From the NCBI RefSeq assembly GCF_013342145.1, contig NZ_JABUQZ010000001.1, forward strand, positions 1 through 64,000: a stretch of 64,000 bases of DNA, given 5' to 3'. Origin of the DNA: Haloterrigena gelatinilytica. Its GTDB lineage: Archaea; Halobacteriota; Halobacteria; Halobacteriales; Natrialbaceae. The first letter of the stretch is position 1. Each line of letters starts with the position of its first letter. The notes beneath the pieces were generated by a model, which was given only the letters and a program-made list of their open reading frames with translations, ran no database searches and was not told the DNA's origin. Below are positions 1-64,000 of the stretch, in pieces. Both the position numbers and the translations under genes were made by a program.

Positions 1-70
1 ATGAGCACCGGCTATGTGTGAACCATTCACACCCTACGAGAAGCACGGTACATAATACTTACACGCCTGG

Positions 71-277
71 TCACAGCTGTAGATCATCGGCGGCTGCAAC
101 AGCATCCCGGACGGTACAGTCACTGCACTGCAGCGGTCCAGCCGCTTTACAGGCCCGGGATGCATCAGGATCCGCAGGAAACAGCCGCACGTTCTCTGCA
201 TCACACGTTTCACAGTCACCATGGATCATGGTCTGGTCGCAAATCGAAGTGTCAGACACCGGGCAGCACCTTGTCAC
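71..277 (-). CDS. small Cys-rich zinc-ribbon-like protein
   Basis: Reads as a 68-residue protein from a GTG codon. It has many cysteines in paired spacing: CC near residue 4, ICDQ, then CETC, a single C, and CSDC near residue 54. This suggests one or two zinc knuckles. Haloarchaeal plasmids and viruses encode many such small zinc proteins, and the neighbouring replicon genes at 3861-4934 encode more. The frame is open upstream to a TGA at 305-307, so the start is uncertain. No function can be assigned. A chance frame is possible, but the even cysteine spacing and acidic composition favour a real gene. Confidence 0.45.
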   Translation of the reverse strand: MTRCCPVSDTSICDQTMIHGDCETCDAENVRLFPADPDASRACKAAGPLQCSDCTVRDAVAAADDLQL

Positions 278-300
278 CCAGCAATTGGGATAAGGTAGGT

Positions 301-797
301 TAAATCAGTTCACTGTGAGGGGGCGTCACCCAGTGCGGTGTAAATGAGATCGATGGTTCAGCCAGAATCTCCTTATGCGTTTCCAGTGCGGCTGTAACCG
401 GTCGGTGGTAACGAGGTATAACACTGTTACACATATATATGCATTTCCGGTGGAACTCCCTCTATCTCTATCTAGACGGTATAACAGTGTTATAATATAT
501 ATGTATAGTATATGTTATTTACTTTCATGTTTGTTTACCGTTTCCTCTGTTGGCTAAAAATCGCGTACCCGGTTTGTTATCGCTGTCGAGTGAGAACACG
601 ACGGGTATAACGGGGTTATGAGAGAGATCGGGTCGCGATTTCGGTCTGCACCGGAAACGCATATGTATATGTGCTCCACCGGAAACGGAACCCCTACTCT
701 TTATAAATGAATCGGGGGTGTGATGCACCGGAAGAACCGGAAACGATAGATATAAAATATTTGATGTCTCTGGGGTAGAGCAGGTGGCTGGATTTCG
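301..797. other. putative replication origin upstream of orc1
   Basis: A 500-base AT-rich gene-free stretch beside an Orc1/Cdc6 gene. It holds boxes sharing (T)CCACCGGAAA(C): 444-456 (reverse orientation), 649-659, 674-695, 725-733 and 735-745. The 674-695 copy continues into GGAACCCCT, which resembles the G-rich end of archaeal origin recognition boxes. A sixth copy lies just after the gene (2021-2033). AT-rich tracts at 431-520 and 749-762 could unwind. Archaeal origins usually lie next to the initiator gene and carry such boxes. The origin assignment is inference; the repeats are seen directly. Confidence 0.6.
417..620. repeat. three TATAAC..GTTATA near-palindromes
   Basis: Three 15-base sites follow the pattern TATAAC-NNN-GTTANN: 417-431 (TATAACACTGTTACA), 480-494 (TATAACAGTGTTATA, perfect 7-base arms around one centre base) and 606-620 (TATAACGGGGTTATG). 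They lie inside the origin-like region, at spacings of 63 and 126 bases, so the second spacing is exactly double the first. They look like operators or iterons for a dimeric DNA-binding protein, possibly the winged-helix protein encoded at 2078-2449 (inference). Confidence 0.5.
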
Positions 798-2003
798 ATG
801 GGGGGCAATGTGTTTGACGAGCAACCGACTAATCGAATCTTTCAAAACGTCGATGCACTCGACCCCGATCGGACACCGTCGAAAGACGAGTTCGTCGAAC
901 GCGACGACGAAATGCAACAGATTGTTTCCATCCTCCGGTTCATCGAGATGGGCGGTGCCAGTAACTTCCTGGTGACCGGGCCGTCCGGTGTCGGGAAGAC
1001 GATGGCGGTGAAGATCATTCTCCGTGATCTTGAGAACTATCTTGATGGCAACGTGCAATCCGTCTATCTTACCGATCTCGAAAATGAGCTGCAGACGCTG
1101 CGTACCCTGACCAGTCAACTGTCGCTCAATTATCGTGGTACCGATCTCAACGAATACTATGACCGGCTCGCAGCGAAGCTAATCCGGGAGGATCTGAAAT
1201 TAGTCCTGGTTCTGGACGAACTGGAGAAACTGTTCCTCGCCCAGGGCGGGAAGAGTCACGGCAACTCCTTTCTCAAGAAGCTGCTTGAAGCCCGTAAGCG
1301 GGTCGTGAACGCAGATGCAGATGGGACGTTGCTCGTGATCGGGATTTCGAATAATGCTCGGCTGGGCGAGTATATGAATACAAAAGTCAAAAGCCGGTTC
1401 GGTCACGAGACCGTCCATTTCTCGAAGTATAATGCACTCGAGCTCCGGAAGATCCTGGAGCAGCGTAGTGAGAAAGCGTTTCGGCCCGGTGCTCTCGATG
1501 ATGGTGTTTTGGCCAAGATCGCTGCTGTTGTCGCCCAAAACGGTGGTGATGCGCGCGAGGCGATCCAAGTGTTGCGGAAGGCCGGCGAGCTGGCGTTGGA
1601 TGATGGGGCAGCCACCGTCACGAACGGGACGCATGTCGATCGGGCGCGGCAATTGATTGAGGCGGATAAAATCGTGGATACGGTCCGGTCTCTGAGCATG
1701 CATTCTCACGTGGTAGTCTATGCCGTTCTGTCGCTGTTGGAGGAGGGAAAAACACCGGTCACGACCGGTGACGTGTATTCGGAGTATCGAGATGTTCACG
1801 CACAGATGTCCGTGGAAGGGAAAGATCCGATTTCTCAGCGGCGGGTCCGCGATCTCATTGCGGAACTCGATATGCTCGGTGTTATCCAAGCAACGGTTCT
1901 GTCGAATGGGAAGTACGGGCGTACAAGACGGATCAAGGTCAATTTAGAGGAGAGCACGATCGAGGAATTGCAGACGTTCGTCGAAGAGGAATACGGCATT
2001 TGA
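798..2003 (+). CDS. orc1: Orc1/Cdc6 family replication initiator
   Basis: Archaeal Orc1/Cdc6 AAA+ ATPase of 401 residues, the usual length. It binds origin boxes and helps load the MCM helicase. Walker A is GPSGVGKT near residue 58 and Walker B is LVLVLDELEKL near 138. The sensor-1 region follows (VIGISNNARLG), and a C-terminal winged helix begins near residue 315 (VYAVLSLLEEG, then QRRVRDLIAELDMLGVI). A TATA-like TATAAAAT at 751-758 precedes the ATG by about 40 bases. The gene is flanked on both sides by the ACCGGAAA boxes. Codon choice is less GC-biased than in the chromosomal genes to the right, consistent with a plasmid- or provirus-borne initiator rather than the main chromosomal one. 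Confidence 0.93.
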   Translation: MGGNVFDEQPTNRIFQNVDALDPDRTPSKDEFVERDDEMQQIVSILRFIEMGGASNFLVTGPSGVGKTMAVKIILRDLENYLDGNVQSVYLTDLENELQTLRTLTSQLSLNYRGTDLNEYYDRLAAKLIREDLKLVLVLDELEKLFLAQGGKSHGNSFLKKLLEARKRVVNADADGTLLVIGISNNARLGEYMNTKVKSRFGHETVHFSKYNALELRKILEQRSEKAFRPGALDDGVLAKIAAVVAQNGGDAREAIQVLRKAGELALDDGAATVTNGTHVDRARQLIEADKIVDTVRSLSMHSHVVVYAVLSLLEEGKTPVTTGDVYSEYRDVHAQMSVEGKDPISQRRVRDLIAELDMLGVIQATVLSNGKYGRTRRIKVNLEESTIEELQTFVEEEYGI

Positions 2004-2020
2004 TCGGTTCCATTGCGTGT

Positions 2021-2033
2021 TTTCCGGTGGAAC
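2021..2033. repeat. origin-box-like repeat downstream of orc1
   Basis: TTTCCGGTGGAAC is identical to the reverse-oriented box at 444-456. It lies 17 bases after the orc1 stop, so the initiator gene is bracketed by the same motif. It could also overlap the promoter of the next gene. Confidence 0.5.
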
Positions 2034-2077
2034 CGCTGTTTTGATTTTTAAGATTATCCTCTGTTTGTTTATTCCTG

Positions 2078-2449
2078 ATGAGTAACAAAACGGCGCTGGC
2101 CCGGAAACTAGATTTACTGGATCTGGAAATTCTGGCGGTTCTCACGCATACCTCGATGTGGAAAAAGAAACTGCACGAAACACTCGAGAAAAAGTCAGTG
2201 CAAACCATCGGGCGGCGTGTCGAACAGCTACAGACCGAGGACCTACTAGAATCGTGCATCGTGAACCCGGACGAGGTCAAGCGCGATCTCATCATCGCGT
2301 ATCAAACAACGGCGTCAGGCAGAGAGATACTGAAAACGTACCATATCTGTACGTCACCAGACTGCGATGCGATTGTCGTGGATGGGGAGGACCACGTTCA
2401 CGAGTTCTCATCAGCCGTAGATTACTTCGACGCAGCCACCTCCTCTTGA
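2078..2449 (+). CDS. winged-helix DNA-binding protein
   Basis: 123-residue protein. Residues 10-70 fit a winged helix: ARKLDLLDLEILAVLTH, then a recognition-helix-like stretch VQTIGRRVEQLQTEDLLES. A short C-terminal part contains CTSPDCDAIV and an HVH, possibly a zinc site. TTTTTAAG at 2046-2053 lies about 28 bases before the ATG, typical of a leaderless haloarchaeal transcript. Its position right after orc1 suggests a copy-number or transcription regulator of this replicon (inference). The exact family is not recognised. Confidence 0.75.
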   Translation: MSNKTALARKLDLLDLEILAVLTHTSMWKKKLHETLEKKSVQTIGRRVEQLQTEDLLESCIVNPDEVKRDLIIAYQTTASGREILKTYHICTSPDCDAIVVDGEDHVHEFSSAVDYFDAATSS

Positions 2450-2520
2450 ACTCGTCGCGGTTCAGTTCACATCCTGATTTCCATATATCTTGATAACTGC
2501 TTCTGCGGTAGTACAGTGGT

Positions 2521-2916
2521 ATGTCCCAGCGTGGAGGGGGACCGGGCGCCCAGTTCGACTGGCAGGGGTATCTCGAGCAAACAACGCGATCGGAGCGAGA
2601 GCGGCTTGAGGAGCGGCTCGAAGCGAAGAAGGCGCAGATACGGCGGCGGACGAAGACATACGAAGCCGCGGTCACCGATCTGCAGACCGCACTGCAGGAT
2701 GTGGAACACCAGCTGTCACGGGCGATCCCGACACGGGACCGGCGGCAGGAGTTGAAGCGACGTCGGAACCGGTTGCAGAGTGATCTGCGGGAGACGCGGA
2801 GGCGGTTCGCGGACGACATACGGCAGCTGGAGGACACCGTCCTGGAACTTGAGGCCGAGCTTGAGGAGCTGTGTGAGGCCGAAGAACTACTGGAAAACGC
2901 GGTCACTCAGTCGTGA
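2521..2916 (+). CDS. coiled-coil protein of the replicon
   Basis: 131 residues. After about 20 residues (QFDWQGYLEQ) it is almost all charged heptad-rich helix (RSERERLEERLEAKK through QLEDTVLELEAELEELCEAEELLENA), so a long coiled coil is predicted. A TATA-like CATATATC near 2482-2489 precedes it. Its end overlaps the end of the convergent primase gene by 14 bases. No function is recognisable; a structural or partition accessory role is only a guess. Confidence 0.7.
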   Translation: MSQRGGGPGAQFDWQGYLEQTTRSERERLEERLEAKKAQIRRRTKTYEAAVTDLQTALQDVEHQLSRAIPTRDRRQELKRRRNRLQSDLRETRRRFADDIRQLEDTVLELEAELEELCEAEELLENAVTQS

Positions 2917-3781
2917 CAGAGTCTCCGTCGGGATTATAGTACGCGGTGCAGTCTTCGACTGCCTTCCGGATGGTTCGTTCTCGGTAGTCCGCCCGTTCAC
3001 TCCACTTGTCTCGGACCAGCCCGCTTTTCGAGAACAAGCGTTCGATCCGCTGCTCGTCGCCACCCGTCCAGAACGCCAGGTAGTTACAGAGCGCCTGATC
3101 GGCTTCGCTGTGACTGGGATAGCCGCTGGTATCGCCAACCCAGAGTCGTCGGAACTTCTCACCATTGCTGGCGTTCATGGCCTTCTCGATCAGCTCCTGG
3201 TCGGAGAGCGAGATGTCAGTCGGGTCCGGCGGTCCGGTGTCTGGATCGTCTTGAGCGATGTATGCGTCGTGAAGCTGCGCAAGCTCCTGTGGGCGGTGCG
3301 CGATCGTCGTTGGTGTTCCGGGCACGTGGTCGCCGGTGACCGTGAAGTACCGGTTGGCATCGTACATCTCAAGCTGGTCGGTTCGGTTCCCACCGGACGG
3401 GACATCACCGTTGACGATGACGTGATAGCCGCTCCGGCTGGGGCTGCGTTCAGTGTACGAATCCAGCGTCAGCAAGATGTCGATCACCCATTCCTCAAGC
3501 ATCCCGGTGTCGGGATCGCGGGCATCGTCGATGTCCACGCCGGCGTACGGCCCGTCCGCGGTGAACACATAGCCGAGCCCATCGATCTCCGCGTTCAAAT
3601 CGTAGTAGGTCCATGCTGTGGTGTAGGTCGCCCACGTGTCGGGATCTGACACGGAGGCATAGGTCTCGGTCTTGGGATCAGCTGGAACCTTGGTAGGTTT
3701 CCCGTTGCGGTCTTCGGTTTTCCAGCAGATCCACTGCGGTCGGTCTTTCAACGGGCCAGGAATCTGTTCTGTGGAGATCAT
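2903..3781 (-). CDS. PrimPol-type primase-polymerase (phage NrS-1 polymerase-like)
   Basis: 292 residues from the ATG at 3781. An upstream extension of the frame has non-haloarchaeal composition and is probably not translated. The three archaeo-eukaryotic primase motifs are visible: VDID (82-85, catalytic DxD-type), SRSGYH (115-120, the SxxxxH motif) and RYFTVTGDH (about 144-152). The C-terminal part (residues 200-285; a DQALCNYLAFWTGG stretch, then YRERTIRKAVED) matches the helix bundle found in NrS-1-like primase-polymerases of phages and archaeal plasmids. It probably synthesises primers and/or DNA for this replicon. It is the last gene of a leftward operon. Confidence 0.82.
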   Translation of the reverse strand: MISTEQIPGPLKDRPQWICWKTEDRNGKPTKVPADPKTETYASVSDPDTWATYTTAWTYYDLNAEIDGLGYVFTADGPYAGVDIDDARDPDTGMLEEWVIDILLTLDSYTERSPSRSGYHVIVNGDVPSGGNRTDQLEMYDANRYFTVTGDHVPGTPTTIAHRPQELAQLHDAYIAQDDPDTGPPDPTDISLSDQELIEKAMNASNGEKFRRLWVGDTSGYPSHSEADQALCNYLAFWTGGDEQRIERLFSKSGLVRDKWSERADYRERTIRKAVEDCTAYYNPDGDSVTTE

Positions 3782-3860
3782 GGTGGCGTGCGTGGGTTCG
3801 AGGTTTTTTACTGGGAGAGCGGGTTTCCACAGCGCTCGAAGCGTGGAAACAGACAGTGGG

Positions 3861-4436
3861 TTAGAGTGAGCCGGCGACCTCCGCGACCCGGATCTCGGTC
3901 TTGATCTGTTGGATATCCGGTTCATCGCCGTACAGGCGGCTACCGACGGATAATGCATCCCGTCCCTGTGGTGTGACCTCACCTGTCTCCGTGTCAACGT
4001 AGTCCATCTCGGTCATGACCGAGGCAGCACGGTCGACCGCGATCTCTGCCGGTTCACCGGCAACGGCGTCGACCTGCAGGAAGTCGTCGATCTGGACAAT
4101 CCCCTTCTTCAGGTAGTAGAGGCTGAGGTAGACGTATTTGTCCAGCATGTAGCGCTGTTCGGCGCACCACGGACAGTAGTGACCGGGATTGATTCTGACG
4201 TGGCAGACCGGGCAGGCCGGGTCGTCGCACTGGACACACCGGTACTTCCGGTCGTCTTCGGTGATCTCCCGGCCGCATTTGCAGATCGGGATCGTCGCCT
4301 CGTGGATTTCAGTGCCGGTGTCGAGGTCGGTCCGGGTCTCTTGGTCTTCGAGGTCGAGGGTGCCGCGTTGACTGAGCGACACACGGTTCACCTCGGTGAA
4401 CGAGTCGGTCCAGTCGAACTGCGCTGTATCGGTCAT
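3861..4436 (-). CDS. zinc-finger protein of the replicon
   Basis: 191 residues. The centre carries CKCG, CVQCDDPACPVCH and HYCPWC (about residues 53-91), enough for two zinc sites of a RING/ribbon-like fold. An alpha-helical C-terminal half may form a winged helix (VDRAASVMTEMDYVDTETGEVT reads like helix-turn-wing; shown over about 134-155). It lies in the leftward operon between the primase and another zinc protein. A regulatory or adaptor role is likely but unproven. The family is not recognised. Confidence 0.72.
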   Translation of the reverse strand: MTDTAQFDWTDSFTEVNRVSLSQRGTLDLEDQETRTDLDTGTEIHEATIPICKCGREITEDDRKYRCVQCDDPACPVCHVRINPGHYCPWCAEQRYMLDKYVYLSLYYLKKGIVQIDDFLQVDAVAGEPAEIAVDRAASVMTEMDYVDTETGEVTPQGRDALSVGSRLYGDEPDIQQIKTEIRVAEVAGSL

Positions 4437-4454
4437 GCTTTTGTATCGGTGGTG

Positions 4455-4796
4455 TCAGCGGTTACGGCCGCGAAGCCATCGCATCACGGTATCGAGGTCG
4501 TTGTTGACCGTGTCGCGGGGCGTGGTCCGGTCGCGATTCGTGGTCCGTGTGCCAAGCCCGGGGATGATCCATCGGACGAATTTTGCGATCAGGTGTTTCC
4601 GGGCGTGCTCCTCGCAGAAAACCTGTGTGCCGCCGTCGACCCAGTGCTGATGATCAGGGCAGAGGATGGTGCCGCAGGTGCTACAGGTCTGGAGGCAGTG
4701 TGGGCAGAGTTGCGCAGCACAGCCGTCGTACCGGCAGATTCCGGGCATGGGGCCGAAGTGGCCGCAGTCACGGAGCTGGATATCGTTCGGGTTCAT
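4455..4796 (-). CDS. small zinc-finger protein
   Basis: 113 residues. The first 65 contain CGHF, CRYDGCAAQLCPHC, CSTCGTILCPDH and CEEHARKH, a dense Cys/His array resembling B-box or RING-like double zinc fingers. A basic tail follows (TTNRDRTTPRDT, RWLRGRNR). It starts 9 bases after the preceding small frame and ends 18 bases before the next gene, so translation in this operon is probably coupled. Confidence 0.68.
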   Translation of the reverse strand: MNPNDIQLRDCGHFGPMPGICRYDGCAAQLCPHCLQTCSTCGTILCPDHQHWVDGGTQVFCEEHARKHLIAKFVRWIIPGLGTRTTNRDRTTPRDTVNNDLDTVMRWLRGRNR

Positions 4797-4805
4797 GTTG
4801 ATGGA

Positions 4806-4934
4806 TTATGGTGTGCGGTCGCGGTGCCGCATGCATTTCCGGCGGGGTGTGCAGTGCGGGCAGCCGCGGCGGAGCGGCCGGTTCATTCTGTTCATGTGGG
4901 GTGCGTTCCGTGGAGTGCGTGGGATGTGCCTCAT
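4806..4934 (-). CDS. tiny basic peptide with CPHC zinc knuckle
   Basis: A 42-residue frame from ATG 4934; a shorter 29-residue form from ATG 4895 is possible. It ends in RRGCPHCTPRRKCMRHRD, with C-x2-C-x5-C-x2-H, a complete set of zinc ligands. It fits between two genes of the operon, ending 9 bases before the next start. No strong ribosome site is visible, and the high arginine content could also come from a chance frame, hence moderate confidence. Confidence 0.38.
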   Translation of the reverse strand: MRHIPRTPRNAPHMNRMNRPLRRGCPHCTPRRKCMRHRDRTP

Positions 4935-5026
4935 CGATACGGGCGCGGTGATCAGGCCGCGGATTCCGGTGGGCCTCTGGAGTGAGAGGTGTTCAGCGGG
5001 CGATGCATCTGGTCTCTGTCCCCGTG

Positions 5027-5149
5027 TTAGAGGTTGAGGAGGTCGCAGTCGTACGTCTCCTCCTCGTGGTATGGGTTGTTCTTGCGGCCGTCCCAACCCA
5101 GTCCCTCGGGGATGTACGGATCCTGCTCATCGATGCGGTAGCGAGCCAT
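5027..5149 (-). CDS. 40-residue acidic small protein, first gene of the leftward operon
   Basis: Starts MARYRIDEQDPYIPEGL and ends CDLLNL, 40 residues. A near-perfect ribosome binding site GGAGGTGA (5159-5166, reverse strand) lies 9 bases before the ATG, which is strong for a haloarchaeon and supports translation. It contains a tyrosine/acidic-rich stretch and a single Cys. It is the first gene after a TATA box at about 5243-5250. Function unknown. Confidence 0.6.
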   Translation of the reverse strand: MARYRIDEQDPYIPEGLGWDGRKNNPYHEEETYDCDLLNL

Positions 5150-5158
5150 GTGTGGCGG

Positions 5159-5252
5159 TCACCTCCGCCGCTGTGGTGTGATGCGTTCCGTGCCATGGAT
5201 GCGCTGTCTCAGTGAGCGACAGCCGTCGCTATGCGCTGGGCGGTATATACGG
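5159..5252 (-). promoter_or_regulatory. promoter and ribosome site of the leftward replicon operon
   Basis: On the reverse strand GTATATACCG (about 5242-5251) is a good archaeal TATA box. The Shine-Dalgarno sequence GGAGGTGA at 5159-5166 precedes the ATG at 5149. The expected transcript start is near 5220, leaving a leader of about 70 bases. It would drive the genes from 5149 down to 2903. Confidence 0.5.
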
Positions 5253-5586
5253 GGCGTCCGGATGGTTGTCTACCACACTTATCGTCCGGGTCATCAGTAT
5301 CGGCTGCAGGAGAATTAGTTCGTCAGAGGTGTGACTGCCGGTCGGCGGTGGTGCTGAAGATGTGGTGTGATCGGTGTACGGGTGTTTACCGGGGTTTAAG
5401 GCGGATGAAAAGAACTAAGGATTACCGCGTATAGCTGATAGCAGTTATGTGGCCTCGGCACTCATAGGGCTCGTCACGACCGGGTGCCGAGTCCGGCTCG
5501 GAGCGAGTGAATCGTCATCGGCCACTCGAGGCTATCACCGCGGCTCCCAAGACGGTTTGGATCGGACCGAGAAACGCGGGCGTAGT
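5253..5586. other. gene-free junction between the low-GC replicon and the chromosome
   Basis: No convincing gene is seen. Composition shifts here: up to about 5450 the sequence is AT-richer (GGTTTAAGG, GTTATG), and after that it is typical haloarchaeal GC-rich DNA. No tRNA or obvious direct repeat marks an attachment site at this end, and the left end lies outside the window. Confidence 0.4.
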
Positions 5587-5808
5587 CTACGACCCGCTCG
5601 CCGAATCGCCCGTCGCCGCGAAGGCGGTGTTGAACTCGTCCATCAGGTTCTGGAGTTGGGCCGTGTTCCGGTGGGAGAACGTTTGCGGCGAGCGCTCGAC
5701 GGCCGTCCGCGAGTCGGCTCGCTCGCTCGAGGCCGGTGGGGTTCGCGCGTCGATGTGGTTGGGCTGCGGTTCTGGCTCGGGTCGGGTCTGCAGGCGTTGT
5801 GTGCTCAT
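5587..5808 (-). CDS. small hypothetical protein
   Basis: 73 residues from ATG 5808 (MSTQRLQTRPEPEPQP). The N-terminal half is Pro/Arg/Glu-rich and likely disordered. A short helical C-terminus follows (LQNLMDEFNTAFAATG). Base composition is typical of the chromosome to the right. It is not recognised and has no partner. A larger overlapping frame (5474-5905, same strand) has the arginine/proline look of a shadow frame. Confidence 0.5.
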   Translation of the reverse strand: MSTQRLQTRPEPEPQPNHIDARTPPASSERADSRTAVERSPQTFSHRNTAQLQNLMDEFNTAFAATGDSASGS

Positions 5809-6061
5809 GTCGGTCGGGTGTAGTGAGGTCGTCGAACGGTACGGGAGTTCGTCGAAGGAGAGGCGAGTTTACGCTGCTACGTGTACGACCGACATCTGTA
5901 CTCACCCGTAGCGCCTCCTGGGTAATAAAAGTTCATGATAGATAATAGGTTTGGCAGTGAGTGTCTACCACAATTGGCGACCGTTTCGAGCCCACACTAC
6001 ACCATCGGTGCAGTCGAGCGCCGAGACGTTATGCCGGTCGGTGAGAGAGAATCAGATCTCG

Positions 6062-6769
6062 ATGGACGAGGGTGACACGACCCGGGTGCACCGCGGCGAC
6101 GGACCCGACGGCCGGCCGGACGTGAGCTTCGTGATCCCGGCGAAAAACGAGGCCGACTACCTCCGCGGCGTGCTCGCGAGCATCGCCGGGCTCGACACGG
6201 AGTACGCGATCGAAGTGATCGTCGTCGACGGCGACTCGAGCGACGCGACGCCGGCGATCGCGCGCGAGTACGGCGCGACCGTCCTCGACGAGGGCGGCCG
6301 GAGCATCGCGGCGGCCCGCAACCTCGGCGCGGCCCGCGCCGACGGCGAGTGGCTGGCGTTCGTCGACGCCGACACGGAACTGCGGCCCGACTACCTCACC
6401 GAACTGCTGGGCTACCTCGAGGCGAACGGGCTGGCGGCCGGCAGTTCCTACTGTCGGATCACCGGGCCGCGCCGGGCGACGCTGATGGCGGCGACGATCA
6501 ACCGCGTCTTCTCGCGCCTCGAGCGGCCCATCCTCCCGGGGTTCAACTGCGTCGTCCACCGGCAGGCGTTCGACGACGTCGGCGGGTTCCCGGAGGTCCC
6601 CAACGAGGACACGGCGTTCAGCCGGCTGCTCGGCCGCCGGTATCCGACGGGCTACTGTCCCGCGGTGTTAGTCGAGAGTTCGGGTCGGCGGATCGCCGAC
6701 TGCGGACTGACGGGGACGCTCTGGCACTATCTCCGACTCGACGTCGGACGACTCCGAGCCGACTACTGA
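6062..6769 (+). CDS. family 2 glycosyltransferase
   Basis: 235 residues from ATG 6062. GT-A fold markers in order: VSFVIPAKNEADYL near residue 21, VIVVDGDSSDAT near 55 (nucleotide-sugar binding), ARNLGAARADGEWLAFVDADTEL near 82-105 (DxD motif at DAD), and an acceptor loop with GFPEVPNEDTAF near 178-189 (the ED of GT2 enzymes). It has no membrane segments, so it is probably a cytosolic or peripheral enzyme transferring a sugar from a nucleotide donor. The frame is open further upstream, but sequence before 6062 lacks family character. No sugar gene cluster surrounds it, so the substrate is unknown. Confidence 0.85.
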   Translation: MDEGDTTRVHRGDGPDGRPDVSFVIPAKNEADYLRGVLASIAGLDTEYAIEVIVVDGDSSDATPAIAREYGATVLDEGGRSIAAARNLGAARADGEWLAFVDADTELRPDYLTELLGYLEANGLAAGSSYCRITGPRRATLMAATINRVFSRLERPILPGFNCVVHRQAFDDVGGFPEVPNEDTAFSRLLGRRYPTGYCPAVLVESSGRRIADCGLTGTLWHYLRLDVGRLRADY

Positions 6770-6824
6770 ACGGTCGCCGGCGGACGGGCAGGGTCCGCGA
6801 CGACGCTCCCGCTGAGACGGCGCG

Positions 6825-7112
6825 TTACTGAGCCGCCGACTTGGGCGAGGACTCCGGCCGCGGTTCGACCTCGAGTTCCTCCAGTTCCTCGAGGTCGCCC
6901 TCGGCCGTCGCCTGCTCGATTTTGGCGATCTCCTCCGCGTAGTGCAGGAAGGTGTCGACGCTCGCGACGACGACGCGGGCCTCGATCGTCAGGAGTTCGA
7001 TCCCGACGACCGAGACGCGCGCCCAGACGTCGATGACGACGCCCTTGTCGAGGATGCGATCCAGTACCTCCGCGAGACTCGAGGAGTCGGGTCGTCGTTG
7101 TGGTGATGCCAT
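6825..7112 (-). CDS. gvpA: gas vesicle structural protein GvpA (orphan)
   Basis: 95 residues. Residues 10-68 match haloarchaeal GvpA almost position for position: [38 protein letters not shown], then [20 protein letters not shown]. GvpA forms the ribs of the gas vesicle wall. The N-terminus has an unusual basic insert (ASPQRR). The C-terminal tail is longer and more acidic ([20 protein letters not shown]) than in the usual protein of about 76 residues. No other gvp gene (F, G, J, K, L, M, N, O) is visible in the 64 kb, and the flanking genes are unrelated. It may work with a cluster elsewhere or be a repurposed relic. Confidence 0.9.
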
Positions 7113-7316
7113 TGTCTCTCACTCCCTCACTCGGACTGGCGACCAATTCATTACTCGGACTGCATCGGCAAGCCGGCGATCGGAACCACAGCGGAACGCG
7201 CCGCTCGCTGGTGAAAACGACCGATAACCTCATCCCGAGCTCCGTGGCGACCGCGCCGTTGCGTCCCGGCACCGTCATGGCGCCCGCTTTTCTCCCTTCC
7301 CGTCGGCGACACGACC

Positions 7317-7709
7317 GTGTCGACCGTCCCCGAAGAAGCCGAACGGTTGCTCGAGAGCGAACCGGTGATGGCCCATCTGGGAACCTGCGTCGAGGAACGA
7401 CCGCACGTCGCTCCGGTCTGGTACCGGTACGTCCCCGAGACGGAGATCGTCGAGATCGTCACGACGGGGCGTAAACTGGCGAACATCCGGAAAAACCCGC
7501 GTGTCTCGCTGTCGATTCAAAAGGACGAGGCCGGCCAGACCCGCTGGATGGTATCGTTGCTCGGCACCGCCACGGTCGTCGACGACTGCGCGGAGACGGC
7601 CGCGGCGCGACACCGGATCAACGCGAAGTACGACGCGGAACCCGCGGCCTACGCCGAGAACACCCTCGTCCGGATCGAGGTGGGATCGGCGAGCTATCGG
7701 ACGTATTGA
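7317..7709 (+). CDS. pyridoxamine 5'-phosphate oxidase family (FMN/F420-binding split barrel)
   Basis: 130 residues from a GTG start. It shows the split-barrel pattern: AHLGTCVEERPHVAPVWYRY (residues 19-38), then KLANIRKNPRVSLSIQ (the phosphate-binding segment after a beta turn) and a C-terminal strand IEVGSASYR. Family members bind flavin or deazaflavin F420 and reduce small molecules, or are general-stress proteins. The substrate cannot be deduced. It is divergent from gvpA. Confidence 0.78.
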   Translation: MSTVPEEAERLLESEPVMAHLGTCVEERPHVAPVWYRYVPETEIVEIVTTGRKLANIRKNPRVSLSIQKDEAGQTRWMVSLLGTATVVDDCAETAAARHRINAKYDAEPAAYAENTLVRIEVGSASYRTY

Positions 7710-7959
7710 GGGCGTGGCGATGCGAACGGCTACTCGGTAGCGGCGTCTCACAGCGGCCACACTGGGTATCCGGCGCGCGCTGGCGACCGGCCGAGCGATA
7801 GTGAGGCCAGTCGCCGACCTCGTGCGAGGGATGAGCGAGCGACCAGAGGGAGTGAGCGAATCGGTTGGGGAGGGCGTGGGATTCCCTGGTGCCAGGATAG
7901 CAAGACGCTTCCCGGACTACTTCCTCTCAAATGCCGAGTCCCGACTCGAAATCGGTCGC

Positions 7960-9108
7960 TCATTCCCGACCGGGCGACGGTCCGCGCAGCCCCGGATGCG
8001 TCTCGAGGTCGCGAACGCGTCGCATCTGGGCGCGCAGATCCGCCGCGCTGCCCGGCACCGCGTCCGCGAGTCGTTCCTCGACCCCTCGGTCGCCGCCGTC
8101 TCCCTCGAGGGCCTCGAGTTCGTCCACGGACTTCGGAAACGGCCGGAGGTCCTTGTGGATCGCCAGGCCAGCGTAGGCGCCGTCGCCGATGGCGATTGTG
8201 GTCTGGTTCTGGCCGTGGGTGACGTCGCCGACGGCGTAGACGCCGTCGACGCTGGTCTCCCGGTTCTCGTCGACCGCGATGGCGCCGTCCTCGCGCAGAT
8301 CGCAGCCGAGGTCCGCGGCCAGATCGGCGTTGTACGTGGAGCCGTACATCGCGAAGCCGCCCAGATAGTCCCGTTCGGTCCCATCAGCGAGTTCGAGGCC
8401 GCCGAGCCACGGCGGCTCGTCGTCGGGCACCGTCTCGTCGCCGTAGGCCGAGACGACGGCCGTGTCGATCACGTCGACCGGGTGGGCTCGGAGTTGCGCG
8501 TCGGTCTCCTCGTCCCACTCGGGCTCGCGGTCGTCGAGGAGGAGGTCCACGTCGGCGGTGAAGTTGAGCATCGTCATCGCGACGTGGGCCGCGCTCTCCG
8601 TGTGTCCGAGGACGAACACGTGGCCGTCGCCCAGTGTGTACGCGTCGCAGTGCAGACAATAGTGCAACCCCCGGCCCGTGAAGCGCTCGAGTCCCGGGAC
8701 GTCCGGACTCCGATCGCGGAAACCGGTCGCGAAGACGACCCGCCGGGCGTCGACGGTCGCGTGGGAGGACTCGAGCCGAAAGCGCGGTCCGCCGTCGTCA
8801 GCGACAGCGACGTCCGTACTGTCGTCGCCGTCGCCGGAATCCAACCGGGCGACGGACTCGACCGCGTCCGGAAAGAAGTCCCCGCCGTAGTGCTCGAGCT
8901 GGTCGACGGCGTGGGTCGCCAGCCGCTCGCCGGAGACGTTCTCGGAGACGCCCAGCAGGTTGTGGACGTGGGAGACCGCCGCGTGGCGGCCGCCCTCCTT
9001 CTCGAAGACGGCCGTGCGGTGGCCCAGTCGCGTGGTGTAGATCGCCGTCGTCAACCCGGCGGGACCGCCGCCGATGACGGCGACCTCGTACTCGAGGGGA
9101 TCGTTCAT
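7960..9108 (-). CDS. thioredoxin-reductase-like FAD/NAD(P) oxidoreductase
   Basis: 382 residues. The FAD Rossmann motif is VAVIGGGPAGLTTA near residue 9. The NAD(P) domain contains the redox pair CLHC near residue 153, followed by GHVFVLGHTESAAHVA. The second FAD-binding segment is VDGVYAVGDVTHGQNQ near 293. The order matches low-molecular-weight thioredoxin reductases, with a C-terminal extension of about 60 residues (to residue 382) beyond the usual end. The CxxC pair suggests disulfide reductase activity, but no thioredoxin gene is adjacent. A ferredoxin-NAD(P) reductase-like role is less likely because the cysteines are present. Confidence 0.85.
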   Translation of the reverse strand: MNDPLEYEVAVIGGGPAGLTTAIYTTRLGHRTAVFEKEGGRHAAVSHVHNLLGVSENVSGERLATHAVDQLEHYGGDFFPDAVESVARLDSGDGDDSTDVAVADDGGPRFRLESSHATVDARRVVFATGFRDRSPDVPGLERFTGRGLHYCLHCDAYTLGDGHVFVLGHTESAAHVAMTMLNFTADVDLLLDDREPEWDEETDAQLRAHPVDVIDTAVVSAYGDETVPDDEPPWLGGLELADGTERDYLGGFAMYGSTYNADLAADLGCDLREDGAIAVDENRETSVDGVYAVGDVTHGQNQTTIAIGDGAYAGLAIHKDLRPFPKSVDELEALEGDGGDRGVEERLADAVPGSAADLRAQMRRVRDLETHPGLRGPSPGRE

Positions 9109-9260
9109 ACGCGTCGGAGGTCGCCCAGCGGGTTGAGGCTGGGCCGTGAATATGCGGCCGGGATCGCTGAATCACCGCCTCCCGTGATTCGTATCACGCG
9201 CCGTGTCAGTCCCGCGCGTTCCGAATGGGATTGAAACGGGGGCGCGGTGGAGACCCGTCC

Positions 9261-10151
9261 ATGAGTCTCGACCACGCCGCCGACCTCGAGTTGCCGACCG
9301 CGGAGCCCGACGACGCCGACCTCGAGCAAGGGTCGATCTTCTTCGTCGGGACGGCGACCGTCATCGTCGAGTACGCCGGCTTCACGATCCTCACGGACCC
9401 GAACTTCCTCCACAGCGGCGACCACGTCCATCTCGGCTACGGCATCAAATCGCGACGGCGGACCGATCCCGCCCTCGAGATCGAGGACCTACCACCGATC
9501 GACTTCGTCCTGCTGTCTCACTACCACGGCGATCACTTCGACCGCGTCGCCGAGGCGAAACTCGATTCGGACCTCCCGATCGTCACGACCCCGCACGCGG
9601 CGTCCGAACTGGCCGAGAAGGGTTTTCGCGAGACCCACGCCCTCGAGACCTGGGACGAGTTTCGGATCCGCAAGGGCGAGGCCGAACTGACGATCACCTC
9701 GATGCCCGGTCGCCACGGCCCGCCGGTCGTCTCGAAGGGACTGCCGCCGGTGATGGGAAGCATGCTCGAGTTCCGGCCCGCCGACGCGGCGGCGAGTCCG
9801 GACGATCCGCCGCTGATGCGGCTCTACGTCTCGGGCGATACCCTGGTCTACGACGCCCTCGAGGAGATTCCCGAGCGCTACCCCGACATCGACCTCGCGC
9901 TGTTGCATCTGGGCGGGACGCGCATTCTGGGCGTCCTCCTGACGATGGACGCCGCCCAGGGCGTCGAGGCGGTCGATCTGATCGACGCCGACACCGCGAT
10001 CCCGATCCACTACAACGACTACGAGGTGTTCCGGTCCCCGCTCTCGAACTTCAAGCAGGCGATCCGGAAAGCGGGGCTCGAGGACCGGGTGGACTATCTC
10101 GAGCACGGGGAAACCTACTCGTTCCGGCCGCCCTCGAATCGAGAGAACTAG
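9261..10151 (+). CDS. metallo-beta-lactamase-fold hydrolase
   Basis: 296 residues from ATG 9261. The zinc-binding motif SHYHGDHFD (HxHxDH) lies near residue 84. Later ligands are the Gly-Arg-His of GRHGPP near 152, SGDTLVYD (metal-bridging Asp) near 192, and a final His in IPIHYNDY near 249. It begins with FVGTATVIVEYAGFTILTDP, typical of the UlaG/YhfI-like subgroup of cytosolic MBL hydrolases. The substrate is unknown. It is divergent from the oxidoreductase gene. Confidence 0.88.
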   Translation: MSLDHAADLELPTAEPDDADLEQGSIFFVGTATVIVEYAGFTILTDPNFLHSGDHVHLGYGIKSRRRTDPALEIEDLPPIDFVLLSHYHGDHFDRVAEAKLDSDLPIVTTPHAASELAEKGFRETHALETWDEFRIRKGEAELTITSMPGRHGPPVVSKGLPPVMGSMLEFRPADAAASPDDPPLMRLYVSGDTLVYDALEEIPERYPDIDLALLHLGGTRILGVLLTMDAAQGVEAVDLIDADTAIPIHYNDYEVFRSPLSNFKQAIRKAGLEDRVDYLEHGETYSFRPPSNREN

Positions 10152-10432
10152 GTGATCACCGGAATGTAGACGACGCGGACGTGATTCGATCGCACAGTCT
10201 TCCCAGCAGAGTAACGAGAAATTGTATGTCGTCTGCTCGGAAGTGGATTATCGTGATCGTGTACCAGAAACAAATCAAGCGCATTATTAGTCAAATATGG
10301 AGTATATCATATCTACTGTTACGGATGTAATTTCAGATTCTATATACGGAATAAACGCACGACAAAAGGCTCGACAGATCGCTTTTCTCTCGGCCATTAC
10401 ACTTTTACAAGTAGCCTGTTTTGGACATCCGT
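10152..10432. other. AT-rich intergenic segment
   Basis: From about 10210 to 10432 the DNA is far richer in AT than its surroundings. A 53-codon frame (10297-10458, starting MEYIISTVTDV) uses ATA and TTA codons that are rare in this genome and overlaps the next gene start, so it is probably not a native gene. CATTACACTTTTACAAG at 10394-10410 could serve as promoter for the next gene. The base composition suggests acquired DNA. Confidence 0.4.
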
Positions 10433-10687
10433 ATGGCACGAATACGTCGCGTCGATGACCAGAGAGATATGGAGAAAGTCATAGACGATTTCATTACGCA
10501 GGGATACAAGATCAAAAACCAGGGTGAACGAAGCACCCTGATGAAGAAGAAGTCGTGGGGAAGCGGCGGGATGCACGTCGTCGTCGCCGTTCTCACGTTT
10601 TGGTGGACGCTCGGTCTCGGTAACGCTGCGTACGCCATCTACAAGTATATGACTGCGGAAGAAGTCCAGATCAAGATCGACGAGTAA
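10433..10687 (+). CDS. small membrane protein
   Basis: 84 residues from ATG 10433; a TTG 12 bases upstream is also in frame. It has a charged N-terminal half (RRVDDQRDMEKVIDDFITQG), then KKKSWG. A hydrophobic hairpin (MHVVVAVLTFWWTLGLGN, AAYAIYKYM) could cross the membrane once or twice. A short acidic tail follows. It resembles uncharacterised haloarchaeal proteins with a cytoplasmic head and short membrane anchor. No function is assigned. Confidence 0.65.
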   Translation: MARIRRVDDQRDMEKVIDDFITQGYKIKNQGERSTLMKKKSWGSGGMHVVVAVLTFWWTLGLGNAAYAIYKYMTAEEVQIKIDE

Positions 10688-10889
10688 CCGATTACCGATT
10701 ACGTCAGCAGGTGTTCTTCCGATGTCTCGGAGAAACGCTGCGAATTCCACCTGAATACGCAGCAAATCGACTTCTAAACTGGCTCTTCGACGACTAGTTG
10801 TGACGCCGAAACGGTATCCAGTCGGTGACGTGCTTGCGTTGCGTGTGCGCGGTCGATAACTCCTCGCTCGCTTCTCGAGCGCTGTCCGA

Positions 10890-11963
10890 CTAGTTCTCGA
10901 GTCGCTCGAGAGCCGCGGCGACCACCAGCGGGAAGGTGATCGTCGCGTCGGCGTAGACCGAGACGTTCTCGGCGTCCTTCTCGAGTTTCCCCCACGAGCG
11001 GGCTTCGTCGAGCGTCGCACCGGAGAGGCCGCCGGTCTGCTTGGGGTCCATGGTCAACTGGACGGCGTAGTCGTAGGCGTCGGGGGAAACGAGCATCGTC
11101 TGGAGGGTGAAGTTCTTCGGGACGCCGCCGCCGACGACGAAGGCGCCGGCCTCCTCGGCGTGGAAGGCGATGTCCGTCAGCGGCGTCATGTCCGCCAGCG
11201 CGTCGAGCGTGAACGGGCCCGTCTGGGAGTACATCCAGGCCTGGAGCCCGAGCACGGAGTCCTGGACCGCGGGGCAGTAGATCGGCACGTCGTTCTCGTA
11301 GGCCGCGGCGGCGATGCCGGGCCCTTCGTCGACGTCGTCGCGCTCGTTGACCTCGAGGTTCGCCCGTCCCAGCTCCTCGGTGAGCCGCTGAATGGAGACC
11401 GCGCCCTCCTCTTCGCACTCTTCCTCGAGGACCGGGAAGACCTCCTCGCGGAGGTGGCTCTCGAAGTCGGCGAAGAACTCCTGGGGGAGATAGACGTTGT
11501 AGATGCGGTCGACGCCCTCGTCGCGCAGCGTCTCGTCGTGTTCGCGCTCGGTCTTCCCTTCGGCGTGGACCTCGCCGTGGTGGTGTTTCCCGCCGATGGC
11601 CTCGATGGCGTCGTGGGTGAGGTTCGCGCCGGTCGTCACGAGGACGTCGATGTGGCCCTCGCGGATGAGGTCGGCGACGATGCGTCGCATCCCCGTGGGG
11701 ACCATCGCGCCCGCGAGGCCGAAGAAGACGGTCACGTCGTCGTCGAACATCGACTCGGTCACGTCGACGGCCTCGTGGAGGTTCGCCGCGCCGACGCCGG
11801 CGTTCCCGTACTGGTCGGCGAGTTCGCCGACGGTCATCCCCGCCCGGACCTCGGCGTGGCCGACCGGATCGTGCGAGAACGTCTCGCGTTCGGGCTCGTG
11901 GTGGCCGTCCTCCGCCGCCTCGCTGTCGCCGTCGTCGCTCCCGTGCTCGTGCTCGTCGCTCAT
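10890..11963 (-). CDS. dys: deoxyhypusine synthase
   Basis: 357 residues from ATG 11963. Family features: FFGLAGAMVPTGMRR near residue 80, VLVTTGANLTHDAIEAIGG near 105 (NAD-binding TGAN), VPIYCPAVQDSVLG near 229, GGGVPKNF near 277, and the catalytic-lysine segment SWGKLEKDAE then VYADATITFPLV near 323-344. DHS modifies a lysine of eIF5A. The acidic, His-rich N-terminal extension (about residues 1-35) is typical of haloarchaea. eIF5A and an agmatinase homologue lie at 17.5-18.7 kb, so the whole modification pathway may be in this window. Confidence 0.93.
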   Translation of the reverse strand: MSDEHEHGSDDGDSEAAEDGHHEPERETFSHDPVGHAEVRAGMTVGELADQYGNAGVGAANLHEAVDVTESMFDDDVTVFFGLAGAMVPTGMRRIVADLIREGHIDVLVTTGANLTHDAIEAIGGKHHHGEVHAEGKTEREHDETLRDEGVDRIYNVYLPQEFFADFESHLREEVFPVLEEECEEEGAVSIQRLTEELGRANLEVNERDDVDEGPGIAAAAYENDVPIYCPAVQDSVLGLQAWMYSQTGPFTLDALADMTPLTDIAFHAEEAGAFVVGGGVPKNFTLQTMLVSPDAYDYAVQLTMDPKQTGGLSGATLDEARSWGKLEKDAENVSVYADATITFPLVVAAALERLEN

Positions 11964-12257
11964 GTCCCCGCATCCGCGAGCCAGCGGTTTGAACGCCGCG
12001 GTTCGGTTCGATCCGTCCTCTCGAAGCATCCGTTACCGCGTCCCAGCGAATCGAGCGACCGTACCGCGAACGGGCACGAACGGCCCGTTACTCGAGCGAT
12101 AACCCCGTGTTGTCCGCTAGCGCTGTCGTCTTTCCGAGCCGTAACGCGGTGGTGCGATCGAGGACGGTGACGCAGTAGGCGATTGCGGCGATGAACGAAC
12201 GGCTCCCTTTTCTCGAGTTCCGGTCCGATCTGAGAGCGCCCACGGGGCACGAAAACT

Positions 12258-12875
12258 ATGACTGGAAACGACACACGTCCGTTCGAGAGACTCGCTGGCG
12301 ACGAATCGCGCCGATCGTTCCTCAAGAAAAGCGCCATCGCGACCGTCGGTCTGAGCGCCGCGGCGTCGGGCGTCGCGAGCGCACAGGACGGCCCCGGAGA
12401 CGGCGCTATCGGCGAGGGACCGTGGAAAGCGTTGATCTTCCAGAACAACCTGTACCCGGAGGCGCGGTTCACGTTCGTCTCGGGCGTCGTCGAGTGGAAC
12501 CCCAGCTACGGGGGGATCGACGACAGCTGGTTCACGGACTACAACACGCGCATGATCCGGTGGCTCAACACCGGCGAGCACGTCCAGTTGTTCGTCGCCG
12601 ACGACGCCGAGGTCGGGCAGTACGACGAGAACCTCGGATTCGTCGTGGACGACGAAGAACGGGAGCAGCCGCAGGTGTACGAGGTGAGTCCGGAGTGGTC
12701 GCTGTTCGAGGACGATCCGAAACTGGCCACGATCAACTTCGGCCCCGCCGAGGAGGAAACCGAAGATCAGCTTCTCGAGGCGGACGGCTGGTGGGCGGAC
12801 GAGCAAGACGCGGTCGTCACCGACAGGGGCGAGGGTAACGCGACGTCCGGCGGTAACACTACGACGAGCGGCTAA
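12258..12875 (+). CDS. Tat-exported hypothetical protein
   Basis: 205 residues. A twin-arginine signal (SRRSFLKKSAIA, residues 18-29) is followed by a hydrophobic stretch ending AASGVASAQD, so cleavage is likely near residue 43. The mature part is acidic and aromatic-rich, with no cysteines. The tail is Gly/Thr/Asn-rich (NATSGGNTTTSG), a likely glycosylated or linker end. No known domain is recognised. It probably folds before export and stays at the cell surface. Confidence 0.75.
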   Translation: MTGNDTRPFERLAGDESRRSFLKKSAIATVGLSAAASGVASAQDGPGDGAIGEGPWKALIFQNNLYPEARFTFVSGVVEWNPSYGGIDDSWFTDYNTRMIRWLNTGEHVQLFVADDAEVGQYDENLGFVVDDEEREQPQVYEVSPEWSLFEDDPKLATINFGPAEEETEDQLLEADGWWADEQDAVVTDRGEGNATSGGNTTTSG

Positions 12876-13075
12876 ACCGGCGATTACGGACCGAAACGAG
12901 ACCGTTTTCTTTCCGGTGAGAGCCGCTCGAGTCGCTGCGTAGCTGCACCGGCGAACGGCGACTCGTGATCGACGACTAACGGCCAGCGGCTGGAAGGGGA
13001 GAAACGCCGGACGTCAACCGTTAATTCTCAGAGCGGACTCCGTCGACACCGGCCACGTTCGCGTCGACGGTGACC

Positions 13076-13843
13076 TCACAGTCCCGTCGGGACCTCGAGA
13101 TAGCTCGTCTCGAGACCCCACTCCTCGACCAACTCCTGCAGCGAGCGCACGCCGAAGGTCTCCGTCGCGTAGTGACCCGCGAGGAAGACGTGGATCCCCG
13201 CTTCCTTCGCCTCGTGGTAGGCCTTCTGCTTCCCCTCGCCCGTTACCAGCGCGTCGGCGCCGGCGTCGACGGCCTCGTCGAGCCAGTCGACCCCGCTGCC
13301 GGTGACGATCGCCACGTCCTCGATCTCGTCGGGGCCGAACGCGAGGTGCTGGACGGGTCGGCCGTCGGTCTCGAGTTCGCGCTCGAGTCGACCCTGTAGC
13401 TCTTCGGGCGCGTACGGCTCGGCCGCCGTTCCGCGCTGACCGATGTACTCGGGGCCGAGTTCGCCGAATGGCGTTCGATCCGCGAGGTCGAGCACGTCGG
13501 CGACGCCGGCGGCGTTGCCCAGTTCCTGGTGGCCGTCCAGCGGGAGGTGGGCGACGTACAGCGCGAGGTCGTTCTCGATCAGGGGAGCGATCCGGTCGTA
13601 GGTCCGGCCGGTCACGCGGTCGAAGCCGCCCCACGAGAGCCCGTGGTGGACGACCAGCAGGTCCGCGTCGGCCTCGATCGCGCGATCGAACGTCTCGCGG
13701 ACGCCGTCGACGGCGACGGCGACGCGCTCGATCTCGGCCTCGTCCGGCCCGATCTGCAGTCCGTTCGCGCTGGCGTCGAGGTCGGCGTAGTCGGCGATTC
13801 GCAGCTCCTCGTCGAGTCGGTCGACGACCGTCGAGAGGTTCAT
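13076..13843 (-). CDS. Nif3-like dinuclear metal centre protein
   Basis: 255 residues. NIF3/YbgI family signatures: SANGLQIG near residue 25, LVVHHGLSWGG (paired His metal ligands) near 63-73, YVAHLPLDGHQELGNAAG near 96-113, and the C-terminal VFLAGHYATETFG (GHYxTE, metal ligands) near 219-231. These proteins form hexameric toroids with two metals. Proposed roles include GTP cyclohydrolase-like or hydrolase activity, but the cellular function is unsettled. It is convergent with nothing and not in an operon. Confidence 0.9.
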   Translation of the reverse strand: MNLSTVVDRLDEELRIADYADLDASANGLQIGPDEAEIERVAVAVDGVRETFDRAIEADADLLVVHHGLSWGGFDRVTGRTYDRIAPLIENDLALYVAHLPLDGHQELGNAAGVADVLDLADRTPFGELGPEYIGQRGTAAEPYAPEELQGRLERELETDGRPVQHLAFGPDEIEDVAIVTGSGVDWLDEAVDAGADALVTGEGKQKAYHEAKEAGIHVFLAGHYATETFGVRSLQELVEEWGLETSYLEVPTGL

Positions 13844-13946
13844 GGTCGGCCGTTCGGCGGCGGTCGCCTTGTATCCGGCTGGTTCCCGGTCGTCGACTCG
13901 TAGTCAGTAACGAGTACGACGGAACTGAGACCGCAGGAAACGGGCG

Positions 13947-16406
13947 CTACATCAGGTAGAACAGCGGGAAGAGGATCACCCAGACGATGTCGACGAAGTG
14001 CCAGTAGAGCCCGAAGAACTCCACCGGTCGGTGGTCTTCCAGATAGGCGTCGACCGTGGTGGTCCGATAGAGCATGAACGCGGCGATCAGCATCCCGAGG
14101 ATGACGTGGAGCGCGTGCAGCCCGGTCGTGACGAAGTACGTCGAGTAGTGGAGGTCGGTGAACCAGTAGATGCCGTGGGCGAACTCCTGGCTCCACTCCC
14201 AGCCCTTGACCCCGAGGAACGTCAGCCCGAGCACCAGCGTCGCCCCCATCATGCCGAGTAGCCCCCGCTTGTTCCCGCGCTCGGCGAACACGAGCGCCAG
14301 GATCACGGTGAAACTCGAGGTCAACAGGACGTACGTGTTGAAGAGGCCGACCGTCGCCGACGGCGGGACGGTTCCCCAGGACCCCCAGCCGGCGTGGAGC
14401 CGCGCGAAGACGTAGCTGCCGATGGCGGCGCCGAAGACCACGACGTCGGAGGCCAGGAAGAACCAGACGCCGAGTTTCGTGGTGCCGACCCCTTCGAACG
14501 GCCAACGGCTGGCGATCGCCATCTCCGGCGCGTTGAACTCCTCGCGGCCGTACTCGAAGAGCGTGTAGCCGAGGATGCCGACGCCGAGGAGTATCAGGAC
14601 CGGGTAGATGATGGTCTGCTCGGCGCTCGTTCCGACGATTTCCTGACTGACCTCGCCGGTCCCCCGTGCGAATTCGACCGTGTACGGCGTCAGCCCGGTC
14701 AGTCCGAGGAAGAACACGAAGGTCCCGAAGCCGATCCCCACCGGCCAGATGCTGGCGTGATCGGCGTGTTCAGCCTGGCTCTCCACCTCGGCCGTCACGC
14801 CGCCGTCGGTCGTCGCCGCGGTATCGTCGACGAACTCGAGGCGACCGCTGGCGTAGCTCGGCCGCCCGTCCCAGTTATCCAGCGGCGGGGGCGACGTTGT
14901 CGCCCACTCGGCGGTCCGGGAGTACTCCCAGGGGTTATCGGGTGCGTCGGGACCCGAGAGCAGGCTCTTCCCGAGCGTGAAGAACGTGATCAGGAACGAC
15001 GCGCCGAAGACGAACGCGCCGACGGTCGCCGCCTGGTGATAGATGTGGATCGCCTCGCCGTAGTGGAAGACGCGCCGGGGCGTCTCCCAGGCGAGGAACA
15101 TCGGGAAGTACAGCAGGTTGAACCCGACGAAGTAGACCGCGAAGTTGAGCTTTCCGAGGGTCTCGGAGTACATCTTTCCGGTTATCTTCGGCCACCAGTA
15201 GTAGAGGCCGCCGACCAGAGCGGTCACCCCCGAGACCATCACGTAGTGGAAGTGCGCGACGACCCAGTAAGTGCCGCGGAACTCGTAGTCCAGCACGACG
15301 GCGCCGAGGAAGACCCCCGTGATGCCGCCGAGGATAAAGAGGACGAGCGCCCCGAGACTGAACAAGAAGGGGGTGGTGAACCGAACCCGGCCCTTCACCA
15401 TCGTGTAGATCAGCGAGAAGATCATCAGGTCGAACGGCAGCGAGATCCCGATGGTCGTCGCCATGAACAGCGTCTTGATCTCGAGGTTGATCGTCGTCAG
15501 GAACATGTGATGGGCCCAGACGAGGAACGACTGGACCGCGACGAGGACCATCGCGATGATGACCCACTTGCGGCCGACCAGCCGCCGCCCCGTAAAGGTC
15601 TGGAACGTCTCGAACATGATCCCCAGGGCGGGGAAGAAGACGATGTACACCTCCGGGTGCCCGAAGAACCAGAACAGGTGCGCCCACAGCAGACTCGAGC
15701 CCTCGTCGGTCGCGAAGTACTGGGTCAGGAGGAGTCGATCGCTCGCGAGCAACAGGAGCGCGGCCAGCAGCGCCGCGAACGCGAACAGCATCATCCAGAT
15801 CGTCAGCAGCCACGACCAGGTGAACAGCGGCATGTTCCACAGCCCCAGCCCCTCCGCCCGCGAGCGGTGGATCGTTGTGAGGAAGTTCACTGAGCCGAGC
15901 GTGATCGACATGACGAACAGAATGAGTCCGAGGATCGTCGCGTTCCCGCCCGTCGTCGCCTGCATCGCGGGGTGGTACATCGGCACGTTCAGCGGCGCGT
16001 ACATGTACCAGCCGCCGGCGAACGCCTGTTCCTGGAAGAACGCGACGGCGAGGAGAATTCCCGAGAACAGATAGAACCAGTAACTCAGCGCGTTTAGTCG
16101 CGGGAACGCCAGGTCCTTCGCGCCGATCTGCAGCGGGACGAAGTAGTTCGCGAAGCCGGCGGCGAACGGCGAGAGGAACCAGAAGACCATCAACAGTCCG
16201 TGGTTGGTAACCGCCTGGTTGAACTCGTTGTTCTCGAGCAGCCCCGTCCCGCCGGGCACCCACAGGTGGAGACGGAACAGGAGCGCGAGGACGCCGCCGA
16301 GCAGGAGGAAAAACAGCGCCGTCGCCAGATAGAGGACGCCGATATCCTTGTGGTTGGTCGTGACCAGCCACCGTTTGACGGTCGTTCGCGGCGGGAGGTC
16401 GCTCAT
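13947..16406 (-). CDS. cytochrome c oxidase subunit I-III fusion
   Basis: 819 residues from ATG 16406. Residues 1 to about 560 are haem-copper oxidase subunit I: the low-spin haem His in NHGLLMVF, WFFGHPEVYIVF (Glu of the D-channel and the His-Tyr pair), VWAHHMF (CuB histidines) and VAHFHYVM (haem ligands). These residues mark an A-type proton-pumping oxidase. A hydrophilic linker (about 545-610) leads to a seven-helix subunit III part (KLGVWFFLASDVVVFGA, later YFVTTGLHALHV and YWHFVDIVWV). Subunit I/III fusions are known in archaea and Thermus. The copper-A subunit II gene is not visible nearby, so it must be elsewhere. Confidence 0.94.
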   Translation of the reverse strand: MSDLPPRTTVKRWLVTTNHKDIGVLYLATALFFLLLGGVLALLFRLHLWVPGGTGLLENNEFNQAVTNHGLLMVFWFLSPFAAGFANYFVPLQIGAKDLAFPRLNALSYWFYLFSGILLAVAFFQEQAFAGGWYMYAPLNVPMYHPAMQATTGGNATILGLILFVMSITLGSVNFLTTIHRSRAEGLGLWNMPLFTWSWLLTIWMMLFAFAALLAALLLLASDRLLLTQYFATDEGSSLLWAHLFWFFGHPEVYIVFFPALGIMFETFQTFTGRRLVGRKWVIIAMVLVAVQSFLVWAHHMFLTTINLEIKTLFMATTIGISLPFDLMIFSLIYTMVKGRVRFTTPFLFSLGALVLFILGGITGVFLGAVVLDYEFRGTYWVVAHFHYVMVSGVTALVGGLYYWWPKITGKMYSETLGKLNFAVYFVGFNLLYFPMFLAWETPRRVFHYGEAIHIYHQAATVGAFVFGASFLITFFTLGKSLLSGPDAPDNPWEYSRTAEWATTSPPPLDNWDGRPSYASGRLEFVDDTAATTDGGVTAEVESQAEHADHASIWPVGIGFGTFVFFLGLTGLTPYTVEFARGTGEVSQEIVGTSAEQTIIYPVLILLGVGILGYTLFEYGREEFNAPEMAIASRWPFEGVGTTKLGVWFFLASDVVVFGAAIGSYVFARLHAGWGSWGTVPPSATVGLFNTYVLLTSSFTVILALVFAERGNKRGLLGMMGATLVLGLTFLGVKGWEWSQEFAHGIYWFTDLHYSTYFVTTGLHALHVILGMLIAAFMLYRTTTVDAYLEDHRPVEFFGLYWHFVDIVWVILFPLFYLM

Positions 16407-16579
16407 GAACTCACCTCGTCTGCGCGGTATCGGGGCGATTCGATCCCACGTATCGGTTCGATTACGACTCCGCGAGCACGAGGCACCATTACCAGCGGAT
16501 ACCTCCACCGATTCCGGCAATCAATGTGTCCGGTGCACCTGCAAGGCAGCTGGCCAGGAATCGGTGCCACCGGTCGACG

Positions 16580-17377
16580 CTATCGGAACCAGCGGCGGAT
16601 GCGGCGGATGCGGTGACCGCGTCCGGGTCGATTCGGACACGGTTCGTCGGTCGCGCTGACGGCCGTATCGACGCGCTCCCCGTCGTAGAAGAGGTCGACC
16701 GCGACGGGACCGTCGTCGACCGCCACCGAGAAGCACCGCGTCGACGACGGCGGAACGATCAGCCGGTTCCGATCGCCGGTCGCGGCCGCGGCCGTCGCCG
16801 TCGCCGACTCGTCGTTCGTCGCCGACTCCGCCTCCTTGACGACGATCTCGCCGAAGTACTCCTCCTGACAGGCGTCGTACTCCGGATTCGAGGCGACGAC
16901 GTCGCCGCCGCCCGGGACGGTCGGCCCCTCCTCGAACGCTTCGGCGGTTCCGATGATTCCGTCCGCCGGCCCCCGCTCGTGCTCGGTTATATCGATGACG
17001 CGGACGCCGTCGACGGAGCCGAAGTAGAGGAAGTCGTTACCGACCGACCCGGCCTCCGTGAGGAACGTCACCTCGGTGACGACCTCGGCGAACGTCCCGA
17101 CGACGCGGATGGTCTGACAGTCGATGAACTCGATCCCCGGTTCGAGGGGCCGGCGCTGCCACTCGAGGAAGGCGGGGCGGCGGCCGTCGTTGGTCGCACA
17201 GAAGACCGCTCGATCGCCGTCGGCGCAGTCGGCGGTCAGTCCGACGTCGTCGGGGTCGACCAGCGCGGGCCGTGCGCTCCCGGTCCCCGAGAGGCCGATC
17301 GCACCCCCGCCCACTGCGACACCGGCGACGGAGGCCTTTCGGAGCCAGTCACGTCTCGAATACGCGTCTCGAGTCAT
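16580..17377 (-). CDS. Tat-exported hypothetical protein
   Basis: 265 residues. The twin-arginine signal is SRRDWLRKAS (residues 8-17), followed by a Gly/Ala hydrophobic core ending GSARPALV. The mature part has scattered cysteines (DCADG, FCATN, IDCQT, DACQEE, RCFSV, EPCPN), possibly disulfides. The sequence FLYFGSVDGVRVIDI suggests beta structure. The C-terminus is basic (RGHRIRRIRRWFR), unusual for a haloarchaeal secreted protein. It lies upstream of the oxidase gene on the same strand with a gap of about 170 bases. Family unknown. Confidence 0.72.
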   Translation of the reverse strand: MTRDAYSRRDWLRKASVAGVAVGGGAIGLSGTGSARPALVDPDDVGLTADCADGDRAVFCATNDGRRPAFLEWQRRPLEPGIEFIDCQTIRVVGTFAEVVTEVTFLTEAGSVGNDFLYFGSVDGVRVIDITEHERGPADGIIGTAEAFEEGPTVPGGGDVVASNPEYDACQEEYFGEIVVKEAESATNDESATATAAAATGDRNRLIVPPSSTRCFSVAVDDGPVAVDLFYDGERVDTAVSATDEPCPNRPGRGHRIRRIRRWFR

Positions 17378-17523
17378 GAACGAGCGTAATATCTCGGGCC
17401 GGGTACTACGTTATGAGGTAACTTCTGGCGGAATACAACGCATATTTTCGCTCAAAAAACCGCAATCGGACGGTAGGAATCCGCTAAATGCCACGCGACC
17501 GTCAGATCGGAAATCCGGAGATC

Positions 17524-18372
17524 CTACCGGCCGTCGGCGCGTGCGAACGCGAACTCCCGGACGAGCTTGCCGGCGAGCGCCGCGGTCTGTCCCTCGTCGC
17601 GGTCGTTGACCTCGACGACGTCGAAGCCGCTCGCCTGCGGTGCGACCGCGCGGACGACGTCGCGTAGCTCGCGGGACTCGAGGCCGAACGGCTCTCTGGT
17701 CCCCGTCGCCGGCGCGTAGGCGGGGTCGGCGGCGTCGATATCGACGCTCAGGTAGACGTCGCGCCCGTCGAGTCGGTCCGCGAGCGGCCAGTCGGCGACG
17801 TCTTCGGGCGGGACGACCGTCACGTCCGGCGCTCGGGCCCGCTCCCACTCCGCCTCGCTGCCGGTGCGGGCCCCGAGGACGAACACGTCCTCGACCGCGG
17901 GCTCCTCGAGGATCCGTCGCGTGACGGAGGCGTGAGAGAGTTCGTTGCCGTCGTAGGCCTCGTAGAGGTCGAGGTGGGCGTCGAGCACGACGACCGCCTC
18001 GGGTTCGACGGCGCGGACGCCCGCCAGCGAGACGGTGTGTTCCCCGCCCAGCAGCAGCGGGACGGCGTCGTCCCAGACGACACCGCGCAGCGTCCCCTCG
18101 AGGTACTCGAGGTACTCCTTCGCGTTGTCCCACGCGCGGATGTCGCCGTGGTCTTCGACGCCGAGTTCGGAGAAGTACTGGTCCGTCCGGTGGTCGTAGT
18201 CGTCGAACGGTTCGGCAAAAGATCGGATCCGTCGGGGACCGAATCGGGTCCCCGGCTGAAAGGTCGTCGATACGTCCAGGGGCGCACCGACGACCACGAA
18301 GTTCGCGCCGTCACGGTCGGCGTCGTCCGCCGTGTGGCTCCCCTCGCCGTCGTCGGTCGCCCCGGGAAACAT
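17524..18372 (-). CDS. speB: agmatinase/arginase-family ureohydrolase
   Basis: 282 residues. The binuclear manganese motifs are present: GGEHT near residue 119, DAHLDLYE near 142, and SVDIDAADPAYAP near 219-231. The C-terminal FDVVEVNDRD has the conserved acidic pair region. The start codon overlaps the eIF5A stop codon by one base, so the two are translationally coupled. In Haloferax an agmatinase-family protein has been implicated in making hypusine from agmatine-derived eIF5A; this gene order supports the same role here. Ordinary agmatine-to-putrescine hydrolysis is the alternative. Confidence 0.9.
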   Translation of the reverse strand: MFPGATDDGEGSHTADDADRDGANFVVVGAPLDVSTTFQPGTRFGPRRIRSFAEPFDDYDHRTDQYFSELGVEDHGDIRAWDNAKEYLEYLEGTLRGVVWDDAVPLLLGGEHTVSLAGVRAVEPEAVVVLDAHLDLYEAYDGNELSHASVTRRILEEPAVEDVFVLGARTGSEAEWERARAPDVTVVPPEDVADWPLADRLDGRDVYLSVDIDAADPAYAPATGTREPFGLESRELRDVVRAVAPQASGFDVVEVNDRDEGQTAALAGKLVREFAFARADGR

Positions 18373-18746
18373 CAGACGATCTTTCGCTGTTCTTCCATCT
18401 CGAGGTATTCGATGTTCTCGTCGGGGGAGACGTCGATGTCGTCGGGGACGCGCATCGTGATCGTCTCGTACGTTTCGAGGTCCATGACCTGCATGTCGTC
18501 GCCGTCGACGGAGACGACCTGCCCCTGTTTGCGCTCGATGATCGGGACCCAGATCTTCGCGTCGACCGGCTGGGAGAGCGATCGCTTCTTGCCGTCGAAG
18601 ACGCCCTCGGCCTCGACGCGAGCCTTGGCGCTGCCGTGTTTGCCCGGCTTGGCCGTCGAGTAGGCGTTGATCTTACACGGCGTGTCGTCGATCATCACGT
18701 AGCTTCCTTCCTGGAGGTCGCGAACTTCGGTCTGCTGTTTCGCCAT
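18372..18746 (-). CDS. eif5a: translation factor eIF5A (aIF5A)
   Basis: 124 residues, the usual archaeal length. The SH3-like N-terminal domain carries the hypusine loop with [15 protein letters not shown] (residues 29-43; the modified Lys is the one before HG). The OB-fold C-terminal domain includes [19 protein letters not shown]. Hypusinated eIF5A helps ribosomes through difficult peptide bonds. It is the first gene of a two-gene operon with the agmatinase homologue. Confidence 0.97.
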
Positions 18747-18902
18747 GTCCCGGCGTAATCAATCGACGTGCATAAACCGTTTGGAATGGCCGCTGGCACC
18801 GAGTCAGTCGGTGACACGGCGGACGCGCCGTGAGACCCACGCCGATCGCCGCCCGCGGTTCGAACCCGACGACGCGGGACCGATCCCGTCCCGAGTCGGT
18901 GG

Positions 18903-19985
18903 TTACGTCCCGTCCCAGCGGAACCCGCGCGGTTCGGTCGGCGGCTCGAGCGGACTCGCCGGGAGCCCGTCGCCGACGGTCGGATCGTTGTACGCCCGCG
19001 GCGCGACGTCGTTCGGCCCGTCGGGGTAGTACAGCGCGGCGAGCGTCTGTATCTGCCCCCGGCCGACGCCGAGTTCGAACTGGCCGCCGCCGTACAGCCG
19101 AATCTCGTTCGCCTCGCAGTAGGCCAGCGTCTCGAGCAGCGACTCGAGGGAGCCGAACCGGGAGGGCTTGACGTTGAGCCAGTCGGGCTCCCAGGGGAGC
19201 GCCTCGACGTCCGACAGGCCGTGGATCGGGGCGTCCCACGACACCCGCCCCCGGACGTCGGCGTCCTCGAACAGCGGCCGCGTCCGAGCGGTCAGGGCGG
19301 GGTCCTCGACCACCGCGTCGGGGAAGGCCTCGAGCACCCGCTCGTACAGGTCGGGATCGGCGGGGACGTCGACGTCGGTCCCCTCGTACTGGCCCTTGAG
19401 GTCGAGAATGCGGATCGCGTCGGACCCGACGGCGTCGTCGATCCCCGCTACGAGGTCGTCGTCCCACGCCGGGATCGGATCCAGTTTGAACTCGAGGCCC
19501 GGAACCCGTTCTCGCAGGGCCTCGAGGCGATCGGTCGTCGGCGGCTCGCCCAGCCGGGTGCTGGCGACGAACCGGACGGGATCGAGCGACCGGCCGAGCG
19601 CGCTCGCGACGTCGGTGTCGGCCTGCCGCAAGGCGAGGTCCAGCGCCGCGCTCTCGAGGCCCCAGCGCCGGTAGTTGCGGAACACGTCGCGGTCCGGCGC
19701 GCCGGCGGGAAAGAGGTCGACCGACTCGAGGCGCGACGAAAACGAGTCGATCGTCCACTCGCCGGCGAGATCGGGCAGCCCCGACTCGGCCAGCGCGTCG
19801 TGATCCGCGGTCTCGTAGGTGACGTCCTCGCCGCGACCGACGACCGGTTCGCCGTCCGGACCGGGGCCGGAGAGGGCGAATTCGGTCGTGACGCGCGTGA
19901 ACTCGCTCGAGGTCTCGCGCTCGAGGCGCTCGGCCGCGACGTCGTCGATCGTCACCGGTAGGTCGGCGATTCGCTCGTAGTCCAT
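18903..19985 (-). CDS. enolase-superfamily protein (MenC/mandelate racemase-like)
   Basis: 360 residues. The C-terminal barrel shows enolase-superfamily traits: RILDLKGQYEG near residue 198, VVEDPALT (acidic metal ligand) near 230, VSWDAPIHG (Asp ligand) near 252, WLNVKPSRFGSLESLL (Lys of KPSR) near 273, and YGGGQFELGVGRGQIQ near 298. The usual KxK on strand 2 looks like LEFKLD near 171-176, with the second Lys replaced. It could be o-succinylbenzoate synthase-like or a dipeptide/sugar-acid enzyme. With no menaquinone genes beside it, the reaction is left open. Confidence 0.75.
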   Translation of the reverse strand: MDYERIADLPVTIDDVAAERLERETSSEFTRVTTEFALSGPGPDGEPVVGRGEDVTYETADHDALAESGLPDLAGEWTIDSFSSRLESVDLFPAGAPDRDVFRNYRRWGLESAALDLALRQADTDVASALGRSLDPVRFVASTRLGEPPTTDRLEALRERVPGLEFKLDPIPAWDDDLVAGIDDAVGSDAIRILDLKGQYEGTDVDVPADPDLYERVLEAFPDAVVEDPALTARTRPLFEDADVRGRVSWDAPIHGLSDVEALPWEPDWLNVKPSRFGSLESLLETLAYCEANEIRLYGGGQFELGVGRGQIQTLAALYYPDGPNDVAPRAYNDPTVGDGLPASPLEPPTEPRGFRWDGT

Positions 19986-20047
19986 ACCGGAGTATCGACG
20001 GGTTAACGGAAAATTGCTCGGTGCGAGAGTCTCGTCCGGGACTCCCC

Positions 20048-21742
20048 TCACTCCTCGCCGCGGCGCTGGCGCATGCTCTGTCGCGTGAACTGCGGTTTGG
20101 CGCCGATCCCTTTCGGTTCGCGGAACGAGCGGTAGAGCAGGACCGTCACGACCAGCGAGAAGACGGCGGCGACGATCGACGCCCGGGGCGCCTCGAGCGC
20201 GTAGAGGACGCCCGTCGAGAACAGCGACATCGTGAGCAACATGCCGTAGATCAGCCGTTTCGCGAACGTGTCGAAGACGTTCTCCTCGTCCTCGAGGCCG
20301 ATGCGGACGTAGAGGTCGTCCCGGTCGAGCCGGTCGAGGGCGCGCTCGGCTTTGGGCGCGAGTCGAGTCAGGGACTCGCCGGTTCTGCGGATGTTCTCGC
20401 CGGTCTCCCGGGCGTACTGTCGGATCGACTCCTCGCGGTACCCCTCCTCGGTGAGGTAGTCGGTCGCGACCGAGATGAAGTCGAAGTCGGGATCGAGGGT
20501 AACGCAGACCCCCTCGACGACGGTCGCGACCCGCAAGACGAGCGCGAGATTTTTGGGGAGTCGGAACGGGAAGACGTAGATCGAGTCCTCGATCTGGCCG
20601 ACGATCTGGTTGACCCGGTACTGTTCGACGTCCTCGCCGCGGGCGTCCTGGATGGCGATCTCCATCACCTCGGCCATCACGCCCCGGTCGGCGTCGGGGC
20701 TCAAGGTGCCGATCTCGATCAGCGCGTCGAGGATGCCGTCGATGTCCTGGTTGGCGACGGCGACGTAGAAGTCGATGATCTTCTCCTGGACGAACGAGTC
20801 GACCCGGCCCGACATCCCGAAGTCGTAGAAGACGATCTGTTCGTCGTCGGTCACCGCGAGGTTCCCCGGGTGCGGATCGGCGTGGAAGACCCCGTCGTCC
20901 ATGATCATCTGCAGGTACGCCCGTTCCAAGTTCTCCGCGAGTCGCGTCCGATCGATCCCCTTGCGCTCGAGTTCCCCGAGGTCGTTGATCTTCGTCCCCT
21001 CGATGTACTCCATCGTGAGCACGCGCTGACCGGAGTGGCTCTCGATCACGTCGGGGATGACGAACCGATCGTCGCCCGCGAAGTTGGTCCGGATCTCCCG
21101 GAGCATCTCGGCCTCGCGCTCGTAGTCCATCTCCTCGCGGATCGTCTTCGAGAACTCGTCGGCGAGGTTCCGCAGGGAAAAGGCTCGGGACTCGTCGACG
21201 AAGTACAGCAGGATCGGCAGCGACCACTTGATCACCCGCAGGTCCGCGTTGACCAGTTCCTCGATGTCCGGCCGCCGGATCTTCACCGCGACCTCGCGGC
21301 CGGCGGGGTCGCGTCCTCCGGCGCCGTCCGCTCGAGTCCCCTCCGATTCGGTCGTCGAGTCCGCCGTCCCGACGGCGTCGACGACCTCGGGGTCGACCCG
21401 CGCGTGATACACTTGCCCGAGGCTCGCGCCGCTGATCGCCTCGGTCTCGAACTCGGCGAAGTTCTCGTCGACGGGGCCGATCTCCGCCTCGAGGACCCGC
21501 TTCGCGTCGGCCCAGTCGGCCGGCGGCACCTCGTCTTGCAGCGCCGCGAGGACGTCGATGTACGCCGGCGGGAGCACGTCGGGCCGGGTCGAGAGCAGCT
21601 GGCCGAGTTTGATGAACGTCGGCCCGAGGGTCAGCAGCGACTCGAGGAGGACCTCCGCGCGGTGGCGGTGGGTCTCGGCGCCGACCGACCGCGGCCGCCC
21701 GAACAGGAGGAATCGGTGCCGGTCACGGGCGTAGGCGAGCAA
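20048..21742 (-). CDS. ABC1/AarF-UbiB family atypical kinase
   Basis: At least 564 residues. Family motifs: LGPTFIKLGQLLSTRPDVLP (KxGQ) near residue 39-58, EAISGASLGQVYHA near 100-113 (Ala/Gly-rich loop), REVAVKIRRP (ATP Lys) near 148, VFHADPHPGN near 285-294, and IVFYDFGMSG near 303. Two hydrophobic C-terminal helices (MLLTMSLFSTGVLYALE, IVAAVFSLVVTVLLY) anchor it. UbiB-type proteins aid quinone or lipid biosynthesis and transport. The first usable codon in frame is TTG 21742. However, family-like sequence (RAYKRFVLVAWQFLPLL) continues upstream to 21808 without ATG or GTG, so the real start is unclear. Confidence 0.9.
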   Translation of the reverse strand: MLAYARDRHRFLLFGRPRSVGAETHRHRAEVLLESLLTLGPTFIKLGQLLSTRPDVLPPAYIDVLAALQDEVPPADWADAKRVLEAEIGPVDENFAEFETEAISGASLGQVYHARVDPEVVDAVGTADSTTESEGTRADGAGGRDPAGREVAVKIRRPDIEELVNADLRVIKWSLPILLYFVDESRAFSLRNLADEFSKTIREEMDYEREAEMLREIRTNFAGDDRFVIPDVIESHSGQRVLTMEYIEGTKINDLGELERKGIDRTRLAENLERAYLQMIMDDGVFHADPHPGNLAVTDDEQIVFYDFGMSGRVDSFVQEKIIDFYVAVANQDIDGILDALIEIGTLSPDADRGVMAEVMEIAIQDARGEDVEQYRVNQIVGQIEDSIYVFPFRLPKNLALVLRVATVVEGVCVTLDPDFDFISVATDYLTEEGYREESIRQYARETGENIRRTGESLTRLAPKAERALDRLDRDDLYVRIGLEDEENVFDTFAKRLIYGMLLTMSLFSTGVLYALEAPRASIVAAVFSLVVTVLLYRSFREPKGIGAKPQFTRQSMRQRRGEE

Positions 21743-21818
21743 CAGCGGGAGGAACTGCCACGCGACGAGGACGAACCGCTTGTACGCACGGAGGGAGCCC
21801 AGTCTGTGTCACCTCAGG

Positions 21819-22181
21819 TTAGGAGTCTTCCTCGACGACGTCGATCGTCGTCTCGCCCGTCGCCGACGTTTTGGGGAGAGTCAGCTCGAGGACGCCGCGT
21901 TCGACGATCGCTTCCGTCTCCGTGCCGACCGCGTCGGCGGGGAGGGGAAGCTCGATATCGAGAAAGAGCGAGCGGTTCTCCTCGACGTACTGATAGTCGC
22001 CCGCGGGGTCCTTCTCGCGGTGGGCCTCGATGGAGAGCCGTCCGTCGTCGACCGCCACCTCGAGGGAGTCGGCGGAGACGCCCGGAACGTCGAGGACGAG
22101 CAGGTAGGCGTCCTCGCTCTCGAGCAGATCGAAGAAGACGTCTTCCGAGAGATCCTGCAGTGCGGCGCGAAGCGCTGACAT
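21819..22181 (-). CDS. hsp20: small heat shock protein (Hsp20 family)
   Basis: 120 residues from ATG 22181. The alpha-crystallin domain runs from about residue 23 (AYLLVLDVPGVSADSLEVAV) through LSIEAHREK to the conserved ERGVLELTLPK (residues 93-103). A short C-terminal TTIDVVEE lacks the usual I-x-I tail. It acts as an ATP-independent holdase. The reading frame is open far upstream on this strand, but that extension is antisense to moeA and not real. Confidence 0.92.
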   Translation of the reverse strand: MSALRAALQDLSEDVFFDLLESEDAYLLVLDVPGVSADSLEVAVDDGRLSIEAHREKDPAGDYQYVEENRSLFLDIELPLPADAVGTETEAIVERGVLELTLPKTSATGETTIDVVEEDS

Positions 22182-22337
22182 GGCTACAGGTTCGAACGCC
22201 GATACGAAAAAGGCCGCGGTAGCGGTCGATTCGACTGTCGGACGGCGCCGCGACCGACGCGGGACGCGGCCGATCGCGGGGTCCGTCGACGGGGGCGGTC
22301 CCCCACGTTTTAGGCGCCCGGCGACCCGAGTGCAGGT

Positions 22338-23663
22338 ATGGACGGAGCCGACAGCGAGCGCAAGCGGGCCGGGTTCAAGGAACGGACGCCGGTCGACGAG
22401 GCGCGACGGATACTCAGGGAGGCCGTCGCGGGGGCCGGCGACGCGGCCGCTGCGGACGGCGACGACGGAGACACGCTCTCGCCGCTGACGGGGACCGAAC
22501 GGCTCGAGGTCGAGCGCGCGGACGGCCGCGTGCTGGCCGCCCCCGTCGCCTCGGCCCGGAGCGTCCCCCACTACGAGCGGGCCGCGATGGACGGCTACGC
22601 CGTCCGCGCCGCGGACACGTTCGGCGCCAGCGACCGCTCCCCCGAAGTGCTGCGAATCGCAGAGAGCGTCGGCGCCGACGCCGAGGTCGGGCCCGAGACC
22701 GCCGCCCGCGTCCACACCGGCAGCGCCCTCCCGGCGGGCGCCGACGCCGTCGTCATGATCGAACGGGTGACCGAACTCGAGTCGGCCGGCGAAGTCGAGA
22801 TCGAGGACGCGGTCGCCGAGGGCGAGAACGTCGCGCCGGTCGGCGAGGACGTCGAGGCGGATCAGCACCTCTACGACGCCGGCCATCGGCTGCGGCCGTC
22901 GGATCTGGGCCTGCTGCGGTCGGCGGGCTACGCCCGCGTCGCGGTCGCCGAGCCTCCGACGGTCGGCGTGATCCCGACCGGCGAGGAACTCGTCGAGGCC
23001 GATCCGGGACCGGGCGAAGTGATCGAGACCAACGGGCTCACCGTCTCCCGACTCGTCGAGCGCTGGGGCGGTCGCGCGACCTATCGCGACGTCGTCACCG
23101 ACGACTTCGAGTCGCTTCGCGTGGCGATCCAGCGGGACCTGACGAAGGACGTCATCGTCACCACCGGCGGCTCGTCCGTCGGCGAGCGCGACCTCCTCCC
23201 CGAGGTGATCGACGAGCTGGGCGAAGTGCTCGTCCACGGCGTCGGGCTCAAGCCCGGCCACCCCGTCTGTCTCGGAATCGTCGAGGAGACGCCCGTCCTC
23301 GCGCTGCCGGGCTATCCCGTCGCCTGTATCGTCAACGCCGTCCAGTTCCTCCGACCCGTGATGCGCTGGCTCGAGGGGACCGAACCCGACCCGCACCCGA
23401 CGACCCTCGCTCGCCTCGAGCGCAAGATCCCCAGCGAGCCCGGAACGCGGACCTTCGCGCGGGTCCGACTCGAGGACCGCGAGGACGCCGCCGACCTCGC
23501 GGCCGACGAGCCGCGGTACGCGGCGACGCCGACCAGAGCGAGCGGCTCCGGCGTGCTCTCGAGCGTCGCGCTGGCCGACGGCTGGGTGGTCGTCGACGAC
23601 GACCGCGAGGGGATCCCCGCGGGCGAGACCGTCGCGGTCGAGAACTGGGAACCGAACGTGTAA
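22338..23663 (+). CDS. moeA: molybdopterin molybdotransferase MoeA
   Basis: 441 residues. MoeA inserts molybdenum into adenylylated molybdopterin. Signatures: VPHYERAAMDGYAVRA near residue 77-92 (AMDGYA), HTGSALPAGADAVVMIE near 127-143, GEDVEADQHLYDAGHRL near 171-187, VGVIPTGEELVE near 211, VIETNGLTVSRLVE near 228, VIVTTGGSSVGERD (MoCF nucleotide-binding) near 270, and LPGYPVACIVN near 330. A 30-residue acidic insert near residue 35-50 is unusual. No other Mo-cofactor genes adjoin, although MOSC- and NrfD-family genes occur in the window. Confidence 0.96.
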   Translation: MDGADSERKRAGFKERTPVDEARRILREAVAGAGDAAAADGDDGDTLSPLTGTERLEVERADGRVLAAPVASARSVPHYERAAMDGYAVRAADTFGASDRSPEVLRIAESVGADAEVGPETAARVHTGSALPAGADAVVMIERVTELESAGEVEIEDAVAEGENVAPVGEDVEADQHLYDAGHRLRPSDLGLLRSAGYARVAVAEPPTVGVIPTGEELVEADPGPGEVIETNGLTVSRLVERWGGRATYRDVVTDDFESLRVAIQRDLTKDVIVTTGGSSVGERDLLPEVIDELGEVLVHGVGLKPGHPVCLGIVEETPVLALPGYPVACIVNAVQFLRPVMRWLEGTEPDPHPTTLARLERKIPSEPGTRTFARVRLEDREDAADLAADEPRYAATPTRASGSGVLSSVALADGWVVVDDDREGIPAGETVAVENWEPNV

Positions 23664-23717
23664 GCTGACTCATTTCGTCTCGACACTGTTTTTACCGTGA
23701 CGATCGTACTCACGGTC

Positions 23718-23861
23718 ATGGAACTGAACGAATTCCTCGAGGGGGAAACGCTGGACGGACGACAGGCCGCGATCGTATTCTTCACCTTCCTGGTGCTGAT
23801 CGTCATCGCGGCGCTCATCCTGATCACGTTCAGCGACGTCTTCTACAACCTGGTCAACTAG
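23718..23861 (+). CDS. 47-residue single-span membrane protein
   Basis: Starts MELNEFLEGETLDGRQAA. It then has one clean transmembrane helix (IVFFTFLVLIVIAALILI, residues 19-36) and a short tail TFSDVFYNLVN. The acidic, helical N-terminus and strong hydrophobic core are unlikely by chance. It follows moeA by 55 bases and could be co-transcribed, though CTGTTTTTACCG at 23686-23697 may be its own promoter. Function unknown. Confidence 0.62.
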   Translation: MELNEFLEGETLDGRQAAIVFFTFLVLIVIAALILITFSDVFYNLVN

Positions 23862-23874
23862 CACCTCGCCGGAC

Positions 23875-25008
23875 TCAGTCCGACAGTACCGCGAGCCGAA
23901 CCGCGTCCGCGAGCGCGTTCACGCGAGCGACGTGCTCGTAGGAACCGTCCCGAACCCCGTTCGTGACGTACGAGAAGGCGATATTCTCCTCGGGGTCGGC
24001 CCAGCCGACGCTACTGCCGAGTCCCGCATGGCCGAAGACGCGCTCTGGCGAGAGCGTCCCGTAGGGGGCGACCGTCGTTCCGCCCTTCCAGAAGCCGAGC
24101 GCGAACCGGCCCTCACGGCCGAGCGTGCCGTCCGCGTCGGTCTCTGCCTCGAGGGCCGTCATCCGCTCGACGGTCTCCGCCGAGAGGAGCCGCGTGCCCT
24201 CGAGTTCGCCGCCGTTGGCGAGACAGGCGTAGAAGCGCGCCATGTCGCCGGCGGTTCCGATCCCGTTGGCCGCCGGGATCACGGCGCGGTGGATCTCCTC
24301 GGCGTTGAACGGCGCCGCGACCTCGGCGTTGTCCCCGAGCCCCTCGCCGGGGTCTCGACAGCGGTCGAACGCATCGAAACCGACTAGCGTTGCCACGTCG
24401 TCGTCCTCGTTCTCCCGGAGGCCGATTCCGGTGTCGTCCATTCCCAGCGGCTCGAACACGCGCTCTTTTGCGGCCTCCTCGATCGACGATCCGGACACCC
24501 GACGGACGAGTTCGCCGACCAGCCAGCCGAAGGTGAGCGCGTGGTAGGCCGGCGTCTCGCCCGGCGGGAAGTTCGGCTCCATCGCCTCGATCTGTGCGAC
24601 CGCGGCGTCCCAGTCGGTCCAGAGGTCGGGCCGGTCGTCGATCTCTCCCTGATTGAGTCCCGCGGTGTGGCTGAGGACCTGTCGGACGGTGATCTCGGCC
24701 TTCTCGGTCCCCTCGTCGGCGAACTCCGGCCAGTGATCGACCACCCGGTCGTCGTACGCGAGTTCCCCCTCGTCGACCAGCGTGTGCAGCGTCACGGCGG
24801 CGTAGGGCTTCGTACACGAGAACAGCACGTGTCGCGTCTCGGGGGTCTCGCGGTCGCCGTCTGGCCCCTCGCGGCCGCCCGCGAGGTCGAGCACCCGCTC
24901 ACCGTCGACGTAGACGGCCAGCTGCGCGCCGTGGTGGAGCCCGACCTCGAGGTGGCGGTCGAACAGGGCGGCGATCCGCTCGCGATCCGAATCGCGGAGT
25001 CGTGTCAT
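23875..25008 (-). CDS. serine hydrolase, class C beta-lactamase fold
   Basis: 377 residues from ATG 25008. The active-site SxxK is SCTK near residue 63-66, where LFSCTKPYAA marks the helix. YHA (residues 153-155, PAYHALTFGW) is the Tyr-x-Asn equivalent. GHAGLGSSVGW near 330 takes the place of the KTG box. LSHTAGL and PLGMDDTG are typical family loops. There is no signal peptide, so it is an intracellular esterase or peptidase of the EstB/LACTB type. Substrate unknown. Confidence 0.9.
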   Translation of the reverse strand: MTRLRDSDRERIAALFDRHLEVGLHHGAQLAVYVDGERVLDLAGGREGPDGDRETPETRHVLFSCTKPYAAVTLHTLVDEGELAYDDRVVDHWPEFADEGTEKAEITVRQVLSHTAGLNQGEIDDRPDLWTDWDAAVAQIEAMEPNFPPGETPAYHALTFGWLVGELVRRVSGSSIEEAAKERVFEPLGMDDTGIGLRENEDDDVATLVGFDAFDRCRDPGEGLGDNAEVAAPFNAEEIHRAVIPAANGIGTAGDMARFYACLANGGELEGTRLLSAETVERMTALEAETDADGTLGREGRFALGFWKGGTTVAPYGTLSPERVFGHAGLGSSVGWADPEENIAFSYVTNGVRDGSYEHVARVNALADAVRLAVLSD

Positions 25009-25395
25009 ACCACACCGCACCAGCGGGAGGCTTGTAACCGTTCCCACCAACCTTTTTTAACGGGGTCCTCCCTCGCTTCGCTCGCTCGAACCCCGTCTGC
25101 TCACGGGCCGAAGGCCCGTTCGCACGTCACGTGGGACCTCCGGTCCCACGCTGCCAAAAACCGTCCTCAGAAATCGAAGATTTCTGACGGGCGCAGCAAG
25201 AGCTTCGCTCTTGTGGCCGTCGATGAAAAAAGGCCGCCGTCGCGGGGCTTCGCCCCGCTCCGGCGGTGAATCGCTCGCTTCGCTCGTGAATGCTAGGACA
25301 ACCGCAACGAAGCAGCGCCCCTCCCTCTCGAGTCACCGCAATACGAACTCGAGAGAAATTGCGTACAGCGCCGCGGAGAACAGTTTCTGGAGCCG
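25009..25395. other. hairpin-rich intergenic region
   Basis: No gene is seen. The stretch is packed with short perfect inverted repeats joined by GAA or TTC loops: arms at 25104-25118, 25131-25149, 25167-25187 (TCAGAAATC/GATTTCTGA), 25197-25213 (CAAGAGC/GCTCTTG) and 25242-25258 (GCGGGGC/GCCCCGC). Part of it (25094-25149) is a copy of the dispersed repeat described separately. It could form a chain of stem-loops in RNA or single-stranded DNA. Confidence 0.6.
25094..25149 (-). repeat. dispersed double-stem repeat, copy A
   Basis: On the reverse strand it reads GTGGGACCGGAGGTCCCAC (stem 1), then GTGCGAACG, a GGGCCTTCGGCCC stem 2, then CGTGAGCAGACG. Copies B (27792-27850) and D (63334-63389) share the same order, loops and single-stranded strings, with different bases in stem 2. 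Pairing is preserved. Confidence 0.7.
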
Positions 25396-25875
25396 TTAGC
25401 CGGAGAACTCGTAGAGTTCGTCGCCGACGTGGTGCAGCGAGTCGATGACCTTCCCCTCGTCGCCGGCCATATCCTCGCCGTCGACGCGAGCGCGGCCGAC
25501 CGCCAGCACCTTTCCGTGGGACTCCTCGGCGATGACGACCAGATCGTCGGGCGAGATGTCGTCGGTGGCCTCCGTGATCCCCGGTCGCATCACGTCCGCG
25601 CCGTCGCTGACGAACGAGATCGCGCCGGCGTCGACCGTGACCAGGCGCTTCTCGGGCTCGTAGGCGTTGGCGCCTCTGACGGTCAGGAACGGTTCCTCGT
25701 CGAAGTACGCGACCTGTGGCTCCCCGTCGATGAGGACGACCTCCCAGTCGGTGTCCTCGAACTCGACGCGCTCGTAGGCGTCGCCCTCGGGCGAGACGCC
25801 GAGTTGCTCCTCGAGGGCCGTCTCGACGTCCGAGACGACGTCGCTGCGGAGATGGTGTCGGGACTTGACCTGCAT
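25396..25875 (-). CDS. PUA-domain RNA-binding protein
   Basis: 159 residues. The N-terminal half (MQVKSRHHLRSDVVSDVETA) resembles the pre-PUA domain of archaeal proteins. The C-terminal half is a PUA domain: KRLVTVDAGAISFVSDGADVMRPGIT (residues 76-101; VDAGA and the G-A-D-V-M-x-P-G motif), then DLVVIAEESHGKVLAVGRA. PUA domains bind tRNA or rRNA. Homologues are described as MCT-1-like or archaeosine-TGT-related small PUA proteins. A role in translation is likely; no partner is adjacent. Confidence 0.9.
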   Translation of the reverse strand: MQVKSRHHLRSDVVSDVETALEEQLGVSPEGDAYERVEFEDTDWEVVLIDGEPQVAYFDEEPFLTVRGANAYEPEKRLVTVDAGAISFVSDGADVMRPGITEATDDISPDDLVVIAEESHGKVLAVGRARVDGEDMAGDEGKVIDSLHHVGDELYEFSG

Positions 25876-25997
25876 ACCCGGTCCAACGGCCGAGCGAGAG
25901 ATAAAAGGCCCGTTCGGCGACCGATCGGAGGCCCTGAGAGTCGCCGCCGATTAGGGGTGTGACAATCGCTAAGTACTAGCACGGTGTCCGGTTAGCT

Positions 25998-26291
25998 ATG
26001 TGGCCCTCCCGGACGCGCACTGAGACGGTCACGTGTCTCGCCTGCGGCGACCAGGTCACCCGGTCGATGGCGCGCGAGTACGACAAACACGGCGACCGCT
26101 GGGATCGCGAGGACAAGGAGTTCGAACACCTATGCAAATCCTGTCACGACGATCTCTGTCACTATCCGCGGGACGAACTCGAGGCCCTGCTCGTCGAGAG
26201 CGAAGCCGGCGAAACGGATCGGGCCTCTTTTCTCGCCGACTACCTCGAGACCGTCGAAGAGCGCTACGGGACGCTCGAGGAGGAATCCTGA
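25998..26291 (+). CDS. haloarchaeal zinc-ribbon protein
   Basis: 97 residues. TCLACGDQVTRS (CxxC, residues 12-23) and LCKSCHDDLCH (CxxC, 45-55) form one zinc site. The rest is a charged alpha-helix (RDELEALLVESEAGETDRAS, FLADYLETVEERYGTLEEE). It is conserved in style with other haloarchaeal small CxxC proteins. It lies 72 bases before the RNase gene on the same strand, so co-transcription is plausible. Function unknown. Confidence 0.75.
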   Translation: MWPSRTRTETVTCLACGDQVTRSMAREYDKHGDRWDREDKEFEHLCKSCHDDLCHYPRDELEALLVESEAGETDRASFLADYLETVEERYGTLEEES

Positions 26292-26363
26292 CGGCGGCGA
26301 CCCTCGCCGTCTCCGTCTCCCCATCCCGACACGACTTTCACCTTCACGTCCGTAGGCACCGAT

Positions 26364-27662
26364 ATGAGTAACGACGCACAGGCCGAGGCCGGGACGGCCG
26401 ACGGCCAGGGCCCGGTCGAGGTCTCCGAGGACCTCGCGCGCCACCTCGAGAACAAACGCGACGAACTCTTCGAGAAGTTCGAGATCCGCGACGAGTTTCC
26501 CGCCGAGGTGCTCGAGGAAGCCGAAGCGCGAACCGAGGACGTCGGGACGGAAATCCACGACGAGATCGACGAACGCGAGGATCTCCGGGATCTGACGACC
26601 TGGACGACGGACCCCATCGACGCTCAGGACTTCGACGACGCGCTCTCGATCGAGGAACGCGAGGACGAGTACGTTCTCTGGGTCCACATCGCCGACGTCA
26701 CCCACTACGTCAACCCCGACACCGCGATGTGGGACGAGGCCGTCGAGCGCGGGAACACGGTCTATCTGCCGGGCTACACCATCCACATGCTTCCGCCCGT
26801 CCTCGCGGAGACCGTCTGCTCGCTGGTGCCAAACGAGGACCGACTGGCTCACACCGTCGAGATGCACCTCGACAAGGAGAACCTCTCCTACGAGACCATC
26901 GACATCTACAAGTCCGTCATCGAATCCGACGAGCGCCTGACCTACTCGCAGGCCGAGAACCGCCTCGAGGATCCCGACGCCGACCTCCACGAGGAGAACA
27001 AACTGGTCTACGAGGTCGCGAACCGGATGCACGAACAGCGCAAGGAGGACGGCTCGCTCGTCCTGAACCCCGCCCGCGACCGGGCCCACACCATCATCGA
27101 GGAGTGCATGCTGAAGGCCAACAAGGCCGTCACGCACGAGCTCATGTGGTCTCGCGGCGTCGAGGCGATGTACCGCGTCCACCCGCAGCCGAGCCCCGAC
27201 GAGTGGTCCGAAGCCCTCCGGGAGATTCAGGACCTAGACGGCGTCTCGATCCCCGGCAGCACGTGGGACGACCCCCGAAAGGCCGTCAACGCGACGCTCG
27301 AGGAGGCGCCCGGACGGCAACTCGACAAGATCCAGTGGGCAGTGATGAAGGTGATGCCCCGCGCGAAGTACATGAACGACCCGTTCGGCGGCCACCACGC
27401 GCTGAACTTCGAGATCTACGGCCACTTCACCAGCCCCATCCGTCGGCTCAGCGACCTGATCAACCACTGGATCGTCTACCAGAACGACGTCCCCGAGAAC
27501 CTGATCGAACTCTGCGACCGCGCCAGCGACAAGCAGAAGGACGCCGAGCAGTGCGAACGCGAGTACAAGAACTTCCTCCAGGAGGTCGGTCTCGATCCGA
27601 TGGCGGTCAACAACCGCGGGATCGAGGTCGTGGACGACGACGAAGCCGACAAGACGCTGTAA
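26364..27662 (+). CDS. rnr: RNB-domain ribonuclease (RNase II/R family), minimal form
   Basis: 432 residues. The catalytic RNB motif is DPIDAQDFDDALS near residue 77-89 (acidic Mg-binding cluster), followed by WVHIADVTHYV near 99-109, GNTVYLPGYTIHMLPPVL near 127-144, and HFTSPIRRLSDLINHW (the RNB C-terminal signature) near 349-364. No cold-shock or S1 RNA-binding domains are visible, so it is about half the length of bacterial RNase R. This compact form is typical of haloarchaea, which lack an exosome. It is expected to degrade RNA 3' to 5'. It begins just after the zinc-ribbon gene. Confidence 0.92.
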   Translation: MSNDAQAEAGTADGQGPVEVSEDLARHLENKRDELFEKFEIRDEFPAEVLEEAEARTEDVGTEIHDEIDEREDLRDLTTWTTDPIDAQDFDDALSIEEREDEYVLWVHIADVTHYVNPDTAMWDEAVERGNTVYLPGYTIHMLPPVLAETVCSLVPNEDRLAHTVEMHLDKENLSYETIDIYKSVIESDERLTYSQAENRLEDPDADLHEENKLVYEVANRMHEQRKEDGSLVLNPARDRAHTIIEECMLKANKAVTHELMWSRGVEAMYRVHPQPSPDEWSEALREIQDLDGVSIPGSTWDDPRKAVNATLEEAPGRQLDKIQWAVMKVMPRAKYMNDPFGGHHALNFEIYGHFTSPIRRLSDLINHWIVYQNDVPENLIELCDRASDKQKDAEQCEREYKNFLQEVGLDPMAVNNRGIEVVDDDEADKTL

Positions 27663-27791
27663 CGGTCGGCTATCGCGCGGGTATTCCGTCTCGTTCTCTC
27701 CAGTCTGATCGAACCGCGTGCGGCGGCGCACCTGATCACGGTGAGCGTATCGGGAACCGTGCTCCGAAGCCGTGCGAGGTCTTCGCGAGTC

Positions 27792-27850
27792 GTGCGGGAC
27801 CTCCGGTCCCGCATCCCATGCGAACGCCGCACGGTCGCCGTGAGCAGACG
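27792..27850 (+). repeat. dispersed double-stem repeat, copy B
   Basis: Reads TGCGGGACCTCCGGTCCCGC (stem 1), then ATGCGAACG, a stem 2 region, and CGTGAGCAGACG. A further hairpin of the same style follows at once (27847-27872, ending CCGTGAGCAG), so the second half may be duplicated. It lies in the 280-base gap between the RNase and acetyltransferase genes, which holds no gene. Confidence 0.65.
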
Positions 27851-27943
27851 GCCGCTTCGCGTCCGTGAGCAGCGTATTCGAGACGTACCGCTCTCCAAAA
27901 CGCCGATATCGCGTTCGACTCGAGGAGCGACGCTCGTCAGTCG

Positions 27944-28531
27944 CTATCTCTCCCCGTCCGCGCTCGCGATCGGTCGCTCGTAGACGTACTCCTCGAGGCC
28001 GGCGGCCAGATCGTTCTCCCGGGTCGCGACGCGTTCGAACCCCGCGGATTCGTAAAACGCGATCCCGACGTCGTTGGCCGCGAGGACGGCCAGCCGAAGG
28101 CGGTCGAACGCGTCCCCGAGGTCGGCCTCGAGTCGCGTTAACAACTGCGTCCCGGTCCCCTCTCCCCAGATCTCGGGGGTGACGTACAGGCGCGCGAGAT
28201 AGCCGACCGCCGGGTCCTCGGGCCACGGGACGGCGTGGGCGAACCCGGCACACTCGCGGTCGAACTCGCCGATGCGGTCTGCGCGGTCGTCCGTCGATCG
28301 CGTTCGAGCGCCGTCGTCGGCCGACTCGGCGACGAGGAAGGCCACGTCCGCCCGCTCGCTCGCGCCGTCGATCGACGACTCGAGGTCGCCGATCGCGTAC
28401 CAGTCGTCGACGACCTCGTCGACCCGGTCGGCGCCGAGGATCTCGTCGTAGGCGGCGTGCCAGCTCTCGCGGGCCGTCTGGTGGATCGCCCAGACGTCGT
28501 CGCGCGTCGCCGGCCGGACGGCTCGACTCAC
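27944..28531 (-). CDS. GNAT-family N-acetyltransferase
   Basis: 195 residues from a GTG at 28531 (VSRAVRPATRDD). A TTG 27 bases further upstream is in frame but less likely. Fold markers: RPATRDDVWAIHQTARESWH at the N-terminus, GYLARLYVTPEIWGEGTGTQ (acetyl-CoA pyrophosphate loop; variant of Q/R-x-x-G-x-G) near residue 125-144, and AANDVGIAFYESAGFERV near 162-179. The substrate could be an amino group on a protein or small molecule. An insert of about 35 acidic residues in the middle is typical of haloarchaeal versions. Confidence 0.86.
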   Translation of the reverse strand: MSRAVRPATRDDVWAIHQTARESWHAAYDEILGADRVDEVVDDWYAIGDLESSIDGASERADVAFLVAESADDGARTRSTDDRADRIGEFDRECAGFAHAVPWPEDPAVGYLARLYVTPEIWGEGTGTQLLTRLEADLGDAFDRLRLAVLAANDVGIAFYESAGFERVATRENDLAAGLEEYVYERPIASADGER

Positions 28532-28666
28532 GTGACATCGTACCAACTCCGTAACCAAAAGTCCGGGGCCGGACGTTGAACGGTTGTACAGGTCCTGATA
28601 CGTCCGAATACGACTTTCTCGATTTCGTCGGTGTGCGCGAATCGAGACGGGAGTCCCGTCGCCGAT

Positions 28667-29086
28667 TCAGTCGACGACGAACGTTTCGGCCTCGATCACG
28701 CTGCCGCCGACCCAGCACTCGCGGGCGAACCACGCGAAGTAGCCCACGAGCCCGGCGGTGAGCACGCCCTCGAGCGCCCCGAGTCCGGTGATACCGTCGC
28801 CCCGGAGGAGGCTCGCGACGCTGATCGCGGCCCAGCCGACGGCCAGCAGCGCGATCGCGACGGCGGCGACGCGGGGCCACTCGAGGGTCGTCGACCCGAG
28901 CGAGATTCGCTCCCGGCGGCCGGCGACGAGCATGCCGCCGCCGACGGCGACGAGCCACGCGACGATACCGAGCCTCGAGGGCGTCGTCGGGACGCCGAGC
29001 GCGGCGACGAAGGCGCCGGCCAGCAGGAGCGTCGCGACGCCGCCGCCCGCGAGCCCGCGGCGGAGAACGGCCTTGCGAGCGTTCAT
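28667..29086 (-). CDS. four-span membrane protein
   Basis: 139 residues. Hydrophobic spans lie at about 12-30 (AGGGVATLLLAGAFVAALG), 38-55 (LGIVAWLVAVGGGMLVAG), 73-91 (VAAVAIALLAVGWAAISV) and 104-120 (LEGVLTAGLVGYFAWFA). A short polar loop (GRRERISLGSTTLEW) lies between the second and third. No conserved charged residues lie in the membrane, so it is not an obvious transporter. Its family is not recognised. Confidence 0.65.
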   Translation of the reverse strand: MNARKAVLRRGLAGGGVATLLLAGAFVAALGVPTTPSRLGIVAWLVAVGGGMLVAGRRERISLGSTTLEWPRVAAVAIALLAVGWAAISVASLLRGDGITGLGALEGVLTAGLVGYFAWFARECWVGGSVIEAETFVVD

Positions 29087-29203
29087 CGCACGACGATTCG
29101 ACTGCGGCCGGCATTACCCGTTCGGATCGCCGTCGTCGGAACTGGCGGGACGGGAGCCAAACGAAGAGAACGGAGAACGCAGAAAACGGTCGACGAGTCG
29201 CGA

Positions 29204-32167
29204 TCAGTCGTCGTCCATCGGCGCCGTCACGGGTTCGACGCGCTCGCCGCGGGGCCCCTCGATGTCGACCTTCGGGAGCAGATCGCGCAGGTAGCGGCCG
29301 GTGTGGGAGTCGTCGAGTCGCGCGACCTCCTCCGGCGTCCCCGTCGCGACGATCTCGCCGCCGTTCTCGCCGCCCTCGGGGCCGAGGTCGATGATGTGGT
29401 CGGCGTTCTTCACGAGGTCGAGTTCGTGCTCGATGACGACGACGGTGTTGCCGTTGTCGGTCAGCCGGTGGAGCACGTCGATGAGCTTGCGCTCGTCCTC
29501 GCTGTGGAGCCCGGTGGTGGGCTCGTCGAGCAGGTAGAGCGTCTCGCCCGTGTCCTTCTTCCCCAACTCTTCGGCGAGCTTGATCCGCTGGGCCTCGCCG
29601 CCCGACAGCGTCGTGGAGGGCTGGCCGAGCTTCATGTAGTCTAAGCCGACGTCCTTCAGCAGCTTCAGGCGCCGCCGGATCTGGCTCGAGGACTCGAAGA
29701 ACTCGTAGGCCTCCTCGACTTCCATCTCGAGGACGTCGGCGATGGTCTTGCCCTTGTAGGTGACGTCGAGCGTGGCGTCGTTGTATCGCGCGCCGTCGCA
29801 CTCCTCGCAGGGGACGTAGACGTCCGAGAGGAAGTTCATCTCGATCTTCACGGTCCCTTGCCCGCCACACTCCTCGCAGCGGCCGCCCTTGACGTTGAAG
29901 GAGAATCGGCCCTTCTCGTAGCCGCGCTGTTTCGCCAGCTTCGTCTGGGCGAACAGCTCGCGGATGTAGTCGAAGACGTTGGTGTACGTCGCCGGGTTCG
30001 AGCGGGGCGTGCGGCCGATCGGCGACTGGTCGATCAGGCGCACGGTCTCGATCGCGTCGAGGCCCTCGAGGGCGTCGTGGTCGCCCGGGATGACCGACGT
30101 GTTGTCGTTCATCTCGCGGGCCAGCCCCTTGTAGAGCACCTCGTGCATCAGGGTCGACTTGCCGGAGCCGGAGACGCCCGTGATCGCCGTGAAGTTACCC
30201 AGCGGGATGTCGACGTCCACGTCGTCTAAGTTGTGCTGACGGGCGCCGCGGATCGTCAGCGCACCGTCGGGATCGCGGCGTTCGTCGGGCACCGGAATCT
30301 GCCGGCGGCCCGAGAGGTAATCGCCCGTCACGGAGCCCTCGGTCGCTTTGACCTCCTCGACGGGGCCGTTGGCGACGACCTCGCCGCCGCGCTTCCCCGG
30401 GCCGGGACCCATGTCGATGACCTGGTCCGCCCGGCGCATCGTCTCCTCGTCGTGTTCGACGACGATGAGGGTGTTTCCGAGGTCCCGCAGTTCCTCTAAG
30501 GTGTCGAGCAGGCGGTCGTTGTCCCGCTGGTGGAGCCCGATCGAGGGCTCGTCTAACACGTAGAGGACGCCGACGAGGCCGGAGCCGATCTGCGTGGCGA
30601 GGCGGATGCGCTGGCTCTCTCCGCCCGACAGCGTCGCGGCCTCCCGGTCGAGCGTGAGGTAGTCCAGCCCGACCTCGCACATGAAGCCGAGTCGCGCGCG
30701 GATCTCCTTTAAGATCTCCTCGGCGATGACCTTCTCGCGCTCGGTGAGGTCGGCTTCCATCGATTCGAAGTGTTCCAAGGCGTCGCCGATGCTCATCGCG
30801 TTGATCTCGGTGATCGCCGTCTCGTCGACGAGCACGGCTCGACTCGCGGCCTTCAGCCGCGTGCCGTCACAGGCCGGACACTCCGTCGCGGACATGTAGT
30901 CCTCGATGTGCTCTCTGGTCGAGTCGGAGTCGGTCTCGACGTACCGGCGCTCGAGGTTCGGAATGACGCCCTCGAAGCGCTTTCGCTTCCGGCGGGTGCC
31001 GTTTTTCGTGCTCCGCTTGAACACGACCTCGCCGTCGGTGCCGTAGAGGAACGCCCGCTGGACGTCCTCGTCTAACTCCTCGAACGGCGTCGACAGCGAG
31101 ACGTCGAAGTGCTCGGCGACGGCGTCGAGGCGGGTTCGGTAGTACGACCGGTTGTAGCTCCAGGCCTCGAAGACGTGCTTGAGCGGCTTGGACTCGTCTT
31201 GCACGACGAGGTCCTCGTCGACCTCCTTGGTCTCGCCCAGCCCTTCGCACTCGGGACAGGCGCCGTGGGGCGAGTTAAAGGAGAAGGAGCGGGTCTCGAT
31301 CTCGGGGACGTCGATTCCGCAGTGCGTGCAGGCGAGGTCCTTCGAGAACTCGACGACGAAGCGGTCGTCCTCCTCGGTCTCGTCGCCCAGGGCGCCCGTC
31401 CGGCGGGCCGCGTCGCCCAGGTCGCTCGCGACGTCCTTCGGCGCGTCCGGCAGGATGACCTTCAGGACGCCCTCGGCCTCGTCGAGCGCGGTTTCGACGC
31501 TGTCGATGATGCGCGGGCGGTCCTCCGCGGAGACCTTCACGCGGTCGACGATGACGTCGACGGTGTGGTCGAAGTTCTCGTCCAGATCGGGATCGTCCAG
31601 CGTGAGGTCGTGTTCCTCGCCGTCGATCTCGACGCGGGCGTACCCCTCCGAGACGAGTTCCTCGAAGAGGTCCTCGAAGGCGCCCTTCTGGTCGCGGACG
31701 ACCGGCGCCGCCAGCTTGACCTTCGTGCCCTCGGGGAGCTCGAGGATGCGTTCGACCATGTTCTGGGCCGACTGTTCGCCGACTTCGCGGCCGCACTCGG
31801 GACAGTGAGGGGTGCCGACGCGGGCGTAGAGGAGACGGAGATAGTCGTGGAGTTCCGTGACGGTCCCCACCGTCGATCGGGGGTTGTTCGCGGCGTTCTT
31901 CTGGTCGATCGAGATCGCCGGGGAGAGGCCTTCGACGGTCTCGACCTGCGGCTTGTCCATCTGACCGAGGAAGTTCCGGGCATAGGCCGAGAGACTCTCG
32001 ATGTACCGGCGTTGGCCCTCGGCGTAGATCGTCTCGAACGCCAGCGAGGACTTGCCCGACCCCGAAAGGCCGGTGACGACGGTGAACTCCTCGCGGGGAA
32101 TGGTGACGTCGAGGTCCTTGAGGTTGTGTTCCTCCGCGCCCCGCACCTCGATGTAGTCCTTGCTCAT
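29204..32167 (-). CDS. uvrA: excinuclease ABC subunit UvrA
   Basis: 987 residues, slightly longer than the bacterial protein. UvrA recognises DNA damage in nucleotide excision repair. Two ABC ATPase modules: Walker A GLSGSGKSSL near residue 33 and GVSGSGKSTLM near 660. Signatures are LSGGESQRIRLA near 510 and LSGGEAQRIKLAEELG near 851. Zinc modules are CPECGREVGE and the CTHCG..CPECEGLG pair in the first half, plus CEECGGQG...CEECDG in the second. Halophilic archaea share this bacterial-type repair system. uvrB and uvrC are not in the window. The start at ATG 32167 has a good in-frame N-terminus (MSKDYIEVRGAEEHNLKDLD). Confidence 0.97.
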   Translation of the reverse strand: MSKDYIEVRGAEEHNLKDLDVTIPREEFTVVTGLSGSGKSSLAFETIYAEGQRRYIESLSAYARNFLGQMDKPQVETVEGLSPAISIDQKNAANNPRSTVGTVTELHDYLRLLYARVGTPHCPECGREVGEQSAQNMVERILELPEGTKVKLAAPVVRDQKGAFEDLFEELVSEGYARVEIDGEEHDLTLDDPDLDENFDHTVDVIVDRVKVSAEDRPRIIDSVETALDEAEGVLKVILPDAPKDVASDLGDAARRTGALGDETEEDDRFVVEFSKDLACTHCGIDVPEIETRSFSFNSPHGACPECEGLGETKEVDEDLVVQDESKPLKHVFEAWSYNRSYYRTRLDAVAEHFDVSLSTPFEELDEDVQRAFLYGTDGEVVFKRSTKNGTRRKRKRFEGVIPNLERRYVETDSDSTREHIEDYMSATECPACDGTRLKAASRAVLVDETAITEINAMSIGDALEHFESMEADLTEREKVIAEEILKEIRARLGFMCEVGLDYLTLDREAATLSGGESQRIRLATQIGSGLVGVLYVLDEPSIGLHQRDNDRLLDTLEELRDLGNTLIVVEHDEETMRRADQVIDMGPGPGKRGGEVVANGPVEEVKATEGSVTGDYLSGRRQIPVPDERRDPDGALTIRGARQHNLDDVDVDIPLGNFTAITGVSGSGKSTLMHEVLYKGLAREMNDNTSVIPGDHDALEGLDAIETVRLIDQSPIGRTPRSNPATYTNVFDYIRELFAQTKLAKQRGYEKGRFSFNVKGGRCEECGGQGTVKIEMNFLSDVYVPCEECDGARYNDATLDVTYKGKTIADVLEMEVEEAYEFFESSSQIRRRLKLLKDVGLDYMKLGQPSTTLSGGEAQRIKLAEELGKKDTGETLYLLDEPTTGLHSEDERKLIDVLHRLTDNGNTVVVIEHELDLVKNADHIIDLGPEGGENGGEIVATGTPEEVARLDDSHTGRYLRDLLPKVDIEGPRGERVEPVTAPMDDD

Positions 32168-32382
32168 AATTTCGTGGTGATCGGTGACTGCATAATTGCG
32201 CGACTCGCTGCTCGATTCACTGTGATGGAGTCAGTGGCCGGAAGGACTTAACGGGTCTGAAAGCCCGATAGAATGGGATTTGCTAGCAGCTAGCCCGATC
32301 GAACGCTCCCGTCGCTGCGACCTCGTGACGATCCGAGCCCCCAGTCCAAAGTGACTTCGGTCGGACTCCCCAACGGAAAGTC

Positions 32383-32886
32383 ATGAGCGACGACACCGAC
32401 CCCGGTCTGGCGGTCGACGACCTCGTCGACTACTGCCACACGCAGGCGGGGCTGCTCTCCGGGCGCGTCGAGACCATGCGCTCCGAGGCCGACGACCTGC
32501 TCGCCGAGATCGACGAGGACATGGCCGAACTCCGCGGCCAGCTCGAGGACCACGGGACGGCGACGACGGGGACCGACGCCCCGTCGACGCCGGACGGTCC
32601 CGGCGACGAGTTAGACCTCGACGCCTTCGAGGAACTCGAGAGCGACGTCAAGGAGAAACAGCTGCTGCTCGAGGCCAAACAGACGCGAATGGAGGCCTTC
32701 CAGACGCTGGCCGGCGCCTACACGGACCTCGCGGAAGAGTTGGCCGAGGAGGTCGACGACGGCGAGGACGCCCTCTCCCGCCTGCTCGAGTTCGAGGCCG
32801 ACCGCGACGCGCCGGCGTACTTCGACGAGCGGGAGACGATGCTCGAGGCCGCGGCGCACTCGAGCGACGACGACTCCGGCGACTGA
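32383..32886 (+). CDS. acidic coiled-coil protein
   Basis: 167 residues, extremely acidic. Helices at about 10-55 (LVDYCHTQAGLLSGRVETMR onward) and 80-130 (LESDVKEKQLLLEAKQTRME onward) have heptad-like leucines. They are separated by a Thr/Pro/Gly-rich linker (GTATTGTDAPSTPDGPGD). It is divergent from uvrA. Similar helical proteins are common in haloarchaea without known function. No domain is recognised. Confidence 0.7.
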   Translation: MSDDTDPGLAVDDLVDYCHTQAGLLSGRVETMRSEADDLLAEIDEDMAELRGQLEDHGTATTGTDAPSTPDGPGDELDLDAFEELESDVKEKQLLLEAKQTRMEAFQTLAGAYTDLAEELAEEVDDGEDALSRLLEFEADRDAPAYFDERETMLEAAAHSSDDDSGD

Positions 32887-32986
32887 CGGTCGGTCTTCGG
32901 TGTGGGTATTCGTAGGCGATAGCGGGAACTATTCACCCGGATACACAGGTGGATTGTGGGCGGTAATTACGCGTGCGAACGCTTCG

Positions 32987-33145
32987 TCAGTCTCCGTTGT
33001 ACGCTGCGTCGAGATACGGGTCGTATCTGCGACCGCAGTTATCGCATTCGTAGAATTGTATTCGCCATCCCGGCGTCGTATACCGGGCCGAGTACGCCTC
33101 TCGCTTGCCACAACGCGGACAGGTGGTCGGCGGCGAGGATTCCAT
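32987..33145 (-). CDS. small zinc-ribbon protein
   Basis: 52 residues from ATG 33145: MESSPPTTCPRCGKREAYSA, then FYECDNCGRRYDPYLD. The paired CPxCG and CxxCG knuckles form a rubredoxin-like zinc ribbon. Such CPxCG micro-proteins are common in Haloferax and other haloarchaea and are involved in regulation or stress in some cases. The upstream frame extension is unlikely to be translated. Confidence 0.68.
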   Translation of the reverse strand: MESSPPTTCPRCGKREAYSARYTTPGWRIQFYECDNCGRRYDPYLDAAYNGD

Positions 33146-33273
33146 AGTGCAGACGATCCGACGGACCGCGATAAGTGCGTCCCCGCTATTCGGCACGCCC
33201 CTCTCGACGGGCGTTCGGTAGTCGATCTGCTGAATAGAAACCGCGTGTCTCGCCCGCCGCGCCACTCCGTCGA

Positions 33274-33444
33274 TCAGTTGGCGATAATCCGGGCGATCCA
33301 GACGATCGGGATCACCGGGATCGCCAATCCGGTGACCAGAAGCAGGATGGCGATCACGACCTTCTCGGCGCGACTCGACCCGTGCCATATCGACTGCCAC
33401 ATATCGTCGATCGCCCGCGCCGTTCGCTGGATCAATCCGGCCAT
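33274..33444 (-). CDS. 56-residue tail-anchored membrane protein
   Basis: MAGLIQRTARAIDDMWQSIW at the N-terminus is amphipathic. One hydrophobic span follows (VVIAILLLVTGLAIPVIPIV, residues 31-50), then WIARIIAN. The ATG at 33444 is chosen over an upstream in-frame GTG/ATG because the extra residues look non-coding. Function unknown. Confidence 0.58.
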   Translation of the reverse strand: MAGLIQRTARAIDDMWQSIWHGSSRAEKVVIAILLLVTGLAIPVIPIVWIARIIAN

Positions 33445-33612
33445 AGATGGTGCTGAGGGTATCGAGACGGAAAATCCAACAGCCTGCAACGGCGTAGACT
33501 TCTCAACGAGAGCCGCACTCCGTATTCAGCACGCCGCTCTTGACGGTTATCGGTGAGGTCGATTGCGACTTCAGTTCCAGATCTACTCTCTCCGACCCGT
33601 CGAAGCGACGGC

Positions 33613-34734
33613 TCAGCCGTTCGACAGCGCCTCGAGCAGCCGATCGATATCCTCCCTGGTGTTGAACGCGTGGACCGACGCCCGGATCGCATCGGGGGCT
33701 GGCAACGACCTGACGACGATGCCGGCGTCCGAAAGCCGCTCGACGGTCGCCTCGGGGTCGTCGACGTCGACGGTGACGAGGCCGGACTCGAAGGCCCGCG
33801 GACTCAGTAGTCGGTCGTCCTCGAGACCGTCCTTGAGCCGGTCCGTGAGCCGTTCGATCCGCGATTCGATCGCGTCGATGCCGATCTCCTCGAGCGTCCG
33901 AATCGATTCCGCCAGCCCCGCGTGCGGCGCGGGGCTCGACGTGCCGACTTCGAACCGCCCGGCACCCGGCGCGTACTCGTAGTCCGTTGCGTCCGGGTCG
34001 ACGACGCTGCGGTAGCCGATCGCGGCGGGAACGAGGTCGTGATCGCGTGCGACGCCGTCTCGGACGTACATGAACCCGGAGCCGAAGGGGCTGACGAGCC
34101 ACTTGTGTCCCGCGGCGACGACGAAGTCGGCGCCCCATTCGCGGACGTCGACCGGCGACTGGCCGGGCGCCTGCACGGCGTCGACGAGGACCAGCGCGCC
34201 GGCGTCGCGGGCGATGTCGACGATTTCTGACACCGGCAGTCGGGTACCGTGGGTCCAGGTGAGCGAACTCACGCAGAACAGCGTCGCCTCCTCGGCCGCC
34301 GCCGTCACGTCCTCGAGAGCAAGCCGTCCGCGCTCGGTTTCGAGGACCCGCACGTCGACTCCCCGCTCGCGCTCGAGGCGCCGCCACGGGAGCACGCCGG
34401 CGGCGTGCTCGAGGTCGGTTCGGACGACGGTATCGCCGTCGTCCCAGTCGAGCGCGCCCGCGACGCGGTTGATCCCGTCGGTCGTGCTCTCCGTGAGCGC
34501 GATCTCGGCGGGCGCGGCGCCCAGCAGGCCCGCGATCGCGTCCCGCGCCTCGTCGTAGGCGTCGAACGCCGCGGGATACTGCCCCTCGTTCGTCGGGGCC
34601 TCGAACTCGTGGGACTCGAGGCTCGATTCGGCCGCCTCGACGACGCGGCGCGGGCTCGGGCCGCCCGCGCCCCAGTTGAAATACGCGCCGGACTCGAGGG
34701 CCGGCATCGTCTCGCGCAACTCGATGGGGTCCAT
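33613..34734 (-). CDS. PLP-dependent aminotransferase class V
   Basis: 373 residues. The fold-type I signature is visible: YFNWGAGGPSPRRVVEAAES near residue 18, LTESTTDGINRVA near 80 (cofactor-phosphate loop), VLVDAVQAPGQSPVDV (Asp and Gln contacting PLP) near 182, and VVAAGHKWLVSPFGSGFMYV (the Schiff-base Lys in GHKW) near 206-225. The group includes cysteine desulfurases and isopenicillin-epimerase-like enzymes. The SufS Cys-containing loop is not evident, so desulfurase activity is doubtful. It is divergent from nirK with a gap of about 210 bases. Confidence 0.87.
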   Translation of the reverse strand: MDPIELRETMPALESGAYFNWGAGGPSPRRVVEAAESSLESHEFEAPTNEGQYPAAFDAYDEARDAIAGLLGAAPAEIALTESTTDGINRVAGALDWDDGDTVVRTDLEHAAGVLPWRRLERERGVDVRVLETERGRLALEDVTAAAEEATLFCVSSLTWTHGTRLPVSEIVDIARDAGALVLVDAVQAPGQSPVDVREWGADFVVAAGHKWLVSPFGSGFMYVRDGVARDHDLVPAAIGYRSVVDPDATDYEYAPGAGRFEVGTSSPAPHAGLAESIRTLEEIGIDAIESRIERLTDRLKDGLEDDRLLSPRAFESGLVTVDVDDPEATVERLSDAGIVVRSLPAPDAIRASVHAFNTREDIDRLLEALSNG

Positions 34735-34944
34735 ACCCCGTCCGTCGGCCGGCGTCGTGTTCGTTCTGACGATCGGTTTCGAGCCGCGGCGACGAGTTGA
34801 ATCGTACTGGGCAGCCGATCACTGTTCGGGCATATTTAAGCACCCTCTGTATCGAGGGAACGGCCGCTGAGATTACTATCGCTCGAGAATCATCGCGGGT
34901 ATTGACCGTATGTCCACTCGTAGGTAGAGATGAGGAGAAGGCCA

Positions 34945-36033
34945 ATGACAACGACAGCAGCGAACCGACGGCAGTTCATGGCGGCACTGGGCGCGGCCGG
35001 CACCGTCGCGGTGGCCGGTTGCCTCGGTGGCGACGAGCCCCAGGGGGACAGCGCGACGACCGACCCCGAGACGGACGGCGAGGAGGGACTGTCGGCGGCG
35101 AAGGCTGTCGCCGTCGACCGGATCGCCCGCGATCCGACCGACATCCCCGCGCCGGTCGACTGGACCGAGCCCCGCGAACACGACGTGACCGTCCGCACCG
35201 AGCGACTGGTCGCCGAAATCGAGCCCGGGGTTACGTTCGAGTACATGACCTTCGAGGGCCAGGTTCCGGGGCCGATGATTCGGGTCCGTGAAGGAGATCG
35301 GATCACCCTCACCTTCGAGGTGCCCGAGGACCTGAACATGGCCCAGCACAACATGGACTTCCACGCGGTCTACGGGCCCGGCGGGGGCGCCGAGGCGACG
35401 ACGGTCAGCCCCGGCGACGATCCCGCCCAGATCAGCTTCACGGCCGATTACCCCGGGGTGTTCATCTACCACTGCGCGATCCCGAACATGGACTACCACA
35501 TCAGCTCGGGCATGTTCGGCGCGATCCTCGTCGAGCCCGAGGAGGGCCTCCCGGAGGTCGACCGCGAGTACTACCTCGGCCAGCACGAGCTCTACACCGA
35601 CGGCGATGTCGGCGAGGAGGGCCACCACGCCTTCGACTTCGACGCCATGCTCGCCGAACAGCCCACCTACGTCGTCTTCAACGGCCAGGCCTACGGCCTC
35701 ACCGAAGACCACGCCATGCGGGCTAAAACCGGCGAGACCGTCCGGGTGTACTTCGCCAACGGCGGTCCCAACCTCACCAGCGCCGTCCACCCCATCGGCA
35801 ACGTCTGGAGCCGCTACTACCGCGACGGCGACCTCCTGACCGACCCCGACCGCAACATCGAGACGGCCCCGGTCGCGCCCGGCACGACGACCGCCGGCGA
35901 GATGGAGTTCCCCGTTCCCGGTCCCGTCAAGATCGTCGACCACGCGCTGACCCGCGCCACTCGCAGGGGCGCCCTCGCCGAAATCCACGTCGAGGGCGAC
36001 CCCGCTCGCGACCTCTACGACGAGAACCCGTGA
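34945..36033 (+). CDS. nirK: copper-containing nitrite reductase
   Basis: 362 residues from ATG 34945, preceded by GGAG within AGGAGAAGG. Another ATG lies at 34930. The signal has RRQFMAALG and a lipobox-like VAGC near residue 27, suggesting Tat export and lipid anchoring. Two cupredoxin domains. Copper ligands are HNMDFHAV (type 1 and type 2 His with the catalytic Asp), IYHCAIPNMDYH and SSGM (type 1 Cys, His, Met; type 2 His), and VHPIGNVWSRYY in domain 2. It reduces nitrite to nitric oxide in denitrification. No other denitrification genes adjoin. Confidence 0.96.
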   Translation: MTTTAANRRQFMAALGAAGTVAVAGCLGGDEPQGDSATTDPETDGEEGLSAAKAVAVDRIARDPTDIPAPVDWTEPREHDVTVRTERLVAEIEPGVTFEYMTFEGQVPGPMIRVREGDRITLTFEVPEDLNMAQHNMDFHAVYGPGGGAEATTVSPGDDPAQISFTADYPGVFIYHCAIPNMDYHISSGMFGAILVEPEEGLPEVDREYYLGQHELYTDGDVGEEGHHAFDFDAMLAEQPTYVVFNGQAYGLTEDHAMRAKTGETVRVYFANGGPNLTSAVHPIGNVWSRYYRDGDLLTDPDRNIETAPVAPGTTTAGEMEFPVPGPVKIVDHALTRATRRGALAEIHVEGDPARDLYDENP

Positions 36034-36229
36034 CCCTGATCGCCTCAGCAGCACGGCATCGACTCGAGCGACCACTCCTCCTTCTTCGTACCCACATATC
36101 GCCCCCGACGTCCGCATGCGACCCGGTTCGGCGACCGCCGCGACGCTGATCGAGCGCTCTCGCGTCGTGTTCCCGTTCCTCGGTAACTGAGGGCGGGCTT
36201 TTACAGGGTCGCCGGGAAACACTCGCCCG

Positions 36230-37009
36230 ATGATGTTCGTCCCGGCACCGCTACTCGCGTTCGACGCCAGCGATCCGGAAGCGACGGTCGCGATCGGGCA
36301 GCTGTTCGCCTCCCTCGCGGTCGGCGTCGCCGCGCTCGTCCTGCTGTACTACGCGTCTGTCTTCGTCCGCGACGTGCTCGTCGCCGACGTCCGCGAAGCG
36401 CAGTGGTACCTCTTCGCCGCGATCGGCGCCGCGATCGCGTACTCCGTCGCCGACGTCGGGACGGTGGTGCTCGAGGCCGACTCGCTCTCCCTGTTCGCCG
36501 AGGGTGCGGTGCTGTTCTTCATCCTCTTTCTCGCGCTGGCGATCCGCGCGATGTACCACGCCGAGCGGCCCGGGGAGGGGCGGTCGCGACTGGTCCCCGC
36601 GTGGGCCGACTACGCCGTCGTCGCGGTCTTCGTCGCCGCGTGGTGGGGAACCTTCCTCCTCGAGAGCGACTGGACGCACCCGGTGATCGCCGTCGGCTGG
36701 ATCGTCACCTCGGCGTGGGCCGTGCTCTACGCCGTTCGGACGGTCCGCGTCCACGAGGGGACGACGCTCGCGGCGCTGACGCGCCACCTGCTGCCGGCGA
36801 TCCTCTGTCTGGTCGCCGTCGTCTCCGTCGATCTCGTGGCCGGCTACCTGTCGGGGTACGAGGCGCTAACCGACGCGGTCTGGATCGTCGGTACGACGCT
36901 GGTCGCCGCCTTCCTGTTCGACACCGCCGTCGCCATCCGCCAGCAGGGCGGCGAACTCGAGCGGCTCTACGACTGGACGACCTGGCGCGAACAGTCGTTC
37001 GAACAGTAG
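36230..37009 (+). CDS. seven-span membrane protein
   Basis: 259 residues with about seven hydrophobic segments: 18-42 (ATVAIGQLFASLAVGVAALV then LLYYAS), 58-78, 88-106, 125-145, 152-170, 187-207 and 218-238. Short acidic loops and a cytoplasmic tail ending YDWTTWREQSFEQ follow. The arrangement resembles a haloarchaeal heme- or sensor-type membrane module, but no ligand histidines are aligned well enough to say so. It lies 200 bases after nirK on the same strand and could relate to it. Confidence 0.68.
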   Translation: MMFVPAPLLAFDASDPEATVAIGQLFASLAVGVAALVLLYYASVFVRDVLVADVREAQWYLFAAIGAAIAYSVADVGTVVLEADSLSLFAEGAVLFFILFLALAIRAMYHAERPGEGRSRLVPAWADYAVVAVFVAAWWGTFLLESDWTHPVIAVGWIVTSAWAVLYAVRTVRVHEGTTLAALTRHLLPAILCLVAVVSVDLVAGYLSGYEALTDAVWIVGTTLVAAFLFDTAVAIRQQGGELERLYDWTTWREQSFEQ

Positions 37010-37043
37010 CCGCGGACGGCGTTCCGGGCGGTCGTGCGCCGCC

Positions 37044-37283
37044 TCAGAGGTTGCCCCGCAGCACGATCTCCTCGCCGACGGAATCGAGCATATCCTCCGT
37101 GACGACGTAGTCCTCTTCGTCCTCTCCCTCGACGCCGAGCGAGGCGAGCAGGTGCTCCGCGATCGACGGGTTCGGATCGACGGAGGCGCGCCCGTTCTCG
37201 ACTTTCGCGACGATACCGAGCTCCTTGCCTTCGGCGTCGACAACTGTCTTGCCGACCTCGTCGTCGGTCAGTGTCGCTGTCAT
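37044..37283 (-). CDS. PRC-barrel-like small protein
   Basis: 79 residues from ATG 37283. DDEVGKTVVDAEGKELGIVA, then KVENGRASVDP at residues 6-37 matches the PRC-barrel beta pattern (G-x-x-V-x-D-x-x-G-x-x-L-G). The acidic C-terminal helix and EDYVVTEDMLDSVGEEIVLRG close the barrel. PRC-barrel proteins bind other proteins or RNA (RimM-type) or sit in membranes. Haloarchaea carry many of unknown function. It is convergent with the membrane protein gene. Confidence 0.75.
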   Translation of the reverse strand: MTATLTDDEVGKTVVDAEGKELGIVAKVENGRASVDPNPSIAEHLLASLGVEGEDEEDYVVTEDMLDSVGEEIVLRGNL

Positions 37284-37442
37284 ACTCGGCGCTATCACGA
37301 CGATCGGGTTAACTTCCGGGCCGTCCCGTGCCAGCCGCGCCTCGAGCGACCGTCACGCGACCGGTCGCGCTGCAAACGCGTCCCCGGGCTATTTGACGGC
37401 CGGTGACGACGGTACGGTCGGAGCGTTCGCTTCCGTCCAGCC

Positions 37443-37592
37443 ATGACTCACACCATCGAACTCAGCGACGACATGAAAGAACGGCTCGACAGCCACTGCG
37501 AAGAGGGCGAGTCCTACGAGGAGTTCCTCGAGGAACTCCTCTCGATCTACGAGACCGAGGGCGCGTTCCTGCAGGAAGGCTACTCCGAGTGA
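37443..37592 (+). CDS. 49-residue ribbon-helix-helix/antitoxin-like protein
   Basis: MTHTIELSDDMKERLDSHCE, then EGESYEEFLEELLSIYETEG. A short beta strand (THTIELSDD) is followed by two helices, the arrangement of ribbon-helix-helix DNA-binding proteins and of VapB-like antitoxins in haloarchaea. No toxin gene (PIN or MazF type) is adjacent, so it may be a solitary regulator. It is too short for most gene callers. Confidence 0.6.
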   Translation: MTHTIELSDDMKERLDSHCEEGESYEEFLEELLSIYETEGAFLQEGYSE

Positions 37593-37695
37593 CGGTCGGC
37601 GACCGGCCTCGCGTATCCGGCCTTCTCGTTCGATCGGAACCCGACGGCGAGACGACCGTCGAGGCGTGACTCCGCTCACTATAACGGGCCAGCCG

Positions 37696-39042
37696 TCAGT
37701 CGTCGTGAATCACCGGTTCCTCCTGGGGCGCCTGTTTCTCCTGAAGGTGTTCGATCGCGTGGAGCTCGACGACCGGGAACAGTTTGGCCACCGTGAGGAA
37801 GAACAGGGTCACCATCCCGACCGTGCCGGTCAGCGACGAGATCTCGATGAGACTCGGGAAGTACTCGCCGGGCACCGCGCCGTAGATGTCCATGGTCGGG
37901 TGCAGGAACCCCTCGACGACGAACAGGATCTTCTCGATCAGCGTGCCGGTGAGCACCGCGAGGCCGGAGACGACGGCCCGCTTCTTGGTGAACAGCGCCG
38001 GCCGGATCGTCTGTGCGAAGATGAACGCGAGCGTCGCGGCGACGAGCCCCATCGCGAGCACGTAGAGCGGCTGGTGAATCCGCCCCTCCGCGGCGTGGGT
38101 CACGTCCACGGGCGCCGCGAACAGGCCGGTCGTGAGCTGCTGGAGCTGCAGCCAGAGGAAGAGCAGACAGAAGAAGCCGAGCCACAGCAGCAGCCCGCGG
38201 AAGATGTCGTCGGTGATGATGTGATCCCAGTCGTAGGCCCAGCGGAAGGCGTAGGACAGCAGGATCACGCCGCTGATCGCCGACGTCAGGGCGATCGTGA
38301 GGAACTGCGGCCCCTGAACGGCGCCGAACCAGCCCGGCATCGTCGGGATCACCGCGAACAGCCACGGAATGACGCCGCCGTGGAGCAGGAGCGGCGCCAT
38401 GATGATGATCGCCAGCGCGAGCCACCAGACCATCCGGTCGATGACCTCGTCTTCCTTCTCGGTGTAGCCGATCGTCAGGAACCGGTAGATCGGATCGAAC
38501 CGATCCGGTAGCTGATCGCGCAGGCGGCTGACGTCGTAGCGCAGCGTCAGCGACAGGTAGGTCGCCGTCAACACGAGGTAGGCGGTGATGACGGTCACGT
38601 CCCACACCAGCGGCGAGTTGTGAACCGTGATGTGGTAGTGGCCCAGCACGCTCGTGACCATCCGGTCCGGACGGCCCATGTGGACGATGATGTAGAAGCC
38701 GGCCGCCGAGAGGCCGGCGATCGTCAGGAGCTCGGCCAGGCGAGCGACCGGCATGTAGCGTTCCATGCCGAGCAGCCGGACGGCGGCCGAGAGGATGATC
38801 CCGCCGTGTGCGATCCCGACCCACCAGATGAACGCGCCGATGTAGACGCCCCACGTGACGCCGCCGCCCGACCCCCAGTCCGCGAGGCCGGTGACGACCA
38901 TCCCCTCCCAGAGCTGGTAGAACCAGCCCAGCAGGAACAGGGTAAACGCCAGTCCGGCGACGGCGACCAGCGCGAAGTACTTCGTCGAGGTGTTCTGTAT
39001 CGGGCGCAGGATGTCGGCCTTCCGCGGCGTTTTCGTACTCAT
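37696..39042 (-). CDS. nrfD: NrfD/PsrC-family quinone-interacting membrane subunit
   Basis: 448 residues with 9-10 membrane spans. GVYIGAFIWWVGIAHGGIIL (residues 64-83) carries the His typical of NrfD/PsrC quinol-site helices. FYIIVHMGRPDRM (near 116-128) with ASAx...SPLVWDV near 142 and LLHGGVIPWLF near 220 are family features. Such subunits link the quinone pool to molybdopterin enzymes or multihaem cytochromes. The Fe-S and catalytic subunits that normally accompany it are absent on either side, so it is solitary or its partners are elsewhere. The cytoplasmic tail is acidic. Confidence 0.87.
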   Translation of the reverse strand: MSTKTPRKADILRPIQNTSTKYFALVAVAGLAFTLFLLGWFYQLWEGMVVTGLADWGSGGGVTWGVYIGAFIWWVGIAHGGIILSAAVRLLGMERYMPVARLAELLTIAGLSAAGFYIIVHMGRPDRMVTSVLGHYHITVHNSPLVWDVTVITAYLVLTATYLSLTLRYDVSRLRDQLPDRFDPIYRFLTIGYTEKEDEVIDRMVWWLALAIIIMAPLLLHGGVIPWLFAVIPTMPGWFGAVQGPQFLTIALTSAISGVILLSYAFRWAYDWDHIITDDIFRGLLLWLGFFCLLFLWLQLQQLTTGLFAAPVDVTHAAEGRIHQPLYVLAMGLVAATLAFIFAQTIRPALFTKKRAVVSGLAVLTGTLIEKILFVVEGFLHPTMDIYGAVPGEYFPSLIEISSLTGTVGMVTLFFLTVAKLFPVVELHAIEHLQEKQAPQEEPVIHDD

Positions 39043-39430
39043 TGGGAGAGCTTCGCAAGCCTACGGGTGCCGGTCCCCTTATTGCATCCGTTGGCTTTGC
39101 AAGCACCGCCGAACGAGCCGAAACGGACGCTCGCCCTCGGTCGGCGGTTCCGATCGAGTCGGCTTCCGATCGTCCCGTGCAGCCATCCGTTCGGTTCGCT
39201 CGAGACGCGGCCGCGAGCCGATTCTCAGTTGCGGTTTTGCGCGCCGCTGCGAGCCGTCGCTCCGCGATCGACCGCGAACGCCGCGACTCGAGTAACGACA
39301 AATTGTCGCCCGTATGCGGACGTTTCGGTAGCGCCATCGGGGCGTCAACGACCGACTGGATTCGGGACGCCGCTGCAGTGGCTGTGAACGGTGTGGCACC
39401 TCCAAGTGGATGCGGGCCGAATCGCCAGCC
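39043..39430. other. gene-free intergenic region
   Basis: No credible gene is seen. The numerous arginine-rich frames in both directions lack start context and domain-like composition. The region holds the divergent promoters of the NrfD-like gene and the UspA gene. CCCCTTATTGCA at 39077-39088 and ACAAATTGTCG at 39298-39308 are the only AT-rich stretches. Confidence 0.35.
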
Positions 39431-39847
39431 ATGACGTTCCTGGTCGCCCTCGACGAGTCGGCTCCCGGTCGGGCGGCCCTCGAGTACGCGCTCGAGAACC
39501 ACCCCGACGAGGAGATCGTCGTCGTCCACGTCGTCGATCCGAACGAGAGCGGCTACGGCGAGGCCGCCCACATCGGCGCCGACGGGATCCGCGAACAGCG
39601 CCGGGAGCAGGCGACCGCACTGTTCGAGAGGGCTCGGGAGACCGCGGCCGAGCGGGACTGCGAGATCGAGACGGCGCTTCTGACCGGCCAGCCCGCGGCC
39701 GCCGTCCTCGAGTACGCGACCGACCGCGGGGTCGACCGAATCGTCGTCGGCAGTCACGGCCGGTCGGGAATCTCGCGGGTCTTGCTCGGGAGCGTCGCGG
39801 AACGGATCGCCCGTCGATCGCCCGTTCCGGTGACGATCGTTCGCTGA
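39431..39847 (+). CDS. universal stress protein UspA
   Basis: 138 residues from ATG 39431. UspA fold: TFLVALDESAPGRAALEYAL at the start, VVVHVVDP near residue 35-42, then RIVVGSHGRSGISRVLLGSV (G-x2-G-x9-G(S/T) ATP-binding loop) near 104-123 and SPVPVTIVR at the end. It probably binds ATP and helps stress survival. Second USP-like protein in the window at 45189. Confidence 0.93.
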   Translation: MTFLVALDESAPGRAALEYALENHPDEEIVVVHVVDPNESGYGEAAHIGADGIREQRREQATALFERARETAAERDCEIETALLTGQPAAAVLEYATDRGVDRIVVGSHGRSGISRVLLGSVAERIARRSPVPVTIVR

Positions 39848-40014
39848 CGGTCGTCGATCGAACGAGCGAGCGCGTCGTCCCGTCCGAGAGGTCCGGACGG
39901 CGGCTAAACCGGCGGTGGGGCGTCTCTTCCCCCGCCTTCGAAATTCGTTGTCTGGGGACGGACACTCCACCGCAACTGAATAAACTAATGTGGCTTCGAA
40001 ATAGTTTCGGCGGT

Positions 40015-41256
40015 ATGAACAACCGCTACGATGTGGTCATCGCTGGTGCCGGTCCGGCCGGGGGACAGTGCGCACGTGACCTCGTTGCCAGGGGCTACGA
40101 CGTCGTGGTCCTCGAGACCGAGTCGGAAGACGAGTTCCCGCGCCAGAGCAACAAGTCGACCGCGGGAACGTTCCCGTCGATGATGGCCTCCTTCGGGATC
40201 CCGGACGACGTCGTCATGCAGTACACCGACAACGTCGTCCTCGAGTCGCCGACCGATCACTACGTCCAGGAACAGCCCGGCGCGGTGCTCGAGTTCGCCG
40301 ACTTCAAGCGCTACCTCGTCGAGGACGGTCGCGACGGCGGCGCGGAGTATCTGTTCGACGCCCGCGTCACCGCCCCGATCATGGAGAACGGCGAGATCGT
40401 CGGCGTTCGGTACAACGGCGACGAGGAGGTCTACGGCGACGTCGTCATCGACGCGACGGGACCGTCCGCACCGCTGGCGAAGAAACTCGACGTCGTCGAC
40501 CTGAAACGGGAGAACCACGCGATCGGCATCGAGTACGAGTTCGAGGGGATCGACATCGACCGCCCCGGGTTCGCCGACCTCCGCGACGCGATGATGCTCC
40601 GGCTGGACCACGAGATCGCGCCCGGCGGCTACTCGTGGATCTTCCACACCGGCGAGGACACCGCCAAGGTCGGACTCTGTTACATCCAGAACGAGCACCA
40701 CAGTCGGTACGCCAAGGACGGCCACACGGTCGACGACTACCTCGAGCACTGGCTCGAGACGGATCCCCGCTTCGCGAACGCGACGCGCCTCGAGGGGAAA
40801 CAACACCGCGGTTCGGCCCACATCCAGCTGCCGGAACGGATGCACACCGACCGGTTCCTGGCCATCGGCGACACCGTCCCGACGGTCGACCCGCTGTGGG
40901 GCGAGGGGATCAACAAGTGCATGCAGTCCGGCCGGGTCGCCGCCGTCGCGGTCGACAGCTGTCTCAAACACGGCCTCGAGCCGACCGCTGAGAACCTCGA
41001 GGTCTACGACACGCTCTGGCACCGCGACGTCGCGCCCAACCAGCGCAAGCGGCTGCTGATGACCCAACTGCTCTATCTCGCCCCCAACGAGCGCTACGAC
41101 CAGTTCATGGAGGACCTCCACCGGCTCGACGAGGAGACGCTCGCGGCGGCGAACAACGGAAACATTCTGGCCCTCGCGAAGCTGTTCGATATCGACGACG
41201 CGCCGCTGCTCGCTCGCTTCGCGAAACAGCAGCTCAAACTCGGTCAGTTGCTGTAG
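40015..41256 (+). CDS. geranylgeranyl reductase family FAD enzyme
   Basis: 413 residues from ATG 40015. The FAD motif is YDVVIAGAGPAGGQCARDL (residues 5-23). The family PxxYxWxFP-like segment appears as GGYSWIFHTGED near 203-214. A second FAD-binding site is RFLAIGDTVPTVDPLWGEGI near 281-300. These reductases saturate archaeal isoprenoid lipids, menaquinones or carotenoid precursors. The final Lys/Leu-rich helix (FAKQQLKLGQLL) may dock to the membrane. Which lipid is reduced is unknown; digeranylgeranylglycerophospholipid reductase is one possibility. An ATG at 39988 is an alternative start. Confidence 0.87.
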   Translation: MNNRYDVVIAGAGPAGGQCARDLVARGYDVVVLETESEDEFPRQSNKSTAGTFPSMMASFGIPDDVVMQYTDNVVLESPTDHYVQEQPGAVLEFADFKRYLVEDGRDGGAEYLFDARVTAPIMENGEIVGVRYNGDEEVYGDVVIDATGPSAPLAKKLDVVDLKRENHAIGIEYEFEGIDIDRPGFADLRDAMMLRLDHEIAPGGYSWIFHTGEDTAKVGLCYIQNEHHSRYAKDGHTVDDYLEHWLETDPRFANATRLEGKQHRGSAHIQLPERMHTDRFLAIGDTVPTVDPLWGEGINKCMQSGRVAAVAVDSCLKHGLEPTAENLEVYDTLWHRDVAPNQRKRLLMTQLLYLAPNERYDQFMEDLHRLDEETLAAANNGNILALAKLFDIDDAPLLARFAKQQLKLGQLL

Positions 41257-41378
41257 CTCCCCGTCCGTTCTCGCCGAAAAAGCGAGTCCGATTTCGACCG
41301 GCGACGGATCGTCGTTCGTCGACCGTCGACCGCTCGCCGATGCGTCGAAACGCCGTTACCTCCCGGTGAGCCGGCCGT

Positions 41379-41506
41379 TCAGTTCCGACTACGGAGCAGC
41401 GCGATCGAGAGCAGGGTGGCGATCGCGACCGCGACGCCGAATCCGGCACGCTGTCGCCGTCCTCCCCGTCGCCGCTATCGGTCTCGTTTCCATCGGTTTC
41501 GTTCTC
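41379..41506 (-). pseudogene. remnant C-terminus of a PGF-CTERM surface protein
   Basis: On the reverse strand an Asn/Asp/Glu/Gly/Thr-rich linker (ENETDGNETDSGDGEDGDS) leads to GTGCCGGATTC. If one G is restored near 41443 it continues V-PGFGVAVAIATLLSIALLR, then SRN and a stop. That is an archaeosortase-recognition tail. The upstream exported domain is absent: the frame stops before 41590, where the ZIP gene starts on the other strand. So a single-base frameshift (or sequencing error) plus truncation leaves only the tail. Confidence 0.55.
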
Positions 41507-41590
41507 GCCCCGGTCGACTCGGCGTCGACCAGGCCGCCGGAGACGATCGACCGCCGGCTCTTTCCGCTTGCCCTCCGATTTTCAGTGTAG

Positions 41591-42388
41591 ATGGCGCTTC
41601 TCGAGAATTTCGTGCTGGTGTTCGTCGCCGGCCTCGTGACGGCGCTGGCGACCGGGCTCGGCGCCGTCCCCTTTCTCCTGTTCGATTCGATCAGCGACCG
41701 CCGGAACGTCGTTCTCTGGGGGCTCGCCTCGGGGATCATGCTCTCGGCGTCGACCTTCGGGCTCGTCGAGGAGGGGCTGGCCGAGGGGACGCCCCTCGAG
41801 ATCGCGATCGGGATGGCCGCCGGCGTCGCGCTCGTGATCGCCGCCCACGACGTGTTACTGGACGTCGACATCGATCCCCGTGACTACGAGGAGGCCGATT
41901 TCAAGAAGCTCGTGCTCATCCTCGGCGTGTTGACCGTCCACAGCTTCCCCGAAGGCGTCGCGATCGGCGTCTCCTTCGCCGACCTCGGCCTCGAGGGCGG
42001 TACCCGGCTCCTCGGGTTTACGGTCCCGCTGCTGGCGATCTTCATGACCGTCGCGATCTCGATCCACAACGTCCCCGAGGGGACGGCGATCTCGATCCCG
42101 CTGTCGGCGATGGGCGTCGCGAACTGGAAGCTCGTCTGGTGGGCCGTCTTCTCGAGTCTCCCCCAGCCGATCGGGGCGGTGATGGCGTTCGGATTCGTCC
42201 GCTACGCCAGGGAGTTCCTCCCCTACGGCTTCGGGTTCGCGGCGGGCGCGATGATCTATCTCGTGCTCACGGAGTTCGTTCCCGAGGCACTCGACGTCGG
42301 TCGGGCGCTCCCGCGGGGCGGCAAGCCGGAACTGGCCGCCGGTCTCGTCGTCGGCGCGCTCGTCATGGTGCCACTGACGTTTATCTGA
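41591..42388 (+). CDS. ZIP-family divalent metal transporter
   Basis: 265 residues with eight predicted spans. Metal-site motifs are VHSFPEGVAIGV (TM4, His-Ser/Pro-Glu-Gly) near residue 116-127 and SIHNVPEGTAISIPL (TM5) near 156-170. A hydrophilic cytoplasmic loop (LDVDIDPRDYEEADF, residues 88-102) may bind metal. ZIP proteins move zinc, iron or other ions into the cytosol. No zur/dtxR-type regulator is adjacent. Confidence 0.92.
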   Translation: MALLENFVLVFVAGLVTALATGLGAVPFLLFDSISDRRNVVLWGLASGIMLSASTFGLVEEGLAEGTPLEIAIGMAAGVALVIAAHDVLLDVDIDPRDYEEADFKKLVLILGVLTVHSFPEGVAIGVSFADLGLEGGTRLLGFTVPLLAIFMTVAISIHNVPEGTAISIPLSAMGVANWKLVWWAVFSSLPQPIGAVMAFGFVRYAREFLPYGFGFAAGAMIYLVLTEFVPEALDVGRALPRGGKPELAAGLVVGALVMVPLTFI

Positions 42389-42446
42389 AGGCGACTCGAC
42401 TCGACCGAGGTTCGACCGAAGCCTGATCTCCAAACGGTCCTGTCCC

Positions 42447-42914
42447 TCACTCGAGGACGGTTCCGTGTTCGTCGATCTCCCCCTTCACGATCCGCGTCGA
42501 GGAAATTCGCTCGCCGTCGGCGGCGAGGACGTAGGGGGCGACGATTCCCGAGATAGGCTCGAGGTCGCGGCGGCGGCGCCGGTCGTTGATCGCCTCGAGT
42601 TCGGGCGCCGTCTCGGGGGAGACGACCAGCGCGTCGATCGAGGGGTCGTCCTCGGCGATGTCGTACTCGCTCGTCAGTTCCCGGACCTCGACCTCGCGGC
42701 CCCACGTATCGAGTTCGGCGACGGCGTCGGTCACTGACTGCACGCGCTCGTCGAACACGGGGATCTCCCGGGGTTCGTGGCGCGTCTCGACCGCCAGATC
42801 GTCGCTCGTCAGGGCGACGACGACGCCGTCCTCGCCGAACCGAAGCGCGTGTTCGAACAGGTTCCGATGACCGTCGTGGAGCGGGCCGAACGTACCGGCG
42901 ACTGCCACTCGCAT
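42447..42914 (-). CDS. coaD: archaeal phosphopantetheine adenylyltransferase
   Basis: 155 residues. Nucleotidyltransferase fold: VAGTFGPLHDGHRNLF (HxGH-type motif) at residues 5-20 and ISSTRIVKGE (ISSTRI motif) near 137-146. This archaeal type joins 4'-phosphopantetheine and ATP to give dephospho-CoA in coenzyme A biosynthesis. It is related to eukaryotic rather than bacterial PPAT. It is convergent with the ZIP transporter gene. Confidence 0.92.
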   Translation of the reverse strand: MRVAVAGTFGPLHDGHRNLFEHALRFGEDGVVVALTSDDLAVETRHEPREIPVFDERVQSVTDAVAELDTWGREVEVRELTSEYDIAEDDPSIDALVVSPETAPELEAINDRRRRRDLEPISGIVAPYVLAADGERISSTRIVKGEIDEHGTVLE

Positions 42915-42976
42915 GGCTCAGCCGAGTACGGGAAGCCCCATAACTGTGCGTCTCGGGTCGGGTCGGCCGTCGTCCG

Positions 42977-43549
42977 TCACGGCTCGAGCAGGTCGGCCGT
43001 CGTCGCGACCGTCGCGAACTCCCCCTCGAGGTGGGCCAGCGCGGTGCGGTGGACCGTCTCGGCGTCGAACCGCTCGCCGTCGAACTCGCGGTCGAAGGTC
43101 GCGGTCGCGTCGGCGACGACGATCGGCTCGAAGCCGAGGTTCTCGGCCATCCGTGTACTCGTCGAGACGCAGTGGTCGGTCGTGAGGCCGGCGACGACGA
43201 GCGTCTCGAGACCGCGCTCGCGGAGCCACGCCTCGAGATCGGTCCCGATGAACGCGCTGTTGACCGACTTCACCATCGTCGGCTCGCCCTCGAGAGGCGC
43301 CGTCTCGGGTTTGTACGCGAATCCGGGGTCGTCGCCTCGCAGCGGCGAGTCCGGGTCCGTCGAATCGTGGCGGACGTGGACCAGCGGCCGGTCGGCGTCG
43401 CGCCAGCGCTCGAGCAGGCGCCCCGCGTTCGTCTCGGCGTCGGAGTTGTTCCGGTCGCCCCACGAGGGACCGTCGAACCCTCGCTGGAAGTCGACGAGGA
43501 CGAGCGCGGCGTGCTCGAGGCGGTCGGCGTCGGTCGGTGCGTCCGTCAT
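42977..43549 (-). CDS. isochorismatase-family cysteine hydrolase
   Basis: 190 residues from ATG 43549. The catalytic triad is recognisable: Asp in [12 protein letters not shown] near residue 20, Lys in [10 protein letters not shown] near 92 and Cys in [19 protein letters not shown] near 124-142. The group includes nicotinamidases and other amidases. The substrate is not defined; DFQRGFD and [13 protein letters not shown] are shared widely. Its start overlaps the MOSC gene stop by four bases (ATGA), so they form one operon. Confidence 0.92.
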
Positions 43550-44010
43550 GATTCGAGCGGTTCGACGTCGTCTCCCGGTCGCAGGACGCCGCCCTCGAGG
43601 ATCCGCGCGCGGAGGCCGCCCCTGTGGACCAGCGCTTCGCGGACGCCCCGCTCCTCGAGGTGGCGCTCGAGATAGGCGCACGGTTCGCAGAGTTCCGTCC
43701 CCTCGCAGACGAGGTCGCCGACGCGGAACCGCTCCCCGTCGAGGTGGTTCAGCGCGACGCCCTCGGTCGTGACGTTCCGGCGGTGAACGCCCGGCTCGAG
43801 GGCGATGTCGTAGTCGCGTTCGACCGCCTCGAGGGCCTCGCGCTCGATGAAGGTGATATCGCTGCCCTCGCGGTCGGCGAACGTTCCCTCGGTGTCGAAG
43901 TAGCGGTCACCCTCGAGTCCGCGACCGGCGACGGCCGTCGCTTCTTCGACTCGGTCCGTCGGCGCCCCCCGTTCGGATGCGACGCGGATCGATCGGACGC
44001 TACCGTTCAT
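43546..44010 (-). CDS. MOSC-domain protein
   Basis: 154 residues. [14 protein letters not shown] near residue 31-44, [13 protein letters not shown] near 52, [15 protein letters not shown] near 76 and [14 protein letters not shown] (conserved Cys) near 102-115 are MOSC traits. MOSC domains bind sulfur-carrying molybdenum cofactor. This stand-alone type (YiiM-like) may move sulfur or reduce N-hydroxylated compounds. It precedes the cysteine hydrolase gene with translational coupling. moeA elsewhere in the window supplies cofactor. Confidence 0.92.
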
Positions 44011-44345
44011 ACCGGTGCATCGAGGGGTCGTGTGAAGTCGTTATGGTTTGGCGACTCGATTATACCGGGCACCCCCCCTGACACGTTCGGCTGCCTCTCA
44101 CGAACCGGCTGTGCATCGATCAGTGTACTGAACGGGAGATCCGACGGTGAACTGGGGCGAAGACGCATGTCCTGCTACCGCGGACACGAGGGATTCCACA
44201 CCCTCCTCGACCGTTCGCTTCGCTCAGTCACGAGACGACTTCGCTCACAAGTTCTCGAAGACCTCGCACGGCTTTATCGGCCGTCTTGCTAGCGCTCGAC
44301 GCCGACAGCGCGCGCCACCGCAGACCACGCGTAACCGCCGGCGGC
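44011..44345. other. gene-free intergenic region with degenerate repeat
   Basis: No gene is seen. Around 44203-44260 there are short strings CGTTCGCTTCGCTCAGTCACG and GACTTCGCTCAC, which look like decayed hairpins similar to those in the 25.1 kb region. TTATACC at 44061-44067 could be part of a promoter for nothing evident. Confidence 0.3.
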
Positions 44346-45086
44346 TCACACCGTCTCGGGCAGCCAGCCGCCGTCGACTTCGATATTTTCGCCGCTGACG
44401 TACTCGCTGTCCGGATCGAGGAAGAAGTACAGCGGCGCGATCAGATCCTCGAAGCTCGCGGGCCGGTCCCGCGGGAGTTCGTCGGGGAACTCGTCGGAGT
44501 TCTCGACGACGTACGGCGAGACGGCGTTGACGGTGACGGGGTCGTCCTGCGTGTCCGCGGCGAGCATCCGGGTGAACATCAGGACGCCGGCCTTCGCGAC
44601 GAAGTACGGGAAGTTCTTCGGGCTCACGAGGCCCTTCTCGCTCGAGGCGTAACCGACGTTGACGATCCGGCCGTAGTCGCCCTCGCGCATCTCCGGCAGC
44701 GCGCGCTTCGAACAGAGGTAGGTGCCGTTGAGGTTGGTCTCGAGGACGCGGTTCCAGGTCTCGAACTCGAGGTCGGCCCAGTGGGCGGGCGCGAAATCGC
44801 CGACGTTGTTGACGAGGACGTCGACGCTCCCGAGTTCCGACTCGACGGCGGAAAAGAGGCCGTCGACGCTCTCGGGGTCGGTGACGTCGCCCTGCACTGT
44901 CATCGTTTCGGGGGCGCCGCGGGCTTCGGCCTCGGCGGCCACCTCGCGGGCCGCGTCGGCGCTCGTGTGGTAGTGAACGGCCGTCTTCGCGCCGCGGTCG
45001 GCCGTCGAAAGCAGGAGTTCGCGACCGACGCCGCGCGCGCTGCCCGTCACGAGTACCGTCCGGTCCGAGAGGTCTGGTCCGTCCAT
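44346..45086 (-). CDS. short-chain dehydrogenase/reductase
   Basis: 246 residues from ATG 45086. Rossmann motif TVLVTGSARGVGREL (TGxxxGxG) near residue 9-23, DVLVNNVGDFAP (NNAG variant) near 81, catalytic Ser in NVGYASSEKG near 133-142, and YFVAKAGVLMFTR (YxxxK) near 149-161. The C-terminal SGENIEVDGGWLPE is standard. TGSARGV plus HYHTSAD suggests an NADP-using enzyme of the 3-oxoacyl-reductase-like type. The substrate is unknown. Confidence 0.92.
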   Translation of the reverse strand: MDGPDLSDRTVLVTGSARGVGRELLLSTADRGAKTAVHYHTSADAAREVAAEAEARGAPETMTVQGDVTDPESVDGLFSAVESELGSVDVLVNNVGDFAPAHWADLEFETWNRVLETNLNGTYLCSKRALPEMREGDYGRIVNVGYASSEKGLVSPKNFPYFVAKAGVLMFTRMLAADTQDDPVTVNAVSPYVVENSDEFPDELPRDRPASFEDLIAPLYFFLDPDSEYVSGENIEVDGGWLPETV

Positions 45087-45188
45087 GTCGCTCCCGTCGG
45101 CGACGGCGTGGAAAAAACGCCCGGAACGAGGGCTCACGGGGGCCGCGGTAGAAGTGGATTTACGGTGCTGCCCGAGAGAGGTATCAGT

Positions 45189-45653
45189 ATGACGTTAGAA
45201 ACAGTGCTACTCGCCGTCGGACCGGGAGACGCCGAACGAATCGACGAACTGGCCGAGGCGGTCGTCGAAGTCGCCGAACCCGCCGACGCGACCGTCGTCC
45301 TCGCCCACGTCTTCACGAAAAGCGAGTACGACGACGTCCTCTCCCGACTCGAGTTCGACCGGGAGCAGACGGAGATCGACCCCGACGACGTCGCCCGCCG
45401 CCACTCGACGGTCCTCGACTTACAGGAGACCCTCGAGGAGTACGGCGTCGACTACGAGACCCGCGGTGCGGTCGGCGAACACGGCCCGACGATCGTCGAT
45501 CTCGCGACCAGCACGGACGCCGACCGCGTCGTCGTCGGGGGCCGTCGCCGGTCGCCGACCGGGAAGGCGGTGTTCGGATCGACGGCCCAGGAGGTCATGC
45601 TGTCGGCGCCGTGTCCCGTCACCTTCGTCCGGAACGACGATCACGGCAACTGA
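45189..45653 (+). CDS. universal stress protein family
   Basis: 154 residues. LETVLLAVGPGDAERIDELA at the start lacks the usual Asp of the ATP-binding class. TVVLAHVFTKSEYDD follows near residue 34. The C-terminal ADRVVVGGRRRSPTGKAVFG (G-x2-R-x9-G) near 112-131 and PCPVTFVR near 141 fit the Usp fold with a nucleotide loop. A likely stress or regulatory protein, possibly ATP-binding. It is divergent from the SDR gene. Confidence 0.88.
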   Translation: MTLETVLLAVGPGDAERIDELAEAVVEVAEPADATVVLAHVFTKSEYDDVLSRLEFDREQTEIDPDDVARRHSTVLDLQETLEEYGVDYETRGAVGEHGPTIVDLATSTDADRVVVGGRRRSPTGKAVFGSTAQEVMLSAPCPVTFVRNDDHGN

Positions 45654-45781
45654 GCCGTCCTCGCGTCGTTCGCTCGTCCCGGCTAGGACGGGTATCGGAT
45701 CGATCGGTACTGGGCCGTCAGGTCCGGGTCGCCAGTACCGAACCGCTGCGATCGCGCGACGGTGACGGGCGACGAACGGAC

Positions 45782-46234
45782 CTACCCCTCGTCGGCCCGC
45801 TCCTTCCACGCTCGTTCCTGTCGTCGCTCCGCCACGTGTCGCCGGCCGCCGGTCAGTTCCCGGCGGACCCGTCTCTCGAGACTGCGCGCTTCGGCCAGCA
45901 GCGTTCGCTGATAGTTCTCGACGACGTCGTACGACCAGCGGTCGTCGTCGACGACGCCGTGAGGTAACAGTTCGTCCCGGACACTGTCGGCGAGGTCGTC
46001 GCGACCGCTCTCCCTGAGGAGCCGTTCGGCCTCCCGGAGGTGGTCCATTCCGTGGCCCGTCGCGTGGTGGAACGCGAGCAACTGGCCCTGGGCGCGCTGG
46101 AACCACTCGAGGGCGAGTTCGACCTCGTGGACTGCGCGCCGCTCGGCCTCGGCCAGATCCGGAGCAGGTTCGGACTCGCCGTCGGCCGGGTCGGGGGCGG
46201 AGTCGGTCTCGCTGGGTGTCTCCTCTGTGGCCAT
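45782..46234 (-). CDS. haloarchaeal helical protein of unknown function
   Basis: 150 residues from ATG 46234. The Asp/Glu/Pro/Ser-rich N-terminus (residues 1-30) is disordered. The rest is a helical bundle (AVHEVELALEWFQRAQGQLL, AFHHATGHGMDHLREAERLL) with several His (FHHATGHGMDH), perhaps a metal or cofactor site. The C-terminus is Arg-rich. No domain is recognised. Confidence 0.65.
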   Translation of the reverse strand: MATEETPSETDSAPDPADGESEPAPDLAEAERRAVHEVELALEWFQRAQGQLLAFHHATGHGMDHLREAERLLRESGRDDLADSVRDELLPHGVVDDDRWSYDVVENYQRTLLAEARSLERRVRRELTGGRRHVAERRQERAWKERADEG

Positions 46235-46320
46235 ACCTAGGCGTACGTCATCACACCGCATACAACTGTCCCCGGCGACCGCGATCACGGAACGGCGCGG
46301 GCGTAACGTATTGGAAACAA

Positions 46321-46352
46321 TACTCGTCGGCGAGTATAATCTGAGTAGTTAA
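46321..46352 (+). promoter_or_regulatory. palindromic operator and promoter of the ROK kinase
   Basis: TACTCGTCGGCGAGTA (46321-46336) is a perfect inverted repeat with a TCGG centre. It sits just upstream of TTAAGTA (46349-46355). The latter is a TATA-like box about 30 bases before the ATG at 46381, consistent with a leaderless transcript. A sugar-responsive regulator probably binds the palindrome (inference). Confidence 0.5.
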
Positions 46353-46380
46353 GTACGGGCGCGATTGTCCCTAGGATAGC

Positions 46381-47352
46381 ATGGACTACTATGCGGGCGT
46401 CGATCTCGGCGCGACGAACGTCCGTGCCGTCGTCGCCGAGGACGACGGGACGACGATCGGTGTGAGCCGACGATCCACACCGCGTGGCCCGACGGGGATC
46501 GACGTCACGGAAGGCGTTTTGCGGACGCTTCGCGAAGCGTGTGGCGACGCCGGTATCGCACCCACTGAAATCGTCGCGGCGGGGATCGGCTCCATCGGTC
46601 CGTTCGACCTCGCCGAAGGGGCGGTCATCGATCCGGCGAACCTGCCTGACTCGATCGATCGCATCCCGCTGACGGGACCGATCTCGAAACTGATCGACAG
46701 CGACGAGGTGTACCTCCACAACGACACCAACGCGGGCGTCATCGGCGAGCGGTTCCACGCCGATCGCAACCCCGACGACATGGTCTACATCACGATCTCC
46801 TCGGGGGTCGGCGCCGGCGTCTGCTGTGACGGCGAGATCATGAGCGGCTGGGACGGCAACGCCGGCGAGGTCGGCCACTGCGTCGTCGATCCGCAGGGTC
46901 GGCTGACCTGCGGCTGCGGCCGCGACGGCCACTGGGAGGCCTACTGCTCGGGGAACGCGATCCCCGACTTCGCCCGGCTGCTCGCCGAGGACGATCCGAC
47001 GATCTCGACTGACCTTCCCCTCGAGGGTCCCGATTTCACGGCCAAGGACGTCTTCGAACTGGCCGGCGAGGACGAACTGGCCGACTACACCATCGAGCAA
47101 CTCGCTCACTGGAACGCGATCGGCGTGACGAACGTGATCCACTCCTTCGCTCCGATCGTCGTCTCCTTCGGCGGCGCCGTCGCCCTCCACAACGAGGAAC
47201 TGGTCGTCGATCCCATCCGCGAGCGCGTCGCCGAGATGGTGATGACCAACGTTCCCGAGATCACGGTCACCGATATGGGCGACGACGTCGTCCTCGAGGG
47301 CGCCCTCGCCAGCGCGCTGACCGGCGGCACGGGCGACCGCAAGCAACTCTGA
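46381..47352 (+). CDS. ROK-family sugar kinase (glucokinase-like)
   Basis: 323 residues. ATPase phosphate-1 motif YAGVDLGATNVRAVV (residues 4-18). LHNDTNAGVIGERF (catalytic Asp region) near 112-125. YITISSGVGAGVCCDGEIM near 136-154. The ROK zinc signature GEVGHCVVDPQG, then CGCGRDGHWEAYCSG (Cys ligands), lies near 162-189. Phosphorylates a hexose, most likely glucose, to the 6-phosphate with ATP. It has its own promoter with a palindromic operator. A ROK repressor is ruled out because no winged helix is present. Confidence 0.92.
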   Translation: MDYYAGVDLGATNVRAVVAEDDGTTIGVSRRSTPRGPTGIDVTEGVLRTLREACGDAGIAPTEIVAAGIGSIGPFDLAEGAVIDPANLPDSIDRIPLTGPISKLIDSDEVYLHNDTNAGVIGERFHADRNPDDMVYITISSGVGAGVCCDGEIMSGWDGNAGEVGHCVVDPQGRLTCGCGRDGHWEAYCSGNAIPDFARLLAEDDPTISTDLPLEGPDFTAKDVFELAGEDELADYTIEQLAHWNAIGVTNVIHSFAPIVVSFGGAVALHNEELVVDPIRERVAEMVMTNVPEITVTDMGDDVVLEGALASALTGGTGDRKQL

Positions 47353-47490
47353 CGCTCGGCTCTCGAACCTCGAACCGACGGCGCCTCGAGGGCGGGCTCC
47401 GATCCGGTCTCGACGCCGAGGCGGCGACGACGTACCGACCTTTGCGTCCGCTTTCCACGTACTTTTGACGCGAGCGACAGTTGATGACGT

Positions 47491-48900
47491 ATGCAGCGGA
47501 GAGCATTCCTCCGGGCGGGCGGGGCCGCCGGCGCCGCCCTGACCGTCCCGGGAGCGGCCGCCGGCTCGGCCGCAGCGACGCCGCGCGCCAGCCAGGAGGC
47601 CCCCGACCCGTTCGAACCGCTCGGGCAGCTCGAGCTATCCGGCGGCGACCCCGCCGAAGTGGTCGTCGACGACGGCGGCGAGACGGCGTACCTCGCCACT
47701 ACGTACGGGTTCGCGACCGTCGACCTCGGCGATCCGACCGCGCCGGAGCCGCTCGCCGAACGAAATCAGCTCGAGGTCGACGGCCGGGAGTTCACGCGGA
47801 TTTTCGACGTCAAAGTCGACGGCGACCGACTCGCGGTCGTCGGGCCCGCAGACGAAGGGTTCGGCGAGTTCAACGGGTTCGAACTCTACGACGTCAGCGA
47901 CCCCGCTGACCCCGCGGTCGTCGACCGCTACGAGACCGGGTTCCACATCCACAACTGCTTTTTCGCGGACGAACTGCTGTACGTCGTCGCCAACGGTCCC
48001 GACGATACCGCGCTCGTCATCTACGACACGAGCGACGACGACACCGAGGAGGTCGGCCGCTGGTCCCTCCTCGATCACGAGCCCGAGTGGGAAGACGTCT
48101 ACTGGTACGCCCACTATCTCCACGACGTCACCGTCCGCGACGACCTCGCGTTCCTCCCGTTCTGGGACGCCGGCACCTACTTGGTGGACGTCAGCGATCC
48201 GAGCGCCCCGGAGTACGTCTCGAACGTGCGCGACCCCGACGTCGGCGACGACCGTAGCTACGGGGGAAGCGAGGCCGTCTACGGCCTGCCGGGTAACGAT
48301 CACTACGCGGCGGTCGACGACGTCGGCGACCTCCTCGCGGTCGGTCGCGAGTCCTGGACGACTGGCGGCTCGGCGCCGGACGGTCCGGGTGGAATCGACC
48401 TCTACGACGTCACCGATCCGACGGCGCCGGACCCGCTGGCGTCGATCGAGCCGCCCGAAAGCGACGACGCGTCCCGCCGAGGCGGCGAGTGGACGACCGC
48501 GCACAACTTCGAGTTGCGCGACGGCCGCCTCTACTCGGCCTGGTACCAAGGCGGTATCAAGATCCACGACGTCGGCGATCCCGCCGCCCCCGAGGAACTC
48601 GCCCACTGGCGAGCGACCGACGAGGCGGCGCTCTGGACGGCGCGCGTCGCCAACGACGGCGCGACGGTCGTCGCGAGCAGCACGTCGCGGATTCCCGCCA
48701 CGGACATCGACGGCGCGCTGTACACGTTCCCGACCGGACTCGAGAGCGACTTCGAGACGGGCGGCGACGACACCGACGGCGGCGCGATCGGTGCCCTCAG
48801 CGATCGGGTTCCCGGCTTCGGCGGGCTCGGCGCCGGGGTCGGACTCGCCGGCGGCGCGGCCGCCCTCGAGTGGATTCGCCGTCGCGACGACGGTCGGTGA
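47491..48900 (+). CDS. LVIVD-repeat beta-propeller surface protein with PGF-CTERM tail
   Basis: 469 residues. The Tat-type signal is QRRAFLRAGGAAGAALTV. At least five LVIVD-type propeller repeats are seen: GFATVDLGDPTAPEPLA, GFELYDVSDPADPAVVDRY, TYLVDVSDPSAPEYVSNV, GIDLYDVTDPTAPDPLASI and GIKIHDVGDPAAPEELAHW. A Gly/Asp-rich linker leads to VPGFGGLGAGVGLAGGAA and an Arg tail, an archaeosortase A substrate. It is expected on the outer face, lipid-linked after processing. Its function may be binding to surface polymers or metals. The family is widespread in haloarchaea and unassigned. Confidence 0.9.
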   Translation: MQRRAFLRAGGAAGAALTVPGAAAGSAAATPRASQEAPDPFEPLGQLELSGGDPAEVVVDDGGETAYLATTYGFATVDLGDPTAPEPLAERNQLEVDGREFTRIFDVKVDGDRLAVVGPADEGFGEFNGFELYDVSDPADPAVVDRYETGFHIHNCFFADELLYVVANGPDDTALVIYDTSDDDTEEVGRWSLLDHEPEWEDVYWYAHYLHDVTVRDDLAFLPFWDAGTYLVDVSDPSAPEYVSNVRDPDVGDDRSYGGSEAVYGLPGNDHYAAVDDVGDLLAVGRESWTTGGSAPDGPGGIDLYDVTDPTAPDPLASIEPPESDDASRRGGEWTTAHNFELRDGRLYSAWYQGGIKIHDVGDPAAPEELAHWRATDEAALWTARVANDGATVVASSTSRIPATDIDGALYTFPTGLESDFETGGDDTDGGAIGALSDRVPGFGGLGAGVGLAGGAAALEWIRRRDDGR

Positions 48901-48995
48901 TCGAGCGCGCGCCGCTCCGAAACCGTCAGGAACGATCCTGATAGTAGCTAACACGCGTCAAAACCTTATTCAGCGCTCGCGTGTTAGACCGACTA

Positions 48996-49385
48996 ATGAC
49001 TGATTCCGACGCGGTGTCCGACGCCGAAGCCGACGGCGAGCCGTCGCTCCGAGAGCGCGTCGAGACCTGGCTCAGCCGGGAGATGCCGATCATCCAGATG
49101 CACGGCGGGACCAGCGCCGTCCGCGAGGTCGACTCCGAGACCGGCGAGGTCATCATCGAACTCGGCGGCGGTTGCAAGGGCTGTTCGGTCAGCGACGTCA
49201 CGACGGGCAACATCGAGGCCGAACTCATCAAGTGGCCCGAGATCGACGAGGTCACCGTCCGCGTGCCCGACGCCCGCGAGCAACTCGGCGGTCCCGACCA
49301 GGCCGAATCGATCATGGGCGTCGACCGTACGGAGGGCGGCCGCGGCGACTGGGGCTCCTCGAACCCCGGGAAGGACCACCTCTAA
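48996..49385 (+). CDS. NifU-like Fe-S scaffold domain protein
   Basis: 129 residues from ATG 48996. The NifU C-terminal domain runs from residue 18 (LRERVETWLSREMPIIQMHG) through VIIELGGGCKGCSVSDVTTG (CxxC, residues 51-70). The two Cys bind a transient [4Fe-4S] cluster for delivery to apoproteins. The conserved helix EAELIKWPEIDEV follows. The C-terminal tail (GVDRTEGGRGDWGSSNPGKD) is unlike bacterial NfuA. It is alone, without other suf/isc genes beside it. Confidence 0.92.
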   Translation: MTDSDAVSDAEADGEPSLRERVETWLSREMPIIQMHGGTSAVREVDSETGEVIIELGGGCKGCSVSDVTTGNIEAELIKWPEIDEVTVRVPDAREQLGGPDQAESIMGVDRTEGGRGDWGSSNPGKDHL

Positions 49386-49697
49386 GTCGACGTCTTCGCT
49401 CTTCGTCCTCGTTTCGCGCGTAGCGTTGGATCGCTCGAGTCGAAACGGTTTTCCACACAAGTACTTCTCGAGACCCCGTCGAACGGGGTGGTTCGACTAT
49501 CGAAATCGACTGCCCGTGCGGCGGTCAACCGCCGCCGTCTGCCGTGTGGGGACCGCCGCGTCGGACCTTTCGGTCCGTGTGAACGCTCAGCAAACCGCAA
49601 GAGGGCGTCGGGTTCGGCTGAATACGCTTTCGAAATGGTTTTAACCGCAACGAGCCAAAGAGACCGATATAAGCGCCTCTGCGCGTGAGCTACAACA
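49386..49697 (+). promoter_or_regulatory. promoter region of the EF-1alpha operon
   Basis: About 310 bases without a gene. CGAAATGGTTTTAACC (49631-49646) is a typical BRE-plus-TATA arrangement. A second TATA-like GATATAAGC lies at 49666-49674, about 28 bases before the ATG at 49698, so transcription may start at more than one place with the proximal one nearly leaderless. Strong expression is expected. Confidence 0.55.
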
Positions 49698-50960
49698 ATG
49701 AGCGACCAACACCAGAACCTGGCCATCATCGGCCACGTTGACCACGGGAAGAGTACGCTCGTGGGACGACTCCTCTACGAGACGGGGAGCGTACCCGAGC
49801 ACGTCATCGAACAGCACCGAGAAGAGGCCGAGGAGAAGGGCAAGGGCGGCTTCGAGTTCGCCTACGTCATGGACAACCTCGCCGAAGAGCGAGAGCGCGG
49901 TGTCACCATCGACATCGCCCACCAGGAGTTCTCGACGGACGCCTACGACTTCACCATCGTCGACTGTCCGGGCCACCGAGACTTCGTGAAGAACATGATC
50001 ACGGGCGCATCCCAGGCGGACAACGCCGTCCTCGTCGTCGCCGCTGACGACGGTGTCGCGCCCCAGACCCAGGAGCACGTCTTCCTGGCTCGTACCCTCG
50101 GTATCGACGAGCTCATCGTCGGCATCAACAAGATGGACATCGTCGACTACGAGGAGTCGACGTACAACGAGGTCGTCGAGGAAGTGACCCAGCTGCTCAA
50201 GCAGGTCCAGTTCAACACCGACGACGCTTCGTTCATCCCGATCTCGGCGTTCGAGGGCGACAACATCGCCGAGCAGTCGGACAACACGCCCTGGTACGAC
50301 GGCGAAATCCTCCTCGAGGCACTCAACGACCTGCCGGCGCCGGAGCCGCCGACGGACGCGCCGCTCCGACTCCCGATTCAGGACGTCTACACCATCTCGG
50401 GTATCGGTACCGTCCCCGTCGGACGTATCGAGACCGGTCTCCTGAACACCGGCGACAACGTCTCCTTCCAGCCCAGCGACGTGGGCGGCGAAGTGAAGAC
50501 GATCGAGATGCACCACGAAGAGGTGCCCAAGGCGGAACCCGGTGACAACGTCGGATTCAACGTCCGCGGCATCGGCAAGGACGACATCCGCCGCGGTGAC
50601 GTCTGTGGCCCCGCCGACGACCCGCCGAGCGTCGCCGAGACGTTCCAGGCCCAGATCGTCGTCATGCAGCACCCGTCCGTGATCACGGCCGGTTACACGC
50701 CGGTCTTCCACGCCCACACGGCTCAGGTCGCCTGTACGATCGAGTCCATCGACAAGAAGATGGACCCCTCGAGCGGCGAGGTCGCCGAGGAGAACCCCGA
50801 CTTCATCCAGTCGGGCGACGCTGCTGTGGTCACCATCCGTCCGCAGAAGCCCCTCAGCATCGAGCCGTCCAGCGAGATTCCCGAGCTCGGGAGCTTCGCC
50901 ATCCGCGACATGGGTCAGACCATCGCGGCCGGGAAGGTCCTCGAAGTCAACGAGAAATAA
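49698..50960 (+). CDS. tef1A: translation elongation factor EF-1alpha
   Basis: 420 residues. GTPase motifs: G1 GHVDHGKST near residue 13, G2 with [10 protein letters not shown] near 66, G3 [13 protein letters not shown] near 91, G4 NKMD near 146 and G5 with SAFEGDNI near 186. Two beta-barrel domains follow (domain 2 [10 protein letters not shown], domain 3 [14 protein letters not shown]). It delivers aminoacyl-tRNA to the ribosome. The stop codon is directly followed by the S10 start. Confidence 0.98.
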
Positions 50961-51269
50961 ATGCAGCAGGCACGCGTTCGACTCGCGGGTACCAGTCCGG
51001 ACGACCTGGACGACATCTGCGACGACGTCCGCGAGATCGCGAACAACACCGGCGTCAACCTGAGCGGTCCGATCCCGCTGCCGACGAAGACCCTCGAGGT
51101 CCCGACCCGGAAGTCGCCTGACGGCGAGGGCACCGCGACGTGGGAGCACTGGGAGATGCGCGTCCACAAGCGCCTGATCGATCTGGACGCCGACGAACGC
51201 GCACTCCGTCAGCTCATGCGCATTCAGGTGCCGAACGACGTTTCGATCGAGATCGTCCTCGAAGACTGA
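50961..51269 (+). CDS. rpsJ: 30S ribosomal protein S10 (uS10)
   Basis: 102 residues. [20 protein letters not shown], then [20 protein letters not shown] and [20 protein letters not shown] are the universal S10 pattern. Its ATG follows the EF-1alpha stop with no spacer, so the pair is translated from one message, the usual arrangement in haloarchaea. Confidence 0.97.
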
Positions 51270-51546
51270 CGATCGCGGTTGCGGTTTTCGCCGTTTCTTT
51301 CCGTCCGGTAGCGGTGCAGCCGTCGAGAGTATCGAGAGCGGTGAGTCAGCGACGCCACGGCGCCGGTCTCTCTCTCGAGTGCACTCCGACCGCCACCGCT
51401 TCGTTCGACCGACTCCGACTCGAGCGGGCCGAAGCGTCCGTGGTCGATTTCCCGCCGCCGAATTACCACCGGGGCTCACAGTAGGCGATCCATAGCCGCC
51501 GGTGTCGACGCGGACACTTTTGGGGGGCGCGGTCCCACTAGTCTCC

Positions 51547-52239
51547 ATGGCAGATCGCTCGTCGCAGTCGGGGATCGGGATGCGGTCGGGGACCGGCGCC
51601 GAATCGCCGGCCGACGATTCGAGTAGCCCGATTATCGATCTGCTCGCCGTCTTCGTCGTCGTCTTCGTCCTCCAGCAGGTGGCGGCGCTGCTCAGCGTCG
51701 GGCTGATGGCCGGCCTGTTCGTCCTGGCGCCGCCGCTGTCGACGAACCCGTGGACGGTCGTGACGAGCGTCTACGCCCACGGCGGCGTCGGCCATCTGGT
51801 CTCGAACAGCCTCGCGTTGATCGTCTTCGGCTGGCCGGTCGCACGCGCGACGACGCGGCTCCGATTCCACGCGTTTTTCGCGGTGACGGGCGCGGTCGCC
51901 GGCGTCACCCAGATCCTCCTCACGAACGTCGCGGCGTTGGTGACCCCGGTTCCCGCGACGGGCGGCGTGCTCGGCGCCAGCGGCGCGGTCTTCGCCCTGC
52001 TTGGCTACCTGATCGCCTCGAACCGGCTGTCGGCCAGCCTGGCCTCGTTCGTCGAGGTCCCCGCGTGGCTGTCGGCGCTGGTGTTCCTCGGGCTCGCGAT
52101 CGCCGTCACGATGGCCACCGCCTCGCCGGGGGTCGCCCTGCTCGCACACTTCACCGGCCTGTTGCTCGGCCTGGCGGCCGGCCGCGCTCGAGTCCTCCAC
52201 GTCGGCTCCTCCTCGCGGTCGGGACCCGCGCGGCTCTGA
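51547..52239 (+). CDS. rhomboid-family intramembrane serine protease
   Basis: 230 residues from ATG 51547, with about six membrane spans. The catalytic serine lies in GVLGASGAVFALLGYL (GxSG) near residue 139-154, and the partner His in LLAHFTGLLLGLAAG near 199-213. HGGVGHLVSNSLAL near 79-92 holds the conserved HxxxxHxxxN-like segment. It cleaves membrane proteins within the bilayer. In haloarchaea rhomboids have been linked to S-layer glycoprotein processing. The disordered N-terminus is acidic. Confidence 0.9.
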   Translation: MADRSSQSGIGMRSGTGAESPADDSSSPIIDLLAVFVVVFVLQQVAALLSVGLMAGLFVLAPPLSTNPWTVVTSVYAHGGVGHLVSNSLALIVFGWPVARATTRLRFHAFFAVTGAVAGVTQILLTNVAALVTPVPATGGVLGASGAVFALLGYLIASNRLSASLASFVEVPAWLSALVFLGLAIAVTMATASPGVALLAHFTGLLLGLAAGRARVLHVGSSSRSGPARL

Positions 52240-52306
52240 GGAGCGTCGACCTCGAGTCGAACCACCGAGAGACAAGGTATTTTTCCGGTCTGTTCGTACG
52301 GAACGT

Positions 52307-52663
52307 ATGGCACCGACTCAGGTCCAGCGGGCGATCGACGTCGCCGAGCGGGAGCTCAACTTCGCGTGGGCGGCCGTCGCCGCCGTCATCCTCCTCCTTG
52401 CGGGCCGGCTGCTCCTCGAGGGAACCGCCTCGCTCTCCCGGACCGCGGCCCTGCTAGCCTACGCCGGCGTCGTGACCGCGAGCGCGTTCGTCCGCGTCCG
52501 GCGGTGGGCCGGGATCTGGTTTCTCTGGGCGGCCTTCGCGACCCACTTCGCGCTGACGTTCTCGGCGGCCGGGATGGGGACCGTCGCGCTCGTGCTCCTG
52601 CTGGCCGCCGGCGTGTTGGCGGTACTGGGTGTGCAGGACGTTCGTGGTGTGCTCGAGCGGTGA
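52307..52663 (+). CDS. small four-span membrane protein
   Basis: 118 residues with hydrophobic spans at about 21-37 (WAAVAAVILLLAGRLLL), 48-62 (ALLAYAGVVTASAFV), 69-85 (GIWFLWAAFATHFALTF) and 89-107 (GMGTVALVLLLAAGVLAVL). It follows the rhomboid gene by 67 bases on the same strand. TATTTTTCC at 52279-52287 could be its promoter. Function unknown. Confidence 0.68.
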   Translation: MAPTQVQRAIDVAERELNFAWAAVAAVILLLAGRLLLEGTASLSRTAALLAYAGVVTASAFVRVRRWAGIWFLWAAFATHFALTFSAAGMGTVALVLLLAAGVLAVLGVQDVRGVLER

Positions 52664-52750
52664 TCGTGTGCCGACTCGAGCGTGGGGACGGCTGTCGCGC
52701 CGCTTCCGAAACACAAGCTACAAATAGAAACCCCGGTTAGAAAGGGGCGA

Positions 52751-52822
52751 GGGCTCGTAGATCAGTGGCAGATCGCTTCCTTCGCAAGGAAGAGGCCCCG
52801 GGTTCAAATCCCGGCGAGTCCA
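52751..52822 (+). tRNA. tRNA-Ala (anticodon CGC)
   Basis: 72 bases without an intron. Acceptor stem GGGCTCG/CGAGTCC (one G-U pair) with discriminator A. The D arm contains GATCAGTGGCAGATC. The anticodon arm is CTTCC-TTCGCAA-GGAAG, giving anticodon CGC. The T arm is CCCGG-GTTCAAAT-CCCGG-like. CCA is not encoded. The 3' half is duplicated downstream, which is the mark of an integrase target. Confidence 0.95.
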
Positions 52823-53035
52823 CTATTTTGCGCCGCGAGCAAATTCGCGAGCGGCGCACATAGTCGTCGAAGGTGGGATTTGAAGCCCTGGAAGTCGCAG
52901 CGCGAGCGGAGCGAGCGACCGTCTTCCTTCGGGTTCAAATCCCGGCGAGTCCACTTCTTCACGTCGCTTCGCTCGTTCAGTCGTGGACTCGCCGTAGTCA
53001 CACTCGTTTCGCTCGCGTGACTCCCGGCGAGTCCA
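52799..53035. repeat. repeated tRNA-Ala 3' ends (att-like scars)
   Basis: The last 24 bases of the tRNA plus two flanking bases (52799-52824) recur exactly at 52930-52955. A shorter direct copy TCCCGGCGAGTCCA lies at 53022-53035. An inverted copy GTGGACTCGCCG lies at 52983-52994. tRNA 3' ends are common attachment sites of haloarchaeal integrative elements, so these look like attL/attR left by insertion and loss. The roughly 100-base spacers hold no gene. Confidence 0.75.
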
Positions 53036-53101
53036 TTCGGCTGGCGCCGACACCGTAATCATCATACTGCGTCGGCATCCGTGCTTCTTCAACCGTGGTG
53101 T

Positions 53102-54076
53102 TTAGTTATCGGACTCAAGAGCAGTGATTCGACGCTGCATCTCGTCACGAATCCACGTCGCTAATTCCGGAACGGGTTCGTCGGCTTCCGGTGCCCAGAA
53201 TTCGAACGTCTGAGCCGGTTTGAGGAAGGTAACGATTCGATACAGCGGAATCCGCTTTTCATACCCCTCGGGTAAGCTACCAGCTTGATTTCGATACCCC
53301 GCTCGTAGTGCCCGCCGAAGTCGGTCGGGGTCGTGGACTGGCGGTTGCTCGATCTGTGTCGCTTCTACACGGCAGAGGTCAAACGACGGGTCACCGACAA
53401 GCGATTCTTCCCAATCGACGAGTCCGACCGTGGAATCGTTCGACTGGACTAAGCAGTTCTTCCGATTTGGGTCGCCGTGGAGGAGCGATACCGGGACATC
53501 AGTGAGTCCCTCGCGGTGTTCCTTGAGAACTTGTTGCACGAGGTTCGGAAATTCCTTGAAGCGGTCAGAGAAAACCGTCCGTACGCGCTCTTCGATTGTA
53601 TTACAGAGGACGGTAACCCACGGGCCTTCTTCGAGGGAGAGGTTGTCGGCCGTTCCCCCCAGAATCCGCCCGCTTTCCTCGAATCGAACTGAGTGCAGAT
53701 TCGCTATCGCTTGACCGACCTGATACAGCATCGACTCGCGCTTGGCGGTTGATACACCTGACCAACGGGTAACGATGGGTTCACCTGAGAGGGCAGTAGT
53801 CGCGAGATAATACGGCTCGCTTTGCACGCGAGCGGACAGTACGGGTGGCACCCGGATTTCTGCACGGGCGTTGAGATACCGAAGAACTGCACCGGCCCTT
53901 CGAATCCGACGGATACCACCGTCAGTCACCAGTTTGAGATATGCCTGCTCGCCGTTAGAGAACGAAATCCGATAGGTTTGATTCCATGGATGCTGGGATT
54001 CTGAGGGGCTGTCTATCTCAGAGACGTTACGGTCCGGGAACGCCCGTTCTAATGCATCGGAAAGAATCTCCCCCAT
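53102..54076 (-). CDS. aminoglycoside-phosphotransferase/choline-kinase-like protein
   Basis: 324 residues. The APH fold is seen from YRISFSNGEQAYLKLV (ATP Lys) near residue 36, the catalytic loop SLLHGDPNRKNCLV near 198-211, and the Mg motif VGLVDWEESLVGDPSFDL near 217-234. Substrates of the family range from antibiotics to choline, homoserine and sugars. GC is clearly lower than in flanking genes, with weaker codon bias. It lies next to the repeated tRNA ends, so it probably arrived by integration. The true substrate is unknown. Confidence 0.87.
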   Translation of the reverse strand: MGEILSDALERAFPDRNVSEIDSPSESQHPWNQTYRISFSNGEQAYLKLVTDGGIRRIRRAGAVLRYLNARAEIRVPPVLSARVQSEPYYLATTALSGEPIVTRWSGVSTAKRESMLYQVGQAIANLHSVRFEESGRILGGTADNLSLEEGPWVTVLCNTIEERVRTVFSDRFKEFPNLVQQVLKEHREGLTDVPVSLLHGDPNRKNCLVQSNDSTVGLVDWEESLVGDPSFDLCRVEATQIEQPPVHDPDRLRRALRAGYRNQAGSLPEGYEKRIPLYRIVTFLKPAQTFEFWAPEADEPVPELATWIRDEMQRRITALESDN

Positions 54077-54331
54077 TTGTGTTGGATAGTGTATAATTGC
54101 AGAAGAATCTTCGCTCTGTGTCGAGCAACGACGCTGTTACAGAAGGGCACCGAACTGAATGTACCCGGCCCCTTGAAGGCGGGGTCGGCCCGCGATCGCG
54201 TTGCGTCGCCTGCGAGGTCCTCGATTCACTCGTTTTGAATGTCTATACGCTAGAACTCTACATCAGCAGCCGCTACCGCGCCCTACCTCGTTAGGCGTAA
54301 CAACATCGCGTTCTCCGGCTTCAGGGCTGGT

Positions 54332-54691
54332 ATGGAACCGATAACGACTCGCAGAGTAGCGCTAAAGCGGCCACCAAACCCATCGATACGTCTCTCGTTC
54401 GGTATCTTCTGGCTGGCCGACCTCGTCGCTACGGTGTTCCTCTTTCTCGACCCGTACGCCAGCGAACTCAATCCGATTACGATCCGCTTCTACGAGCTGA
54501 TCGGGTTACCCGGTGTCGTTCTTGCGGGAAGCATCTACGCCGCCGGAATCGTCTTGATCGGACACTACCTCTCGAAACCGTACGATGCACTGTTCGCTAT
54601 CGGTGCCGTTCTCGTGTACGCTCTCTGTGCGAGCAACAACGTCATCCTCCTCCTGACCGGGGAGGCGTTCCTCGAGGCGCTCGTCAGCTAG
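54332..54691 (+). CDS. small membrane protein
   Basis: 119 residues with spans at about 25-40 (FWLADLVATVFLFLDP), 56-76 (LIGLPGVVLAGSIYAAGIVL) and 84-108 (YDALFAIGAVLVYALCASNN). The composition is between the island and the chromosome. It is not recognised. It may mark the right edge of the island that begins at the tRNA. Confidence 0.62.
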   Translation: MEPITTRRVALKRPPNPSIRLSFGIFWLADLVATVFLFLDPYASELNPITIRFYELIGLPGVVLAGSIYAAGIVLIGHYLSKPYDALFAIGAVLVYALCASNNVILLLTGEAFLEALVS

Positions 54692-54812
54692 CGAGTAAAC
54701 CGTTCCGGGGACCTTGAAGCTGCGATCCCGCTTGTCTGTCTCGATCCCGATCGTCTTGTCACGGACCGAAATCTCGTCGATGCCCTCGTGCTCTGTCACG
54801 GAGACGTGAGTT

Positions 54813-55124
54813 TCAAGCGTCAGTCCGCGCCTCGAGCCACTGCTCGAGACGCTCGACGACGAGCGCGGCCACGACGTCGCCGATCCGCTCGGGGGCGTCG
54901 CTCAGGTCCCAGACGTACTCGCCATTGCGGGTGACGGTCACCCACTCGACGAAGTCGCCGCGGTCGAGCTCGAGCAGGAGGTCCTCGAGGACGGCCGCGT
55001 TGAGCCGACAGTCGAGGACGTCTTCGACGCGGCCGGCCAGCTGGGACGTGGTCGCGAGGACTCGGTCCTCGCCCGCGGGGAGGGGGCGGTCGGGGGTCGA
55101 CGGGGCGGGGGGTTGGACGGGCAT
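54813..55124 (-). CDS. small haloarchaeal protein
   Basis: 103 residues from ATG 55124; an ATG at 55154 is in frame. An AT-rich ATTAATATGAC (reverse strand, about 55150-55160) lies about 30 bases before 55124, fitting a TATA box for a leaderless start there. After a Pro-rich N-terminus come helices RVEDVLDCRLNAAVLEDLLL and IGDVVAALVVERLEQWLEAR, flanking a small sheet (FVEWVTVTRNGEYVWDLS). Function unknown. Confidence 0.62.
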   Translation of the reverse strand: MPVQPPAPSTPDRPLPAGEDRVLATTSQLAGRVEDVLDCRLNAAVLEDLLLELDRGDFVEWVTVTRNGEYVWDLSDAPERIGDVVAALVVERLEQWLEARTDA

Positions 55125-55244
55125 ACTCGACCGATCGGTAGGAATTCGAGTCATATTAATGTAGGTGGTACTCTCGATGCCGTGACTGTCGGGCCGACCG
55201 ACGCCGCGCTACGCGGGGCTCGAGACGCCGCCGCGGCGCGCGGA

Positions 55245-56723
55245 TCACGGGGTCTCCATCAGGACCGGTCTCGGGCCGGCGGCGCACTCGTACGGAAACG
55301 ACAGCGTCACGACCGTCCCGCCGTCGGGGCGGTCGGCGAACCGCAGGTCGCCGCCGCCGTTCTGGACGATCCAGTTGACGAGCCACAGCCCCAGTCCGGA
55401 GCCGTGCTCGAGTTGCGTCTCCGCGCCGTCGAGGACCGCCCGGCGCTCCGTTTCGGGAATCCCGTCGCCGTCGTCCGCGACCGTGAACTCGAGTCGGAGC
55501 TCGCCGTCGTAGTCGACGGCTCGGACCGCGACCTCGACGGTCGGGCCGTCCGTCCCCGCTTCGTCTGCGGCCGAGTTGTGCTCGACGGCGTTGTCGACGA
55601 GTTCGTTCAGGGCGTCGACGACGCTGCCGTCGACGGTCGGCGTGGTCGCCCTCGCCCCCGACTCGTCGGTTCTGGACAGGACCCGCGCGTCGGGGTAGGC
55701 CGCCCGCGCGCGGTCGACGACCGAGCGAACCGCCGCCGTGGCATCGATCAGATCGGCGTCCCCGTTGCGCTCGAGCGTCCGTTCGACGCCGCGGGCCTTG
55801 TCGGCCGTCTCGATCAGGTCGGTGGTCTCCTCGAGGATCGGTCTGACGTGCTCGCGCTCGAGGGCGGGCTGTTTCTCGCTGATGAGGCTGGCGTGGCCCT
55901 TGATGACGGTCGCGGCGTTCCGGAGATTGTGCCGGAGGACGCGGTTGAGCACCTGAATCCGCTGCTCCCGGTCGCGCTGTTCGGTGATGTCGCGGGCGAC
56001 GACCACGTAGCCGTGCTCGAGGGCGCTGACCGTCACGTCCTGGGGAAACGTCGTCCCGTCGGCCCGCTGACCGATCAACGTTCCGCGCCAGTAGTTTCGC
56101 TCGGCGAGGGCCGGGTGCACCTCGCGGTCGATCGTCGCCTGCGCGGCGTTCGTGTACCGCTCGGCCCACTCGGTCCCCTCGATCGTCGCCGCGTCGTGAA
56201 CGCCGTAGAGGGAGGCGTAGGCGTCGTTGACGTAGGCGTGTTCGTCGTCGACGACGACGGCGATCCCGTCCATCGAGGCGTCGACCGCCCGCGAGAGCCG
56301 TTCGCTCTCGCGGTAGTAGTGGGTGAACTCGACGTAGGTGTGGCCGAGCAGGCCGCCGAAGGCCATCCCGGTGCTCAGCGCGCTGATCACCGGCTGGGTT
56401 AACCCGCCGGAAAAGTCCATTCTGACGGAGAGGAGGTAGATACACCAGGCACAGAAGAGCGCGACCATCGCGCCGCAGGTGATCGAACCGACGGTGACGA
56501 TGTCCGCCCGCCGCGTCGTCTCCTCGTCGGTCCGCGTCCGCAGCCCGTACCAGACGTGGCCGAGTCCGATCGTCGTCGGGACGCTCGCCTCGAGGACGAG
56601 CAGAAAGACGGGGCCGCCGAACGTCGCGACGTACGCGGCGACGATCGCGAGCAACCCGAGCCCGGCGATCGGAACCGAGTACTCCCGGACGTACGTCGAC
56701 GTGCGGCGAGCACTGGTGAACAT
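55245..56723 (-). CDS. membrane PAS-domain sensor histidine kinase
   Basis: 492 residues. Three to four N-terminal membrane spans cover residues 1-130 (AGLGLLAIVAAYVATFGG, VFLLVLEASVPTTIGLGHV, MVALFCAWCIYLLSV). A PAS domain follows at about 140-255 (DASMDGIAVVVDDEHAYVND, then GTTFPQDVTVSALEHGYVVV). The HisKA-like box is RVLRHNLRNAATVIKGHASL (phospho-His in RHNLRN) near 270-289. The HATPase_c has NELVDNAVEHNS (N box), DDGDGIP and SGLGLWLVNW (G2 box). It likely phosphorylates a receiver protein not seen here; many haloarchaeal kinases are orphans. Confidence 0.93.
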   Translation of the reverse strand: MFTSARRTSTYVREYSVPIAGLGLLAIVAAYVATFGGPVFLLVLEASVPTTIGLGHVWYGLRTRTDEETTRRADIVTVGSITCGAMVALFCAWCIYLLSVRMDFSGGLTQPVISALSTGMAFGGLLGHTYVEFTHYYRESERLSRAVDASMDGIAVVVDDEHAYVNDAYASLYGVHDAATIEGTEWAERYTNAAQATIDREVHPALAERNYWRGTLIGQRADGTTFPQDVTVSALEHGYVVVARDITEQRDREQRIQVLNRVLRHNLRNAATVIKGHASLISEKQPALEREHVRPILEETTDLIETADKARGVERTLERNGDADLIDATAAVRSVVDRARAAYPDARVLSRTDESGARATTPTVDGSVVDALNELVDNAVEHNSAADEAGTDGPTVEVAVRAVDYDGELRLEFTVADDGDGIPETERRAVLDGAETQLEHGSGLGLWLVNWIVQNGGGDLRFADRPDGGTVVTLSFPYECAAGPRPVLMETP

Positions 56724-56849
56724 CGTCGGAACAGTACGTGATGGGAAGACGACGATGATAAATCAATTGGCAATTCTCTCGACACCTCGGCCGGCGACTC
56801 CGTTCGCCGACCCCGACTTGTTTGGTGATAGACGTCGTCTTCGAGCCAC

Positions 56850-57881
56850 ATGAGGACGCTCTACGCGGCGATGCGAGACCGGCTCCGCTGTTACGCGGGC
56901 GACGAATCCGAACCGGGCGGGATGAGCCACGCGAGCACTCGACTCGAGGGCCACCGGATCGAGTGTCTCGCGGCCTCGCGGGCGGCCCCCGAGCGAGTCT
57001 TCGTCGGCACCTTCGAAGACGGTCTGTATCGCTCCCGCGGACGGGCCACGGAGCCGGGAGAACGAGAGTTCGAACGCCTCGAGACGGACTTCGTCAGCGA
57101 GGCCGTCACGGCGCTGGCGATCAGCCCTCGCGATCCGGACGTGGTCTACGCCGGAACCGAACCGAGCCGCGTCTACCGCTCGGCCGACGGCGGCGACACC
57201 TGGACGCACCTCGAGGGGCTGACCGACCTCCCGTCGGCCGACGAGTGGGCCTTCCCGCCGCGACCCCACACCCACCACGTCCGCTGGCTCGAGGTCGACC
57301 CCGTCGACCCCGACCGACTCTACGTCGGCATCGAAGCGGGCGCGTTCGTTCTGAGCCCCGACGGCGGCGAGACGTGGCGCGATCGCCCCGAGGGGTCGCG
57401 CCGAGACAACCACACGCTCGCGACCCACGGCGACCGCGAGGGCCGGGTCTACACTGCCGCCGGCGACGGCTACGCGGTGAGCGACGACGGCGGCGACTCG
57501 TGGCGCCGCCCGCAGGAGGGCCTCGAGCACACCTACTGCTGGGGGCTGGCCGTCGACCCCGCCGACCCCGACGCGGTCATCGTCTCGAGCGCCAGCGGCG
57601 CCCGGACGGCCCACACGGCCGAGCGGGCCGACTCGCACGTCTACCGTCGGCTCGGCGACGAGCCCTGGGAGCGACTCGAGGGCCGCGGCCTTCCGACGGG
57701 CGCGGGCGTCGTCCGCGCCGTCTTCGAGACCACCGACGCGGGCGGCGTCGTCTACGCGCTGCACAACCGCGGCCTGTTCCGCAGCGAGGACTTCGGCGAC
57801 TCCTGGGCGGCTATCGATACCGACTGGGGAGAAGGCCTCGAGGCGCAGGCGCCGCGCGGACTGGTTGCGCTTTCGGACTAA
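56850..57881 (+). CDS. BNR/sialidase-like beta-propeller protein
   Basis: 343 residues with no signal peptide. Repeated Asp-box-like motifs: RSADGGDTWTHLE near residue 110, SPDGGETWRDR near 171, SDDGGDSWRRP near 211 and SEDFGDSWAAI near 310. Strands such as LAISPRDPDVVYAGTEPSRV alternate with them, so a six- or seven-bladed propeller is likely. Related proteins are annotated as glycosyl hydrolase-like or photosystem II assembly-like, but no catalytic residues are identified. It is cytoplasmic by sequence and divergent from the kinase. Confidence 0.85.
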   Translation: MRTLYAAMRDRLRCYAGDESEPGGMSHASTRLEGHRIECLAASRAAPERVFVGTFEDGLYRSRGRATEPGEREFERLETDFVSEAVTALAISPRDPDVVYAGTEPSRVYRSADGGDTWTHLEGLTDLPSADEWAFPPRPHTHHVRWLEVDPVDPDRLYVGIEAGAFVLSPDGGETWRDRPEGSRRDNHTLATHGDREGRVYTAAGDGYAVSDDGGDSWRRPQEGLEHTYCWGLAVDPADPDAVIVSSASGARTAHTAERADSHVYRRLGDEPWERLEGRGLPTGAGVVRAVFETTDAGGVVYALHNRGLFRSEDFGDSWAAIDTDWGEGLEAQAPRGLVALSD

Positions 57882-57886
57882 TCGAG

Positions 57887-58681
57887 TCACCCAGTCGACT
57901 GCCGGAGGGCACCGTCTCGCTCGAGAACGATACCGATCGCGACGGCGTGAACGGGTGCGACGAGGGCGCTGCTCAGCACCGGCCCCACGACCGGGAGAAG
58001 CGAGAGCAGCCACGCCGAGAGTCCGATTGCGAGGAGCAGCGCGAAGAGAGACCAGCCGCGTCCGTCCGCAAACCGGCCGCTCTCCCGGAGTGCCGGCCGC
58101 AGCGGTCGCCCGGCGACGAGCAGTCCCGGAACGAGGAAGAGCCGCACGAACAGCGCGAAGTAGATCGCCAAGGGGACGAACCCCCATAGCCCCATCTCCT
58201 GGAGGACGGCGATGGAACCGAACAGCCGCTGGAGCAGGTCCAGCGCGACGACGAATCCGAACAGCGAGGCGACGGCTTCGATCCGAACGGGTCGATCCAT
58301 CACGCGGGCCATCGTGGCGGCGCCGGCGACGGTGACTGCGACCAACGGCAGGACGTACAGGGCGAGCCCCCAGCCGAGGTAGTGCGGTTCGAGCCCGATC
58401 AGCGACTCGAGCGGGCGCAGCGTCTGGCCGATCCCCGTCGGATAGCCGACGTACTCGATCTGAATATTGACTCCGTCCGTACTCAGTCCCGTCCGCTCGA
58501 GGGTCGGAATCGGATCGCGTCGGTGGCGCCAGTCGACGACCGCGAGGAGAAGCCCAACGAGGAGAAACGGGACGAAGAGGACGGGATCGTACCGAAGGCG
58601 AGAGAGTGCGACCGAGAGCGGGTTTCGCTGCCCCCGGCGGAATTCGGGCGGATTCGACTGATGATCGCGTCCGTCAGTCAT
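57887..58681 (-). CDS. haloarchaeal polytopic membrane protein
   Basis: 264 residues from ATG 58681. A polar N-terminus is followed by about six spans: 33-47 (VLFVPFLLVGLLLAV), 104-124 (LGWGLALYVLPLVAVTVAGA), 138-155, 170-190 (WGFVPLAIYFALFVRLFLVP), 211-229 (SLFALLLAIGLSAWLLSLL) and 233-251. Its start follows the stop of the PQQ-repeat gene after only two bases, so the two are one operon and may act together at the membrane. No known family is seen. Confidence 0.75.
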   Translation of the reverse strand: MTDGRDHQSNPPEFRRGQRNPLSVALSRLRYDPVLFVPFLLVGLLLAVVDWRHRRDPIPTLERTGLSTDGVNIQIEYVGYPTGIGQTLRPLESLIGLEPHYLGWGLALYVLPLVAVTVAGAATMARVMDRPVRIEAVASLFGFVVALDLLQRLFGSIAVLQEMGLWGFVPLAIYFALFVRLFLVPGLLVAGRPLRPALRESGRFADGRGWSLFALLLAIGLSAWLLSLLPVVGPVLSSALVAPVHAVAIGIVLERDGALRQSTG

Positions 58682-58683
58682 TG

Positions 58684-59931
58684 TTACTCGGCCTCCTCGA
58701 GGGCGAGCAGCCCGTCGTCGGTGAGGACATACAGCACGCCGTCGCCGACGATCGGCTGCGTGAAGTATATCGACTCCTCGTAGCGCCACCGTTGCTCGCC
58801 CGTCTCGGCGTCGATCGCGACCAGTTCTGGGAACTGATACCCGAGGTAGACGACGCCGTCGGCGACGACCGGATCCGTGTCGGGAACGTACTCGGCGGTC
58901 CACTCCCGCTCGCCGCGCTCGAGGTCGATCGCGTGCAGCGACTCCTCGCCGTCGGTGACGAACACCGTTCCGTCGGCGACGGCGGCGCTGCCGTCGGTGG
59001 CGTTCCCGTCGTGGGTGTACTCCCACAGAACGCTGCCGTCGGCCGGATCGAGCAACACGACGCCAGTCCGATAGGGAACGACGAGTCCCTCGTCCGTCGC
59101 CGTCGGCGGGTGGAACTCGTAGTAGGTCATCGGCGTCTCTTCCCCGGGATCCGGTTTTGCGCTCCAGTGAACGTCGCCCGTTTCGGCGTCGAAGGCGACG
59201 ACGTCTCCGGGATAACTCGAGACGTAGACGACCCCGTCGCGGACCGCCGGCCGATTCGATCCGGTCGACCGTTCGTCGCCGACCGTTCGCTCCCACCGGA
59301 CGCGACCGCTGCTCGCATCCAGCGCGACGACGCGGTCGGTGTTCGGGACGATCCCGTACACCGTTTCGTCCGCGGTGACGGGCGACTGTTCCCGCGGCGA
59401 CGAACTGGACCACCGCTGGCTCTCTTGACCGGGATTGTGCCATCGTTCGGTGCCGATCGACCGGCCAAGCACCTCGTATCCGCCGCCGGCGCTCAGGCCG
59501 TATAGTCCCTCTCGGCCGCAGACGGCGAGGGTGTCGCTTCGATACGCTTGCGCCGGGGCTCGAGCCGGTGACGACCAGTACTGGCCGTCCCGCGTGAACC
59601 GAATTTCGCCGGTGTCGCGTTCGAACGCGACGAGCGACTGCTGACCGACCGCGTACAGCGTCTCCCCGACGAGAATCGGCGCCGACAGTCCGTACATGTT
59701 CGACTCCGTGTCCTGCTGCCACGCGCCCTCGACGCCGTCTTTCGGTCCCGTCGCGCTCGGATTGTAGCCGGTTCCACTGGAATCGTAGCGTACCATCGGC
59801 CAGTCGGTCTCGCCGCTCGTCGAGGCGGACGCGGTGTCGGCGGCGAACTCGACGTCAAGAACGCTCGCGCCGCCGGCGATTCCGACGGCGCCGAGTCCGA
59901 CGCCGGCGAGCAGTCGTCGTCTGGAGGGCAT
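58684..59931 (-). CDS. PQQ-repeat beta-propeller exported protein
   Basis: 415 residues. The Tat signal is PSRRRLLAGVGLGAVGIAGG (residues 2-21). PQQ-like repeats (YAVGQQSLVAFERDTGEIRF, VALDASSGRVRWERTV, VVAFDAETGDVHWSA, LLDPADGSVLWEYTH, HAIDLERGEREWTAEY, VAIDAETGEQRWRYEES) repeat the AxDxxTGxxxW pattern about seven times, forming an eight-bladed propeller. These lack the dehydrogenase catalytic residues and probably act in binding, like BamB. The pairing with the membrane protein downstream suggests a surface complex. Confidence 0.88.
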   Translation of the reverse strand: MPSRRRLLAGVGLGAVGIAGGASVLDVEFAADTASASTSGETDWPMVRYDSSGTGYNPSATGPKDGVEGAWQQDTESNMYGLSAPILVGETLYAVGQQSLVAFERDTGEIRFTRDGQYWSSPARAPAQAYRSDTLAVCGREGLYGLSAGGGYEVLGRSIGTERWHNPGQESQRWSSSSPREQSPVTADETVYGIVPNTDRVVALDASSGRVRWERTVGDERSTGSNRPAVRDGVVYVSSYPGDVVAFDAETGDVHWSAKPDPGEETPMTYYEFHPPTATDEGLVVPYRTGVVLLDPADGSVLWEYTHDGNATDGSAAVADGTVFVTDGEESLHAIDLERGEREWTAEYVPDTDPVVADGVVYLGYQFPELVAIDAETGEQRWRYEESIYFTQPIVGDGVLYVLTDDGLLALEEAE

Positions 59932-60071
59932 CGATCGACCCGTCGCGCGGCGGACGTGTAAGTTCTTTCATCGCTTCGGGCCGAATTCAACCACGAGCCG
60001 ACGGATTCGGGGGGTCGACGAGCGCGGGTCGATCGCGGATCGTCCCGTCGGTCGGCAACGGTGGGGTGCTT

Positions 60072-60086
60072 CGAAATCCTTTTAGT
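60072..60086 (+). promoter_or_regulatory. promoter of the S24e-S27ae genes
   Basis: CGAAATCCTTTTAGT (60072-60086) has a CGAAA BRE and a TTTTAGT TATA-like box about 40 bases before the S24e ATG, matching ribosomal gene promoters of haloarchaea. Confidence 0.5.
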
Positions 60087-60122
60087 CGCGACACGGGGAT
60101 AGTAGGGTAACTGAGTGATATC

Positions 60123-60446
60123 ATGGACGTCGACATCATCTCCGAAACGGAGAATCCCATGTTGCATCGAACCGACGTGACCTTCGAACTGTCCCACGAG
60201 GACGCGACGCCGGAGCGCCTGCAGGTCCGGGACAGTCTCGCGGCCAAACTGAACAAGGACGCCGACGAGGTCGTCGTCCGCAAACTCGACACGAAGTTCG
60301 GGATGCGAAAGACCGTCGGCGAGGCCAAGGTCTACGACACGGCCGACGACGCCCGCGACGTCGAGCAGGACCACATGCTCGAGCGAAACAAGATCGGCGC
60401 CGAAGAGGCCGAGGCCGAGGCGGACGCCGAAGCGGAGGAAGCATAA
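60123..60446 (+). CDS. rps24e: 30S ribosomal protein S24e
   Basis: 107 residues. VDIISETENPMLHRTDVTFE and RDSLAAKLNKDADEVVVRKL, then TKFGMRKTVGEAKVYD match archaeal S24e. The acidic C-terminal tail (AEAEADAEAEEA) is a halophilic extension. Its TAA is directly followed by the S27ae ATG. Confidence 0.96.
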   Translation: MDVDIISETENPMLHRTDVTFELSHEDATPERLQVRDSLAAKLNKDADEVVVRKLDTKFGMRKTVGEAKVYDTADDARDVEQDHMLERNKIGAEEAEAEADAEAEEA

Positions 60447-60581
60447 ATGCCACGACACGAACTCTACGACGACGACGGCAGCACCGAGCGCGAACAGTGC
60501 CCCCGCTGCGGGGACGCTTTCCTCGCCGACCACGGTGACCGCCAGCACTGCGGCAAGTGCGGGTACACCGAGTGGGAATAG
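60447..60581 (+). CDS. rps27ae: 30S ribosomal protein S27ae
   Basis: 44 residues: [20 protein letters not shown], then [20 protein letters not shown]. The CPRCG and CGKCG pairs form the zinc ribbon of eukaryotic/archaeal S27a, without the ubiquitin part. It begins directly after the S24e stop, the conserved archaeal order. Too short for most gene-calling length cutoffs. Confidence 0.95.
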
Positions 60582-60612
60582 CGAGGGATCGAGCGCAGCG
60601 AGAGTCCTCGAA

Positions 60613-60645
60613 GATGCGAACGGACGCATTGCGTCCGTGAGCAAG
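60613..60645 (+). repeat. dispersed double-stem repeat, partial copy C
   Basis: Only the second half is kept: ATGCGAACG, stem GGACGC-ATT-GCGTCC, then GTGAGCAAG. Stem 1 is missing or degraded to AGAGTCCTCGAAG. It lies in the 118-base gap between S27ae and the Kae1-Bud32 gene, so it could affect that gene's leader. Confidence 0.55.
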
Positions 60646-60699
60646 TAGCGGCCTTCTCTCCGCGCGAACCGACCGACCGAGCAGTCGCAGTAGTAATCC

Positions 60700-62391
60700 G
60701 TGAGTTCTGACATCCGAATCCTCGGGATCGAAGGCACCGCCTGGGCGGCCAGCGCAGCCGTGTACGATTCCGCGACCGACGACGTCTTCATCGAGAGCGA
60801 CGCCTACCAACCCGACAGCGGCGGCATCCACCCCCGCGAGGCCGCCGAACACATGCACGACGCGATCCCCCGCGTCGTCGAGACCGCCCTCGAGCACGCC
60901 CGCGAGACTTACGACGAGCCCGCCGACGAGGCACCCGTTGATGCCGTCGCCTTCTCTCGAGGGCCGGGGCTCGGCCCCTGCCTGCGGATCGTCGGCACGG
61001 CCGCCCGGGCGCTCTCGCAGGCGCTCGAGGTGCCCCTCGTCGGGGTCAACCACATGGTCGCCCACCTCGAGATCGGGCGCCATACGGCGGACTTCGACTC
61101 GCCGGTCTGTCTGAACGCCAGCGGCGCCAACGCCCACCTGTTGGCCTACCGCAACGGCCGCTACCGCGTGCTCGGCGAGACGATGGACACGGGCGTCGGG
61201 AACGCGATCGACAAGTTCACCCGCCACGTCGGCTGGTCCCACCCCGGCGGCCCGAAAGTCGAGGCGGCCGCCGAGGACGGCGAGTACGTCGACCTCCCCT
61301 ACGTCGTCAAGGGGATGGACTTCTCCTTCTCGGGGATCATGAGCGCCGCCAAGCAGCGGTACGACGACGATGTTCCGGTCGAGGATATCTGCTTTTCCCT
61401 GCAGGAGAACATCTTCGGCATGCTGACCGAAGTGGCCGAACGCGCGCTCTCGCTGACCGGCAGCGACGAACTCGTGCTGGGCGGCGGCGTCGGGCAGAAC
61501 GAGCGCCTCCGCGAGATGCTCGCGGAGATGTGCGCCCAGCGCGGGGCCGAGTTCCACGCGCCCGAACCCCGATTTCTCCGGGACAACGCCGGCATGATCG
61601 CCGTGCTCGGCGCGAAGATGTACGACGCCGGCGACACCCTCGCGATCGAGGAGTCTCGCGTCGATCCGAACTATCGCCCCGATCAGGTCCCCGTCACGTG
61701 GCGCAGCGACGAACCGGAGCTCGCGGCCGGCCGCGGAGCGGACGGCGGCGAGACGCAGGTTCGCGGCGCCGAAGCGCTCGTCGACCTCGAGCCCGCTCGC
61801 GGCCGCGTCACCAAACGCCGCGAGTCGAAGACCTACCGACACCCGCAACTCGACGACCGACTGCGCCGCGAGCGGACGACCCTCGAGGCCCGCCTGACCA
61901 GCCTCGCGCGCCGCGAGGGGGTGCCGACGCCGGTGCTCTCGGACGTCGATCCGCGGGAGGCGCGCCTGGAACTCGAGTACGTCGGCAAATGGGATCTCCG
62001 CGACGAGTTGACCGCCGAACGCGTTCGCGACGTCGGGCGACACCTCGCGCGGCTACACCGGGCCGGGTTCGTCCACGGCGATCCGACGACGCGGAACGTC
62101 CGCGTCGGGTCCGCGGACCCCGATGCCTCCGGAACCGAGCGGGCGGCCGAGGCCCGCGAGCGGACCGTCCTCATCGATTTCGGGCTCGGCTACCACACCG
62201 ACCACGTCGAGGACTACGCGATGGACATCCACGTCTTCGACCAGAGCCTCGTCGGCACCGCCGACGACCCCGACCCGCTCCGCGAGGCGCTGCGGGAGGG
62301 CTACCGCGAGGTCGGCGAGGAGCGAGTGCTCGAGCGCCTGCGGGACGTCGAGGGGCGCGGCCGGTACGTCAGCGACGACGGCCAGGAGTAA
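60700..62391 (+). CDS. kae1-bud32: KEOPS fusion protein Kae1-Bud32
   Basis: 563 residues from a GTG start. Residues 1 to about 325 are Kae1 (TsaD family): ILGIEGTAWAASAAV, VNHMVAHLEIGRHTAD (metal His pair) near 125, and LVLGGGVGQNERLRE near 263. Residues about 350-563 are the small kinase Bud32: GFVHGDPTTRNVRV (HGDxxxxN) near 458 and LIDFGLGYHTDHVEDYAMDI near 489. KEOPS makes the N6-threonylcarbamoyl adenosine of tRNAs; Bud32 regulates it by ATP use. Fusion of the two genes is typical of several archaea, including haloarchaea. It follows the ribosomal genes, a conserved order. Confidence 0.96.
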   Translation: MSSDIRILGIEGTAWAASAAVYDSATDDVFIESDAYQPDSGGIHPREAAEHMHDAIPRVVETALEHARETYDEPADEAPVDAVAFSRGPGLGPCLRIVGTAARALSQALEVPLVGVNHMVAHLEIGRHTADFDSPVCLNASGANAHLLAYRNGRYRVLGETMDTGVGNAIDKFTRHVGWSHPGGPKVEAAAEDGEYVDLPYVVKGMDFSFSGIMSAAKQRYDDDVPVEDICFSLQENIFGMLTEVAERALSLTGSDELVLGGGVGQNERLREMLAEMCAQRGAEFHAPEPRFLRDNAGMIAVLGAKMYDAGDTLAIEESRVDPNYRPDQVPVTWRSDEPELAAGRGADGGETQVRGAEALVDLEPARGRVTKRRESKTYRHPQLDDRLRRERTTLEARLTSLARREGVPTPVLSDVDPREARLELEYVGKWDLRDELTAERVRDVGRHLARLHRAGFVHGDPTTRNVRVGSADPDASGTERAAEARERTVLIDFGLGYHTDHVEDYAMDIHVFDQSLVGTADDPDPLREALREGYREVGEERVLERLRDVEGRGRYVSDDGQE

Positions 62392-62451
62392 GGCGTCTCG
62401 AGGCCGTCGGTCGCTGATTCTTTGTTCGCCGATTCGATACTCGAGGTCTCG

Positions 62452-62670
62452 TTACTCCACGCTATAGGAGTCCGTCGTATCGACCCCGAGCAGGTAGTTC
62501 CCGCCGCAAAAGCCCATCCAGACGTTCTGGAGGAGCCCGAGCCCGGCGATGCCCGCTATCGCGGCGCGCTCGCGTTTGTCGTCCTGGTAGGCCGCCGCGG
62601 CCATCACGACCAGCCAGATGCCGAGCACGCCGCGTGCGATGCGATCGAGTCCGCCGACGTTTCGCTGCAT
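62452..62670 (-). CDS. small DUF2892-like membrane protein
   Basis: 72 residues from ATG 62670. MQRNVGGLDRIARGVLGIWL, then VVMAAAAYQ and GLGLLQNVWMGFCGGNYLLG give two spans around a short loop. NVGGLDRIARGVLG is the YgaP/DUF2892 opening (N-x-G-x-x-D-R-x-x-R). The usual last motif with CPxY-like end is replaced by GFCGGNYLLGVDT. Function unknown; often beside rhodanese genes, none here. Confidence 0.8.
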   Translation of the reverse strand: MQRNVGGLDRIARGVLGIWLVVMAAAAYQDDKRERAAIAGIAGLGLLQNVWMGFCGGNYLLGVDTTDSYSVE

Positions 62671-62766
62671 ACGCGGTCCTACGGGCGGCCGAGTGGAATC
62701 CGTGTGGCCGAATATCTCGCACGCATTTATTACGCCGCCTGTTGACTGTCCGACAGCAACCGATCG

Positions 62767-63481
62767 ATGAAACGCATTCGCATCACCCTGGACCCCGCCG
62801 GCGACTACGCGCCGCCGCTGTACCGGCGGTTCGCGGGCGGCGCGTCGTACCTCGAGCGGGTCCACATCATCAACTGGAACGTCGCGTCGCCGCCGACGGC
62901 GTTCCTACTGTGGCTTCGCGGCGATTACCGACGGCTCGAGGCGGAACTCGAAGCCAGCGAGAACGCCGACGAGTACGAACTCCTCCCGCTCGCGGATCGG
63001 GAGTGTCACTGCTTTCTCGAGGGAGCGGTCGCCGACGCCGCACGGCTCCTGTTCGAGAACTTCACGCGGGGGAGCCTGATCACCGTCCCGCCGATCGTCT
63101 GCAACGACGACGGGACCAACACGTTCTCGATCATCGGGACGGACGCCGACATCCAGAACGCGGTCGAAGGCGTTCCCGACGGCGTCGGTGTCACCGTCGA
63201 GGCGGTCGGCGGGGAGACCGTCGCCCCGAAGAGCGCCGTCGGACGCCTCTCCGAGCGCCAGCGCGAGGCCGTCGAGGCCGCCCTCGAGATCGGCTACTAC
63301 GACGTTCCCCGCGAGGCGACGACGACCGATAGCGCGGGACCGGAGGTCCCGCGGACCATGCGAACGGCGCTTCGCGCCGTGAGCAGACGTCGCCGACGAA
63401 CTCGATTGTGCGACCGCGACCGCCGCGGAGCACCTCCAGAAGGCCGAGTCAAAGCTGATCGGGGCGTTGCTCGAGCGGTAG
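62767..63481 (+). pseudogene. bacterio-opsin-activator-type HTH regulator, split by repeat D
   Basis: Residues 1-188 read normally: a haloarchaeal Bat/DmsR-type N-terminal domain (MKRIRITLDPAGDYAPPLYR, then LEGAVADAARLLFENFTRGS) and the first helix of the HTH_10 domain (LSERQREAVEAALEIGYYDV, then PREATTTD). At 63331 the repeat D intervenes (about 55 bases) and shifts the frame. The missing half of the domain (DVADELDCATATAAEHLQKA, then ESKLIGALLER and TAG at 63479-63481) is intact in the next frame from 63386. The insertion-frame product runs on to 63558 with a basic nonsense tail, so DNA binding is presumably lost. Confidence 0.85.
63334..63389 (+). repeat. dispersed double-stem repeat, copy D (inserted in a gene)
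   Basis: Stem 1 GCGGGACCGGAGGTCCCGC, spacer, then ATGCGAACG, stem 2 GGCGC-TTC-GCGCC, then GTGAGCAGACG. It interrupts the HTH gene. Compared with the gene frame, about 55 bases (63331-63385) were added. No long target-site duplication is clear; the flanks GAT and GAC hint at a 2-3-base one at most. Confidence 0.75.
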
Positions 63482-63607
63482 GACGGCGGCTCTCGTCCCC
63501 GCGGAACCGCGATACGGGCCGGCGCTCTCGAGGCCCCTCGGGCGTTCGATTCCGCTGACGGAGAGGATCACCAAATACTCTTATCAGGTGAGGTCGTATC
63601 TTCCCGT

Positions 63608-63901
63608 ATGGCAGACAAACCGACTTCCGGAGAGATTCTCGGCGTACCGTACAACTTCGATCGACCCAGCCTCGGACGGATGATCTCCTCGTACTGGCAG
63701 CCCGGCGAGGGGATGCTCGTCGAGAAGCCTTTCGGCGTCGGCTACACCCTGAACCTCGCCAACTGGCGGTCGTGGATCGTCGTCCTCGTCGCCGGCGCGC
63801 TCCTCTGGCAGCAAGAGCAGAGCGAGTCCGGCGCCGACGAGGACCGCCGGGACGAACCCGTCGAGGTCATCGTCGACGACCAGGACGAGTCGGCCAACTG
63901 A
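63608..63901 (+). CDS. DUF5808-like small membrane protein
   Basis: 97 residues. LGVPYNFDRPSLGRMISSYW, then QPGEGMLVEKPFGVGYTLNL and a hydrophobic span WRSWIVVLVAGALLW follow the DUF5808 pattern (GxPYxFxxPxxxRxxxxYW ... P.xFG.G). The tail is acidic (DEPVEVIVDDQDESAN). Haloarchaeal members are of unknown function. TACTCTTATCA at 63573-63583 is a possible promoter. Confidence 0.75.
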   Translation: MADKPTSGEILGVPYNFDRPSLGRMISSYWQPGEGMLVEKPFGVGYTLNLANWRSWIVVLVAGALLWQQEQSESGADEDRRDEPVEVIVDDQDESAN

Positions 63902-64000
63902 TCGCGCGCTCGTTTCCGATTCCGTCGCCGTACGATCGCCTAGCCGTCCGTCCCTTTTCGTCGGGACTCGGTTCCGATAATCTATTATTCGTAGTAGTAT

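Follow-up and report, generated by a model that had tools for sequence, protein, structure and literature searches.

A short two-hairpin element, probably PATE-like, inserted in an HTH_10 regulator gene of Haloterrigena gelatinilytica and found widely in the Halobacteria

The window analyzed here, a 64,000-nucleotide stretch of the Haloterrigena gelatinilytica genome, contains a regulator gene in which Pfam finds an HVO_0513_N domain followed by an HTH_10 domain. An initial annotation had described this as a Bat-type HTH gene carrying a two-stem repeat; the HTH_10 domain and the repeat are both present, but the gene is of the HVO_0513_N/HTH_10 type, and its resemblance to Bat is that of the shared HTH_10. 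The host residues end with PREATTTD (to 63329/63330), and the two halves of HTH_10 lie in different frames: model positions 1-28 are in the frame of the gene, while positions 28-52 are in the frame of 63386-63478 (DVADELDCATATAAEH...). Between them lies one copy of the element, designated copy D (TAGCGCGGGACCGGAGGTCCCGCGGACCATGCGAACGGCGCTTCGCGCCGTGAGCAGA), whose boundary can equally be written as 63331-63388 (Table 1).

Table 1. Features of the interrupted regulator gene, the inserted element and the other copies in the window (CM, covariance model)
Feature	Position	Strand	Evidence
5' part of host gene: HVO_0513_N and HTH_10 positions 1-28	62767..63329	+	Pfam; orthologs
Out-of-frame 3' part of host gene, with HTH_10 positions 28-52 plus original stop TAG	63388..63481	+	Pfam; joined translation like orthologs
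Inserted two-hairpin element (copy D), 58 bp (TAGCGCGG...GTGAGCAGA)	63330..63387	+	Missing from 5/5 congeners; CM 81.4 bits
Hairpin 1: perfect 9-bp stem CGCGGGACC/GGTCCCGCG, 3-nt loop GGA	63333..63353	+	Folding; covariation
Hairpin 2: TGC-GA-ACGGCGC / GCGCCGT-GA-GCA, invariant tandem G.A mismatch in stem	63359..63385	+	Folding; covariation
Second window copy	25096..25153	-	CM 75.5 bits; common to G005 at the orthologous place (L160)
Third window copy	27790..27848	+	CM 70.2 bits; common to G002 and G003
Diverged window copy with different hairpin 1, upstream of Kae1/TsaD-family ORF	60579..60645	+	CM 32.3 bits

When 63330-63387 is deleted in silico, the joined flanks translate without interruption into a 218-residue protein that matches the congener orthologs, rebuilding HTH_10 as had been predicted. 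The alignment with orthologs that had been proposed as a check reveals an intact gene and HTH in 5 of 5 congeneric genomes, each lacking exactly 58 bp at the insertion point and none carrying the segment in frame. The insertion itself is confirmed, but its length, first put at about 55 bases, is exactly 58 bp. Because 58 bp is not a multiple of three, the host frame is shifted and the ORF continues to 63558, ending in a 75-residue basic tail; the frame shift accounts for this nonsense tail, as the initial annotation had argued. The splitting of the DNA-binding domain within the helix-turn-helix indicates that the regulator has very probably been inactivated.

The insertion is probably a recent event, as was also proposed, because it is absent in all congeners and the 3' half of the gene contains no nonsynonymous or stop change. 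Codons in this half that are specific to this genome comprise 3 synonymous and 0 nonsynonymous changes, which argues that the host gene was under selection until recently. This reading is tempered by the nearest sampled copy, which differs from copy D at 5 positions, so that no donor is identified. One genome of this species (4.55 Mb) entered the comparison, a circumstance that would be compatible with junctions created by faulty assembly or sequencing; such an artefact is, however, highly improbable, given that the insert is a full-length representative of a family with further copies in the genome and across the class, and is cleanly missing in the orthologs.

The two hairpins of copy D are joined by a short linker and fold far better than shuffled sequences (z = -5.6). 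The architecture of the element is TAG-hairpin1-ACC-hairpin2-GCAGA, with a length of about 54-60 bp; across the family a TAG start is present in 58/75 copies and an AGCAGA end in 56/75, and the TAG and GCAGA ends are each 2-3 nt from a hairpin (3 nt at the 5' end, 2 nt at the 3' end). Comparison of the 5' end (TAGYG) with the reverse complement of the 3' end (TCTGC) indicates that there are no terminal inverted repeats. The element has no coding capacity, and 54-60 bp is too short for a transposase gene. At one locus (L096, G003:C36:149600-150150), tandem repeats contain hairpin 2 after a different first hairpin (CGACGAGCGATAGCTCGTCG), which suggests that hairpin 1 is exchangeable.

Searches with a covariance model built from 12 copies, whose E-values are rough because the model is home-made, count 24 copies here, against 21-52 per congener. 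In this genome, a strict hairpin-2 pattern yields 9 matches versus 0 with the reversed control. The genome search that the initial annotation had recommended places the element across the class: at an E-value of 1e-6, 173 of the 292 Halobacteria genomes drawn contain it, as do 51 of 77 genera, and because the scan scored no more than 18 candidates per genome, its copy numbers are lower bounds. In a phylum-wide draw, 49 genomes have a match, and all (49/49) belong to Haloterrigena's own order. Natrinema gelatinilyticum NZ_CP100757.1 (H22) has 25 matches on a single 1.6-Mb replicon, possibly a recent expansion. The literature covered contains neither the sequence nor a description of the element, which may be related to a Haloquadratum PATE listed in the supplementary tables of PMC3119063.

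The stems of the element are well maintained. Among the stem cells of 86 distinct copies, 98.8% are paired; 137 show Watson-Crick changes on both sides and 8 are G-U, and the covariation score of every shuffled or slid control is far below that of the real alignment. The near absence of G-U pairs among the stem changes suggests that the form being maintained is a DNA hairpin rather than an RNA. It is unlikely that the segment instead forms one module within a structured non-coding RNA, with most copies lying in long intergenic multi-hairpin arrays and single copies representing fragments. Many copies do lie within arrays bordered by CGGTGGCGCGCGCTG and GGGGAGGGTGTGGC, but the ratio of 8 G-U cells to 137 double changes is unlike that of an RNA stem, there are clean isolated insertions within coding genes, and orthologous arrays exist that lack exactly the module. 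A search of Rfam with the element gave no match apart from one meaningless miRNA match, which likewise speaks against this alternative, and assignment to an RNA family was rejected for want of a meaningful match. The intergenic hairpin arrays, which are 200-400 bp long and have no match in Rfam, recur across the genus with conserved borders (CGGTGGCGCGCGCTG ... GGGGAGGGTGTGGCAA hairpin TTGCCAC); they are present at L083, L088, L089, L090, L091 and L095 and at most intergenic copies (e.g. G000:C1:3726856, 424876).

The initial annotation had taken copy D as a sign of mobility. At the level of sequence, independent empty/filled site pairs resolved elsewhere demonstrate that the element is mobile, and repeatedly so. 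There are four such pairs in all (regulator, intergenic, deoC and TnpB), 0 with a target duplication and none with a loss of target bases. The intergenic copy at G000:C1:3726856 is missing from the orthologous arrays of two congeners (G004 and G005), where the empty site reads GAGTGAG^CGAAGCG. In a DeoC-family aldolase gene (L127:1295-2104, G000:C1, about 2.88 Mb; also L192), the copy at 2880069 is an in-frame insertion. Four congeners have no insert in this gene; in another (G002), a related two-hairpin insert of 45 nt adds 15 residues; and the genome studied here has the 45-nt insert with a 54-nt element (18 residues) nested within it at GGCGA^AGCC, again in frame. Because of the insert, the Pfam DeoC score is just below the cut-off. 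A TnpB gene found in several genera has an in-frame 60-nt copy near its C-terminus, at GGAAGCCCCA^CCCTCAA (CCCCA^CCCTC), and the TnpB of Halorussus aquaticus, which is 86% identical and lacks the 60-nt copy, provides the empty site.

In an IS1341-type TnpB transposon, the element is carried in the 3' end of tnpB and the right-end palindrome (L110, L105, L107, L113, L116, L117, L210), with the L107 and L210 copies being tandem or truncated. Such a transposon is a plausible route of spread between genera. On the Halorientalis marina plasmid NZ_CP095488.1 (326273-326326; L209), a copy lies across the 3' end of a gene annotated as an N-6 DNA methylase, and this gene terminates inside the copy. The sequence that follows this copy may be the severed C-terminal part of the methylase, making it possible that this is another gene disruption.

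The left flank of the insertions usually ends in GA or GAR, although many intergenic copies share an array context and are not independent. The element also inserts into itself: it is found inside the 5' arm of hairpin 2 of another copy, at TGCGAA^CGG or TGCGAG^CGG, with as many as three levels of nesting in L083. The idea that targets are palindromic as a rule was rejected, since the copy D, deoC and intergenic targets fold no better than shuffles; the clear palindromic targets are the TnpB and nested sites only. These insertions bear on the proposal that palindromic DNA is added without transposition, when replication slips or switches template between dispersed hairpins. Both loop orientations are present (GAA/TTC, GGA/TCC) and the stems remain perfect, as this proposal would allow, yet slippage would hardly produce the fixed TAG...GCAGA ends and the exact, lossless insertion of whole units at unrelated sites, and it is an improbable explanation.

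IS200/IS605 elements, which use a Y1 (HUH) transposase, insert next to hairpins, on the 3' side of a short sequence that they prefer, and produce no duplication. A search with Pfam found no Y1_Tnp (PF01797) gene in this genome. Over the 292 genomes, Y1 is present in 119/173 that bear the element versus 82/119 that are free of it (Fisher p = 1.0), and an association between Y1 and the element was therefore rejected; among genomes with at least 10 copies, 10/29 have no Y1. The search for an IS605-type parent gave no covariance-model match in Y1 loci, and in the loci searched there was neither a transposon with the element's ends nor a copy whose two hairpins flank a gene. The single IS605 element of a congener that was followed from end to end (L070) and the single TnpB gene of this genome with a recovered 3' flank (L140) have ends unlike those of the element, whereas the right end of the L110 TnpB has a GCGAACGG..CCGTGAGC hairpin core in common with hairpin 2. 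Given this common core, the element may have originated from an IS605 element. Phage records contain no match, leaving carriage by phage without support.

The systems closest to the element are the PATEs and the SMR-A repeats of Haloquadratum. In Haloquadratum walsbyi, PATEs have been described as including a 52-bp terminal-only form derived from IS605 (ISHwa23) with apparent mobility (PMC3119063). PATEs are like the element in being non-coding, in having palindromes near both ends but no terminal inverted repeats, in lacking target duplication, and in that mobility is inferred although an intact tnpA is missing (PMC3119063). The element shares 4 of the 5 PATE traits tested: no inverted repeats, end palindromes, no target duplication and a length too short for a transposase. 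On the fifth trait, kinship of the end palindromes with those of an IS605-type transposon, the right end of TnpB in L110 resembles hairpin 2, but the ends of L070 and L140 do not match and no parent element was found. It differs from PATEs in being present throughout the Halobacteria, in having no parent IS605 with such ends among those found, in going in frame into host enzymes, and in having hairpin 1 swapped for unrelated palindromes. SMR-A repeats also lack target duplication and an accounted-for mobiliser, SMR mobilisation being called enigmatic, and they insert in palindromes of PATE/IS605, much as copies of the element are nested in hairpin 2 and lie within the right-end palindrome of TnpB; however, their length is about 110 bp and their terminal inverted repeats are prominent, while the element is about 58 bp and has none (PMC3119063). 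The REP/RAYT system likewise has short palindromic repeats in arrays, and the TAG before hairpin 1 recalls the GTAG head of REPs, but a REP consists of one palindrome and is linked to an IS200-like RAYT gene (PMC2817692), whereas the unit that moves here has two hairpins. In addition, this genome lacks PF01797, and Y1 is not associated with the element. Rickettsia palindromic elements are mobile palindromes tolerated in frame within protein-coding sequences (Ogata et al. 2000, cited in PMC6649704), comparable to the deoC and tnpB cases described above; they are bacterial, whereas the haloarchaeal elements are mostly intergenic, and the likeness is one of analogy.

Taken together, these comparisons make it probable that a PATE-like, non-autonomous, palindrome-associated element of about 54-60 bp inserted in the HTH_10 regulator, shifted its frame and very probably inactivated it; the best reading of the element is as a new PATE-like non-autonomous kind. 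In the proposed mechanism, the moving form would be DNA folded into two hairpins and recognized by a trans-acting enzyme, and the element inserts, usually 3' of GA or GAR, neither duplicating nor losing target bases. The candidate mover is an IS200/IS605-type Y1 (HUH) transposase that was formerly present or came transiently from a plasmid. We infer that such an enzyme would be the most likely single candidate, although the genomic evidence is not in its favour. The competing possibility, which we hold tentatively, is a non-Y1 mechanism that targets GA-containing palindromes, including the element's own hairpin 2 and the TnpB right-end palindrome. It is consistent with the lack of a Y1_Tnp association, with nested insertions at one fixed position of hairpin 2, with the TnpB insertion within the right-end palindrome, and with the insertion of SMR-A elements in near-terminal palindromes described in PMC3119063. 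Against it, there is no candidate enzyme, SMRs are 80-110 bp with terminal inverted repeats while the element is about 58 bp without them, and a Y1 enzyme that has been lost or resides on a plasmid may account for the movement.

The regulator locus provides a clean case, within a single gene, of an archaeal 58-bp element that has jumped, and the covariance model detects its family in over half of the sampled Halobacteria. Besides disrupting regulators, such elements lengthen proteins by in-frame segments (deoC, tnpB). They might, in a broader and still speculative view, constitute class-wide haloarchaeal mini-elements of hairpin DNA that are moved by an agent other than a resident Y1, prefer GA-palindromes including their own, and repeatedly add peptides in frame. 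The Haloquadratum study left the movement of transposase-free palindromic repeats without an intact tnpA unexplained (PMC3119063). With high-copy genomes that lack Y1, the question of tnpA-less movement becomes testable.
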